DNA from: Rhodocyclaceae bacterium
GTDB taxonomy: Bacteria; Pseudomonadota; Gammaproteobacteria; Burkholderiales; Rhodocyclaceae
Assembly (NCBI GenBank): GCA_003963315.1
Contig: RXJP01000033.1
Coordinates: forward strand, 679 to 48,788
Direction: 5' to 3'
DNA length: 48,110 nt
Positions 1 through 48,110 of this stretch are shown here, one piece after another; position 1 is the stretch's first letter, and every line of letters starts with the position of its first letter. Under the pieces are notes generated by a model. It saw only the letters and a list, made by a program, of their open reading frames with translations, did no database searches and was not told where the DNA came from. The translations under genes were made by a program, and so were the position numbers.

Positions 1-772
<772 letters not shown>

Positions 773-850
773 CTAGTTGAAAAATAATTGAATTTATCTA
801 AGTCCCTAGTGTCCGGGGCGAACCTTTCTTGCGACAAAACCCCGAGTCCT

Positions 851-866
851 TGTAGGGCCTCCGACA
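851..866. promoter_or_regulatory. NifA upstream activator sequence (nifH side)
   Basis: Perfect TGT-AGGGCCTCCG-ACA (TGT-N10-ACA), 98 bp upstream of the nifH -24 element. It also abuts the AAGGGG ribosome-binding site of the divergent draT, so NifA bound here could affect draT too. Confidence 0.75.
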
Positions 867-877
867 AGGGGCCGACC

Positions 878-1678
878 TTGCCCGCCGCCGCCCGGCTGCC
901 CATCAATCGGTGCAATCTGCCGGCGGTGATCCTGGGCGGATTGACCTACCAACAGCATCCCGTGCCGCTGGTGCTCGACGGCGTGGAAACCCTCCATCGG
1001 GCCTTGTTCCAGCACCTTGATGCCGTGGCGGATATTGCCGCCCGGGGGCAACTGTTCCGCGATTACATGGCGGCCCACTTCTGCCTGGATCAATTAGAGG
1101 AGGCGGGCTACGAGCCTGCCAGCGGCTCCCGCGGCAAGGCCAATTGGCTGCGCCTGCTACGGGGCTGGAGTTTTGATGCCGATGGTTTGGAAGGCGCTGC
1201 GTTGAAGGCCTGGGTGGAATCCCGCTTCGGCCTGCCGCCGCGCTTCCACGGCCAGCCGCTGCGTGATTACGGCGGCGCTGCCTGGCGTCGCTATGAGGAA
1301 ATGCGTTCCCGCGCCCTCTACGGCACCAATGCCCTCGAGGCCCAGTTGGATGTTCTTTACGCCTGGTGCCAGTACGAATTTCATCGCGCCGGTTCGGCGC
1401 GTGGATGCCTCGATCTTTATCGGGGCGTGAACCGCCTGGACGACCACGAGGTACTGTCCCCGCCGGGTGACGCATCCCCGGTGGTGCTGTTCAATAATCT
1501 CACCTCTTTTAGCACGTCAAAGGAACGGGCAGGCGAGTTTGGCGACGCGATTCTGGAAGTCCGGGTGCCTGCTGCCAAAGTGCTGTTCCACCATGGCCTG
1601 CTGCCTTCCCTGCTGAAAGGCGAGGACGAGTATTTGGTAATCGGCGGCGTGTATCGGGTGCGCCGCTGGGATTTCTAG
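878..1678 (+). CDS. draT: NAD+-dinitrogen-reductase ADP-D-ribosyltransferase DraT
   Basis: DraT transfers ADP-ribose from NAD+ to the Arg of NifH and so switches nitrogenase off when ammonium or darkness/energy signals arrive. The protein has the family hallmarks: LPINRCNLPAVILGG near the N-terminus, ESRFGLPPRFHG, TNALEAQLDVLY, LYRGVNRLDDHEV, and a C-terminal SKERAGEFGDAILEVRVP followed by GEDEYLVIGGV. The start is uncertain. The reading frame is open from a TTG at 788 and a GTG at 809, but TTG at 878 is preceded by AAGGGG at six bases. It gives 266 residues, close to the family's roughly 275, so it is preferred. The gene is divergent from nifH. Its partner draG lies about 12 kb away at the end of the nifB run rather than beside it, which is less usual. 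Confidence 0.9.
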   Translation: MPAAARLPINRCNLPAVILGGLTYQQHPVPLVLDGVETLHRALFQHLDAVADIAARGQLFRDYMAAHFCLDQLEEAGYEPASGSRGKANWLRLLRGWSFDADGLEGAALKAWVESRFGLPPRFHGQPLRDYGGAAWRRYEEMRSRALYGTNALEAQLDVLYAWCQYEFHRAGSARGCLDLYRGVNRLDDHEVLSPPGDASPVVLFNNLTSFSTSKERAGEFGDAILEVRVPAAKVLFHHGLLPSLLKGEDEYLVIGGVYRVRRWDF

Positions 1679-1685
1679 CCGGAAT

Positions 1686-1702
1686 GCCGCTTCGTTAGCG
1701 GC
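1686..1702 (+). terminator. Hairpin after draT
   Basis: GCCGCT-TCGTT-AGCGGC stem-loop eight bases after the draT stop, followed by a short TTTG. It lies between the convergent draT and the EAL-domain gene. The T tract is weak. Confidence 0.5.
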
Positions 1703-1733
1703 TTTGTCCGGTTTGCGACAGGGGCTTGAGGCC

Positions 1734-3662
1734 CTAACCGGGGAGGGTGTTGCGACTGCGGATGAAGTCTTCCGCTTCCCTGGGGGGCAGGGGGCGGCTG
1801 AACAGGTAGCCCTGCATCTCATCACAATCCTGCTTGCGCAGGAAGTCTGCCTGGGCGGAAGTTTCCACTCCTTCGGCGATGACCGTCAGGTGCAGGTTCT
1901 TGGCCAGGGCGATGATGGTGGCGGTGATGGCGGCCGCATCCGATTGGGCGGGAATACCGCGCACGAAGGACTGGTCGATCTTCAGCTTGTTCACCGCCAG
2001 CCGGCCCAGATAGGCGAGGGACGAATAGCCCGTGCCGAAATCGTCGATGGAGATCTGAACGCCCATGTCCTGCAGTGATCGCAGGGTGTCGGCCACGTCG
2101 TCGGTGTCACCCATGATGATGCTTTCGGTGACCTCCAGTTCCAGCAGGGCGGGGGGGAGGCCCGTCTGTTCCAGAACGGCCGCCACATGGGCCACCAGGC
2201 GCGGCTGACGGAATTGGATGGAGGAAAGGTTCACCGCCATGGTCAGTTCAAGCCCGTCTCGGTGCCAGAGGCTGGCCTGGCGGCAGGCTTCCTGAAGCAC
2301 CCAGGTGCCAAGGGGGATGATCAGCCCGCTTTCTTCCGCCAGGGGTATGAAACGGGCCGGCGAAACCAAGCCTTGGGTCGGATGGTTCCAGCGCACCAGC
2401 GCCTCTACGCCGGTAACGCGGCCGGACAGGGCGATCTGGGGCTGGTAGTGCAGCACGAAGCGCCCTTGTTCCAGGCTTTGCCGCAGATCGGTTTCCATGG
2501 CCAGCCGTTCCAGGCTGCGGGTATTCATGTCCGCCTGGTAGAAGGCCGATTGGTTGCGGCCCTGGCTGATGGCATGGTGTAGCGCCGCTTCGGCATTGCG
2601 CATCATGGTGCTGTCGTCGTCGCCATCATCGGGGAACAGGGCGAGGCCGATGCAGGCCGTGGCTTCCACCATGCAGAGGGAGCCCAGATCAATGGGCCCC
2701 CCGAGGCAGGCCAGGGCGTCGTTGGCCAGGCGCTGGGAATCCTCGCGGCGGATGTGACCCGACAGCAGCAGGGCGAACAGATCGGCGCTCATACGGGCCA
2801 CCGTGCCGCCCCGGGGCATCATCCGGGTCAGGCGTCGGGCGGTTTCCTGCAACAGTTCGTCGCCGGCCTTGTGGCCGAGGGAATCGTTGATATCCTTGAA
2901 CCGATCCAGGTCCACAAACGCCAGCACCACGCTATGGCGCTGTTGGCGGGCCGCCTGCACTTCGCTGCGGAGCCGCTCCATGAGCAGCACGCGGTTGGGC
3001 AAGCCGGTCAGGGCGTCGAAATAGGCCAGGTAGTAGATACGTTCCTCGGCTTGACGCCGCTCGGTGATGTCGTTGGCAATCACCATGCGCGCCGGACGAC
3101 CTTCGAAGTCCAGGTCATGGGTGGCGATTTCCATGTCCATCACGCTGCCGTCCTTGCGCATGTGGCTCCACACGCCGGACCCGCGAATCTGGCGTACGGG
3201 CTTCAACTGATCCTCTTCCGGTTTCGGTGCCAGGGTCGGCGGACGCAGATCATGGGTGGTGAGGTGCAGCCATTCTTCCCGGCTGTAACCATAGTGTTTG
3301 ATCGCGGCTTCGTTGACTGCCAGGATCCTGTCGGTTTCGCTGTCGGAAACCCAGGCGGGTAGCGGGCTTTCGGCAAACATACGGTGGTAGCGCTGCTCGC
3401 TGGCCAATTGTTCGGCACGGGCGTGATCCAGCGCTTTCTGGATGCGGCTGTAGCGCTCCATTTCGTGTTGCACCAGAAAGCCGAGCAGCACCGCGGTCAC
3501 CGTGACGAAGGCCCAGCCTTTCCAGGTCTGCGCGTGGGTGAGCGCTGCGGGGTCGGTGAACAGGGTTGCCACCACCTTGTCCGATACGGCGATCCACACC
3601 ACCGAGAGAAGGAGGTAGATCAGGGCAATGCGTAGTGCGGGAAAAAGAATCAACCTATCCAT
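1734..3662 (-). CDS. Membrane PAS-GGDEF-EAL protein, probable c-di-GMP phosphodiesterase
   Basis: Predicted 642-residue inner-membrane signalling protein. Two hydrophobic segments (about residues 8-28 and 48-66) flank a short periplasmic loop. A PAS domain (about 90-200), a GGDEF-type domain (about 215-375) and an EAL domain (about 385-630) follow. The GGDEF signature is degenerate: ARMSADLFALLL stands where RLGGDEF is expected, and no RxxD inhibitory site precedes it. The EAL domain keeps GVEALVRW, LELEVTES, DDFGTGYSS, KIDQSFV and EGVET, so it should hydrolyse c-di-GMP while the GGDEF domain may only bind GTP. The start at 3662 (MDRLILFPAL) is chosen because the upstream open frame (to 3788) runs through the NifA box of the neighbouring gene. 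Regulation is unknown. Confidence 0.9.
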   Translation of the reverse strand: MDRLILFPALRIALIYLLLSVVWIAVSDKVVATLFTDPAALTHAQTWKGWAFVTVTAVLLGFLVQHEMERYSRIQKALDHARAEQLASEQRYHRMFAESPLPAWVSDSETDRILAVNEAAIKHYGYSREEWLHLTTHDLRPPTLAPKPEEDQLKPVRQIRGSGVWSHMRKDGSVMDMEIATHDLDFEGRPARMVIANDITERRQAEERIYYLAYFDALTGLPNRVLLMERLRSEVQAARQQRHSVVLAFVDLDRFKDINDSLGHKAGDELLQETARRLTRMMPRGGTVARMSADLFALLLSGHIRREDSQRLANDALACLGGPIDLGSLCMVEATACIGLALFPDDGDDDSTMMRNAEAALHHAISQGRNQSAFYQADMNTRSLERLAMETDLRQSLEQGRFVLHYQPQIALSGRVTGVEALVRWNHPTQGLVSPARFIPLAEESGLIIPLGTWVLQEACRQASLWHRDGLELTMAVNLSSIQFRQPRLVAHVAAVLEQTGLPPALLELEVTESIIMGDTDDVADTLRSLQDMGVQISIDDFGTGYSSLAYLGRLAVNKLKIDQSFVRGIPAQSDAAAITATIIALAKNLHLTVIAEGVETSAQADFLRKQDCDEMQGYLFSRPLPPREAEDFIRSRNTLPG

Positions 3663-3753
3663 GGGTAGCCGCCTTCTCCATCGGAATGTTTCATGACGTA
3701 AGGATAGCATTGGCAGGTGGGGGTCATCGGTTTGGTTCGATGCCCGGAAATTG

Positions 3754-3769
3754 TGTCGCGAAGACCACA
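3754..3769. promoter_or_regulatory. NifA upstream activator sequence (SIR2-like gene)
   Basis: Perfect TGT-CGCGAAGACC-ACA, 73 bp upstream of the -24/-12 element at 3843. A near-match to the IHF consensus, AATCAT-GATG-TTG (3815-3827, one mismatch), lies between them. Confidence 0.75.
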
Positions 3770-3842
3770 ATGCCCCGGAGAAGGGCAACGGTTGCCTTTT
3801 TTGAAATTCATTTAAATCATGATGTTGCGTGGATATTTATAT

Positions 3843-3858
3843 CGGCCTGCTTCTTGCA
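3843..3858 (+). promoter_or_regulatory. Sigma-54 -24/-12 promoter of SIR2-like gene
   Basis: TCGGCCTGCTTCTTGCA has GG at 3844-3845 and GC at 3856-3857, ten bases apart, with a consensus TTGCA -12 element. The -24 T is replaced by C. The predicted transcript start is just upstream of the GGAG ribosome-binding site at 3881. Confidence 0.72.
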
Positions 3859-3893
3859 ATGGTATGGCTGACCCCTCCACGGAGACGCACATA

Positions 3894-4751
3894 ATGATTA
3901 CTCCCGAACTGCGCAGCCTATGGATAGCCGGCCTCAAGGAGGGCAGCATCGTGCCCTATCTGGGCGCCGGCGTATTGTCCGATGTCAAATCCAAGCTTGA
4001 TGGCCGTTCCATCCCCGCCACCAGCGACCAACTTATCCTGGCCATGAACAACGGCCAGCCCATGGCCCCCAAGCTGATGTACGAATTCCCCCGGGCCGCC
4101 ATGAACGTGGAGCTGAAGAAGGGGCGTAGCGCCGTGACCCGCTTTCTCGACACCACCTACGGCCAGACCCAATGGACCCGCAGCGCTTTCCATGAGTGGC
4201 TGAAGGCGGTGCGGCCGCCCTATGTGGTGGACATCAATCGCGATGTGCAACTTCAGGATAGCTACAGCGACCAGCCCCACACCCTGATCGTGGGCTGCGC
4301 GCGTATCGGCGGCACCGCCTTCCGCTTCAAGCTGTTCGCCTGGGACGGCCAGAGTTATTCCGCCATCCAGCCCGAGCAGGCGGCCCTCAATCTGCCGGTG
4401 CTGTTCAAGCCCATGGGCACCCCCCGGCCCCAGCCCACCTACATCGCATCGGATGCGGATTATGTGGACTACATCACCGAACTCATGGGCGGCTTCGCCA
4501 TTCCCGGCCCCCTGAAGAAATACCGCCAGGACAAGCAATACTTGCTGGTGGGCATGCGCTTGAACCGGGATTCGGAACGTATGGTGATGTCGGACATCAT
4601 CTACGGCGCAAAGGCTGAACAACCCGGTTGGATATTGCTTCCCGAGCCTAACGACAAGGAGCGCCGTTTCTGTAAGAAGCTGGGGCTGGAAATCGTCGAG
4701 GCGGATATTCCTGATTTGATCGGCGCTACTGCCGAGGCCGCCGCAGCCTAG
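3894..4751 (+). CDS. SIR2-fold protein, predicted NifA/sigma-54 regulated
   Basis: A 285-residue soluble protein with features of the SIR2-like (SIR2_2-type) nucleotide-binding fold: GSIVPYLGAGVLSDV near the N-terminus (GAG glycine motif), VVDINRDVQLQ in place of the TxNxDxxLE motif, DADYVDYITELMGG, and QYLLVGMRLNRDSERMV near the C-terminus, like the FLGYSLxD strand. I see no HG catalytic histidine where the sirtuin motif would fall (LFKPMGTPRP), so classical deacetylase activity is doubtful. NAD+ or ADP-ribose binding, or NADase-like chemistry, remains possible. Start 3894 has GGAG nine bases upstream; a longer frame from 3819 lacks such a site and would overlap the promoter. A perfect NifA box and a -24/-12 promoter place it in the nif regulon next to nifH-draT. 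The function is not known to me; a link to DraT/DraG ADP-ribosylation is inference. Confidence 0.8.
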   Translation: MITPELRSLWIAGLKEGSIVPYLGAGVLSDVKSKLDGRSIPATSDQLILAMNNGQPMAPKLMYEFPRAAMNVELKKGRSAVTRFLDTTYGQTQWTRSAFHEWLKAVRPPYVVDINRDVQLQDSYSDQPHTLIVGCARIGGTAFRFKLFAWDGQSYSAIQPEQAALNLPVLFKPMGTPRPQPTYIASDADYVDYITELMGGFAIPGPLKKYRQDKQYLLVGMRLNRDSERMVMSDIIYGAKAEQPGWILLPEPNDKERRFCKKLGLEIVEADIPDLIGATAEAAAA

Positions 4752-4793
4752 GGGTCATGCCCATACTTGAACCCCGGGCTGCAGCGCATTGAT

Positions 4794-5837
4794 TCAGCCC
4801 GGACGGTGATTGACAGCGGCTTGTGCGGGCATGACGGGGTTCAGCACCGTGCGGAAGCCGAGATGGGAAGTGCCCAGGCCGGGATCCTGGGCCTGCCGGG
4901 CGGAAGGCCGGTATCGCCGGCAGTAAGTAGGGGCGCACAGGTGCGACCCGCCCTTGATGACCCTGACCTGTACCCCGGGTTGGCGCGGATCCAGACTCTC
5001 CGCAGGCGTGGGGCCGATGGGATCGTTCTGCCGTGCAGAACTGTGGTGGGGGGTGTACCAGGTCTTTGTCCATTGCCAGACATTGCCCGCCATATCGAAC
5101 AAGCCGAAGCCGTTAGCGGGAAAGCTGGCCACGGGGGATGTGCCGGAATAGCCGTCCCCGGCGGTGTTTTGGAACGGAAAATCCCCTTGCCAGGTATTTG
5201 CCATGACCTTGCCCTTGGGTGTCAGTGCATCCCCCCAGGCATAGGCCTTGCCCTGCAGGCCGCCCCGTGCCGCATGTTCCCACTGGGCTTCGGTGGGGAG
5301 CTGTTCCCCTTTCCAGTCTGCATAGGCGCTGGCATCCTCATAGGTGATGTGCACGACGGGATGTTCCTCCCGGCCTTGGAGGTTGCTGCCGGGGCCTTCG
5401 GGCTGGCGCCAGTTGGCGCCGGCCACGAAACGCCAGGCGCCGGCGCTGCCGTCCCGGGGCTGGATGAACACCACTGATCCCGCTCCGTCCCTTTCGGCGA
5501 CTGTGTGGTAACCCGTGGCGGCGACGAACTCGCCGAATTGCCTGTTGGTCACATCACAACGGCTCATCCAGAAGCCGTGTACGGATACTTCATGAACCGG
5601 TGCTTCCTCTGGATAAGCACTGTTGCTTCCCATGGCGAAGCGGCCGCCGGGGATCCAGACCATACCCGGCGGCGGGGCGTCCTTGCTTGCGCCCTCCGCA
5701 GCGGTGACGCCGCAACGCTGGTTTGCCGTTGGGGACGGCTGGCCCGCGTCGGCCCGGGCTGCGCCGCACACCATTACCATGGCGGCGGCCCAGGCCAAGG
5801 GGGCCAGCCCCAGTCTTCGGGACGGGGGCCGCGCCAT
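4794..5837 (-). CDS. Formylglycine-generating enzyme family protein, sulfatase activator, predicted exported
   Basis: FGE oxidises the active-site Cys of type I sulfatases to formylglycine. The 347-residue protein has a twin-Arg-free hydrophobic leader ending near CGAARADA (about residue 31), then the FGE fold: GMVWIPGGRFAMGS, EVSVHGFWMSRCDVTN, EEHPVVHITYEDASAYADW, LPTEAQWEHAARGG and FDMAGNVWQWT. Both cysteines of the catalytic pair in true FGEs are present (Cys301 and Cys306 in GGSHLCAPTYCRRYR), separating it from non-catalytic relatives. Its ATG overlaps the upstream sulfatase stop by one base (TAATG), so the two are translationally coupled. The odd feature is the signal peptide, since characterised bacterial FGEs are mostly cytosolic. 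Confidence 0.92.
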   Translation of the reverse strand: MARPPSRRLGLAPLAWAAAMVMVCGAARADAGQPSPTANQRCGVTAAEGASKDAPPPGMVWIPGGRFAMGSNSAYPEEAPVHEVSVHGFWMSRCDVTNRQFGEFVAATGYHTVAERDGAGSVVFIQPRDGSAGAWRFVAGANWRQPEGPGSNLQGREEHPVVHITYEDASAYADWKGEQLPTEAQWEHAARGGLQGKAYAWGDALTPKGKVMANTWQGDFPFQNTAGDGYSGTSPVASFPANGFGLFDMAGNVWQWTKTWYTPHHSSARQNDPIGPTPAESLDPRQPGVQVRVIKGGSHLCAPTYCRRYRPSARQAQDPGLGTSHLGFRTVLNPVMPAQAAVNHRPG

Positions 5838-7609
5838 TACTTTTCCGCCTCGGCGTTCACCGGGTCGTAGAAATTGGTGCGTTGGGGAGCGGCTTCGTTG
5901 GCCACGTCATCGTAATAGCTGACGGAGTTGCTGTAACCGGGGCGGTCCGCGATCCCGGGGGCGTCCACCACACCATTGGTCTTCATATAGTCCTGGTAGG
6001 CAGCGAGCAGTTCTTCCACCTTTTTCGGATATTTGTCGGCAAGGTTATGCTGTTCCGTGCGGTCCTTGGCCAGATCGAACAATTCCCAGCGTCCGGCACC
6101 CCAGGGCCAGTTGGCGTACACCAGTTTCCAGTCACCCTTGCGGATGGCCTTGCGGCCGCCCAGCTCCCAGCCGGTGACATGGTCCTTGCCATGGACCGCT
6201 GGTGCTTGGCCGGTGAGGAAGGACAGCATGGACTTGCCCTGCATGGGAATCACTTCCCGTCCTTCATAGGTTCGACCCACGGGTTCCAATCCGGCGAGCT
6301 CAAGCAGGGTCGGCGCGACATCGGTGACATGGGAGAACTGGGGTTTGATGGTGCCCTTGCCCTGGAGCTTGGGATACACGGCAATGGCCGGCGACGAGAT
6401 ACCGCCTTCGTATTGGAACGCCTTGTACATACGGAAGGGCGCCGCGCCGACCTGGGCCCAGTTGGGTCCGTATTCGGCGAAGGACGTCGCCTTGCCGATG
6501 TTCTCCACGCTGTTGTCCCGATGCATGCGGGACCAGGAGCGATCCTGCCCCTCGTCGAGGATGGTGTTGCCCTCGGCGCCGTTATCCGACATGAAGAAGA
6601 TGAAGGTATTGTCGTATTCCCCGGTTTTCTTCAAGTGGTCGATGATGCGGCCGAGGTGGTAGTCCATGGCGTCCACCATGGCGGCGTACACGGCCATGCG
6701 TTTGGCCTCCTGTTTTTTCTGCTCGGCGGAAAGCTGCGACCACTTGGGCCAGACAGGATTTCCCTGATCTGCCTGGGTGTCCTTGGGAATGATCCCCATC
6801 TCTTTCATTTTTGCAATGCGCTGCTTGCGGATAACCTCGTAGCCGACTTTGTAAGTGTCTTCGTATTTTTTGATGAAAGACTCGGGCGCCTGCAAGGGCC
6901 AATGGGGCGCGGTGAAGGCGACATAGGCCAGGAAGGGCTTGCCATCCCCCTTGTTGCTGTCGATGTACTGGATCATCCTGTCGGCGTAGAACTCGCTCGA
7001 ATAGAACTTCTCCGGCAGGTTCACCTGTTTGCCGTTTTCCCGGTACAGGGCCACCGGCGCCTTGTTGGCGTCGAAGGTGATGATGCCGGTCTGGTCCCAG
7101 TGGGCTGCACCGCCCTGGACCAATGCGTAGGATTGTTCGAAGCCGCGTTTGGCGGGGCTGACCTCCTCGCTCAATCCGACATGCCATTTCCCCACCATGT
7201 AGGTGTGGTAGCCGGACTGTCGCAGGACTTCGGGGAAGGGGGCGACGCGGTTGTTCAGATAGCCTTCATAGCCGGGCTTGCCCTTCTGGAAGGAATTGAT
7301 CAACTCGCCCATGGTGCCCATGCCTGCTAAGTGGTTGTCCATGCCCGATAGCAGCATCGCCCGTGTCGGCGAGCAGAAGGGCGAGGCATAGAAGCCGCTC
7401 AGGCGCACCCCCGATTTGGCGAGCCCATCGAGGGTGGGGGTCTTGATCTCGCCGCCGAAGGCGCCGATGTCCGAATAACCCAAGTCGTCGGCCACCACCA
7501 GCAGGATATTGGGTCGGCGTGGTGTGTCGGGGGCGGCAGCATGGGTGACCAAGCTCAGGGCGGATAACATCGCGACCCCGAGCGCGGGCCGGAATTTGTG
7601 GAAGCTCAT
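5837..7609 (-). CDS. Secreted/periplasmic type I arylsulfatase
   Basis: Predicted to hydrolyse sulfate esters. The 590-residue protein starts with a signal peptide (hydrophobic core about residues 8-22, cleavage near THAAA). It has the alkaline-phosphatase-fold sulfatase motifs: RRPNILLVVADDLGYSD (metal-binding Asp pair 41-42), FCSPTRAML (Cys79 in C-x-P-x-R, the residue converted to formylglycine), GKWHVG, FTAPHWPLQAP and SDNGAEGN. Start 7609 is supported by AAGGAGAG eight bases upstream; a longer frame to 7726 lacks this. It overlaps the activating enzyme gene by one base. A 21-bp palindrome lies about 150 bp upstream and is repeated upstream of the BASS transporter, suggesting control by the neighbouring IclR protein. 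The substrate is not determinable from sequence; a steroid or aryl sulfate is an inference from the neighbours. Confidence 0.95.
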   Translation of the reverse strand: MSFHKFRPALGVAMLSALSLVTHAAAPDTPRRPNILLVVADDLGYSDIGAFGGEIKTPTLDGLAKSGVRLSGFYASPFCSPTRAMLLSGMDNHLAGMGTMGELINSFQKGKPGYEGYLNNRVAPFPEVLRQSGYHTYMVGKWHVGLSEEVSPAKRGFEQSYALVQGGAAHWDQTGIITFDANKAPVALYRENGKQVNLPEKFYSSEFYADRMIQYIDSNKGDGKPFLAYVAFTAPHWPLQAPESFIKKYEDTYKVGYEVIRKQRIAKMKEMGIIPKDTQADQGNPVWPKWSQLSAEQKKQEAKRMAVYAAMVDAMDYHLGRIIDHLKKTGEYDNTFIFFMSDNGAEGNTILDEGQDRSWSRMHRDNSVENIGKATSFAEYGPNWAQVGAAPFRMYKAFQYEGGISSPAIAVYPKLQGKGTIKPQFSHVTDVAPTLLELAGLEPVGRTYEGREVIPMQGKSMLSFLTGQAPAVHGKDHVTGWELGGRKAIRKGDWKLVYANWPWGAGRWELFDLAKDRTEQHNLADKYPKKVEELLAAYQDYMKTNGVVDAPGIADRPGYSNSVSYYDDVANEAAPQRTNFYDPVNAEAEK

Positions 7610-7757
7610 CTGTCTCTCTCCTTGTGGGTTATGCGTTTTGGCGCGGGTCCAACCGGTCCTCGCCTGGGTGCGGGGTAAGAACCCGTATCGCTGGCGGGCA
7701 GGGTGGCCGTAAGGAAAGTTTTTCACGAAGCCAGGGAAGGATCGGGCCGGCGCGGAA

Positions 7758-7778
7758 ATGTTCCACCAGGTAAAACAT
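7758..7778. promoter_or_regulatory. 21-bp palindromic operator, copy 1 (upstream of sulfatase operon)
   Basis: Half-sites ATGTTCCACC and GGTAAAACAT flank a central A. Its reverse complement matches the copy at 9739-9759 in 20 of 21 positions. The GTTYCAC-type half-site suits an IclR-family repressor or activator. The rest of the 300-base gap 7610-7909 shows no convincing gene, only a 14-bp palindrome CGCCTTGCAAGGCG at 7881-7894. Confidence 0.7.
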
Positions 7779-7909
7779 GGGGTGATTCCGCACCGTCAGA
7801 AACACGGCAGGCGCATCCCGGCCATGGACGATGGCCAGGCGCAGAAAAGGATGTTTCGGCGAGAACGGTGGGGGAGGGGCCGCCTTGCAAGGCGTGCCGT
7901 GGGCGCCTT

Positions 7910-8710
7910 CTAGGCGTGGTAGAGCGCCTCCGCAATGGCCTCGGCGGTGGATTGGAGAGGGGCGAGGCACTCTCGAATGATTTTCTGGCGCAGGTTGTAT
8001 TTCCGCACCCAGACGATGTTGATACAGCCGAAGATCTGGCCGCCCTGGAGCAGGGGCACCGCGATGGCGTCGAACTGGTCGTCGAAATCGCTGATGTCTT
8101 CCTCGTCTCCGCCGAACAGGGGGTCGCGGACCGCATAGCCCTGGGCCCGGGTCGCGGCGAGAACGTCGTCGATGGAATTGCGCAGCACCGACGCGCTCAG
8201 GGCATTGCGGGGAGGATGTTTGCGATAGTGGGCCAAGATGCGTTCCCGTTCGGCGTCGCTGCAAAACGCCAGATAAGCGCGACCTGGCGCAGAGAGGAAC
8301 ATATCCACGCGAAAACCGATCTTGTAGCGCGCATTGAGCGCCAGGGCAGCCGTCCTGCGGGTTGTTTCCAGTGACATCATCTTGTAGCGGTTGTAAATCA
8401 GAAAATCCGAAGGCCAGATAACGGTTTGTTGAAGCCGCTCCAGGTGAGGCGCTGCCAAGGAAGCATACAGCGCATGGCGATCGGAAGCGGACTTGTGGCC
8501 ATGGACGACGGGCACCGGGTAGTAGCAGCCGTCGCCAATGGATTTGCGGATCATCTGTTCCTGCTCCAGGGTCAGCAGGATGCGCAGCAGGGTTGCCTTG
8601 GCGATGCCCGTCCTGTTGTGGAGTTGCTGGAGCGAGAGGGCGTTGTTTTCGTCCAGGGCTTTGAGGACCGCGATTCCCCGTTCCAGCGCACGGATGGTTT
8701 TTGTGGTCAT
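7910..8710 (-). CDS. IclR-family transcriptional regulator
   Basis: A 266-residue regulator with an N-terminal winged helix-turn-helix (about residues 3-65: IRALERGIAVLKALDE, SLQQLHNRTGIAKATLLRIL, EQEQMIRKS) and a C-terminal IclR effector domain (IGFRVDMFLSAPGRAYLAF and FDAIAVPLLQGGQIFGCINI). The start at 8710 overlaps the stop of the BASS transporter gene by four bases (ATGA), so the pair is one coupled unit. A longer frame to 8746 would extend into the transporter gene. The two near-identical palindromes flanking this unit (7758 and 9739) are its likely operators, implying autoregulation and control of the sulfatase genes. The effector is unknown. Confidence 0.93.
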   Translation of the reverse strand: MTTKTIRALERGIAVLKALDENNALSLQQLHNRTGIAKATLLRILLTLEQEQMIRKSIGDGCYYPVPVVHGHKSASDRHALYASLAAPHLERLQQTVIWPSDFLIYNRYKMMSLETTRRTAALALNARYKIGFRVDMFLSAPGRAYLAFCSDAERERILAHYRKHPPRNALSASVLRNSIDDVLAATRAQGYAVRDPLFGGDEEDISDFDDQFDAIAVPLLQGGQIFGCINIVWVRKYNLRQKIIRECLAPLQSTAEAIAEALYHA

Positions 8711-9615
8711 CGGCGGTTCTGGCGGCCAGTCGGCCAACACAGGCAAAGGCGACGTTCGGTCCGTCGAGAGCGATTCCGTAGCAAGCCCCAGGTGGCGATC
8801 ATCAAGGCGATGACAGGGACGTAGACGAGGACGAAGCCGGACAGTTGCGGCTGGCCCAGGATGATTTCGGCCATCAGCAGGGCCACGGGGACGTTATGGA
8901 TGCTGACCTCGGTGGCAATGGTGAATGCCATGGTTTCTCCTAGTCGGGCGATCCGAACCGCGAAAAAAGTGGAGAGCAGGATCAGCAGGCAGAGCAGGGC
9001 TGCCGCCGGCAGCATAGACCACCACAGGGCGACGATGCGGTCCCAGGTGGTGAAAAGCAGGATTCCGAAAATCGCCGTCAGCATCACCAGGGAAATGCGC
9101 CTGGCCCAGCGCGATACGCTATCCACCTTCTGGACCAGCCTGCGCAGGGCCATGCCAATGAAGATGGGCGACACGACCATGATGAAAATGTGCTTCATTG
9201 TGTTCCCGATCGGCAGATGGATGTCCACATTCTCATTGGCCAGGAGCCGGAACCCCAGGTTGGCGATCAAGGGGGTGGCAGCAAGACTGATGATGCCGTT
9301 GATGGCGGTCAACGCCACGGAAACTTCGGGGAAACCCTTGAAGACGTAAACGATGGCATTGGCCACCGGCCCGCCCGGTGCGGCGACGAGGAGAATGATG
9401 CCGAGGGAGATTTCGGGATGTGCCTGAAACAGGAAGGCGACAAAAAAACCGCAGGCTGGCCCGATCAGCAACTGACCCAGCACCCCCAGGAGGAGAGGCT
9501 GGGGGGCCCTGGTCAGATTGATGAAGCGCACAGGTGTCACGTCGAGACCTATGCAAACCATCATGACGAAGACGCATGACGGGACCAGCCAATGCAGAAA
9601 TTCTTGTGCCTCCAT
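8707..9615 (-). CDS. Bile acid:sodium symporter (BASS) family transporter
   Basis: Integral membrane protein of 302 residues with about nine to ten hydrophobic segments. It carries family landmarks: LLVAAPGGPVANAIVY, VALTAINGIISLAATPLI, PIFIGMALRRLV, and late in the protein FTIATEVSIHNVPVALLMA (the conserved E-x-x-x-x-N region). BASS proteins move organic anions such as bile acids, steroid sulfates or short organic acids with sodium. Start 9615 (MEAQEFLHW) has GGGAGAA upstream. The longer frame to 9654 has no ribosome-binding site. It is the first gene of the unit with iclR. Placement beside a sulfatase and a DUF1302 outer-membrane protein suggests uptake of a sulfated or amphipathic substrate (inference). 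Confidence 0.88.
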   Translation of the reverse strand: MEAQEFLHWLVPSCVFVMMVCIGLDVTPVRFINLTRAPQPLLLGVLGQLLIGPACGFFVAFLFQAHPEISLGIILLVAAPGGPVANAIVYVFKGFPEVSVALTAINGIISLAATPLIANLGFRLLANENVDIHLPIGNTMKHIFIMVVSPIFIGMALRRLVQKVDSVSRWARRISLVMLTAIFGILLFTTWDRIVALWWSMLPAAALLCLLILLSTFFAVRIARLGETMAFTIATEVSIHNVPVALLMAEIILGQPQLSGFVLVYVPVIALMIATWGLLRNRSRRTERRLCLCWPTGRQNRR

Positions 9616-9738
9616 CCATTCTCCCGGGGGCGGGCTGCGTTTCTTGCCGGTCATCGCCGACGCAACCTCGCTGCCTCATTGTCGTTTTTGGAGATTCACT
9701 TTAATCCTCGAGGGAAAGATTGAAAACAGCAGGGCGTT

Positions 9739-9759
9739 ATGTTTCACCTGGTGGAACAT
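9739..9759. promoter_or_regulatory. 21-bp palindromic operator, copy 2 (upstream of BASS-iclR)
   Basis: Half-sites ATGTTTCACC and GGTGGAACAT flank a central T, nine of ten bases symmetric. It lies 124 bp upstream of the BASS gene start. It is 20/21 identical to the reverse complement of copy 1 at 7758-7778. Confidence 0.72.
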
Positions 9760-9869
9760 TGGCGCAAGCAATCCGGGTGCTCAGACGACGCTTGTACTGA
9801 CCGTGATCGATTGCTGCCTATCCCTTGTTCTCCCCGGTCCTTCAGAGCCCGCAGACGAATTGGCTTGTA

Positions 9870-9890
9870 TCCCATTTGGAATAAATGGGA
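9870..9890. repeat. Perfect 8-5-8 inverted repeat in the BASS/DUF1302 intergenic region
   Basis: TCCCATTT-GGAAT-AAATGGGA. It differs in sequence from the 21-bp operators. It could be a binding site for another regulator or a hairpin. It sits in the 541-base gap 9616-10156, in which I see no convincing gene. Confidence 0.45.
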
Positions 9891-9966
9891 CGAAATTTCC
9901 AGGGCGAACCTGTCCCCAAAGTCGAGATTCATTGGTGCCGTAGTTGGCGGGCTGCACCTGCCGGCT

Positions 9967-10026
9967 GTGTTTCACCCTGTGGCACGGTAGGGCATCCCAT
10001 CGGGTTTGACATTTCATGGGTGAAAT
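9967..10026. promoter_or_regulatory. Operator-like sites upstream of DUF1302 gene
   Basis: GTGTTTCACC-C-TGTGGCACGG at 9967-9987 matches operator copy 2 in 15 of 21 bases. ATTTCA-TGGG-TGAAAT at 10011-10026 is a perfect 6-4-6 palindrome with similar half-sites but a one-base shorter core. TTGACA at 10006-10011 overlaps the second site and could be a -35 element, but no well-spaced -10 was found. Together they suggest that the outer-membrane gene belongs to the same regulon. Confidence 0.45.
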
Positions 10027-10156
10027 AATTTTCCTGCGTTGGACTGGCGCTTACCTCCCTCTATGGGAGAGGTGGCGTGAGCGGCCACGGGGGGAACGCC
10101 CACTTCGCGGCTTGTGAATATGGGCCAAAAAAATGAAACCTAAGGAGAGAGAGTCA

Positions 10157-12034
10157 ATGTACCCACTAAAAAAACAAATCCATCCAGAGCGCCGTGACGA
10201 GGGGAGGGCGGGCCCACGTTGGCGCTGCGCCCATAGCCGTCGTCTGCTGTGCTTCACCGGGACGGTATTGGTGGCGTCTGGCCTGGCAATGCCCGCAGCC
10301 AGGGCGGCCAGCGAGTTTGAACTGGCCGGCATGAAAGGTTCGGTCAAGACCGACGTCACCTTTGGCACCCAAATCCGGGGCGCCTCAGCAGACCCCGAAT
10401 TGATCAATAACGCAAATGCGGCGACTGTGGGCGCTTCAGGAAACAAGGCCGGTGGCACTGCCCGGAACAACGACGACGGTAATTTGAACTTTGGCAAAGG
10501 GGATGTGACCTCAACGGTGGTGAAGGCGCTGATCGATTCGTCCCTGAAGGGGGAAACCTTTGAAGGTGTCCTCAAGGCCAAGGTCTGGTATGACTACACG
10601 CAAAGCCAGCATGACATGCCCTTTGGGAACTCACTTAATGGCTATGTCCCCGGTAGGACGCTGGGGGAATCCGGGGCCAATTCCCTGACGAAGGCCTCAG
10701 GCGTTAGTCTCCAGGAAGCCTACGTCAAGGCCAAACTCCACTTCGACGCCATGCAGGGCGATGTGGCCCTGGGCAGCCAGACGCTGACGGGATGGGGGGA
10801 GCGGTTCGCTTTCGGCGGCGGGGTGTCGGGCGTCCTGGCGCGGGACTTTGCAGCAGCGGTCCGCCCTGGCGCCTTACCCGGCGAGATTTCCGTGCCCATC
10901 CCAATGGTGCAATTGAAGCTTGGCTCGCCGGGCGCCGGCAATTTCGACTTCTTTTATCAGCTGGGTCGCGCTGAGAATGTCCTTCCCCTGTGCGGCACGT
11001 TCACCGCTGTGGCGGACTTTCTGGCCACGGGCTGCAACAAGGTGTACGTTGGCCCGGGGACCGATGCATCGAGGGATGCCGCAGGCCAGTTCATCAAGCG
11101 TGATCCGGACCAGCACTTCAGCGACAGCAGTCAGTATGGCTTCGCCTATCGCTTCAAGGTGGAGTCGCTGAACACACAGTTCTCGTTCAATTACGCCACC
11201 CACAATTCCCGCATTGCCCAGGTCAGCGCCATCCAGAGCCGGAACGGCGTCAATCCGCTGGTGAACGGCGATCCTGCGGGGACGAACGTCAAGTATTTCC
11301 TGGAGTACCCGGATGACATCCATGTGTTCGGGGTCGGCTTTACTTCCCAGGTGAGTAAGACAACGACCTTGTTCGGCGAAGTCTCCCGCCGTACCAACCA
11401 GCCCATTTCCTTGAACGGCCCCGATATTCTCAACGCCTTCGCTAGCTATGTGGCGCCGACGCCCCTGCGTACCGACGCGCAGGCCGTGGCGGCCGGACAG
11501 CCTTTCCACGGCTACGACCGCTTCACGGTGAACCAGATACAACTGGCCCTATCCCATGGGTTCGGCACCATGGTTGGCGCCCAGGATGTCACGGTCTACG
11601 GGGAAGTGGGGTTGCGCCACATCGAGGACTTGCCCGACGTTAATGTGCGCCGCTATGGGCGACCCACCCTATTTGGCATAGGGCCGGTGGCGGGCGTCTG
11701 TCAGGGCGGATCAACCACGGGATCGGCCCAGTGCAACAACGACGGCTACGTCACCAGCAACGCCTGGGGCTATCGGGTGCGGACCACGGGACGTTACCCC
11801 AATGTCTTCACCAAGACGGACTTGATTCCCACCATCGCCTTCGGCCAGGATGTGAAAGGTTATTCGGACGACGGTGTGTTCAGCGAAGGCCGCCGCCTGC
11901 TTAATTTGTCGCTGAAGGCGCTCTATGACAAGAAGTACTGGATGGATGTCACCCTGCAATCGGCCCGTGGCGGCGCCTACAACCCGATCCGTGATCGGGA
12001 ATTCATCAACCTGAGCATCGGCACCAGTTTTTAA
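10157..12034 (+). CDS. DUF1302 family outer-membrane beta-barrel protein
   Basis: A 625-residue protein with a long N-terminal export signal (basic region, then LLCFTGTVLVASGLAMPAAR, cleavage near ARAA) and alternating beta-strand-like segments ending in the terminal Phe (GTSF) expected of BAM substrates. Features typical of DUF1302 proteins include VSLQEAYVKAKLHFDAM, LGSQTLTGWGERFAFGGGV and a late GYSDDGVFSEGRRLLNLSLKALYDKKYW. These proteins often occur with genes for uptake or export of hydrophobic compounds such as steroids and terpenes; their exact role is unknown. Start 10157 is set by AAGGAG at 10142 with suitable spacing. It is transcribed away from the BASS-iclR unit across a 541-base region with several palindromes, so shared regulation is likely. 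A large hairpin follows the gene. Confidence 0.88.
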   Translation: MYPLKKQIHPERRDEGRAGPRWRCAHSRRLLCFTGTVLVASGLAMPAARAASEFELAGMKGSVKTDVTFGTQIRGASADPELINNANAATVGASGNKAGGTARNNDDGNLNFGKGDVTSTVVKALIDSSLKGETFEGVLKAKVWYDYTQSQHDMPFGNSLNGYVPGRTLGESGANSLTKASGVSLQEAYVKAKLHFDAMQGDVALGSQTLTGWGERFAFGGGVSGVLARDFAAAVRPGALPGEISVPIPMVQLKLGSPGAGNFDFFYQLGRAENVLPLCGTFTAVADFLATGCNKVYVGPGTDASRDAAGQFIKRDPDQHFSDSSQYGFAYRFKVESLNTQFSFNYATHNSRIAQVSAIQSRNGVNPLVNGDPAGTNVKYFLEYPDDIHVFGVGFTSQVSKTTTLFGEVSRRTNQPISLNGPDILNAFASYVAPTPLRTDAQAVAAGQPFHGYDRFTVNQIQLALSHGFGTMVGAQDVTVYGEVGLRHIEDLPDVNVRRYGRPTLFGIGPVAGVCQGGSTTGSAQCNNDGYVTSNAWGYRVRTTGRYPNVFTKTDLIPTIAFGQDVKGYSDDGVFSEGRRLLNLSLKALYDKKYWMDVTLQSARGGAYNPIRDREFINLSIGTSF

Positions 12035-12040
12035 TCGGGA

Positions 12041-12092
12041 CCGGGCGCGCCTGGAGAATCGCGTCTGAAAAGACGGGACTCCAGGGCGCCCG
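12041..12092 (+). terminator. Long nested hairpin after DUF1302 gene
   Basis: An outer stem pairs 12041-12056 with 12078-12092 (CCGGGCGC...CCTGGAG against CTCCAGG..GCGCCCGG, one bulged G). An inner stem CGTCT-GAAA-AGACG has a GNRA tetraloop. There is no T tract, so it may stabilise the mRNA end rather than act alone as an intrinsic terminator. The rest of the 277-base gap before cfa shows no gene. Confidence 0.6.
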
Positions 12093-12311
12093 GTGGATTC
12101 AGCGCGCCTAGCGGCGGCTTGTCTGGCTGGGCAGGAACAAGGGCAGGACCAGCCAGTGGTGATGCGGTGTTCATGGGCTTGGCAACAGAGGCGAAGGCCT
12201 CATTATGCTGAAAGCCGGCACATCGTGTGGGGCCGAGCGAGGCCGCCGAATTGCAATTTTCCTCTTCCGGTTCCAATATTTCCCCTTGTCGCCTGATGAC
12301 AAGGGGGGAAT

Positions 12312-13517
12312 ATGTTCTGGCAGAAGCGTCTGAAGGATTTTGTCGCCCGCATGCGTCACTATGCCTTGCCACTGCGCCTGCGGCTGTGGAACGGCTTGGA
12401 GGTGGACCTGGGCGATGCCCCCATGGTGACGTTCACCATCAAATCCCTGCGCGGCTTGCGCCATCTGCTGCGGCCTTCCGTCGCTTCCTTGGGCCAGGCC
12501 TATGTGGAAGGCGAGATCGATCTGGAAGGCGGCATCGACGACGTGATCTCGCTGGCGGTGCAGCTCTCAGCCCACAATACCCGCCACGGCCAGGTACGCC
12601 ATGGTCCGCGCCTGGTGCGCCATACGCGCCGCGTCGATGCGGAAGCCATTGCCTACCATTACGATGTGTCCAACGATTTCTACCGGTTTTGGCTGGACAA
12701 GGAAATGCTCTATTCCTGCGCCTATTTCCGTACGGCGGCGGACAGCTTGGAGCAGGCCCAGGAACAGAAGCTGGACCACATCCTGACCAAGCTTGATGTT
12801 CGCCCCGGGCAGACCCTGTTGGATATCGGCTGCGGCTGGGGCGCCCTGGTGCTGCGGGCGGCACGGAAATATGGGGCGAGGGCCCTGGGCATCACCTTGT
12901 CGCAGAACCAATACGACCTTGCCCGCCAGCGGATAGCCGAGGCTGGCCTGGAAGACCGGGTGGAAATCCGCCTCCAGGACTACCGCGACGTGAGCGGAAA
13001 GTTCGACCGCATTGTCAGCGTCGGCATGTTCGAGCACGTGGGGCTGCGCAATCTGCGCGGCTATTTCGGCAGGATCCACGACCTTCTGGCAGACGCCGGC
13101 GTCTGCCTCAACCACGGCATCACGTCCACGGATCCGGATTCGGCGGAAGCCCCCTTTGGCGGCGGAGAATTCATTGAGCGTTATGTGTTCCCCCACGGCG
13201 AGCTGCCCCATCTCAGCTTCGCCCTCAAGGAAATGGCGGCGGCGGGCCTGGAGGCGACGGACGTGGAAAACCTGCGCCGCCACTATGCCCTCACCACCCA
13301 TCACTGGAGCCGGCGTTTCGAACAGCACGGTGAGCAGTTGAAAGCCATGGCGGGGGAGCGCCGCTACCGCATCTGGCGCGCCTATCTCGCCGGGTGCGCA
13401 TACGGCTTTAACAGCAACTGGATTGCCTTGCACCAGATACTGGCCACCAAGGCCGGTATCGGCGATGCCACGCCTTTGCCCTTGACCCGGGACTATATGT
13501 ACGTCGGGAAGGCATGA
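12312..13517 (+). CDS. cfa: Cyclopropane-fatty-acyl-phospholipid synthase
   Basis: SAM-dependent enzyme that adds a methylene group across cis double bonds of membrane phospholipid acyl chains, usually in stationary phase or stress. At 401 residues it has the usual length. Motifs include the N-terminal lipid-binding region SLGQAYVEGEIDLEGG, YHYDVSNDFYRFWLD, MLYSCAYF, the SAM-binding LLDIGCGWGALVLRAA, LGITLSQNQ, DRIVSVGMFEHVG and GGGEFIERYVFPHGELP. The ATG at 12312 follows AAGGGGGG at close spacing. It is convergent with the nif11 end of the nifB run, and a strong hairpin separates them. No sigma-54 promoter was found upstream, so membership of the nif regulon is not supported. Confidence 0.95.
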   Translation: MFWQKRLKDFVARMRHYALPLRLRLWNGLEVDLGDAPMVTFTIKSLRGLRHLLRPSVASLGQAYVEGEIDLEGGIDDVISLAVQLSAHNTRHGQVRHGPRLVRHTRRVDAEAIAYHYDVSNDFYRFWLDKEMLYSCAYFRTAADSLEQAQEQKLDHILTKLDVRPGQTLLDIGCGWGALVLRAARKYGARALGITLSQNQYDLARQRIAEAGLEDRVEIRLQDYRDVSGKFDRIVSVGMFEHVGLRNLRGYFGRIHDLLADAGVCLNHGITSTDPDSAEAPFGGGEFIERYVFPHGELPHLSFALKEMAAAGLEATDVENLRRHYALTTHHWSRRFEQHGEQLKAMAGERRYRIWRAYLAGCAYGFNSNWIALHQILATKAGIGDATPLPLTRDYMYVGKA

Positions 13518-13563
13518 AGGAGCGTCGGTCGTTCTTGTTTAGTTATCCCGCCCCGGGGAAAGG

Positions 13564-13591
13564 GCGTTGTCCCCCGGCATGGGGACAACGC
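13564..13591. terminator. Bidirectional hairpin between cfa and nif11
   Basis: Perfect 11-bp stem GCGTTGTCCCC and GGGGACAACGC around CGGCAT, between two convergent genes. No T run follows on either side. Confidence 0.65.
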
Positions 13592-13603
13592 GGCGCATGG
13601 GAA

Positions 13604-13822
13604 TCAGGCCCGTAGCAGCGCCTTGATCAGGCGCTCGGAAAGCTGGTCTTCGGTGAACTGGGCTTCATTGGGCGGATACAGCTCGTCCTCGATGAAGTTG
13701 AAACCGTGCTCGGCGGCCAGGCCGCGCAATTCCTTGATCTTCTGGCATTCCTTAAGTTTGGCCATGAGATCGGCGTCTACGCGGGCTTTGTCGGAAAAGG
13801 CTTTGATGTCTTGAACTGCCAT
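13604..13822 (-). CDS. Nif11 family protein
   Basis: A 72-residue Nif11-domain protein: MAVQDIKAFSDKARVDADL, LKECQKIKELRGLAAEHGFNF and a C-terminal acidic/amphipathic stretch. Nif11 proteins are common in nif clusters of diazotrophs and related to leader domains of some RiPP precursors. Their role in nitrogen fixation is undefined. The C-terminus here (LSERLIKALLRA) lacks a GG cleavage site, a Cys-rich core or nearby maturation enzymes, so a RiPP precursor role is unlikely. It is the last gene of the minus-strand run, 40 bases after draG, with a GAGAGGACC-type weak ribosome-binding site before its ATG. Confidence 0.88.
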   Translation of the reverse strand: MAVQDIKAFSDKARVDADLMAKLKECQKIKELRGLAAEHGFNFIEDELYPPNEAQFTEDQLSERLIKALLRA

Positions 13823-13862
13823 GGGGTCCTCTCGGGTTTAGGTTGAAGAAATGGGGGAAGAA

Positions 13863-14810
13863 TCAGGCCGCCGCCCGTTGACCGGGGGGCGTGGCCTGGG
13901 ACAAGGTGCGCAACAGTCCGCAGGCCACCAGTTGCCTGGCCTGGTTGACGCAGCGTTGGCGCACTTCCGGCAGCAATGCCTGCACCCAGGCCTCGGGCAG
14001 GGCGGTGGGGCCGTAGAGGGCGCCGGCCAGCATGCCGGCGATGGCGCCGGTGGTGTCGGCATCGCCGCCGCAATTGACCACTTGCGTCAGACAATCCTTG
14101 AAACTGCCGGTGTCCATCAGGGCTTGCAGCACGCATTGCAAGGTGTCCACCACATAGCCGCTGGGGTTCTCCTGGCGGCGTTTGCGGTAGGCGAACTGGG
14201 GGAAGGCCGCCAGCAATGGCTTTATGCGGCCGCGGTAGAGCTGGCGTAGATCGGCCCCCAGCACGGCATCCCGCACGGCGAGGGCAATGAATTCGCAGGC
14301 CGCATCCGACACGGGGTTGTGGTGGGTGACATGGGCCTGGGTACGGCAGGCGGCGCGCAGGGCGGCCTCGTCTTCGCCCAGATAGGCCAAGGCGACGGGC
14401 AGCACCCGCATGGCGGCACCATTGCCGGCGTCATGTTCGGAGGGGGGCGCCTCGGCCATGCCGCTACGGCGGAATTGGATCAGGTTGCGGCGTACGGTGT
14501 TGCCGATGTCCACGGGTTTGCCGCGCATCCAAGTATCGAAGGCGATGGCGCAGGCAAGCGCTTCCACCCGGCCCTCGGCCTGGCGGATGGCATCCCCCAG
14601 GGCCCAGGACATGGTGGTGTCGTCGGTGACCTGCCCGGCTTTCAGCTTGAGCCAGCCGCCGCCGACGATATGGCGATGCACACCGTATTGGCGGGCGATC
14701 TCCGCCGGCGTCATGAACTCCACCGTGGCGCCCAGGGCGTCGCCGATGGCGAGGCCCAGATAGGCGGCTTCGGCGCGGGCTAGGAGCTGGACGTTCATGG
14801 CGATAGGCAT
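13863..14810 (-). CDS. draG: ADP-ribosyl-[dinitrogen reductase] hydrolase DraG
   Basis: DraG removes ADP-ribose from NifH-Arg and reactivates nitrogenase, opposing DraT. The 315-residue all-alpha ARH-family protein shows the dinuclear metal site residues: GDALGATVEFMTP, VTDDTTMSWALGDA (Thr62-Asp-Asp-Thr65), HDAGNGAAMR, and GGDADTTGAIAGMLAG (residues 248-259). The start may be 14810 or MNVQLL at 14798; neither has a good ribosome-binding site, but the gene starts only 30 bases after the FeSII-like stop, so coupling is plausible. It lies in the nifB run and is separated from draT by about 12 kb that includes the sulfatase module. Confidence 0.95.
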   Translation of the reverse strand: MPIAMNVQLLARAEAAYLGLAIGDALGATVEFMTPAEIARQYGVHRHIVGGGWLKLKAGQVTDDTTMSWALGDAIRQAEGRVEALACAIAFDTWMRGKPVDIGNTVRRNLIQFRRSGMAEAPPSEHDAGNGAAMRVLPVALAYLGEDEAALRAACRTQAHVTHHNPVSDAACEFIALAVRDAVLGADLRQLYRGRIKPLLAAFPQFAYRKRRQENPSGYVVDTLQCVLQALMDTGSFKDCLTQVVNCGGDADTTGAIAGMLAGALYGPTALPEAWVQALLPEVRQRCVNQARQLVACGLLRTLSQATPPGQRAAA

Positions 14811-14840
14811 GAGGTCGTTGGCGATACGGTGCGACGGGGC

Positions 14841-15200
14841 TTAGACGCTGGGATATTCCACCAGGATGTCTTCGTCCCGCACCACCATCTGGCAGGCCAG
14901 GCGGGAATGGGTGGGGGCGATGTCGTCCACATACATCTGGTCGATCTCGGCTTGGGTGATGAGGCCCAGGCCCTTCAGCACCACCACTTCGCGGGCGTTG
15001 AGGGGGCCGCTCATGGGGTCCTTGCGGTCGATCTTGGTGACCTTGACCACACAAGTGCCGCATTCGCCGTTTTCGCAATTGAAGTCGATGGGGATGTGGT
15101 TTTCCTTGGCCAGTTGAAGAATGGTCTTGGTATGGCTACCGGCGGTGGCGTAAACCGTTTTGTCTTTGTGCATCGGGCTGCTGAAGGTGATATTGGCCAT
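14841..15200 (-). CDS. [2Fe-2S] protein resembling FeSII (Shethna) nitrogenase protection protein
   Basis: A 119-residue [2Fe-2S] ferredoxin with ligands in CENGECGTC and LACQ. Beyond the cluster motif it resembles the Azotobacter FeSII protein as I recall it: an ITFSSPMHKDK start like FSSP, the inserted helical region after the third Cys (DPMSGPLNAREVVVLKGLG), DIAPTHSRLACQ, and DEDILVEY near the C-terminus. FeSII binds oxidised NifH and MoFe protein in an oxygen-stable complex. Its place between draG and another ferredoxin in a NifA-boxed operon supports such a role. A plain electron-transfer ferredoxin is the alternative. Good GGAG-type ribosome-binding site upstream of 15200. Confidence 0.82.
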   Translation of the reverse strand: MANITFSSPMHKDKTVYATAGSHTKTILQLAKENHIPIDFNCENGECGTCVVKVTKIDRKDPMSGPLNAREVVVLKGLGLITQAEIDQMYVDDIAPTHSRLACQMVVRDEDILVEYPSV

Positions 15201-15268
15201 GATCGGCTCCTAGGTGGGTTGAAAGAAAAACGCGCCGGGGTTGGGGATGCGTTTGCCGCTTTAAAAAA

Positions 15269-15671
<403 letters not shown>

Positions 15672-15677
15672 ATCTTT

Positions 15678-16940
15678 TCATCCCAGCGCCGCCATGTCGA
15701 TGACCCGGGCGTCGGCCTTGCCCACCAGGTGCAGGGCGCTTTGGCGGCCCAGTTCCCGGCATTGCGCCAGTTCTTCAGGGGTGGGGATGAGGCGGGCGCG
15801 CACGCCGGCCACGGGCACGCGCAGCTTGAGGCGGCGCAGGCGGTCTTCCACCATGGGCACCGCTTCTCCGCTCCAGCCGTAGGAACCGAAGGCCGCGCCG
15901 AGCTTGCCCTTGACGTTCACCAGGGTGAGGGAAGAAAGCATGTCCCACACGGGCTTCACGGCATCGCCGTTGATGGTGGGGCTGCCGAACACCAGGCCGT
16001 CGGCTTCCTCGATCAGGTCCACGAAAGGTGCGGTCTCGGAGCCTTCGATGTCGTAGAGGGAAACCCGCACGCCATCCACCTGCTCGGCCCCGGCGGCGAC
16101 GAATTCCGCCATGCGCCGGGTGGAGCCGTAGGAGGAGATGTAGAACACCAGCAGGGTCTTGGATTCCGCGCCGTGCAGGTTGCTGGCCGAGAGCGTGCGA
16201 TAGCGCTGCACGTAGTCCAGGGGCGATTCCCGCAGGATGGGGCCGTGGGCCGGTGCCACCAGGCTGATGGGCAGCGGTTGGATCAGATCCAGGGCGTGGC
16301 GTACATGGTCGCGGAAGGGCCGCATGATGTGGCTGTAGTAGTAGTCGAAGGAAAAACGGAAGTCGCCCACGGCATCATTGAACAGCCGTGCATCGCAGAA
16401 ATGGCAGCCGAGAAAATCGCCGGAAAACAGCACGCCGTCCTGTTCCAGGAAGGTGCATTGCGTGTCGGGCCAATGCAGGTAAGGCGTGTTGAAGAAGCGC
16501 AGGCTGCGGTCGCCGAGGCTGATGCGGTCGCCGGTGTTCACCGGGATGATGCGGTGTTCCACCGGGCCGGTGTCGAACAAGCCCTTCATCATGTTGCGGG
16601 CCTGGGGCGAGACATAGAGCTTGGCCTTGGGCGCCCGCTCCATCAGTTCGGGCAGGGCACCGGAGTGGTCCGGCTCCAGATGGTTGAGGACGATGGTGGT
16701 GATTTCTTCGTAGCGCGCCACGGATTCCAGGCGGCGGAAGAAGGTGCCGGCGTACATCTCCTTGACGGTGTCGATCACCGCCACGCCTTGGGAGCCGCGC
16801 ACCGCATAGGCGTTGTAGCTGGTGCCGTTGGCGGTGCGCAGGATGATGTCGAAGCTGCGCAAATCCGGGTCGAGCGCGCCCACCCAGTGCACGCCGGGGA
16901 GTACGGTGACTGCGTTGTGGCTGGCGCCCGCGTGGGGCAT
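15678..16940 (-). CDS. fprA: Flavodiiron protein (FprA, A-type flavoprotein)
   Basis: A 420-residue soluble protein with an N-terminal metallo-beta-lactamase-like diiron domain and a C-terminal flavodoxin domain. Diiron ligands are visible in NHLEPDHSG (H-x-E-x-D-H), TPYLHWPDT and SGDFLGCH, then APAHGP. The FMN domain has FYISSYGSTRRMAE, VFGSPTINGD and AAFGSYGWSGEAV. Flavodiiron proteins reduce O2 to water and/or NO to N2O. No rubredoxin domain is fused, so an external donor is needed; the adjacent ferredoxin is a candidate. An fprA gene in the nif region is known from Rhodobacter capsulatus. Here it sits between nifO and ferredoxin genes, suggesting oxygen or NO protection or redox support of nitrogenase. 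Confidence 0.93.
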   Translation of the reverse strand: MPHAGASHNAVTVLPGVHWVGALDPDLRSFDIILRTANGTSYNAYAVRGSQGVAVIDTVKEMYAGTFFRRLESVARYEEITTIVLNHLEPDHSGALPELMERAPKAKLYVSPQARNMMKGLFDTGPVEHRIIPVNTGDRISLGDRSLRFFNTPYLHWPDTQCTFLEQDGVLFSGDFLGCHFCDARLFNDAVGDFRFSFDYYYSHIMRPFRDHVRHALDLIQPLPISLVAPAHGPILRESPLDYVQRYRTLSASNLHGAESKTLLVFYISSYGSTRRMAEFVAAGAEQVDGVRVSLYDIEGSETAPFVDLIEEADGLVFGSPTINGDAVKPVWDMLSSLTLVNVKGKLGAAFGSYGWSGEAVPMVEDRLRRLKLRVPVAGVRARLIPTPEELAQCRELGRQSALHLVGKADARVIDMAALG

Positions 16941-16972
16941 GTGCTTCTCCGTCGGTGGCTGTGGTGCGGTGG

Positions 16973-17446
16973 TCAGTGGGGACTGGCAGCGCGGGGATCG
17001 TGGCAGCGGGCACTCTGGCCCTCGCCATGGTCGTGATCGTGCTCATGGGCGTGATGGGCACAGGCTTCCAGGTTGCGCGTGGGCAAGGGTTGGTTGCCGA
17101 GGCCGATCCAGGCATCCACTGCCTGGGTATCGAAACCCACCATGCGCTGCCCATTGCTTTCCATCAGCGGGCGGCGGATCAGCAGTGGGTTTTCCTGCAA
17201 GAGGCCGAGGGCCGTGGCTTCGTCCAATTCTTCCGGCACGATGCTGCCGTCCTTGATGGACTGGGCGGCGCGGTTGAACCATTGCGCCACGGGCAGGCCG
17301 GCGAGGAAGGTCAGCAAGCGATCCCGCGACCAGCAAACGTCCCGCAGGTCGCGGGCATGGACTTCATGTCCGGCGGTTTCCAGCAGGGCTTTCTGTTTTC
17401 GGTTACCTGAACAGCCGGACTTTTCGTAGAACTGGATGACAGCCAT
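16973..17446 (-). CDS. nifO: Nitrogenase-associated ArsC/Spx-family protein (NifO-like) with His-rich tail
   Basis: A 157-residue thioredoxin-fold protein of the ArsC/Spx family: FYEKSGCSGNRKQKALLETAGHEV at the N-terminus and RDLRDVCWSRDRLLTFL after it, then IRRPLMESNGQRMVGFD. The CxxC is reduced to a single Cys followed by SGNRKQ. NifO-type proteins occur in nif clusters and have been linked to molybdenum allocation between nitrogenase and nitrate reductase. The C-terminal 35 residues are unusual: HHAHEHDHDHGEGQ, followed by RCHDP, a likely metal-binding extension. The gene starts nine bases after fdxN ends and is 32 bases from fprA, clearly in the operon. Confidence 0.85.
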   Translation of the reverse strand: MAVIQFYEKSGCSGNRKQKALLETAGHEVHARDLRDVCWSRDRLLTFLAGLPVAQWFNRAAQSIKDGSIVPEELDEATALGLLQENPLLIRRPLMESNGQRMVGFDTQAVDAWIGLGNQPLPTRNLEACAHHAHEHDHDHGEGQSARCHDPRAASPH

Positions 17447-17455
17447 GGCGCTTCC

Positions 17456-17749
17456 TTACAGGGGTGATCCGCCACGGGCTTGGATTTCAGCCTGGGCCGC
17501 CGCCCAGCGCTCGGGGGGAATGCCGGTGAGGGAACCGGGCGGGTTGAGTGCCACACCCAGTTCGTCGAGGATCGCCCCTTCAATGGGGCAGATGCTGGCG
17601 CACTGGGCGTCGGCGAAATCGCCCACGCATTCCGTGCACTTGTCCTCGTTGATGAGGAAATGGGGCTTGGCTTCGTAAATGGCGTCGTTGGGGCATACCG
17701 GCTGGCAGGCATAGCAGTTGACGCAGCTTTCGATGATTTCCAGGGCCAT
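17456..17749 (-). CDS. fdxN: 2[4Fe-4S] ferredoxin downstream of nifB (FdxN type)
   Basis: A 97-residue ferredoxin starting MALEIIESC. The first cluster motif is CVNCYACQPVCP. The second is the expanded CTECVGDFADAQCASICP (C-x2-C-x8-C-x3-C) typical of nif-linked FdxN proteins. In other diazotrophs FdxN feeds electrons to NifB or nitrogenase. Start 17749 is preferred over 17767 because of the conserved N-terminus. It follows nifB after a 105-base gap filled by an intergenic repeat. Confidence 0.93.
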   Translation of the reverse strand: MALEIIESCVNCYACQPVCPNDAIYEAKPHFLINEDKCTECVGDFADAQCASICPIEGAILDELGVALNPPGSLTGIPPERWAAAQAEIQARGGSPL

Positions 17750-17774
17750 GATGAGTCTCCGTTCCATTCATGGA

Positions 17775-17843
17775 CGTCATTCCCGCGTAGGCGGGAATCC
17801 AGTGGCGTTAAAGTCCCTGGATCCCCGCTTTGCGGGGATGACG
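17775..17843. repeat. Two-hairpin intergenic repeat (CGTCATTCCCGC type)
   Basis: CGTCATTCCCGC-gtag-GCGGGAATCCAG and CTGGATCCCCGC-ttt-GCGGGGATGACG form two hairpins that are also inverted copies of each other. This CGTCATTCCCGC...GGATGACG element is widespread in proteobacterial genomes. It lies inside the nifB operon between nifB and fdxN. Confidence 0.85.
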
Positions 17844-17854
17844 GCATAGTGTCG

Positions 17855-19333
17855 TTACGCGCGCTTCTTCGCTTCCACCGGCGCATCCAACTTACCGGCG
17901 GCCAGCATCTCGTTCCATACCGCCATCACCGCTTCCTCGATGGGCTCCATGGCATGTTCGCCATTGGGCTGGATGCCGGCGGCTTCCAGATTTCCCCAGG
18001 GCTCGTAGCCGATCTTGGAACAGAGCACCACTTCGCAGCCTTCCAGCGACTTGATGGTTTTGTCGAGGATGGAGTCGCCATCGCCGCAGGTTTCATCGCC
18101 GGCGCAGTAGGAGTCGGTCTTGCGATGGCCGACGAAACGGGCGCCTTGGTAGGTGGCTTCGTATACCATGAACTCCTTGGCGTGGCCGAAGTGCACATTG
18201 ATCACCGCCCCCTTGGCCGCGACGGCCATCAGCACCGGGCGGCCGCGTGGCGAATCTTCCAGGGGCACGACCTTGGCTTTTTCCGCCCGCTTGGCATCCA
18301 ACTCGGCCTGGATGCCGGCACGGACTTCGGCGCGGAATTCCATGGCCTTGTCGTAGTCGATGTCCATCTGCTCGATCTTGTCCAGGGTGAACTCGGCCCC
18401 GCGGTCTTCGCCCAGCAGACCCACGGCATCGGCGCGGCACTGGCGGCAGTGCCGCATCATGTTCATGTCACCCTCGCAGGCGTCCTGGAGCTCCTTGAGT
18501 TCGGCGGGGGAAGGGCTGCGCTGGCCCATCACGCCGTAGAAGGTGCCGTGTTCGGCCTCGGCGATGAGGGGCATGACGTTGTGCAGGAATGCGCCCTTGG
18601 CCTTGACCACCTTGGAGACTTCCTTCAGGTGCTGGTCGTTGACGCCGGGGATCAGCACCGAATTCACCTTCACCAGGATGCCTTTCTCCTTGAGCATCTC
18701 CAGGCCCTTCTGCTGCTGCTCGATGAGGATGGCGGCGCCTTCGCGGCCGTAGATGCGCTTGTTCTCCCAGTAGATCCAGGGATAGATCTGGGCGCCCACG
18801 TCCGGGTCGATGCAGTTGATAGTGATGGTGACGTGGTCGATGTTGTGCTTCGACAGCTCTTCCACCGCGGCGGGCAGGGCGAGGCCGTTGGTGGAGACGC
18901 AGAGTTTGATGTCCGGAGCTTTTTCGGAAAGCTGGCGGAAGGTCTCGAACGTCCGTTCCGGATTGGCCAAGGGGTCCCCCGGTCCGGCAATGCCCAGCAC
19001 CGTCATCTGCGGGATAGTGGCGGCCACCGCCATGGTCTTTTTCACCGCCTGGTCGGGAGTCATGACTTCCGACACCACGCCGGGACGGGATTCGTTGGCG
19101 CAATCGTACTTGCGGTTGCAGTAATGGCACTGGATGTTGCAGGCCGGCGCTACCGCCACATGCATGCGGGCAAAGTAGTGGTGGGCTTCCTCGGAATAAC
19201 AGGGGTGGTCTTCCACCTTCTTGCGGATGTCGTCCGACAAGTGGCCGAGCTGGTCATCGGTGGAGCCGCAGCTCCCGGCGCTGCAACCGCCGCTTTTTGG
19301 CGCGGCTTCTTCCTGATAAATCGGCAGATCCAT
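17855..19333 (-). CDS. nifB: FeMo-cofactor biosynthesis radical SAM protein NifB
   Basis: NifB fuses two [4Fe-4S] clusters with insertion of carbide and sulfide to form NifB-co, the FeMo-co core. The 492-residue protein has an N-terminal region with DHPCYSEEAHHYFARMHVAVAPACN, the radical SAM motif CNIQCHYC, DCANESRPGVVSE, VLGIAGPGDPLANPERTFET, and the later cluster ligands MMRHCRQCRADAVG. A C-terminal NifX/NafY-like domain follows (VINVHFGHAKEFMVYE, about residues 355-480). Start 19333 has AAGGGAGAAAG upstream. It is the first gene of the nifB-fdxN-nifO-fprA-fdx-FeSII-draG-nif11 run and is controlled by a sigma-54 promoter and NifA box. Confidence 0.98.
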   Translation of the reverse strand: MDLPIYQEEAAPKSGGCSAGSCGSTDDQLGHLSDDIRKKVEDHPCYSEEAHHYFARMHVAVAPACNIQCHYCNRKYDCANESRPGVVSEVMTPDQAVKKTMAVAATIPQMTVLGIAGPGDPLANPERTFETFRQLSEKAPDIKLCVSTNGLALPAAVEELSKHNIDHVTITINCIDPDVGAQIYPWIYWENKRIYGREGAAILIEQQQKGLEMLKEKGILVKVNSVLIPGVNDQHLKEVSKVVKAKGAFLHNVMPLIAEAEHGTFYGVMGQRSPSPAELKELQDACEGDMNMMRHCRQCRADAVGLLGEDRGAEFTLDKIEQMDIDYDKAMEFRAEVRAGIQAELDAKRAEKAKVVPLEDSPRGRPVLMAVAAKGAVINVHFGHAKEFMVYEATYQGARFVGHRKTDSYCAGDETCGDGDSILDKTIKSLEGCEVVLCSKIGYEPWGNLEAAGIQPNGEHAMEPIEEAVMAVWNEMLAAGKLDAPVEAKKRA

Positions 19334-19372
19334 GACTTTCTCCCTTGGGGTTGGGGTGACATGGAGCCTTTG

Positions 19373-19388
19373 AGCAACAGCCGTGCCG
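19373..19388 (-). promoter_or_regulatory. Sigma-54 -24/-12 promoter of nifB
   Basis: The minus strand reads CGGCACGGCTGTTGCT: GG and GC ten bases apart, a consensus GGCACG -24 block and TTGCT -12 block. The transcript start would fall about 30 bases before the nifB ATG. Confidence 0.88.
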
Positions 19389-19445
19389 GGGCTGGGTTTG
19401 GCTTATAAGTTAATGAAGTTAAATGAATTTAACGTATCTTTTGCT

Positions 19446-19461
19446 TGTGGCAATCGCGACA
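19446..19461. promoter_or_regulatory. NifA upstream activator sequence (nifB)
   Basis: Perfect TGT-GGCAATCGCG-ACA, 57 bp upstream of the nifB -24 element. The AT-rich spacer contains a palindrome GTTAAAT-GA-ATTTAAC at 19418-19433. Confidence 0.78.
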
Positions 19462-19523
19462 TTGGTGGCGAAGAGGACAAGGGTTTCAGCGCAGCGATTC
19501 CCGATAGGCGGGCCGGAAATGAA

Positions 19524-19544
19524 ACGAGCCCCAAAGGGGCTCGT
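19524..19544 (-). terminator. Intrinsic terminator of the ferredoxin-nifZ unit
   Basis: Perfect 9-bp stem ACGAGCCCC and GGGGCTCGT around AAA. On the minus strand it is followed by the T-rich TTCATTTCC. It lies 30 bases after the stop of the 47-residue gene and upstream of the nifB NifA box, cleanly separating the two units. Confidence 0.85.
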
Positions 19545-19573
19545 GACGATAGGTGGGGACTGCAACGGCGGGG

Positions 19574-19717
19574 TCAGCGGGCGGCGATGGGCTCCAGTTT
19601 GACGCCCTGTTCATAGGCTTGGCCGACGGAGCCCCAATGGGACTCGATGTAGCGCGTGGCGTAGCTCAGATTGCCGATGAAGCGGCTTATGCCTTTGAAC
19701 GAAACCTTGAATTGCAT
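19574..19717 (-). CDS. Small 47-residue protein downstream of nifZ, unknown function
   Basis: Not a family I recognise. The protein begins MQFKVSFKGISRFIGNL and continues with SYATRYIESHWGSVGQAY and a C-terminal LEPIAAR. It is basic and aromatic-rich, without Cys or an evident membrane segment; an amphipathic N-terminal region is possible. Support for a real gene: a strong GGAGG six bases before the ATG, a perfect terminator 30 bases after the stop, and location in the same direction behind ferredoxin-nifZ (155-base AT-rich gap with no sigma-54 promoter seen). It is therefore likely the last gene of a NifA-controlled transcript. Short length makes this a prediction. Confidence 0.68.
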   Translation of the reverse strand: MQFKVSFKGISRFIGNLSYATRYIESHWGSVGQAYEQGVKLEPIAAR

Positions 19718-19872
19718 GACAGCCTCCGTTTGTTATCAACCACACTTGCATCAACGGCATGTCGGGGTAAAACTTTAATTTTAAAAACCATTACTATTCA
19801 ATTGGTTATTTAATCTTCCTGAAACATTACTTTACGGTACGGCAGTGTGATGCTGGCGTTGGTTCAGGCTGC

Positions 19873-20202
19873 TCAGCCCGCCACGATGCGTCCGCTGCCG
19901 GCTTGGCCTCCCGCCAGCTTCCAGGCCGCCTGCAATTGTTTGGCTTGGGCTTCGTCCTGGGTCAGTTCGTCGGTGAGGCAGCCCACGGGGGGGCCAAGGA
20001 TGCCGTCTTCCCCCTCGAAGCGGACCAGATAGATTTCCTGGCCCGGGTCGGCTTCGGCATAGCCGAACATCACCACCACGCCTACCGCGCCGGGGGGCGC
20101 CAGCAGGGCATCTTCCGGCAGTTCGGGGATGAAGCCGTCGTTGTACATGGGCTCCAGGGGGAACACCATGTCGCCGATGTCGTACTGTTGTCCTGGGCTC
20201 AT
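19873..20202 (-). CDS. nifZ: Nitrogen fixation protein NifZ
   Basis: A 109-residue NifZ-family protein: QYDIGDMVFPLEPMYNDGFIPELPEDALLAPPGAVGVV, VMFGYAEADPGQEIYLVRFE and GILGPPVGCLTDEL. NifZ assists maturation of the second P-cluster of the MoFe protein. The start MSPGQQYD at 20202 lies four bases after the stop of the ferredoxin gene, so the pair is coupled. A longer frame reaching 20445 is the wrong frame of the ferredoxin gene. The C-terminal tail after the conserved domain is short and Gly/Ala-rich. Confidence 0.92.
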   Translation of the reverse strand: MSPGQQYDIGDMVFPLEPMYNDGFIPELPEDALLAPPGAVGVVVMFGYAEADPGQEIYLVRFEGEDGILGPPVGCLTDELTQDEAQAKQLQAAWKLAGGQAGSGRIVAG

Positions 20203-20206
20203 GGCA

Positions 20207-20530
20207 TCACCACAACTGGGGAGAAACCTTGAGCCGTTCCACCGGCTGGTCGGCAAGCAGATGCTGGTCGATGATGGCGGCCACATCCTCCACCTTGACG
20301 CCGCCGTACATGACGCTTTCCGGATAGACCAGCACGCTGGGGCCAAGGGAGCAGGGGCCCAGGCAGCCGGTGCTGGTGAGCAGGTAGTCCTGGAACAGGT
20401 TGCGTTTCTGGAATTCGGCCATGAAGGCGTTGAACACATCCACACAACCCTTCTCCTGGCAGGAGCCGCGGGGGTGGCCGGCGGGACGGGCTTGGGTGCA
20501 GACGAGCAGGTGTTTTTTCGGTCTGGGCAT
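20207..20530 (-). CDS. Thioredoxin-like [2Fe-2S] ferredoxin, nif-associated
   Basis: A 107-residue thioredoxin-fold [2Fe-2S] protein (Shethna FeSI / NuoE-like type): KHLLVCTQARPAGHPRGSC, then TSTGCLGPCSLGPSVLVYPE. Four Cys ligands are in C-x12-C and C-x3-C arrangement. Such ferredoxins are common in proteobacterial nif clusters and likely donate electrons in cofactor assembly or to nitrogenase. The start at 20530 (MPRPKK) is chosen over 20539 because AAAGG sits nine bases before it but directly abuts the other ATG. First gene of the unit with nifZ and the 47-residue gene; a -24/-12 promoter and NifA box precede it. Confidence 0.9.
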   Translation of the reverse strand: MPRPKKHLLVCTQARPAGHPRGSCQEKGCVDVFNAFMAEFQKRNLFQDYLLTSTGCLGPCSLGPSVLVYPESVMYGGVKVEDVAAIIDQHLLADQPVERLKVSPQLW

Positions 20531-20565
20531 GGCGGTCATCCTTTGCTGGGGTTCGGTTGCGACTC

Positions 20566-20581
20566 AGCAAAGTCGATGCCA
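20566..20581 (-). promoter_or_regulatory. Sigma-54 -24/-12 promoter of the ferredoxin-nifZ unit
   Basis: The minus strand reads TGGCATCGACTTTGCT, with GG and GC ten bases apart. The -12 element is 37 bases before the ferredoxin ATG. Confidence 0.88.
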
Positions 20582-20643
20582 TGGAGGCAAAGGCCGTGGT
20601 TAAGGGGAGTGGCGGGGAAAGGGAGGTGACTGCCGGGCGGATT

Positions 20644-20659
20644 TGTTGCAAGTACGACA
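20644..20659. promoter_or_regulatory. NifA upstream activator sequence (ferredoxin-nifZ)
   Basis: Perfect TGT-TGCAAGTACG-ACA with extended symmetry (TTGT...ACAA), 62 bp upstream of the -24 element. Confidence 0.8.
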
Positions 20660-20708
20660 AATCGGGCGATGGGTCGCCAAGCCCGGCTTGGCCCGTTTGC
20701 GATAAACG

Positions 20709-21650
20709 CTAGGTCCCGTTGACGATGCAGTTCCGCCCTTTCTCCTTGGCTTGATAGAGCCGGCGGTCCACTTCCTCAATAAAGCGGATTGGTTCATCCT
20801 GGTGGGTGGGGACAAGCGTACCCACCCCCAGGCTGATGGTGAGCAGTTGACCCGCTTCGGATTTCGCGTGGGGGATCTGCTCCTTGAAAATCAGTTTGCG
20901 GCAGCGCTCCGCGACCACGAGGGCGGCCTCCTCATCGGTTTCCGGCAGTACCAGTACGAACTCCTCGCCGCCGTAGCGGGCGAAAAAGTCCCGTGCCCGG
21001 GTGGCTGCCAAGCTGAGCGCCTGGCTCACCCGCTTCAGGCATTCATCGCCCTGGATATGGCCGTAGTGGTCGTTGTACTGTTTGAAGAAATCGATGTCGA
21101 GCATGATCAACGACAAGGGCTGGTTGTTGCGCCGGGCATTGGCCCACTCCAGCTCAAGGATGGAATCGAACATGCGGCGATTGGAAACGCCGGTGAGACC
21201 GTCCTTGAAGGACAGGTCTTCCAGTTCCTTCTGGAGGCGGAGCAATTTATCCTCGGTTTTTTTCCGTTCGCTGATGTCGAACATGAAACCGATCAGCGAA
21301 TCCACCTCGCCGTTTTCATCCCGGACCACATGCACGACATCGCGGATCCAGACATATTCGCCGTCCTTGGTCAGCGCCCGATAGTCCGCCTCATGGTCGG
21401 TGCCGGCCTTGGATTGGGAGACACAGAAGTTAACCACCCAGTCCCGGTCCTCCGGATGCATGCGCTCGGCCCAGTCCTGGGCGCTGATCCAGCTGGCAGG
21501 CGTCCAACCCAGCAGGCTCTCGATCTGGGGGCCGATGTAGGCGAAGGTCATCGTCTTCCAGTCGATCTTCCAGGGGATGGCCTTGGTCGATTCCAGCAAG
21601 GTCTTGTAAACGGCGCTGTCGGGTTCCATCCTGTCTTCAATGTCCGTCAT
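20709..21650 (-). CDS. PAS-GGDEF diguanylate cyclase
   Basis: Predicted soluble 313-residue enzyme making c-di-GMP from two GTP. A PAS/PAC domain spans about residues 12-130 (WKIDWKTMTFAYIGPQIESLLGW, GEYVWIRDVVHVVRDENG, GFMFDISERKK). A GGDEF domain follows (DGLTGVSNRRMFD, IMLDIDFFKQYNDHYGH, ARYGGEEFVLVLPE). The active motif is GGEEF, and RARD five residues before it is an intact product-inhibition I-site. Start 21650 (MTDIED) has AGGG upstream; longer frames begin at 21674 or 21737 without clear ribosome-binding sites. A GCCAAG-CCCGG-CTTGGC hairpin (20676-20692) follows the stop. Not obviously linked to nif genes. Confidence 0.92.
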   Translation of the reverse strand: MTDIEDRMEPDSAVYKTLLESTKAIPWKIDWKTMTFAYIGPQIESLLGWTPASWISAQDWAERMHPEDRDWVVNFCVSQSKAGTDHEADYRALTKDGEYVWIRDVVHVVRDENGEVDSLIGFMFDISERKKTEDKLLRLQKELEDLSFKDGLTGVSNRRMFDSILELEWANARRNNQPLSLIMLDIDFFKQYNDHYGHIQGDECLKRVSQALSLAATRARDFFARYGGEEFVLVLPETDEEAALVVAERCRKLIFKEQIPHAKSEAGQLLTISLGVGTLVPTHQDEPIRFIEEVDRRLYQAKEKGRNCIVNGT

Positions 21651-21764
21651 CGTTTTTGACCCTGAAATATTCATGGGAATCGAAGGGCAAGCTTTCTTGC
21701 TGAGCCGGTTGCCCATCGACCGTCGCCGCCGCAGCAATTCGGATGCAATATTACCAAGGGCATA

Positions 21765-23105
21765 TTAAGGACGGTTCTTTGCGGCCGGAATATTTGGAAA
21801 AATGTCCTGGGAGTCGAGGGCCGAGGCTCTCGCGAGCAAGTCCTTCAGTTGGGCAGGTTCGTCGTAAACAATGCGTATCCCCGCCCGCAGGTCCCGCCGC
21901 ATCAGCCGGATCATCTGTTTCAGCACTGCGTCCGGGAAGGACTCCGCCGCTTGCCCCGTGACTTCGGCCAGTCGCCCGGCGATGATCGCGGTATCGCTCA
22001 CCACCGGGCAGATGCGATAGCGGTATTTCCCGCCGATGGCTTCCGGCGCCAGGTCCATGAAGCGCCCCGGCACCTGGCGGAAGAAACTGAGGGGCAGGCG
22101 ATAGGCGTTGTGGCCCAGGATGGGCAGGTCGTCGGGGACTTGTTCATCCTCATCCAGCACCTGTAGGCCCGTCGCCAGGGGAAGCAGGCGATCCAGGCGA
22201 TATTGCTGCATGTGGGGGTTGCCGACGCGAACCAGGTTCGAGATCAATTCCCCCAGGGAGGCGTGGCCGATGATCGCCGCCCGTTTCGGCAGGCCGCCCC
22301 AGGCGCCGTCGGCGCCGCTCATCAATGCTTCCAGCACCGAGGCGTTTTCGAAGCCGCCGCCGGCGTGCATGTGCACCACGATCTTGAGGGGCGGTGGCAG
22401 CAGGGCGCGTGCCGCCGCCACATAAGCGCCCACTTGGAAAGGCAGGTAGGTGCCCCGGTCATCCTCGATGCTGACGCCTTCTATGGGCTGGCGGGCCAGC
22501 AGCTCCAGGACGGCAAAGGTGCGCTCCGGATTTTCTGCAAAGGCGTCGCAACCGTCCACGATGTTGATGAGGATACGGGGCTTGCCGCCATGGTCGCCGC
22601 GGATATTGTCGATCAGCCAGGCAATGCTCGCCGGCAGGCTGCGCATCAGCGTTTTGAAATCGTAGAGTCCCTGCATGCCGAAATCGCCCAAATAAATCTC
22701 ATGCAAGGTATTGGGGACGCAGTAGGACTTCAGCTTGAGTTGGGAGGGGGAGGGCGTGAACTCGCCGTCAGGGCCGACAATGCCCAGGTCGGTGAAGGCG
22801 AAGCAGCCGTTCATGTCGATCTGGTGGTCGCGCAGATAAATCATGAAGTCGTCGTCCACTTCCAGCTCTTCCGGCATGGAATAGTCCAGGGTGCCCAGCA
22901 GGATGCTGTTGAAGCCGAAGGATCTTACTTGGGGCAGGATGCGCAATTTGTCAGCCAGCGTTTGTCCCATGCGTGATCCCACCGGATTTTCCCTGAGGGA
23001 GAGGTCGATCAGGTAGGGTTTGATGTTGCGCAACTGCTCAATTTTTTTGTTGGCGTTGGCAAGAATCGCGTGGGCAGTTTGCGTGGCGGTTTGCGATGTC
23101 GACAT
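21765..23105 (-). CDS. DRE-TIM-like metal-dependent barrel protein, unassigned
   Basis: A 446-residue soluble protein. PYLIDLSLRENPVGSRMGQTL resembles the D-x-[TS]-L-R-[DE] first strand of DRE-TIM metallolyases (HMG-CoA lyase, isopropylmalate and homocitrate synthases). KIVVHMHAGGGFENASVLEALMSGADGAWGG resembles their H-x-H metal site with the following gly-rich helix. GVSIEDDRGTY, IINIVDGCDAF-like strand segments and AAIIGHASLGELISNL fit a TIM barrel. I do not recognise a specific enzyme: it lacks the C-terminal LeuA dimer region and is longer than NifV. Nearness to nif genes raises a homocitrate-like synthesis idea, but no NifA box or -24/-12 promoter was found. Divergent from hrpA. Confidence 0.7.
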   Translation of the reverse strand: MSTSQTATQTAHAILANANKKIEQLRNIKPYLIDLSLRENPVGSRMGQTLADKLRILPQVRSFGFNSILLGTLDYSMPEELEVDDDFMIYLRDHQIDMNGCFAFTDLGIVGPDGEFTPSPSQLKLKSYCVPNTLHEIYLGDFGMQGLYDFKTLMRSLPASIAWLIDNIRGDHGGKPRILINIVDGCDAFAENPERTFAVLELLARQPIEGVSIEDDRGTYLPFQVGAYVAAARALLPPPLKIVVHMHAGGGFENASVLEALMSGADGAWGGLPKRAAIIGHASLGELISNLVRVGNPHMQQYRLDRLLPLATGLQVLDEDEQVPDDLPILGHNAYRLPLSFFRQVPGRFMDLAPEAIGGKYRYRICPVVSDTAIIAGRLAEVTGQAAESFPDAVLKQMIRLMRRDLRAGIRIVYDEPAQLKDLLARASALDSQDIFPNIPAAKNRP

Positions 23106-23417
23106 GATGTCCCTTTGCTGGAAACGATGATGGAGAAGGCTGCCGGCTGTGGCGGAGACAATCTATACAAATCCCCGCCAAAATGCCAAAGGAATTTCCT
23201 GGGGCGACCGGGCAGCCGGCTATGGAGGGTTGGGGCGCCCGGCCCTTACCGTGAATGCACCGGGCGGGGCCGGGGAAGGGTAAACTTCGCCCTTCCTTTG
23301 CAGGGCCATCCTTACGGGGCGGCCGTCGCGGGGCCGTTCCAACGTTTCCACCACCATGACCAATACCCATGTTCTCAACCGCGGCGGCAGGGGCTATGTC
23401 AGCCTGCTAGACAAGTC
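23106..23417 (+). other. Intergenic region upstream of hrpA
   Basis: This 312-base gap holds a GGAAGGG...CCCTTCC inverted repeat near 23275-23300 and a 21-codon open frame from ATG 23356 (MTNTHVLNRGGRG...) whose TGA overlaps the hrpA GTG. No other gene seen. Confidence 0.4.
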
Positions 23418-26400
23418 GTGAGCGGAAGCCTCAAAGACCTTCGGCAGCTGATTTCGTCGCAACAGAAAGCCGAAGCGGAAAGCGCGCCCACCGCCGTTGG
23501 TAAGGCGAAATCCCCTGAACATCGGGGTGGTGGTCGCCGGGATGCCCGGCTTTCGGCAGAACGGCAAGCGGATAGGGAAGCCCGTACCGCCGCCCGCCTC
23601 GCCGCCCGGCCCAAGATCGAGTACGACGATGCCCTGCCGGTCAACGCCCGGCGGGAGGAGATTGCCCGAGCCATCAGCGACCACCAGGTGGTGGTGATCT
23701 GCGGCGAGACCGGTTCGGGCAAGACCACCCAGTTGCCCAAGATTTGCCTGGAGCTGGGCCGCGGTTGCCAGGGCCTGATCGGCCATACCCAGCCGCGCCG
23801 TATCGCGGCCCGGGCCACCGCCACCCGCATCGCCCAGGAACTGAAAAGCGAGTTGGGCCGCCATGTGGGCTTCAAGATCCGCTTCACCGATCAGGCCAGC
23901 GCCGACACCTACATCAAGCTGATGACCGACGGCATCCTGCTGGCGGAAACCCAGGGCGACCCGCTGCTGCGCCAGTACGACACCATCATCATCGACGAGG
24001 CCCACGAGCGCAGCCTCAACATCGACTTCCTGCTGGGCTACCTGCGCCAGTTGTTGCCCAAGCGGCCCGACCTGAAGGTGATCGTCACCTCGGCCACCCT
24101 GGATGCGGAGCGCTTCGCCAAGCACTTCGCCATCAAGGGCAAGGACGCGCCGGTGATCGAGGTGTCGGGCCGGCTGTTCCCCATCGAGATGCGTTACCGG
24201 CCCTTCGACGAGAAGAAGGACGTGGATGTGAACGATGCCATCGTCGAGGCGGTGAGCGAGGCCCATCGCACCGGTCCCGGCGACGTGCTGGTGTTCCTTC
24301 CCGGCGAGCGGGAAATCCGCGAAGCCGCCGAGGCCCTGCGCAAGCACTCATTTGGCAGAAGCGCGCCCGGGCTGGAAGTGCTGCCCCTGTTCGCCCGGCA
24401 GACGGCCCAGGAGCAGAGCCGGGTGTTCGCTCCGCACCAGGGGCGGCGGGTGATCCTGGCCACCAATGTGGCGGAAACCTCCCTGACGGTGCCGGGCATT
24501 CGCTATGTGGTGGACACCGGCGAGGCCCGGGTCAAGCGCTACAGCCACCGCAACAAGGTGGAGCAGTTGCAGGTGGAGGCCGTGGCCCAGTCGGCGGCCA
24601 AACAGCGGGCCGGCCGCTGCGGCCGGGTCTCCTCCGGTGTCTGCTTCCGTTTGTATGGCGAAGACGATTTCAACAAGCGTCCGGTCCACGCCGATCCGGA
24701 AATCATGCGTTCCTCCCTGGCCGGGGTGATTCTGCGCATGAAGTCCCTGCACCTGGGGGACGTGGAGGAATTCCCCTTCCTCGACAAGCCGCTGCCGCGC
24801 ATGATCGCCGACGGTTACCAGCTCCTCAACGAGCTGGGGGCGGTGGACGACGACAAGCAGCTCACCGCCGTCGGCCGCGAGCTGGCCAAGCTGCCGCTGG
24901 ACCCGAAGATCGGCCGCATGATCCTGGCGGCCAAGGAGCTGGGCTGTCTCAAGGAAATGCTGATCATCGCCTCGGCCCTGGCCGCCCAGGATCCGCGCGA
25001 GCGGCCCCAGGAGCAGGCCGGTAGCGCCGACCAGGCCCACGCCAAATGGAAGGACGAGAAGTCGGAGTTCCTTACCTGGCTCAAGCTGTGGGCTGCCGCC
25101 GACGAGGTGTGGAAGCACGAGACCAGCAGCAAACAGCGCCAGTGGTGCCGGCAGAATTTTGTGAACTGGATGCGGCTGCGGGAATGGCGCGATGTGCACG
25201 GCCAACTGATGACCCTCTGCCATGAACACGGCTGGAAGGAAAACCAGTTGCCGGCCTCCTACGACGCCCTGCACAAGGCCCTGCTGACCGGGCTCTTGGG
25301 TCACATCGGGCTCAAGAGCGAGGAAGAAGCCCACTACCTGGGGGCGCGGGGCATCAAGTTCTTCATTCATCCCGGCTCCCATCTGGCGAAGAAGGCCGGG
25401 CGCTGGATCGTGGCGGCGGAGCTGGTGGAAACCTCGCGCCTGTTCGCCCGCTGCGTGGCCCGCATCGAGCCGGAATGGCTGGAGCAGGTGGGCAGCCATC
25501 TGGTACGCAGCCATGTCTTCGATCCCCATTGGGAAAAGGGGCCTGGCCAGGTGGTGGCCTGGGAACGGGTGACCCTGCACGGCCTCTTGATCCATGCTCG
25601 GCGTCGGGTGAATTTTGGCAAACCCGATGGTCCTCTGGCGGATCAGAAATTGGCCCGCGACATCCTGATCCGAGAAGCCCTGGTGCGGGGCGACGTGAAC
25701 GAGGACTGGCTGAAGAAGTGGCGCTTCATGCAGCACAACCAGAAGCTGATGCGGGAGATCGAGCACTTGGAACACAAGTCGCGCCGGCCCGACGTGCTGG
25801 TGGACGAAGAGCTGATCCATGCCTTCTACGATAGCAAGGTGCCCGAGGGCATCACCTCCCTGGCCGCCTTCGACCACTGGCGGCGGGAGGCGGAGCAGGA
25901 AAATCCCAAGCTGCTGTTCCTGCAAAAGGAACAACTGATGCGCCACGAGGCGGAAGGCATCACCACCGACGCTTTCCCCCCTTACTTCGACCATCGCGGC
26001 CAGCAGTTCAAACTCAGCTACAAGCACGATCCAGGCGCGGCCGACGACGGCGTCACCCTCTCCTTGCCCTTGCCCGCCCTCAACCAGATCAACGCCGTGC
26101 GCTGCGAATGGCTGGTGCCGGGCTTGCTCAAGGAAAAGGTGGTGGCGCTGTTGAAAACCTTGCAACAGAAGTATCGCCATCGCTTGCAACCCCTGGATGC
26201 CTTCGCCGAGCAGTTCTGCGATGCCGAGCCGGAAACCGACGAGCCCCTGGTCAAGTCCCTCAACCGGGCGGTGGATGAGGCCCTGGCCATGAAGCTGCCC
26301 CTGGACGCCTTCCGTCCCGGCGAGTTGCGGCCCCATCTGCTGATGAACTTCCGCCTGCTCGACGAGCACGGCGGCACCTTGAATTTTTCCCGCTCCCTGC

Positions 26401-27335
26401 CGGAGTTGCGCGCCCAGTACGGGGGCAGGGTGACCCAGACCTTCGCCCAGGCCGAAGTCAAAACGGAAAGTGCCGAAGGGGAACTCACCGGCCTCACCAG
26501 TTGGAGCTTCGGCGAGTTGCCGGAATTGATGGAAGTGAAGCTGGGCAATCGCACTGTGGTGGGCTTTCCCGCCCTGGTGGACGAGGGCGACAGCGTGGCC
26601 CTGCGCGCCTTCGATACCGAAGACACGGCGGCGGCCAAACACCGCGCCGGCCTGCGCCGGCTGTTCGCCCTGGCCTTGAAAGAACAGGTCAAGTTCATCG
26701 AAAAGAGCCTGTCCCGGGAACTGGGCATGCTCTACATGAGCCTGGGCAGCGAAAAGGAATTGAAGGAACAGATCACCGCCACCACCCTGGACCGCACCTG
26801 CATGCTGGAACCGCTGCCGGTGACCCAGGCCGAGTTCGAGGCCCGGGTGGCCGCGGCCAAGGGCCGCATCACCTTGGTGGCCCAGGAAGTGGGGCGGGTG
26901 GTGGGCACCATCTTGACCGAGTACACCGTCCTGCAAAAGAAGCTGGCGGGCATGCAGAAGGCCTTCCCCCAGGTCTGTGCCGACATCGTGGCTCAGAGCG
27001 AGGCCCTGATGGGCAAGCACTTCATCGTCGCCGTGGCTTACGAGCGTCTGGCCCACTTCCCCCGCTACTTCAAGGCCGCCGCCCTGCGCCTGGACAAGGC
27101 CCGGGCCGATGCAGCCCGGGATGCAAGACTGATGGCGGACTGGCAAAACCTATCCAAGCCCTTCGAGCGGGAACGCCTGGCCCAGATCAAGAGCGGCGTG
27201 AATGATCCTTTCATGGAAGAATTCCGTTGGCTGCTGGAGGAATTGCGGGTCGCCCTGTTTGCCCAGGAGTTGAAGACGCCGTCGCCGGTATCGGTGAAGC
27301 GGCTGCAGAAGATGTGGGATGGACGGCCACGTTAA
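23418..27335 (+). CDS. hrpA: ATP-dependent RNA helicase HrpA
   Basis: DEAH-box helicase of 1,305 residues, matching HrpA (about 1,300). It unwinds RNA with NTP hydrolysis and in E. coli acts on mRNA processing and stalled ribosomes. Motifs: CGETGSGKTTQLPK (Walker A), IIIDEAHERSLN (Walker B/DEAH), VTSATLDAERF (motif III), LATNVAETSLTVPGI (motif V), QRAGRCGRV (motif VI). The helicase-associated and OB-fold regions follow, then the long DUF3418-type C-terminal region. The GTG at 23418 (VSGSLKDLRQLIS) gives family length; the frame is open further upstream without a supported start. No strong ribosome-binding site precedes the GTG. Confidence 0.93.
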   Translation: MSGSLKDLRQLISSQQKAEAESAPTAVGKAKSPEHRGGGRRDARLSAERQADREARTAARLAARPKIEYDDALPVNARREEIARAISDHQVVVICGETGSGKTTQLPKICLELGRGCQGLIGHTQPRRIAARATATRIAQELKSELGRHVGFKIRFTDQASADTYIKLMTDGILLAETQGDPLLRQYDTIIIDEAHERSLNIDFLLGYLRQLLPKRPDLKVIVTSATLDAERFAKHFAIKGKDAPVIEVSGRLFPIEMRYRPFDEKKDVDVNDAIVEAVSEAHRTGPGDVLVFLPGEREIREAAEALRKHSFGRSAPGLEVLPLFARQTAQEQSRVFAPHQGRRVILATNVAETSLTVPGIRYVVDTGEARVKRYSHRNKVEQLQVEAVAQSAAKQRAGRCGRVSSGVCFRLYGEDDFNKRPVHADPEIMRSSLAGVILRMKSLHLGDVEEFPFLDKPLPRMIADGYQLLNELGAVDDDKQLTAVGRELAKLPLDPKIGRMILAAKELGCLKEMLIIASALAAQDPRERPQEQAGSADQAHAKWKDEKSEFLTWLKLWAAADEVWKHETSSKQRQWCRQNFVNWMRLREWRDVHGQLMTLCHEHGWKENQLPASYDALHKALLTGLLGHIGLKSEEEAHYLGARGIKFFIHPGSHLAKKAGRWIVAAELVETSRLFARCVARIEPEWLEQVGSHLVRSHVFDPHWEKGPGQVVAWERVTLHGLLIHARRRVNFGKPDGPLADQKLARDILIREALVRGDVNEDWLKKWRFMQHNQKLMREIEHLEHKSRRPDVLVDEELIHAFYDSKVPEGITSLAAFDHWRREAEQENPKLLFLQKEQLMRHEAEGITTDAFPPYFDHRGQQFKLSYKHDPGAADDGVTLSLPLPALNQINAVRCEWLVPGLLKEKVVALLKTLQQKYRHRLQPLDAFAEQFCDAEPETDEPLVKSLNRAVDEALAMKLPLDAFRPGELRPHLLMNFRLLDEHGGTLNFSRSLPELRAQYGGRVTQTFAQAEVKTESAEGELTGLTSWSFGELPELMEVKLGNRTVVGFPALVDEGDSVALRAFDTEDTAAAKHRAGLRRLFALALKEQVKFIEKSLSRELGMLYMSLGSEKELKEQITATTLDRTCMLEPLPVTQAEFEARVAAAKGRITLVAQEVGRVVGTILTEYTVLQKKLAGMQKAFPQVCADIVAQSEALMGKHFIVAVAYERLAHFPRYFKAAALRLDKARADAARDARLMADWQNLSKPFERERLAQIKSGVNDPFMEEFRWLLEELRVALFAQELKTPSPVSVKRLQKMWDGRPR

Positions 27336-27357
27336 CTAACCTAACCGCTTTCAACAT

Positions 27358-27470
27358 TGAGAACACAGAGGCACAGAGGGCACGGAGAAAAAACAAGAAA
27401 TTCGTGTTGAATAGTTTTGGTTTTCTCTGCGGTCTCTGTGTCTCTGTGTCTCTGTGCCCTCTGTGTCAAA
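27358..27470. repeat. CACAGAG-type inverted repeat between hrpA and cinA-like gene
   Basis: The left arm (27358-27390) contains ACACAGAGG, CACAGAGGG and CACGGAG; the right arm (27417-27470) contains GTCTCTGTGT repeats and CCCTCTGTGTCAA. Arms are inverted copies with tandem 8-base CTCTGTGT units. The type recurs in many proteobacterial intergenic regions. It may form a long hairpin ending the hrpA transcript. Confidence 0.75.
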
Positions 27471-27500
27471 AGAGCAGCTTTAAAAAAGGAAGGTAAATTC

Positions 27501-28256
27501 ATGGGCTTTGGTGCCATCATCATTGGCGACGAAATCATCCGCGGCAAGCGGCAGGACAAGCATTTCTCCACCCTGGTGGAAATCCTTAAAAAGCGCGGCC
27601 TGACCTTGGATTGGTCGCTCTATATCGGCGACAACCGGCCCCGGCTGATTGATACCCTAAAGCACAGTTTCGCCACGGAGGACGTGGTGTTCAGCTTCGG
27701 CGGCATCGGCGCCACGCCGGACGACCACACCCGCCAGTCGGCGGCGGCGGCGGCCGGGGTGCCGTTGCAACTGCATCCCGACGCCGAGCGGGAAATCCGC
27801 GCCCGTTTTGCTGAAACCAAGACCGAGGTTACGGCCCAGCGCCTGGAACTGGGCACCTATCCGGCCGGCAGCCGCATCATTCCCAACCCCTACAACCGCA
27901 TCCCTGGTTTTTCCTACGGCGATCACCACTTCGTTCCCGGCTTTCCTCAAATGGCCTGGCCCATGGTGGAGTGGGTGCTGGATACCTACTATGCCGATCG
28001 TTTCCATCTGCTGGATGAAACAGAAGAGGCCATCCTGGTCTGGGATGGCATGGAGGGCACGTTGATTCCCCTGATGCAGCGGATCGAGTCGGAATTTTCT
28101 GGAACGACCGTATTCAGCCTGCCCAGCCTGGGTGATGCGGAAACCCGGCGCCACATCGAATTGGGGGTACGCGGCAAGCCGGCCGCCGTGGCCTCGGCGA
28201 TGCAGATCATCCGCCGCGAGGTGCCGGCCCTGGGGTTCGCATTCTCCGAAAAGTAG
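27501..28256 (+). CDS. MoCF/CinA N-terminal domain protein
   Basis: A 251-residue protein of the molybdopterin-binding (MoCF/CinA N-terminal) family: GFGAIIIGDEIIRGKRQDKH, FSFGGIGATPDDHTRQSAAAAAG and NPYNRIPGFSYGDHHFVPGFPQMAWPM. The CinA deamidase C-terminal domain is absent. Such stand-alone proteins are often annotated competence/damage-inducible protein A; the biochemical role is unsettled (nucleotide or pterin binding). Start 27501 has AAGGAAGG upstream; a longer frame from 27417 lies in the repeat. A terminator shared with the phasin gene follows. Confidence 0.88.
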   Translation: MGFGAIIIGDEIIRGKRQDKHFSTLVEILKKRGLTLDWSLYIGDNRPRLIDTLKHSFATEDVVFSFGGIGATPDDHTRQSAAAAAGVPLQLHPDAEREIRARFAETKTEVTAQRLELGTYPAGSRIIPNPYNRIPGFSYGDHHFVPGFPQMAWPMVEWVLDTYYADRFHLLDETEEAILVWDGMEGTLIPLMQRIESEFSGTTVFSLPSLGDAETRRHIELGVRGKPAAVASAMQIIRREVPALGFAFSEK

Positions 28257-28264
28257 GCGAAAAA

Positions 28265-28289
28265 AAACCCTAGCCAGTGGCTAGGGTTT
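28265..28289 (-). terminator. Intrinsic terminator of the phasin gene
   Basis: Perfect 11-bp stem AAACCCTAGCC and GGCTAGGGTTT around AGT. On the minus strand it is followed by a run of T. It is located between convergent genes and may act weakly on the plus strand too. Confidence 0.88.
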
Positions 28290-28349
28290 GAAACCAACCC
28301 CATTGCGGGGCTGGAGGAGGAGACAAACTTTTTGCTGCTAGGTCGCCTA

Positions 28350-28910
28350 TTAGGCAGCCTTCTTGGCCTTGGGGGCGGCGGAACCAACGGCCTTGACGGT
28401 GGCGCTGGTAGCGGCAGCCACATTGGCTTCAGCGATTTCGGCAACTTGCTTGGCAGCCTTGTTGATGCTGTCGTAAGCGGAGTTAGCGGCAGCCAGGGCG
28501 GACTTGACGGCAGCCACGGCAACGTCGGAACCGGCGGGGGCGCTCTTGGCAGCCTTGTCCAGCACGGTGCTGACGTTCTTGTTCACTTCAGCGTATTGGG
28601 CTTCGAACACTTTACCCAGTTCTTCTTGGGTTTGGGTGGCGATTTCGTAAACGCTGCGGGAATAGGACACGGCTTTTTCCAAGGAAGGTTGAGCCAGGCT
28701 GGATTGCAGGCTTACCAGCTCTTGAACGTCCTTGACGGAGAGCAGGCTCTTGGCGTTGGAAACGGCATCTTCCAACAGGGAACGAGCGGTGTTCAGATTC
28801 AGGGCAGCCAGACGTTCGGCAGAAGCGAACGCGGTGTTGGCAATGGTCAGCAGGGTTTCCACGTTGGCTTTGTTGGCGGCGGAAACTTGTTCGGGAATTG
28901 CGTAGGTCAT
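28350..28910 (-). CDS. phaP: Phasin family protein (PHA granule-associated)
   Basis: A 186-residue amphipathic, Ala-rich helical protein: VSAANKANVETLLTIANTAF, AERLAALNLNTARSLLEDAV, YSRSVYEIATQTQEELGKVFEAQYAEV and a Lys/Ala-rich C-terminal end (APKAKKAA). Phasins coat polyhydroxyalkanoate granules, so the organism likely stores PHA. A long leader with a near-consensus sigma-70 promoter precedes it and a strong terminator follows, so it is monocistronic and probably highly expressed. AT-rich gap 28911-29201 upstream otherwise holds nothing. Confidence 0.92.
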   Translation of the reverse strand: MTYAIPEQVSAANKANVETLLTIANTAFASAERLAALNLNTARSLLEDAVSNAKSLLSVKDVQELVSLQSSLAQPSLEKAVSYSRSVYEIATQTQEELGKVFEAQYAEVNKNVSTVLDKAAKSAPAGSDVAVAAVKSALAAANSAYDSINKAAKQVAEIAEANVAAATSATVKAVGSAAPKAKKAA

Positions 28911-29049
28911 GATGTCGCTCCTAAAGGTTAAAGGTCAATCCGAATCGCGATAAAGCAGAGAATCTGTTGGGCAGCTTGCGGGTCAGCGGGAACTTAGTCC
29001 CGTCTTCATTCTCTTGCAGCCTGATTTGTTGCGCTGCATCATGATTCGG

Positions 29050-29077
29050 ATTATAGGAGCCGATACATCAATGTCAA
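29050..29077 (-). promoter_or_regulatory. Sigma-70 promoter of phasin gene
   Basis: The minus strand has TTGACA (29077-29072) and TATAAT (29055-29050), both perfect, separated by 16 bases. The leader to the ATG at 28910 is about 130 bases. Confidence 0.8.
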
Positions 29078-29201
29078 CAATTTTTTGCTGCTGTGCACAA
29101 AAAATTTAAATTTCCTTATTTATGATTTTTAATCAATAACTTGATGGGTAATTTTGAGTGGGGATTTAAAGAAATTATTGTTTTGCAACACCCACTAGGC
29201 A

Positions 29202-29729
29202 TCACTTTTCCTGGTTGCGGGGCTGGATCACTGCACGGACCCGATCAGGTTTTCCTTGTGACACTGTTCCATTTGGGCCATTGGTGACGGTGTAGTTCTC
29301 GGCTTTTGCGTCATAGATGATGTATTGGCCGCGTACGTCATCGTTGCCGCTCTTGACATGGGCTTTGTTGAAAAATTCGCTTCTTTCCGTTTTGCTGTCG
29401 TGTTCGATGCGTTCGGCCTCACCTTCCACGTATTCGTTCTTGCCTTCGCGTTTTTGTTTGAACCAGGCAAGACCGTTGGGACCGCCGGTAGCCGTGCCTT
29501 TCTGGAAGCCGCCGCCATCCTCCACCACCACCAGTTTGTCGGCCTTGATGACCAGGGTGCCTTGGGTTAGGACGACATTGCCTTCGAAGGTGTGTGTCTT
29601 CTTGGCATCGTCCACAAATACCCGGTCAGACTCCAGGTTCACGGGTTTTTCCCGATCGGCTTTTTCAGCATGGGCGTTGCTTATCCCAAGCAGCAGAAGC
29701 ATTGCTGTGACTGCGATTGTGCGGTTCAT
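29202..29729 (-). CDS. lptA: LPS transport periplasmic protein LptA
   Basis: LptA bridges inner and outer membranes in the Lpt machine. The 175-residue protein has a signal peptide (about residues 1-21, ending NAHA), then OstA-fold beta-jellyroll repeats: VNLESDRVFVDDAKKTHTFEGNVV, LVIKADKLVVVED, YVEGEAERIEHDSKTERSEF and DDVRGQYIIYDAKAENYTV. The start overlaps lptC's stop by four bases (ATGA). In related genomes lptB-rpoN usually follow; here a 291-base AT-rich gap and the phasin gene follow instead. Confidence 0.93.
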   Translation of the reverse strand: MNRTIAVTAMLLLLGISNAHAEKADREKPVNLESDRVFVDDAKKTHTFEGNVVLTQGTLVIKADKLVVVEDGGGFQKGTATGGPNGLAWFKQKREGKNEYVEGEAERIEHDSKTERSEFFNKAHVKSGNDDVRGQYIIYDAKAENYTVTNGPNGTVSQGKPDRVRAVIQPRNQEK

Positions 29730-30307
29730 GGATGTGCGCTTCCCTGTGGTTTGAAGGTGCCGAATACCCGGCCCCGTAGTTGGGCGGTTTTTTCCTTGCC
29801 CAGATATTCCAGCCCGGAACCCCGCATGACGTTGCTGCCCTGGGTAATGGTGACGGGTACGGAGCCTACGGTGCGTTCGTCATCCGGGTATACAGTGAGG
29901 GCTTCGCTTTCTATGAGGGTTGCCGGTGAGCCGCCTGCTGCCGGACGGGAGACCTTGACGTCGCCCTTGAGGCGGATCTCCTTGCCATCCTTGTTCAACC
30001 AAGCTTCTCTGGATACGACCCGGGTAGGACGATCCGAGCGTTGCAGGGAGAGTTTCGGGGCGGCCAGCTCTGTGCTGTCGTCATCGGGGAAATGCACCAT
30101 GCGGTCCGCGGAAAGTACCTGGGTCAAATCGCCGGATTCCCCAAATCGCTTGATGGTGAAGTTGGTGACCATGTAGTCGGGATCATGGCGGGCATTGGCC
30201 CGGTTACGGGCTTCGTCGGCCGTGGTGGTTTTTTCCAGCCAATAAGTCAAGCCGGCCACGAGACCGAGCAATGCGATGGGGAGCAGGGCAGCGCCGGAGA
30301 GTCGCAT
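29726..30307 (-). CDS. lptC: LPS export protein LptC
   Basis: A 193-residue bitopic protein with one N-terminal transmembrane helix (MRLSGAALLPIALLGLVAG...) and a periplasmic jellyroll (YMVTNFTIKRFGESGDLTQVLSADRMVHFPDDDSTEL...). It receives LPS from LptBFG and passes it to LptA. Start 30307 is preferred over 30376, which lies in kdsC. It begins five bases after the kdsC stop and overlaps lptA by four bases, giving a tight kdsD-kdsC-lptC-lptA operon. Confidence 0.9.
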   Translation of the reverse strand: MRLSGAALLPIALLGLVAGLTYWLEKTTTADEARNRANARHDPDYMVTNFTIKRFGESGDLTQVLSADRMVHFPDDDSTELAAPKLSLQRSDRPTRVVSREAWLNKDGKEIRLKGDVKVSRPAAGGSPATLIESEALTVYPDDERTVGSVPVTITQGSNVMRGSGLEYLGKEKTAQLRGRVFGTFKPQGSAHP

Positions 30308-30312
30308 GGTGT

Positions 30313-30843
30313 CTATCGGAGCCACTTGGCCAGAACGGTATCCAGCTTGTACTGGGCGCGCAGGATGAGTTCGCAAACCTCCCGTACCGCACCCTTGCCG
30401 CCGCCCTTGCTGGCAACGTAGGCCACCCGTTCCTGAACGAGGGGATGTCCATCCGCCACGCTGGCGGAAAAACCGCAGGCTTGCAGGACGGGCAAGTCGA
30501 CAACGTCGTCGCCCATGTAGCCGGCTTGGCTGAAATCGAGACCGTGCTGGGCGAGCAGGGCGGCCATGGCTTCCCGCTTGTTTTCCACGCCTTGCAGCAG
30601 GATGTCGATACCCAGGTTGGCGGCGCGCAATTCCACCGCCTTGGATTTGCGTCCGGTAATGATGGCCAGTTTGATGCCGGCTTCGCCCAGCATCTTGATG
30701 CCGTGACCATCCAGGCTGGAGAACGCTTTCATCTCGTCGCCCTGGCTGGTGAAGTAGAGGGTGCCATCGGTGAGGACGCCATCCACGTCGAAGCCCATGA
30801 GGACGATGGGTGCGGCTTTGGCAAGTGCATTATCCAGGGACAT
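30313..30843 (-). CDS. kdsC: 3-deoxy-D-manno-octulosonate 8-phosphate phosphatase KdsC
   Basis: HAD-family phosphatase that releases KDO from KDO-8-P in LPS core synthesis. A 176-residue capless type: DVDGVLTDGTLYF (nucleophile Asp), FSSLDGHGIKML, IITGRKSKAV, and YMGDDVVDLPVL (metal Asp pair). Forms a tetramer in characterised members. The ATG abuts the kdsD stop without a spacer. Confidence 0.95.
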   Translation of the reverse strand: MSLDNALAKAAPIVLMGFDVDGVLTDGTLYFTSQGDEMKAFSSLDGHGIKMLGEAGIKLAIITGRKSKAVELRAANLGIDILLQGVENKREAMAALLAQHGLDFSQAGYMGDDVVDLPVLQACGFSASVADGHPLVQERVAYVASKGGGKGAVREVCELILRAQYKLDTVLAKWLR

Positions 30844-31824
30844 TCAGATCACCTTGGCACGGAACAGGTCGTGCATGTTGAGGGCGCCTTCCAGTTTGCC
30901 GGCAGTCGCCACCAGGAGTTGGTTGATCTTGCGTTGTTCCATCAGCATGACCGCGTCTACGGCCAGGCGATTGGCGGTGATGGTTTGGGGATCGCGGGTC
31001 ATGACTTGATTGACGGGGGTAGCCCGCAGATCACCGTGTTTTTCCAAGGCGCGCCGCAGGTCGCCATCGGTGAAGATGCCGACGATGCTTTGATTGTCGT
31101 CGTGGACGACGGTCATACCCAACCCGCCTCGGGTCATCGCCAGCAATGCCTGGGGTACCAGCGCCGATTCCTCGACAGCGGGTACTTCAGCCGCTGGCCG
31201 CATGACGTCGCTGACGTGGGTGAGGAGCTTGCGCCCCAGGGAGCCGCCTGGATGGGAGCGGGCGAAGTCCTCTGCGCCGAAACCCCGCGCATCGAGCAAC
31301 GCCACGGCCAAGGCATCGCCCAGGGCCAGGGCTGCTGTGGTGCTGGCAGTGGGCGCAAGGTTCAGGGGACAGGCCTCCTCGGCGACGCGGGCATCGAGGT
31401 GGACATCCGCTTCCTTCGCCAGGGATGATTGCTCGTTGCCGGTCATTGCGATCAGCACGCCGCCCTGGCGTTTGATAAGCGGTATCACGGTGAGCAGTTC
31501 ATCGTTTTCACCGGAATTGGAGATGGCGATCAGGACGTCGTCCTTGGTAATCATGCCCAGGTCGCCGTGGATGGCTTCGGCTGCATGGACGAAATAGGCA
31601 GGAGTACCCGTACTTGCCATGGTGGCGGCGATCTTGCGCGCCACATGGCCTGATTTTCCGATGCCGCTGACAATCACGCGTCCCTTGCAGCTGAGGATGG
31701 TTTCCACTGCCCGCATAAAGTCGCCGTTGATCCGCTGCTCCAGGGCCAGCAAGGCTTCTGCTTCGATACGCAGCACGCGGCGCGCCATGGCGAGAATACG
31801 GTCGGGGGAAAGCGCTTGGGTCAT
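30844..31824 (-). CDS. kdsD: D-arabinose 5-phosphate isomerase KdsD
   Basis: Converts ribulose-5-phosphate to arabinose-5-phosphate, first step of KDO synthesis. The 326-residue protein has a SIS domain (VIVSGIGKSGHVARKIAATMASTG, FVHAAEAIHGDLGMI, ISNSGENDELLTVI) and two C-terminal CBS domains (from about residue 205). It is divergent from the KefB-type antiporter gene; the 67-base gap must hold both promoters. Confidence 0.95.
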   Translation of the reverse strand: MTQALSPDRILAMARRVLRIEAEALLALEQRINGDFMRAVETILSCKGRVIVSGIGKSGHVARKIAATMASTGTPAYFVHAAEAIHGDLGMITKDDVLIAISNSGENDELLTVIPLIKRQGGVLIAMTGNEQSSLAKEADVHLDARVAEEACPLNLAPTASTTAALALGDALAVALLDARGFGAEDFARSHPGGSLGRKLLTHVSDVMRPAAEVPAVEESALVPQALLAMTRGGLGMTVVHDDNQSIVGIFTDGDLRRALEKHGDLRATPVNQVMTRDPQTITANRLAVDAVMLMEQRKINQLLVATAGKLEGALNMHDLFRAKVI

Positions 31825-31891
31825 GGTGAAGAGCGGTTATGATGAGGGCGAATTATAACCAAGCCCCCCTGCTATTCCCCCGCATTCTCCA

Positions 31892-33853
31892 ATGGATTCC
31901 GCCCTTACCCTCGTTCTCATTCTCCTTGCCTCTGCCGTATCGGTGGTGGTGGCGTTTCGTGCATTGAATCTTCCGCCGGTGCTGGGCTATCTCCTGGTCG
32001 GTGCGGTAATCGGTCCCCAGGCGTTGAACTGGGTGCCGGAGTCTGAAGCGGCAAGACACTTGGCGGAGTTCGGCGTGGTGTTCCTGATGTTCACCATCGG
32101 TCTGGAGTTCTCCCTGCCCCGGCTGTTCGCCATGAAACGGATCGTATTCGGCTTGGGAGCCGTACAGGTGGTGGCAACGCTGGTTATCGCCATGGTGATG
32201 GCCACGGGTTTTGGTTTGCCCTGGGGAACAGGATTCGCTTTGGGCGGGGCCTTGTCCATGTCCTCTACAGCGGTCCTGTCCCGCTTGTTGGCGGATCGGC
32301 AGGAACTGGATGCCCGTCATGGGCAGGAAGTGATGGGGGTGCTTCTGTTTCAGGATATCGCCGTGGTGCCATTGCTGATTTTGGTGCCGGCCCTGTCGCA
32401 AAGTGCAGGTGAGTTGATGGGCACTTTGGTCCTGGCCATGGTCAAGGCAGCCGTGGCACTGGTGGTGGTGGTCTTCCTTGGTCAGCGCCTCATGCGCGGT
32501 TGGTTTTTCGTGGTGGCCCGAGGCAAATCTGCGGAACTGTTCATTCTCAATGTGTTGCTCATTACCCTGGGCCTGGCCTGGCTGACGGAGCAGGCGGGCT
32601 TATCCCTTGCATTGGGCGCCTTCTTGGCGGGCATGCTGATTTCTGAAACCGAATATCGCTACGAGGTGGAAGAGGACATCAAGCCTTTCCGCGACGTTTT
32701 GCTGGGTTTGTTTTTTGTCACCATCGGCATGTTCCTGGATGTGCGCCTCGTGGTGGCGGAGCTGCCGTGGGTCGCCTTAGTGCTGACACTACTTCTTACC
32801 TCAAAGCTTGGCGTTGCCTGGGGAGCCTCGCGCTTATTCGGCTCCAGCCAAGGCACGGCATTGCGGACGGGTCTTTGGCTTTGCGCTGGCGGTGAATTTG
32901 GTTTTGTCCTGCTGGCCCAGATACGGCAGGAGCAACTGGCCCAGCCCCAGGTGCTGCAGGTTGTGTTGGCTGCCTTGGTGTTGTCCTTGCTCCTGGCGCC
33001 GCTGATTGTCCAAGCTTCCGATCGTATCGTGCTACGTTTCGTGGCTTCGGAATGGTTGATGCGGTCCATGCAATTGACCCAGATCGCTGCCCGTTCCATG
33101 GGCACGGAAAAACACGCCATCCTCTGCGGCTATGGTCGTACCGGGCAGCATCTGGCGCGCTTTCTGGAGCAGGAAGGCATCTCCTGCATGGCGCTGGATC
33201 TCGACCCGGACCGGGTGCGGGAAGCGGCTGTGGCCGGGGAGTCCGTGACCTTCGGCGATTGCGCGAGGAAAGAGACCTTAGTGGCGGCAGGCATCGCCCG
33301 CGCCAACGTGCTGGTGATCACTTTTTCCGATCGACATGCCGCCCAGCGGGTATTGCACCACGCCCGGGAGTTGCGCCCAGACATTCCCATCGTGGTGCGA
33401 GCCCTGGAAGACAGCGATGTGGAGAAATTCGCCGCCGCCGGTGCCACCGAGGTTGTGCCCGAGGCGCTGGAGTCCAGTGTGATGCTGGCGACCCATGCCC
33501 TGGCCCTCTTGGGCGTGCCCATGTCCCGGGTGATCCGTCGCCTGCGCGAACTCAGAGAGCAGCACTACGTGCTGCTGCGCGGTTTTTTCCATGGCGCCAG
33601 TGATGTGGATCATGGGGACGAAGCCGATCAGCCGCGGCTGCATGCTATAACACTGACATCAGGCTCCTACGCCCTCGGGCGAGCGGTAGCTGAATTGGAA
33701 TTGGATAGCCTTGGCTGCTCCGTCTCTGCCGTACGTCGAAGGGGGGCTAGAGGCAGCAATGAAACGCCGCTGGTGGCGGGGGACGTAATCGTACTGCTGG
33801 GAATACCGTCGGCTTTGGCGTCAGGTGAAAAACGGCTGTTGCAAGGCAAATAA
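31892..33853 (+). CDS. KefB/KefC-type monovalent cation:proton antiporter (CPA2)
   Basis: A 653-residue protein with about 12-13 transmembrane helices in residues 1-385 (LGYLLVGAVIGPQALNWVP, FTIGLEFSLPRLFAMKR, GALSMSSTAVLSRLLADR, LGAFLAGMLISETEY), then a TrkA-N Rossmann domain (HAILCGYGRTGQHLARFLEQ, LDLDPDRVREA) and a TrkA-C domain (residues about 565-650). Most likely effluxes K+ (or Na+) in exchange for H+, gated by nucleotides or glutathione adducts. The KefF/KefG partner was not seen. Often adjacent to kdsD in beta- and gammaproteobacteria. Confidence 0.92.
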   Translation: MDSALTLVLILLASAVSVVVAFRALNLPPVLGYLLVGAVIGPQALNWVPESEAARHLAEFGVVFLMFTIGLEFSLPRLFAMKRIVFGLGAVQVVATLVIAMVMATGFGLPWGTGFALGGALSMSSTAVLSRLLADRQELDARHGQEVMGVLLFQDIAVVPLLILVPALSQSAGELMGTLVLAMVKAAVALVVVVFLGQRLMRGWFFVVARGKSAELFILNVLLITLGLAWLTEQAGLSLALGAFLAGMLISETEYRYEVEEDIKPFRDVLLGLFFVTIGMFLDVRLVVAELPWVALVLTLLLTSKLGVAWGASRLFGSSQGTALRTGLWLCAGGEFGFVLLAQIRQEQLAQPQVLQVVLAALVLSLLLAPLIVQASDRIVLRFVASEWLMRSMQLTQIAARSMGTEKHAILCGYGRTGQHLARFLEQEGISCMALDLDPDRVREAAVAGESVTFGDCARKETLVAAGIARANVLVITFSDRHAAQRVLHHARELRPDIPIVVRALEDSDVEKFAAAGATEVVPEALESSVMLATHALALLGVPMSRVIRRLRELREQHYVLLRGFFHGASDVDHGDEADQPRLHAITLTSGSYALGRAVAELELDSLGCSVSAVRRRGARGSNETPLVAGDVIVLLGIPSALASGEKRLLQGK

Positions 33854-33855
33854 AA

Positions 33856-33873
33856 AGCCCGCCGAAGCGGGCT
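33856..33873 (-). terminator. Intrinsic terminator between antiporter and pilin genes
   Basis: AGCCCGC-CGAA-GCGGGCT. On the minus strand it is followed by TTTTTATTT, a good terminator for the pilin gene. It also lies just after the antiporter stop. Confidence 0.85.
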
Positions 33874-33897
33874 CTAAGGCGCTCAGCATAGGTTTCT

Positions 33898-34569
33898 TTA
33901 AAAGGCCATGCAGACGGTGTATTGTGTTGAATCATCCACATTAGCGGGGTCTAGTCCAGTACTAGTATTGCGAGCCCAGCCGGTGTTGCTAATGATCCGA
34001 ACCGAGCCACTCAATCCATTGCCATCATCCATTTGCAAATCTAGCTGTTTAGCGAACTTACCCAAAATACCTTTTGAACAAGCTAAGTAAGTTCCGCTCA
34101 CATTTGTAATCAAAGGAGTCAATGTCGGCTGGGAAACGCTTTCAATACCGATAAAACCGCCATCAGAATTGGTTGGCAAATAGGTGGTTGCAGAAATATC
34201 AGTGGATCCCGCAGCGAAGTTACCTCTGCGGACATGCTCCCAGAACATATAAGTTTCGGTGGCGTTGGCCGCGGTCATTGGTCCACTTTGACCATCTGTC
34301 CATGCGCCATCAATTCGTCCATCTCCATTGCCCGCTTTTACCGAACTGACATTGGTCACAGCCGCTGAGTCATCGCCGGGGATGCGCTTAAATCTGTCTT
34401 GATAGCCGTAAATGAATAAGGGAATGTTGCGGAAGTCGGTCGCCATGTTCTTAACCTTGGCGCTATTGATCAACTCCTGCCCCTTTAAAACCCCCCCCAG
34501 CAATAGGCCAATAATGACCAGCACGATGGCGATTTCAACAAGGGTGAAGCCTGTTTGTTTGCTGCGCAT
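33898..34569 (-). CDS. Prepilin-type (type IV pilin-like) protein
   Basis: A 223-residue protein with a class III leader and N-methylation motif: MRSKQTGFTLVEIAIVLVII, cleaved after Gly7, then the conserved hydrophobic helix with Glu5 (mature numbering). The rest is a globular beta-rich domain with two cysteines near the end (YLACSKG and the terminal CMAF), a likely disulfide-bonded D-loop. Start 34569 has AGGAGAAC upstream. No other pilus assembly genes are nearby, so it is an orphan gene; major pilin, minor pilin and competence pseudopilin are all possible. Its base composition looks lower in GC than its neighbours. Confidence 0.85.
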   Translation of the reverse strand: MRSKQTGFTLVEIAIVLVIIGLLLGGVLKGQELINSAKVKNMATDFRNIPLFIYGYQDRFKRIPGDDSAAVTNVSSVKAGNGDGRIDGAWTDGQSGPMTAANATETYMFWEHVRRGNFAAGSTDISATTYLPTNSDGGFIGIESVSQPTLTPLITNVSGTYLACSKGILGKFAKQLDLQMDDGNGLSGSVRIISNTGWARNTSTGLDPANVDDSTQYTVCMAF

Positions 34570-34794
34570 TGTGTTCTCCTGAAAAGGTATTCTTGTAGCA
34601 ACTCTCAGCATTTATTGTGCCATATGCCTTTGGTGGTAAAACAAGGTTATTTCGTGACTTATTCAGCACATGGCTGTCGAGAAATCGACGGTTATGTTGA
34701 AAGCTCGTCAATGGGGCTTCGTCTGGCGCAGGTATACTTCGCTTTTCCGTCAGGGGGTTCTGACAACTTCTTCACTATCTGACTCAATTCCATT

Positions 34795-35697
34795 ATGTGG
34801 TTTCGCAATGTAAGAGCCTACCGGCTTGACGCCGGTTGGGCATATGATTTTGCCGCGCTCACGGCGCTGTTGGATAAAGCCCGTTTTCAACCCTGTGGCG
34901 CCACGGATATGCAAAGCCATGGTTGGGTGCCCCCCCGTGGTGAAGAAGGGGAAATGGTGGTTTCTGTCGGCGGACATCAGTTGATTGCGCTTGGTACCGA
35001 GCAGAAACTTCTTCCCGGTTCGGTGGTGCGTCAGTATGTGGCCGCTCGGGTAGAGGAGTTGGAGGCTCGTCAGGGTTACAAACCCGGCCGGGGGCAGTTA
35101 AGGGAAATTCGTGAACAGGTGACGGCGGAGTTGCTGCCCCGGGCATTCGTTCGCCGTCGCTTGACCTACGTCTGGATTGACCCGGTGGGGCGGTGGTTGG
35201 GTATCGATGTCGCCAGTGCCGCGAAGGCTGATGAAGTGGTGGAGCAGTTGAAATTGGCTCTTGACGCTTTGCCCTTGTTGCCCTTGCGTACTGCTTTGTC
35301 TCCATCTGCGGCGATGACCCAGTGGCTGGCCGAGGGCGATGGACCTGCTGGATTTTCTATTGATCGGGATTGCGAGTTACGATCCCAGGCGGAGGAGGGG
35401 GCTACTGTGCGCTATACCCGCCATGCCTTGGATGTGGACGAGGTGCGTTCCCATCTTGCTGCGGGCAAAAAGGCAACCCGGTTGGCGATGACTTGGGCGG
35501 ACCGTGTTTCGTTCGTCTTGACCGAGGACATGCATGTGAAACGCTTGGCTTTTTTGGATGTGCTCAAAGAGCAGGCTGAGCAGCAGTCTGGTGATGCAGG
35601 AGAAACATTTGAAGCTGACTTCGCCATCATGGCCGGTGAATTTTCCAGATTCCTGCCGGATTTGATTGCCTCCCTTGGCGGTGAAACCAAGGTTTGA
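34795..35697 (+). CDS. rdgC: Recombination-associated protein RdgC
   Basis: Nucleoid-associated ring-forming DNA-binding protein that restrains RecA loading. At 300 residues it has the usual length. Typical features: MWFRNVRAYRL at the N-terminus, GWVPPRGEEGEMVVSVGG, REIREQVTAELLPRAF, RLTYVWIDPVGRWLGIDVASA and KRLAFLDVLKEQAEQQ. Monocistronic, with a strong terminator after the stop. Pilin-like gene divergent upstream. Confidence 0.95.
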   Translation: MWFRNVRAYRLDAGWAYDFAALTALLDKARFQPCGATDMQSHGWVPPRGEEGEMVVSVGGHQLIALGTEQKLLPGSVVRQYVAARVEELEARQGYKPGRGQLREIREQVTAELLPRAFVRRRLTYVWIDPVGRWLGIDVASAAKADEVVEQLKLALDALPLLPLRTALSPSAAMTQWLAEGDGPAGFSIDRDCELRSQAEEGATVRYTRHALDVDEVRSHLAAGKKATRLAMTWADRVSFVLTEDMHVKRLAFLDVLKEQAEQQSGDAGETFEADFAIMAGEFSRFLPDLIASLGGETKV

Positions 35698-35719
35698 GTT
35701 GGCGAGGTTTGCCGAATAA

Positions 35720-35747
35720 AAAAAGCCTGTCTTACGACAGGCTTTTT
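35720..35747. terminator. Bidirectional intrinsic terminator between rdgC and HU gene
   Basis: AAAAAGCCTGTC-TTAC-GACAGGCTTTTT: a 7-bp GC stem with flanking A and T runs, usable in both directions. Confidence 0.92.
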
Positions 35748-35773
35748 GCTTGTAAGCGCACCAGAATCCGTGC

Positions 35774-36061
35774 TTACTTTTTCTTCTTGCCAGCAACCGC
35801 AGTCTTGAAGCCCGCGCCAGCGGTGAACTTCGGTACGGTGGTGGCGGGAATCTTGATCGATGCGCCGGTCTGGGGGTTCTTGCCGGTACGGGCGGCGCGC
35901 TTGGCAGACTTGAAAGTGCCAAAGCCAACCAGGGTAACGGTATCGCCCTTGGAGACGGCCTTGACAACGGCATTGATGATGCCATCCAGAGCCTTGCCGG
36001 CGGCAGCCTTGCTGATGTCAGCTTCTTTTGCAGCGATTTCGATCAGTTCCGCTTTATTCAT
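35774..36061 (-). CDS. HU-family DNA-binding protein
   Basis: A 95-residue histone-like protein: MNKAELIEIAAKEADISKAAAGKAL, TLVGFGTFKSAKRAARTGKNPQTG, IKIPATTVPKFTAGAGFK and a Lys-rich tail (GKKKK). The DNA-binding arm is intact. Start 36061 is set by the family N-terminus and GGAAG upstream; a longer frame to 36238 is rejected. The HU-type beta-arm and the lack of IHF-specific residues favour HU over IHF. Confidence 0.93.
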   Translation of the reverse strand: MNKAELIEIAAKEADISKAAAGKALDGIINAVVKAVSKGDTVTLVGFGTFKSAKRAARTGKNPQTGASIKIPATTVPKFTAGAGFKTAVAGKKKK

Positions 36062-36306
36062 ATCACTTCCTTTCCAGTTGGTGAAGGCCACATGACCTGA
36101 ATTCGATTTTAACCACGTATTGTCGGGCTGTGGCAAGTGGTCTATGCGAAATTCCGCACCCCGAGTGGGTTGGCGAGGGGTGTGTGGCGCAAAAAGGCGT
36201 GTGGCGGGCGTTTCAGGGCGGTGCTCGAGTGTTTTCATTGACCCCCTTGGCGGGGGACAGATAGAATCTGGCGCTTTCTCTTGTGGATGAGTTGGATTCC
36301 AATCCC

Positions 36307-37056
36307 ATGAAGCGACGCCTTGTTATCGGCAACTGGAAGTTGAATGGCCGTCTAGCGGCTAATTTGAGTCTGTTGGATGCGATACGCAATGGGTTATCCA
36401 GGATCGCAACGGGAACTCAGCTCGCGGTTTGCGTTCCCCATGTCTATATTCCTCAAGCACGGGCCGTGTTGAATGGTTCTGCTGTAGCGTGGGGCGGGCA
36501 GGATGTATCGGCTTTCGGAGAGGGCGCCTACACCGGAGAGGTTGGCGCTGGGATGTTGGTGGATTTGGGTTGTGGTTATGTCTTGATCGGGCATTCCGAG
36601 CGCCGAACCTTGTTCGGGGAGCGGGACGCGGATGTTGCGGTCAAGGTAAAGCGTGCCTTGTCGGCAGGCCTGGTTCCGGTGGTGTGTGTGGGGGAGTCCC
36701 TTGCGGAGCGCGAGTCCGGAAGCATGGCTGATGTTGTGCTGCGCCAGTTGAATGCGGTGATTGAGCACTGTGGTGTCGGAGCGGTGGGGCGGTTTGTCGT
36801 TGCCTATGAGCCCGTGTGGGCGATTGGTACTGGGTTGACGGCAAGTCCCGCCCAGGCTCAGGAGGTGCATGCCTTGATCAGGGCGCGTCTGGCTGAGGTG
36901 GGTGGGCCCGTTGCATCGAGGGTGCCCATCCTTTATGGCGGCAGTGTCAAGCCGGAAAGCGCAGCGCGGTTGTTTGCGGAACAAGATGTGGATGGTGGAT
37001 TGATTGGGGGGGCGTCGTTGAACGCCTCCGATTTCCTGGCGATATGTGCCGCTTGA
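36307..37056 (+). CDS. tpiA: Triosephosphate isomerase
   Basis: Interconverts dihydroxyacetone phosphate and glyceraldehyde-3-phosphate. The 249-residue TIM barrel has IGNWKLNG (catalytic Lys), IGHSERR (His) and VVAYEPVWAIGTG (catalytic Glu), then GGSVKPE and GGLIGGASL phosphate-binding loops. Start at 36307 (MKRRLVIGNWK) rather than 36283. Followed after 21 bases by secG, as in many betaproteobacteria. Confidence 0.96.
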   Translation: MKRRLVIGNWKLNGRLAANLSLLDAIRNGLSRIATGTQLAVCVPHVYIPQARAVLNGSAVAWGGQDVSAFGEGAYTGEVGAGMLVDLGCGYVLIGHSERRTLFGERDADVAVKVKRALSAGLVPVVCVGESLAERESGSMADVVLRQLNAVIEHCGVGAVGRFVVAYEPVWAIGTGLTASPAQAQEVHALIRARLAEVGGPVASRVPILYGGSVKPESAARLFAEQDVDGGLIGGASLNASDFLAICAA

Positions 37057-37077
37057 TTTTGATTAGGGGTTTTTGAG

Positions 37078-37434
37078 ATGGCGTTCTTGCATTCCTTGGT
37101 TTTGACGATTCACATCCTGGTGGGGGTTGGTGTGATCGTGCTGGTGCTGCTTCAGCATGGGAAGGGTGCCGATATGGGCGCTGCTTTCGGCAGTGGGGCA
37201 TCCGGTAGCCTGTTTGGTGCAACCGGGTCGGCGAACTTTTTGTCGCGTGCCACTGCGGTATTGGCGGCGGTTTTTTTTGCTACAAGCTTGGGCTTATCCT
37301 ATATGGCGAACAGCCGTGAAAAGACCTCCGGCAGTGTGATGGACGCAGTGCAAACGGTTCCTGCCACGCCCGCTGAGGGCCAGGCTCCGGCGGCACCTGC
37401 GGCAGATTCCAAGGCCAAGGATGTGCCGAAATAA
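37078..37434 (+). CDS. secG: Protein translocase subunit SecG
   Basis: A 118-residue small membrane subunit of the SecYEG channel: first helix LVLTIHILVGVGVIVLVLLQHG, the conserved cytosolic loop KGADMGAAFGSGASGSLFGATG, then a second helix (LAAVFFATSLGLSYMA). The C-terminal tail is Ala/Pro-rich and probably disordered. Ends before the tRNA-Leu; a GC-rich hairpin-prone stretch (37489-37520) separates them. Confidence 0.94.
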   Translation: MAFLHSLVLTIHILVGVGVIVLVLLQHGKGADMGAAFGSGASGSLFGATGSANFLSRATAVLAAVFFATSLGLSYMANSREKTSGSVMDAVQTVPATPAEGQAPAAPAADSKAKDVPK

Positions 37435-37524
37435 GTTTGCGCGTTCTTGAGAGAAAAAGCCCCTATTGCTGTGCATCAATGGTATGATGCGCGCCGCCCT
37501 TAAAGCCCTTAGGGGCGCGGAAAA

Positions 37525-37609
37525 GCCGACGTGGTGAAATTGGTAGACACGCTATCTTGAGGGGGTAGTGGCGAAAGCTGTGCGAGTTCGAGTCTCGCCG
37601 TCGGCACCA
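37525..37609 (+). tRNA. tRNA-Leu (GAG)
   Basis: 85-base class II tRNA. Acceptor stem GCCGACG pairs with CGTCGGC, discriminator A, encoded CCA. The anticodon loop TTGAGGG between CTATC and GGTAG gives anticodon GAG. A long variable arm (TGGCGAAAGCTG region) and a GTTCGAGTC T-loop are present. The upstream TATGAT (37483-37488) with a GC-rich discriminator resembles a stringently controlled promoter. Confidence 0.97.
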
Positions 37610-37680
37610 GACAAAGTTGTCTTCGTGTTGTTCCTTTCAATCGGGTTGGGAATTGATCTGCGGTTCGCTCCGCTCTGGTT

Positions 37681-38055
37681 ATGCTGGAAAACTACTTCCC
37701 CGTTCTCGTCTTTGCTGTAGTCGGATTAGTATTCGGCTGCGTCCCCCTTCTGCTCGGCCGTATTCTCGCGCCGCATAATCCTGACAGTGAAAAGATATCC
37801 GCCTATGAGTGCGGGTTCGAAGCCTTCGAGGATGCGCGTATGCAGTTCGATGTGCGCTACTACCTGATCGCCATTATTTTCATCCTGTTCGATCTGGAAA
37901 TCGCCTTTCTTTTCCCCTGGGCCACGATCTTTAAGGAGATTGCCGGTACGGCGTCGGTAAAGATGTTCGGCTTTGTTGAAATGCTGGTTTTCCTTGCTGT
38001 CCTGGTCGTCGGCTATATATATGCCTGGGCCAAGGGCGCGTTGGACTGGGAATAA
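37681..38055 (+). CDS. nuoA: NADH-quinone oxidoreductase subunit A
   Basis: First gene of the complex I operon. 124 residues, three transmembrane helices, with the conserved loop [27 protein letters not shown] between helices 1 and 2 that contacts the quinone cavity. Five bases before nuoB. Confidence 0.96.
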
Positions 38056-38060
38056 AGATC

Positions 38061-38537
38061 ATGAGTATTGAAGGTGTTCTCCAGGAGGGTTTTGTTACCA
38101 CCACGCTGGACAAGCTCATCAACTGGACACGTACCGGTTCCCTGTGGCCCATGACCTTCGGTTTGGCCTGTTGCGCGGTGGAGATGATCCATGTGGGTTG
38201 CTCCCGTTACGATCTGGATCGTTTTGGTTCGTTTTTCCGTCCCAGTCCTCGTCAGTCCGATGTGATGATCGTGGCGGGTACGTTGACCAACAAGATGGCG
38301 CCCGCGCTGCGCAAGGTTTATGACCAGATGCCCGAGCCCCGTTGGGTGATTTCCATGGGGTCCTGTGCCAATGGTGGCGGTTATTACCATTATTCCTACT
38401 CGGTGGTGCGCGGTTGTGATCGCGTTGTGCCGGTGGATATTTATGTGCCCGGTTGTCCTCCCACTGCTGAGGCCTTGATCTACGGAGTCATTCAACTCCA
38501 GAACAAGATCCGCCGTACCAACACCATCGCCCGCTAA
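38061..38537 (+). CDS. nuoB: NADH-quinone oxidoreductase subunit B
   Basis: 158-residue subunit carrying the N2 [4Fe-4S] cluster next to quinone. Cluster ligands are in [10 protein letters not shown] (tandem Cys), [21 protein letters not shown] and VPGCPP. Start 38061 directly follows nuoA. Confidence 0.97.
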
Positions 38538-38552
38538 GAGGACACCACGAGC

Positions 38553-39155
38553 ATGAGTTCCAGGCTTGAAAAGCTGCGCGAAAGTTTGCAAACCATTCTG
38601 ACGGGCCGTATTCAGGAGCCTGTTCTAGCGCTGGGCGAGTTGACTATCGAGGTTGCTGCCGCCGATTATCTGCAAGTGGCCTTGACGCTGCGCGACCATG
38701 CCGATCTGCGCTTTGAGCAGTTGATCGATTTGTGCGGAGTGGATTACTCCGGCTATGCGGGCTGGACCGGCAAGCGTTTCGCTGCGGTCAGCCACCTCAT
38801 GTCCGTGGCCAACAACATCCGTTTGCGCCTTCGGGTTTTTGCCGAGGACGATACATTTCCGGTGTTGTCCTCCATCAATGATGTTTGGAACAGCGCTAAC
38901 TGGTACGAGCGCGAGGCCTTCGATCTGTACGGCATCCACTTCGAGGGGCATAGCGACCTCCGTCGTATCCTGACCGATTACGGTTTTGTGGGACATCCTT
39001 TCCGCAAGGATTTCCCTGTTTCCGGTTACGTGGAAATGCGTTACGACACCGAGCAGAAGCGCGTCATCTATCAGCCGGTAACCATCGAGCCGCGGGAAGT
39101 GACGCCGCGCATCGTGCGTGAAGATAATTATGGTGGAGTAGGCGGCCGTGGCTGA
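38553..39155 (+). CDS. nuoC: NADH-quinone oxidoreductase subunit C
   Basis: 200-residue 30-kDa subunit of the peripheral arm: [32 protein letters not shown] and [19 protein letters not shown]. Its last eight bases overlap the nuoD GTG start, and it is not fused to nuoD as in E. coli. Confidence 0.96.
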
Positions 39156-40401
39156 AATTCGTAACTACACCCTTAACTTCGGTCCCCAGCATCCCGCCGC
39201 CCACGGCGTGCTGCGTCTGGTGCTGGAGCTGGACGGCGAAGTGATTGTGCGCGCCGACCCCCACATCGGCCTGCTGCACCGGGCCACCGAAAAACTCGCG
39301 GAAACCCGCACCTGGATTCAGTCCGTGCCCTATATGGACCGTCTCGACTATGTGTCGATGATGTGCAATGAGCACGCCTACTGCCTGTCCATGGAAAAAA
39401 TGCTGGGCATCGAAGTGCCCGAGCGTGGTCAGTACATCCGTGTGTTGTTCGATGAAGTCACGCGGGTGTTGAATCACTTGCTCAACATCGGGACCCATGC
39501 CCTGGATATCGGCGCCATGGCGGTCATGCTCTATGCCTTCCGCGACCGTGAAGACCTGATGGACGCTTATGAGGCGGTGTCCGGTGCGCGTTTGCATGCG
39601 GCCTACTATCGTCCCGGCGGCGTTTATCGCGACTTGCCCGATCGCATGCCGAAATACGAAGTGAATCGTTTCAAGAATGCCGATACGGTTCGCAATCTCA
39701 ACGAGGCCCGTCAAGGTTCCTTGTTGGATTTCCTGGAAGACTTCTGCGATCGCTTCCCGGCCTATATCGACGAATACGAAGAACTGCTCACCGATAACCG
39801 CATCTGGAAACAGCGTACGGTAGGTGTTGGCGTGGTGTCTCCGGAGCGCGCCCTGCAAATGGGTTTCACCGGTGCCATGTTGCGCGGCTCGGGCATCGAA
39901 TGGGATCTGCGCAAGAAGCAGCCCTACGAGGTGTATGACCGTCTCGATTTCGATATCCCCGTCGGTGTCAATGGTGATTCCTACGATCGCTATCTGGTGC
40001 GGGTAGAGGAGATGCGCCAGTCCGTGCGCATCATGAAGCAGTGCATCGCGTGGTTGCGCGTAAATCCCGGCCCCGTTATCACCGACAACCACAAGGTGGC
40101 GCCGCCTGCCCGGGAAAAGATGAAGTCCAACATGGAAGAGCTGATCCATCACTTCAAGCTCTTCACCGAAGGCATCCATGTGCCCGCTGGCGAAGCCTAT
40201 GCCGCCGTTGAGCATCCCAAGGGTGAGTTCGGTGTCTATCTGATTTCCGATGGGGCCAACAAGCCTTATCGCATGAAGCTGCGTGCTCCCGGTTTCGCTC
40301 ATTTGGCAGCGCTGGATGAAATGGGCAAGGGGCACATGATTGCGGATGCCGTGACCATCATCGGCACCATGGACGTCGTGTTCGGCGAGATTGACAGGTA
40401 A
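39148..40401 (+). CDS. nuoD: NADH-quinone oxidoreductase subunit D
   Basis: 417-residue 49-kDa subunit that forms the quinone site with Nuo[38 protein letters not shown], and the quinone-pocket region near the C-terminus ([16 protein letters not shown], then the terminal DVVFGEIDR). GTG start at 39148 inside the end of nuoC, with GGAG upstream. Confidence 0.97.
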
Positions 40402-40403
40402 CC

Positions 40404-40877
40404 ATGCTGAGCCAGGAATCCCTTCAGAAGATCGACCGCGAGGTCGCCAAGTATCCGGCGGAGCAAAAGCAATCCGCCGTGATGGCTGCGCTGGCCATTG
40501 CCCAGGACGAAAAGGGCTGGCTGTCCAAGGACGCTATCGAGTTCGTGGCCAAATATCTGGGCATGGCGCCCATGGCGGCTTATGAGGTTGCCAGCTTCTA
40601 CAACATGTACGATCTGGCGCCGGTGGGCAAGTACAAGCTCACCGTGTGCACCAATCTGCCCTGCGCCCTGTCCGGCGGCGTTCATGCGGCCGAATACATC
40701 AAGCAGAAATTGGGCATCGATTTCAACGAAACCACCGCCGACGGCAAGTTCACTTTGAAAGAGGGCGAATGCCAAGGGGCTTGCGGCGATGCGCCGGTGG
40801 CGATCGTGAACAACAAACGTATGTGTTCCTTCCTCCATCCCGAGGCCATTGATCAACTGTTGTCGGAGCTCAAGTGA
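40404..40877 (+). CDS. nuoE: NADH-quinone oxidoreductase subunit E
   Basis: 157-residue thioredoxin-fold subunit with the N1a [2Fe-2S] cluster: [14 protein letters not shown] and [17 protein letters not shown] give the four ligands. Binds NuoF in the NADH module. ATG two bases after the nuoD stop. Confidence 0.96.
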
Positions 40878-40878
40878 G

Positions 40879-42213
40879 ATGGCGCTGATCGATACCATCA
40901 ATCCCGTTCTCGCCGCAGGCTGGGGCAAGGGCGATGCCGGCTGGGGCATCAAGGAATACATGGCCCGCGGCGGTTACGAGGCCCTGCGCAAGGTGCTGAC
41001 GGACAAGGTTTCTCCCGAGGACATCATCGCCACGGTGAAGGCTTCCGTTCTGCGCGGGCGCGGCGGTGCGGGCTTCCCCACGGGCCTCAAATGGAGCTTC
41101 ATGCCCAAGGGAATCCCCGGCGACAAGTATGTGGTGTGCAACTCTGACGAAGGCGAGCCGGGCACCTTCAAGGATCGCGACCTGCTGCGCTTCGATCCCC
41201 ATTCCGTGATCGAAGGCATGATCATCGCCGGCTACGCCATGGGTGCCGCCCGCGGTTACAACTATATCCACGGCGAGATTTTCGAGATTTACCAGCGCTT
41301 TGAAGAGGCACTGGACGAGGCCCGCGCCGCCGGCTTCCTCGGCGAGAACCTGCTTGGCTCCGGCTTCAACTTCGACCTATTCGCCCACCATGGTTATGGT
41401 GCCTATATCTGCGGCGAAGAAACCGGTCTGCTGGAATCCATCGAAGGCAAGAAGGGGCAGCCCCGTTTCAAGCCGCCGTTCCCCGCCAGTTTTGGCCTCT
41501 ACGGTCGCCCCACCACCATCAACAACACCGAAACCTTCGCTTCCGTGCCTTTCATCCTGCGCATGGGCGGCGAGGCCTTCCTCAATTTAGGGAAGCCCAA
41601 CAACGGCGGCACCAAGCTGTTCTCCGTGTCGGGCCATGTGAACAAGCCCGGCAACTATGAGATTCCCCTTGGCACGCCGTTCTCCAAATTGTTGGAAATG
41701 GCCGGCGGCATGCGTGGTGGCCGCAAGCTCAAGGCGGTGATTCCTGGCGGCTCTTCTGCTCCGGTATTGCCTGGCAACGTGATGATGGACTGCACCATGG
41801 ATTACGACTCCATCGCCAAAGCCGGCTCCATGCTGGGTTCCGGCGCTGTCATCGTGATGGATGAAACCGTCTGCATGGTCAAGGCCTTGGAGCGGCTGTC
41901 CTATTTCTACTGGGAAGAATCCTGCGGCCAATGCACTCCCTGCCGCGAGGGCACGGGTTGGCTGTACAAGGTGGTCCATCGCATCGAGAACGGCCTCGGT
42001 CGTCCTGACGATCTGGATATCCTGCTCAGCATTACGCCCAAGATCATGGGGCGCACCATCTGCGCCCTCGGTGATGCGGCCTCTTTCCCGGTCAACAGCT
42101 TCGTCAAACACTTCCGGTCCGAATTTGAGCATCACATTGAGCACAAGCAATGCTTGGTGCCCAAGGATGTGCAATGGGCGGGCAGTACCTTCCACCGCAG
42201 TCCTCAGTCCTGA
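40879..42213 (+). CDS. nuoF: NADH-quinone oxidoreductase subunit F
   Basis: 444-residue NADH dehydrogenase subunit with FMN and the N3 [4Fe-4S] cluster: [19 protein letters not shown] (NADH), [13 protein letters not shown] and [16 protein letters not shown] (FMN), [12 protein letters not shown] and CALGDAA region (N3 ligands). Start 40879 ([10 protein letters not shown]); longer frame from 40849 lies in nuoE. Confidence 0.97.
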
Positions 42214-42222
42214 TAGCCCGTC

Positions 42223-44553
42223 ATGATAGAAATCGAAATCGACGGTAAACCGCTGCAAGTCGAAGACGGCAGCACCATCATGGATGCCGCCCACCAGGCC
42301 GGCACCTATATTCCCCATTTCTGCTACCACAAAAAATTGTCCATCGCGGCCAATTGCCGCATGTGTCTGGTGCAAGTGGAAAAGGCGCCTAAGCCCATGC
42401 CGGCCTGCGCTACGCCCGTTACCAACGGCATGAAAGTGTTCACCCATTCCGATCTGGCCCTCAGCGCCCAGGCCGGCGTGATGGAATTCCTCCTGATCAA
42501 CCACCCCTTGGATTGTCCCATCTGCGACCAGGGCGGCGAATGCCAGTTGCAGGATCTGGCCGTGGGTTATGGCAACAGCCAATCCCGCTACGAAGAAGAA
42601 AAGCGCGTTGTTCCTGATAAAGATCTGGGACCGCTGGTGGCCACCGATATGACCCGGTGCATCAACTGCACGCGTTGTGTCCGTTTCACCCAGGAAATCG
42701 CCGGCTTCATGGAAATGGGCCAGGCTTTCCGCGGTGACCGTGCCGAAATCATGCCCTTCGTCGAGAGCACGGTGACCACCGAGCTTTCCGGCAACATCAT
42801 CGACCTGTGCCCCGTCGGCGCGCTCACCTCCAAGCCTTTCCGTTTCTCCGCCCGTACCTGGGAATTGTCCCGTCGTAAGTCGGTGGCCGCCCATGACGGC
42901 CTGGGCAGCAACCTGATCGTGCAGACCAAGCACGACAAGGTGATGCGCGTCCTGCCCCTGGAAAACGAAGCTATCAACGAGTGCTGGTTGTCCGACCGCG
43001 ACCGTTTTTCCTACGAAGCCCTCAATTCCGAGCAACGCCTGACCAAGCCCATGGTGAAGCAGGGCGGCGAGTGGAAGGAAGCCGAGTGGAACGTGGCCCT
43101 GGACTACGTTTCCCACGCCCTGCGCGACGTGGTCAAGACCCACGGCGCTGACGCGGTGGGTGCCTTGGTCAGCCCCAACGCCACCCTTGAGGAAATGACC
43201 CTGGCCGGAAAACTCATGCGCGGCATGGGGTCCGACAACATCGATTTCCGTCTCCGTCAGGTCGATTTCAGCGCCGACGGCAAGCGTGCCGGTACGCCTT
43301 GGCTGGGCATGAAGATCGCCGACCTGTCCAAGCTGGATCGCGTGCTGGTGGTGGGTTCCTTCCTGCGCAAGGAACATCCTTTGCTAGCCCAGCGCCTGCG
43401 CCAGGCCGCCAAGCGCCTGACCCAGGTCAGCGTGCTCCACGCCAGCGACGACGATCTCTTGATCAAGTTGTTCGCCAAGGCCATCGCCAAACCTTCCCAA
43501 CTGCCGGCCGTGTTGGCTCAGGTGGTCAAGGCGGCCGCCGAAATCAAGGGAGTGGCAGTGGATTCCGCCGTGGCCGGCGTCACCGTCAGCCCGGCGGCAA
43601 AGAAAATCGCCGAAAGCTTGGCATCCGCCCGCAACGGCGCTGTGCTGCTTGGCAACTTCGCCCAACAGCACCCCAAGGCCGCTACCCTGCAAGCGCTGGC
43701 TCAGCTGCTTGCCCAGATCACCGGCGTCAAGGTCGGCCTGTTGGCGGAAGCCGCCAACAGCGTCGGCGGCTATGTAGCCAAGGCTCTGCCGCAACAAGCA
43801 GGACGTAATGCCGCCCGCCTGTTGAGCGAGCCCCGTCAGGCTTACCTGCTGCTGGGCGTCGAGCCCGAGCTGGATAGTGCCGATGGTCGCGCCGCCGTGG
43901 CCGCACTCAAGCAGGCCAAGACCGTGGTGGTGATGTCTCCCTTCAAGTCTGCCGCTGCCATGGAATACGCCGATGTGCTGCTGCCGGTGTCCCCTTTCTC
44001 GGAAACTTCCGGCACCTTCGTCAATGCCGAAGGCCGTGTGCAGAGTTTCTACGCAGTAACCAAGCCCCTGGGCGAAACCCGTCCGGCTTGGAAGGTGCTG
44101 CGTGTGCTGGGCAATCTGCTGGAAGTGTCCGGTTTCGATTACAACAGCAGTGAAGAAGTGCGGGACGAAATCCTCGGCGGGAAGCCGGAGTTTGTTTCCG
44201 GTCTGGACAACGGCGTTTCCGGCGTGTCCATCGACCTGGCTGCTGGCGACCAATTGGAACGGGTTGCCGATGTGCCCCTTTATTTTGTCGATGCCCTGAC
44301 CCGGCGTGCCCCCAGCCTTCAAGCGACCCCCGATGCGGCGGCGCCCCAGGCACTACTGAACGCAGCCACATTGAGCAGTTTCGGCATCGCCGAAGGCGGG
44401 CAAATCGTGGTCAAGCAAGGGGAGGGCAGCGTCAAGCTGACCGTCGGGCTCGACGCCGGCATCGCCGACAACACGCTGCGTATCGCGGCTGCCCATGCCG
44501 ATACCATGGCCCTGGGTGCCATGTTCTCTGCACTGACGGTGGAGAAGGCTTGA
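42223..44553 (+). CDS. nuoG: NADH-quinone oxidoreductase subunit G
   Basis: 776-residue subunit of the NADH arm. The N-terminal ferredoxin-like domain carries N1b ([17 protein letters not shown]), then the His-Cys cluster ([18 protein letters not shown]), N4/N5 motifs ([27 protein letters not shown]), and a large molybdopterin-oxidoreductase-like C-terminal domain without a cofactor. The nuoH ATG overlaps its TGA. Confidence 0.96.
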
Positions 44554-45632
44554 TGAACGAAATCATTCAAACCGGACAAGCCTTCTTCGGGCCCCTGTGG
44601 CCCGTGGTGTGGACCCTGGTCAAGATCGTCGGCATCCTCGCGCCCCTGTTGGGTGGCGTCGCCTACCTGACGTTGGCGGAGCGCAAGGTGTTGGCATGGA
44701 TGCACATCCGGGTCGGTCCCAACCGCGTCGGTCCCCTGGGATTGTTGCAACCCCTGGCTGACGGCGTGAAGCTGATCTTCAAGGAAATCATCATCCCCGC
44801 CCGGGCCGACAAGAAGTTGTTCTTCCTCGGCCCCATCCTGGCCATGGCGCCGGCTTTGGCTGCCTGGGCCATCGTTCCCTTCTACAAGGGATGGGTGCTG
44901 GCCAATGTGGATGCCGGGGTACTGCTGGCCCTGGCCATTACTTCCTTCGGCGTTTACGGTGTCATCATCGCCGGCTGGGCCTCCAACTCCAAGTATCCCT
45001 TCCTTGGCGCCATGCGGGCCGCCGCCCAGATGGTGTCCTATGAGGTTTCCATGGGCTTGGCGCTCATCGTCGTCCTGATGGTTTCCAATAGCCTCAACCT
45101 GACTGAGATCGTGGAAGGCCAGATGAAGGGGATCTTCGCCAGCCATGGCGTGGACTTCCTGTCCTGGAACTGGCTGCCCCTGCTGCCCATGTTCCTGGTG
45201 TACCTGATCTCCGGTGTGGCGGAAACCAACCGTGCACCCTTCGACGTGGTGGAAGGCGAGTCGGAAATCGTGGCCGGCCACATGATCGAATACTCAGGCA
45301 TGTCCTTCGCACTGTTCTTCTTGGCCGAATACGCCAACATGATGCTGGTGTCGGCCATGACCGCGATTTTCTTCCTTGGCGGCTGGTCTTCGCCCCTCAG
45401 CGCCCTGGCGGACTTGCCCGTGATCGGTCCCGTGTTCTGGAACGGTTTCCACTGGCTGGCCTTGAAGATGGCAGCGTTCCTGTTCTTCTTCCTGTGGATA
45501 CGCGCCACCTTCCCCCGTTACCGTTACGACCAGATCATGCGTCTGGGTTGGAAAGTTTTTGTCCCCCTGTGCCTGGTGTGGATCCCGGTCATCGGTGTGT
45601 GGATGATGTCTCCCCTCAACATCTGGAAGTGA
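44553..45632 (+). CDS. nuoH: NADH-quinone oxidoreductase subunit H
   Basis: 359-residue membrane subunit with eight or so helices at the arm junction: [42 protein letters not shown], and [22 protein letters not shown] (quinone channel acidic residues). Start is ATG 44553, overlapping the nuoG stop by one base. Confidence 0.97.
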
Positions 45633-45642
45633 GATAGGAATT

Positions 45643-46128
45643 ATGGGAGCCAGGGATTTCATCGGTAGCCTGTTCCTCAAGGAACTGATCAAGGGCATGG
45701 CCATCACCGGCCGCTATCTGTTCGCCCGAAAAATTACCGTTCTCTACCCGGAAGAGAAGACGCCCGCGTCCAACCGTTTCCGCGGCCTGCACGCCCTGCG
45801 CCGCTACCCCAACGGGGAAGAGCGCTGTATCGCTTGCAAGCTGTGTGAGGCCGTTTGTCCTGCCATGGCCATTACCATCGAGTCCGCCCAACGGGATGAC
45901 GGCAGCCGCCGTACCACCCGTTACGACATCGATCTGACCAAGTGCATCTTCTGCGGTTTCTGCGAGGAAGCCTGTCCAGTGGACGCCATCGTCGAGACCC
46001 GCGTGTTCGAATACCACGGCGAAGAGCGGGGCGATCTGTATTACACCAAGCAGATGCTGTTGGCCAACGGGGACCGCTACGAGCCCCAGATTGCGGCCGA
46101 TCGTGAAGCCGACGCCAAGTTCCGGTAA
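45643..46128 (+). CDS. nuoI: NADH-quinone oxidoreductase subunit I
   Basis: 161-residue 8Fe ferredoxin-like subunit. Two complete motifs, [16 protein letters not shown] and [18 protein letters not shown], hold clusters N6a and N6b. An N-terminal amphipathic helix ([18 protein letters not shown]) anchors it to the membrane arm. Confidence 0.97.
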
Positions 46129-46134
46129 GACGCC

Positions 46135-46773
46135 ATGGAATTCAAGACCCTACTTTTTTATGTGTTCTCGGTGGTGATGCTGTTCGCCGGCCTGCGTGTG
46201 ATCACTGCACGCAACCCGGTACATGCGGTGCTCTACCTTGTGCTCGCCTTCTTCAACGCCTCGGGCATTTGGTTCCTGCTCCAGGCCGAATTTCTCGCCA
46301 TCGCCCTTTTGGTGGTGTATGTCGGCGCAGTGATGGTGCTGTTCCTGTTCGTGGTGATGATGCTCGACATCAACATTGAAACCCTGCGCAAGGGCTTCTG
46401 GAGCTACCTGCCTTTCGGTGCGGCCATCGGTCTGCTGATGGTGGTGGAGATGGCGCTGGTGCTGGTGGGCCGTTATTTCAGCCTGGCTGCATTGCCTGAG
46501 CCCGAAGTGGTGGCCGGCTACAGCAACACCAAGGAACTGGGCCGCGCCTTGTTCACCGACTATGTCTATCCTTTTGAATTGGCTTCCGTGATCCTGCTGG
46601 TGGGCATCATCGCCGCCGTGCTGCTGACCAACCGCAAGCGCAAGGATTCCAAGGCCATGAATCCCTCCGATCAACTGGTGGTCAAGCGCAATGATCGTCT
46701 GCGCATCGTCAAGATGGAATCCTTCCAGGAGCCCGTTGCCGAGCCATCCGCTGACGAAGGCAAGGGAGCCTAA
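46135..46773 (+). CDS. nuoJ: NADH-quinone oxidoreductase subunit J
   Basis: 212-residue membrane subunit with five helices: [22 protein letters not shown] and [27 protein letters not shown] carry the conserved pi-bulge helix. A hydrophilic C-terminal tail of about 40 residues follows ([15 protein letters not shown]). Confidence 0.95.
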
Positions 46774-46775
46774 CC

Positions 46776-47093
46776 ATGTTGAGCCAATCTCTTTCCCTCT
46801 CCCACTATTTGGTGCTTGCTGCCGCGCTGTTTTGCATCGGTGTCGTCGGCATCTTCCTCAACCGGAAAAACCTGATTGTGCTGTTGATGGCCATCGAATT
46901 GATGTTGCTGGCGGTGAACCTGAACTTCGTGGCGTTCTCCCACTACCTCCACGATACGGCGGGGCAACTTTTCGTGTTTTTCATCCTGACCGTTGCGGCG
47001 GCCGAATCGGCCATCGGCCTCGCCATCCTGGTGGTGCTGTTCCGCAATCTTTCGACCATCAATGTGGAAGACCTGGATAGCCTGAAGGGCTAA
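46776..47093 (+). CDS. nuoK: NADH-quinone oxidoreductase subunit K
   Basis: 105-residue, three-helix subunit related to Mrp[24 protein letters not shown] carries the conserved Glu of the proton channel, and [18 protein letters not shown] the second acidic residue. ATG follows the nuoJ stop by two bases. Confidence 0.96.
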
Positions 47094-47108
47094 GGTAGAA
47101 GACAAAGA

Positions 47109-48110
47109 ATGGATATGCAGACAATCTACCTGCTGGTACCCCTGGCTCCGCTGTGCGGCGCCATTCTCGCCGGTTTGTTCGGCAAGGCCATCGGCCGCGC
47201 CGGCGCCCATACCGTGACCATCCTCGGTGTGGCTGTGGCCTTTGTCCTTTCCCTGGTGGTGTTCCAGGATGTCCAGGCCGGCCATACCTATAACGGCACG
47301 GTTTACACCTGGCTGCAGTCCGGCGGCCTGTCCCTGCAAGTCGGCTTCCTGATCGACAAGCTGACCGTGATGATGATGCTGGTGGTGACCTTCGTTTCCT
47401 TGATGGTGCATATCTACACCATCGGTTACATGGCGGAAGATCCCGGCTATCAGCGCTTCTTCAGCTACATCTCCCTGTTCACCTTTTCCATGTTGATGCT
47501 CGTCATGAGCAACAACTTCGTCCAGTTGTTCTTCGGCTGGGAAGCCGTAGGTCTGGTGTCCTACCTGCTGATCGGCTTCTGGTATACCCGCCCTACCGCC
47601 ATCTACGCCAACCTGAAGGCCTTTCTGGTGAATCGCGTGGGCGACTTCGGTTTCCTGCTGGGCATCGGCTTGGTGGCTGCCTACGCGGGTAGCCTGAACT
47701 ACGCCGATGTATTCGCCGTCAAGGACCAATTGGCTGCTCAGCTCTTCCAGGGAACCAATTGGTCCCTGATCACCGTGATCTGCGTCTGCCTGTTCATTGG
47801 TGCCATGGGCAAGTCCGCCCAGGTGCCTTTGCATGTTTGGCTGCCGGATTCCATGGAAGGCCCGACCCCGATCTCCGCCCTGATCCACGCTGCCACGATG
47901 GTGACCGCCGGTATCTTCATGGTGACGCGCATGTCGCCCCTGTTCGAACTGTCGGATGCGGCCCTGTCCTTCGTGCTGGTGATCGGTGCCACCACGGCCT
48001 TGTTCATGGGCTTCCTCGGCCTGATCCAGAACGACATCAAGCGGGTCGTGGCCTATTCCACCTTGTCGCAGTTGGGTTACATGACCGTGGCCCTGTGGGT
48101 TTCCTCCTAC
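47109..48110 (+). CDS. nuoL: NADH-quinone oxidoreductase subunit L, 3' end cut by window edge
   Basis: Antiporter-like proton-pumping subunit. The first 334 residues are visible of about 650-680: MDMQTIYLLVPLAPLCGAIL, FFGWEAVGLVSYLLIGFWY (conserved Glu), FLVNRVGDFGFLLG, LHVWLPDSMEGPTPISALIHAATMVTAG and DIKRVVAYSTLSQLGYM. An alternative start is ATG at 47115. nuoM and nuoN are expected beyond the edge. Confidence 0.95.
   Translation, partial: MDMQTIYLLVPLAPLCGAILAGLFGKAIGRAGAHTVTILGVAVAFVLSLVVFQDVQAGHTYNGTVYTWLQSGGLSLQVGFLIDKLTVMMMLVVTFVSLMVHIYTIGYMAEDPGYQRFFSYISLFTFSMLMLVMSNNFVQLFFGWEAVGLVSYLLIGFWYTRPTAIYANLKAFLVNRVGDFGFLLGIGLVAAYAGSLNYADVFAVKDQLAAQLFQGTNWSLITVICVCLFIGAMGKSAQVPLHVWLPDSMEGPTPISALIHAATMVTAGIFMVTRMSPLFELSDAALSFVLVIGATTALFMGFLGLIQNDIKRVVAYSTLSQLGYMTVALWVSSY

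What the first reader, a model, noticed from the sequence alone, without database searches (positions are those of the whole stretch)
3754..4751. SIR2-like protein under NifA/sigma-54 control beside nifH-draT
A SIR2-fold protein has a perfect TGT-N10-ACA box, a near-IHF site and a GG-N10-GC promoter at correct spacing. It sits beside draT, an NAD+-using ADP-ribosyltransferase for NifH. It appears to lack the usual catalytic His region. A nif-induced NAD+/ADP-ribose-handling protein could sense or set NAD+ for DraT, bind the modified NifH, or deacylate nif proteins. The role is inference; I know of no established function.
Basis: partly seen in the sequence, partly recalled or inferred. Interest (0 to 1): 0.72.

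Follow-up and report, generated by a model that had tools for sequence, protein, structure and literature searches.

The report
PnfA: a catalytically dead nitrogen-fixation sirtuin
This gene, likely the local copy of a known nitrogen-fixation helper called PnfA, encodes a protein with a predicted SIR2 enzyme fold in which the usual catalytic histidine is a methionine, so it likely supports nitrogenase by binding something rather than by the NAD-consuming chemistry typical of that fold.

Summary
ORF 3894-4751 encodes a 285-aa SIR2_2 protein behind a NifA box, a near-IHF site and a -24/-12 promoter. The box-plus-promoter composite precedes 1 of 877 plus-strand ATGs in the window, and 73 of 79 near relatives against 0.24% of random positions.

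The DraT interpretation fails: the family tracks nifH (22 of 23 carriers in the class sample, 14 of 17 in the phylum sample), not draT (13 of 38 carriers, 25 of 30 non-carriers).

The gene matches pnfA of Pseudomonas stutzeri A1501 as published (PMC2820453): NifA-sigma54 dependent, divergent from nifHDK, 31.7 kDa, in a strain where no DraT/DraG was found. Its mutant keeps 23% of nitrogenase activity at 0.5% oxygen with nifH transcription unchanged. I could not compare the sequences directly.

New here: the predicted fold is that of NADase-type SIR2 domains (ThsA, KomC, DSR2), but none of 221 clade-A sequences keeps the catalytic His, and clade B has Trp for the catalytic Asn in 262 of 262. A hemerythrin gene follows in 47 of 97 loci, though not in the window. 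Best reading: a non-catalytic SIR2 accessory sustaining nitrogenase in respiring cells.

The parts
3754..3769 (+). NifA upstream activator box TGT-N10-ACA
   Evidence: exact match; part of the composite found before 73 of 79 near relatives
3815..3827 (+). IHF-like site, one mismatch
   Evidence: not beyond chance on its own
3843..3858 (+). sigma-54 type -24/-12 element CGGCCTGCTTCTTGCA
   Evidence: GG-N10-GC with TTGCA, 51 nt before the ATG
3894..4751 (+). pnfA-like gene: SIR2_2 protein of 285 aa; GAG loop 24-26, Asn115 and Asp117 kept, Met174 at the catalytic His position
   Evidence: PF13289 E 2.4e-7; model pLDDT 93.7; residue census
2..670 (-). nifH, 5' part (runs off the window); divergent from the pnfA-like gene
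   Evidence: translation; TIGR01287 448 bits on the contig
788..1678 (+). draT (DRAT domain; true start uncertain)
   Evidence: PF07357 E 1.2e-95
1734..3662 (-). PAS-GGDEF-EAL gene between draT and the pnfA-like gene (not part of the unit; start uncertain)
   Evidence: Pfam
13863..14810 (-). draG
   Evidence: TIGR02662 376.7 bits, over the cut-off
17855..19333 (-). nifB, with its own composite NifA/sigma-54 promoter (box 19446-19461); positive control for the composite scan
   Evidence: TIGR01290 643 bits

Best explanation
The gene encodes a protein with a predicted SIR2 fold that lacks the catalytic histidine, is likely the orthologue of PnfA, is predicted to be switched on by NifA and sigma-54, and likely keeps nitrogenase active when the cell respires with oxygen or nitrate, by binding and not by catalysis. 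Shown by calls here: the SIR2_2 family match, the promoter motifs and their conservation in relatives, occurrence of the family in nif-bearing genomes, the loss of the catalytic residue, and a hemerythrin gene downstream in about half of the related loci. Shown in print for P. stutzeri PnfA: NifA and RpoN dependence, unchanged nifH transcription, 23% nitrogenase activity at 0.5% oxygen, wild-type-like activity under argon, and loss of fixation when nitrate is the acceptor. Inferred: that this gene is the PnfA orthologue. Inferred also: the clade-A pocket (GxG, Asn115 and Asp117 kept, His gone) resembles that of His-less SIR2 mutants that have been solved with NAD+ or its fragments, so PnfA may hold NAD(H) without cleaving it and, depending on occupancy, engage nitrogenase, its electron donors or oxygen-handling partners. 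The ligand and the target are untested.
Against: The PST1325 sequence was not at hand, so orthology rests on the published description. A clade-B-type mutant in Mesorhizobium loti (msi351::lacZ) was fully effective in symbiosis. The window has no hemerythrin gene next to this gene, and its genome only weak hemerythrin matches (31% identity or less); 50 of 97 loci lack it within 3 kb. NAD binding is doubtful family-wide: the Ser of the GAGxS loop is Leu in 219 of 221 clade-A sequences, and clade B has Trp for Asn in 262 of 262. Of nifH genomes, 4 of 26 (class) and 26 of 40 (phylum) do without the gene, so it is dispensable for fixation as such. A profile of close relatives alone (A1) found no SIR2 chain in the PDB by sequence.
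Confidence: 0.5

Rival explanations
1. It is a nitrogenase maturation scaffold: it helps NifB/NifZ/NifT-dependent steps or the assembly of NifH or NifDK, with no role for NAD and none specific to respiration.
For: Clade B lies within 32-2072 bp of nifT on the same strand in 18 of 18 sampled genomes and closes the nifB-fdxN-nifZ-nifT run on R. etli and S. americanum plasmids. Clade B has lost the Asn, so a function common to both clades need not involve NAD.
Against: The P. stutzeri mutant is like wild type under argon, which an assembly defect would not predict; clade A lies by nifH and not by nifB/nifT in most of the loci seen.
Confidence: 0.3
2. It is an active NAD+-dependent deacylase or NADase acting on nif proteins or NAD+ pools, as the database name of many relatives says.
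For: SIR2_2 domain; many clade-B relatives are named 'SIR2 family NAD-dependent protein deacylase'; the Zymomonas member was proposed to be a deacetylase; 127 of 262 clade-B sequences, 120 of them from the Bradyrhizobium-type search, keep the His.
Against: No His in 221 of 221 clade-A sequences; Trp for the catalytic Asn in 262 of 262 clade-B sequences; only two Cys in the window protein, so no four-Cys zinc site of the deacylase kind (zinc site recalled).
Confidence: 0.07
3. One reading: it senses or supplies NAD+ for DraT or binds ADP-ribosylated NifH.
For: draT lies upstream on the same strand in 54 of the 80 nearest loci, within 300 nt in 19; draG lies downstream within 10 kb in 50 of 97 loci; both are in the window.
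Against: Across 68 nif genomes draT is less common with the gene than without it, 13 of 38 against 25 of 30 (collapsed to one row per family and pattern the trend has p 0.20, so the claim is only that there is no positive link). The authors found no DraT/DraG in A1501, which has the phenotype. In near relatives the gene has its own promoter.
Confidence: 0.07
4. It is a relic kept by linkage to nif, without function.
For: Loss of the catalytic residue; no symbiotic phenotype of msi351::lacZ in M. loti.
Against: Ten positions identical in all 483 sequences of both clades; conserved promoter; 23% nitrogenase activity in the complemented P. stutzeri mutant.
Confidence: 0.03

Closest known systems
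PnfA (PST1325) of Pseudomonas stutzeri A1501, PMC2820453
   Same: NifA-sigma54 control with TGT-N10-ACA, divergent from nifHDK, 31.7 kDa, seen by its authors only in diazotrophs, with a second subfamily at about 20% identity
Clade-B nif SIR2 proteins beside nifT (R. etli p42d RHE_RS30545; by gene order also Rcc03262 of R. capsulatus and Msi351 of M. loti)
   Same: predicted SIR2 fold, nif-cluster location, NifA control in print for Rcc03262 and Msi351
   Different: 21-26% identity, Trp for the catalytic Asn, beside nifT and not nifH; that Rcc03262 and Msi351 belong here is inferred from gene order
NADase-type SIR2 domains of phage defence: ThsA, KomC, DSR2
   Different: catalytic His replaced by Met; no effector, STALD or STAND partner domain; lies in nif clusters; no PADLOC hit for the window protein at E up to 1, though 13 of 39 relatives hit a ThsA model weakly
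Class III sirtuin deacylases (CobB, Sir2)
   Different: no catalytic His; only two Cys, so no four-Cys zinc module (recalled)

Membership tests
PnfA family | NifA box and -24/-12 promoter ahead of the gene | tested here: met
   window 3754-3858; 73 of 79 near relatives
PnfA family | linked to nifHDK and transcribed away from it | tested here: met
   nifH 2-670 (-), gene 3894-4751 (+); nifD starts on the same contig
PnfA family | protein of about 31.7 kDa | tested here: met
   31.74 kDa
PnfA family | found in diazotrophs | tested here: met
   22 of 23 and 14 of 17 carriers have nifH; of the 4 others 2 have nifD and 2 only a sub-threshold nifD-family match
PnfA family | direct sequence identity to PST1325 | not testable with these tools
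   the sequence was not held; a Dechloromonas aromatica MAG relative is 67% identical to the window protein, and the paper puts D. aromatica RCB in the PnfA subfamily
PnfA family | required for full nitrogenase activity under microaerobic conditions | not testable with these tools
   needs a mutant
SIR2 NADase (ThsA/KomC/DSR2 type) | SIR2 fold of the NADase kind | tested here: met
   clade-B model
SIR2 NADase (ThsA/KomC/DSR2 type) | catalytic His | tested here: not met
   Met174; no His in 221 of 221 clade-A sequences
SIR2 NADase (ThsA/KomC/DSR2 type) | catalytic Asn of the NxD motif | tested here: met
   Asn115 in the window protein and in 221 of 221 clade-A sequences; not in clade B
Sirtuin deacylase (CobB type) | catalytic His | tested here: not met
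Sirtuin deacylase (CobB type) | four-Cys zinc module | tested here: not met
   two Cys in the whole protein; the feature itself is recalled
DraT/DraG switch-off system | co-occurrence with draT | tested here: not met
   13 of 38 carriers against 25 of 30 non-carriers among nif genomes

The most novel reading that the evidence does not exclude
Nitrogen fixers have turned a phage-defence-type SIR2 NADase into a catalytically dead NAD(H) sensor that, together with a hemerythrin, couples the respiratory redox state of the cell to nitrogenase activity: a post-translational control independent of DraT/DraG.
Probability: 0.2. Interest if true: 0.8.

Novelty: new member of a known kind. Interest (0 to 1): 0.5.

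Why it matters
A gene family found in nif clusters across Pseudomonadota is named a NAD-dependent deacylase in many database records (its second clade), and one acetylome study was motivated by that reading; the residues argue against it. Joining the gene to PnfA would give it a mutant phenotype and makes a question directly testable: how a SIR2 fold without its chemistry supports nitrogenase when cells respire. The hemerythrin neighbour offers a concrete partner. For moving nif clusters into new hosts it marks an accessory gene that may matter for oxygen tolerance.

Tried and rejected
DraT partnership: rejected on co-occurrence. Active deacylase or NADase: rejected on residues. Defence gene: no PADLOC match for the window protein at E up to 1; 13 of 39 aligned relatives match a ThsA model and 2 an LmuA model weakly, read here as shared ancestry. 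NifA box alone, IHF-like site alone and loose -24/-12 hits: not beyond chance.

Rows dropped before counts: two weak phylum hits (G417, G655; under 22 bits, no nifD match) from the family count, and fragment hits in G308, G461 and G513; nifH-model matches well below the cut-off (5 genomes in the class sample, 29 in the phylum sample), while three partial nifH matches (G079, G378, G550) were kept; two low-completeness genomes with draT but neither nifH nor the gene (G104, G221) from the 68-genome table; one of the 80 near loci with too little upstream DNA (L052) from the promoter count; L001, L010 and the clade-B loci from the 13-locus promoter check.

The single-sequence class search could miss distant clade-B genes; six genomes without a hit were searched again with a profile and stayed empty. 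nifT was found in 63 of 68 nif genomes, so its presence alone is not informative; its position beside clade B is. My own ORF caller for gene neighbourhoods was noisy and found the gene in only 43 of the 80 near loci; neighbour counts come from tblastn instead. A profile of close relatives alone (A1) gave no SIR2 chain. PMC11227200 (a down-regulated SIR2 gene in nodules under mercury; one passage) could not be tied to this family.

Full report
Observation. The start is most likely ATG 3894. Single motifs are at chance level. The composite of promoter and box at set spacing is not: it precedes 1 of 877 ATGs on the plus strand, which is this gene, and 3 of 802 on the minus strand, at the start of nifB and at a ferredoxin-like ORF (thioredoxin-like [2Fe-2S] model, 21.7 bits, below its cut-off of 24.8) just ahead of nifZ. 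Of the 80 nearest relatives, 79 have enough upstream DNA and 73 of these have the composite, against 0.24% of 200,000 random positions in the same DNA. Of 13 clade-A loci from other class members, 7 have it in the strict form and 11 in a looser one. The 80 loci are related to each other, so these are not independent cases.

Family and distribution. The protein matches Pfam SIR2_2, no NCBIfam model and no PADLOC model. In 274 genomes of the class it occurs in 23; 22 of these have true nifH, and the exception (G268) has nifD and carries the gene at a contig end. Of 26 nifH genomes, 22 have it. In 398 genomes of the phylum 17 have it, 14 of them with nifH; of the three others G308 has nifD over the cut-off, while G332 and G513 have only sub-threshold matches of about 310 bits, as nifE would give (inference), G513 also a broken nifD piece. 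Of 40 nifH genomes in that sample, 14 have it. Fisher tests give 2e-27 and 6e-13, without correction for relatedness. So the gene predicts nif, while nif often comes without the gene.

Two clades. Clade A (this protein; 55-85% identity to the window in alignment A2) lies by nifH in many loci. Clade B (21-26% identity to the window) lies by nifT: 32 to 2072 bp away, same strand, in 18 of 18 sampled genomes (coordinates; clade check and gaps). On plasmids of R. etli and S. americanum it closes the run nifB-fdxN-nifZ-nifT; in a Bradyrhizobium, a Paraburkholderia and a Methylococcus record it lies in other nif gene runs near nifT. The 75 plasmid records hit by clade B are from Rhizobium 55, Sinorhizobium 7, Mesorhizobium 7, Paraburkholderia 2, Bradyrhizobium 2, Methylococcus 1, Microvirga 1.

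DraT. Among 68 nif genomes, draT is present in 13 of 38 with the gene and 25 of 30 without it; draG (over the cut-off) in 13 of 38 and 23 of 30. Collapsed to one row per family and pattern the draT table has p 0.20, so I claim only the absence of a positive link. In the nearest relatives draT does lie upstream in 54 of 80 loci (48 of them with nifH too; 26 loci show neither within the DNA held), 19 of them within 300 nt, yet the gene keeps its own promoter in that set. The window itself holds draT and draG.

PnfA. Locus names of relatives led to Yan and co-workers 2010 (PMC2820453; I saw the abstract, sections 7, 8 and 9 and further passages). PST1325, named pnfA there, is called a SIR2 family protein in a later paper on the strain (PMC11332353, one passage). 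It is NifA- and RpoN-dependent, lies opposite to nifHDK behind a TGT-N10-ACA box and a -24/-12 sequence, encodes 31.7 kDa, and has a second subfamily at about 20% identity. A non-polar mutant keeps 23% of activity at 0.5% oxygen with unchanged nifH transcription; complementation restored activity (data not shown there); it is like wild type under argon and loses fixation with nitrate. The authors found no DraT or DraG in the strain. They proposed electron transfer or oxygen protection. In Mesorhizobium loti the msi351::lacZ mutant was fully effective (PMC3538637, passages). In Rhodobacter capsulatus Rcc03262 was not found in the nifA double mutant (PMC6925177, passages). In Zymomonas ZMO1821 rises under N2 fixation and was proposed to be a deacetylase (PMC8600466, passages; gene position also in PMC8594446, passages). 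Rhodovulum has a SIR2-like gene after nifZ-nifT (PMC9412634, a figure legend). In an E. coli with the A1501 nif island PST1325 is listed with a 9-fold rise (PMC6053447, one passage). That Rcc03262, ZMO1821 and Msi351 belong to this family is inferred from name and gene order.

Neighbours. A hemerythrin-domain gene (PF01814) follows on the same strand within 3 kb in 47 of 97 clade-A loci (41 of the 80 near, 6 of 16 from other genomes, 0 of 1 window) and lies upstream within 10 kb in none. In Dechloromonas denitrificans the order pnfA-like gene, a 185-aa protein without Pfam or NCBIfam match, hemerythrin is tightly packed, the last two sharing a base. Fe/Mn superoxide dismutase follows in 4 of 16 loci from other genomes. 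This fits an oxygen-related role but is absent in about half of the loci, the window included; the window's genome has only weak hemerythrin matches elsewhere (31% or less).

Novelty. The family and a phenotype are in print. The ten library searches listed no paper whose title, abstract start or seen passages describe it as a SIR2 pseudoenzyme or join pnfA to the SIR2 fold by structure; the library holds open-access papers only. Verdict: a likely PnfA orthologue, worth relabelling, with the mechanism still open.

Noticed in passing
window 17855-19333 (-) and 19873-20539 (-): nifB and a ferredoxin-like ORF ahead of nifZ each have the same NifA box plus -24/-12 composite as the finding; with nifH, draT and draG the window is one edge of a nif cluster.
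   Followed up: yes
L100:10865-11422 (+), and similar places in 41 of the 80 near loci: A 185-aa protein without Pfam or NCBIfam match lies directly downstream of the pnfA-like gene and ahead of hemerythrin; a possible further member of the unit, absent in the window.
   Followed up: partly
window 1734-3662 (-): A PAS-GGDEF-EAL gene lies between draT and the pnfA-like gene; related GGDEF/EAL genes turned up near the gene in some other loci.
   Followed up: no
window 4794-7726 (-): A formylglycine-generating-enzyme-like gene and a sulfatase lie directly downstream where relatives have the hemerythrin gene.
   Followed up: no
L107, L108, L119, L121, L122, L123, L125 and P0241-P0360: Rhizobial-type clade-B proteins keep a His at the catalytic position although the Asn is Trp; other clade-B proteins mostly have Leu there.
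   Followed up: partly
window 15678-16940 (-) and 16973-17446 (-): A beta-lactamase-fold/flavodoxin (ODP) protein and an ArsC-family protein lie between draG and nifB; an arsenate-reductase-related gene is also beside nifB in P. stutzeri A1501.
   Followed up: no
G104 and G221 (class sample): Two genomes of 82-85% completeness have draT but no nifH match and no pnfA-like gene.
   Followed up: no
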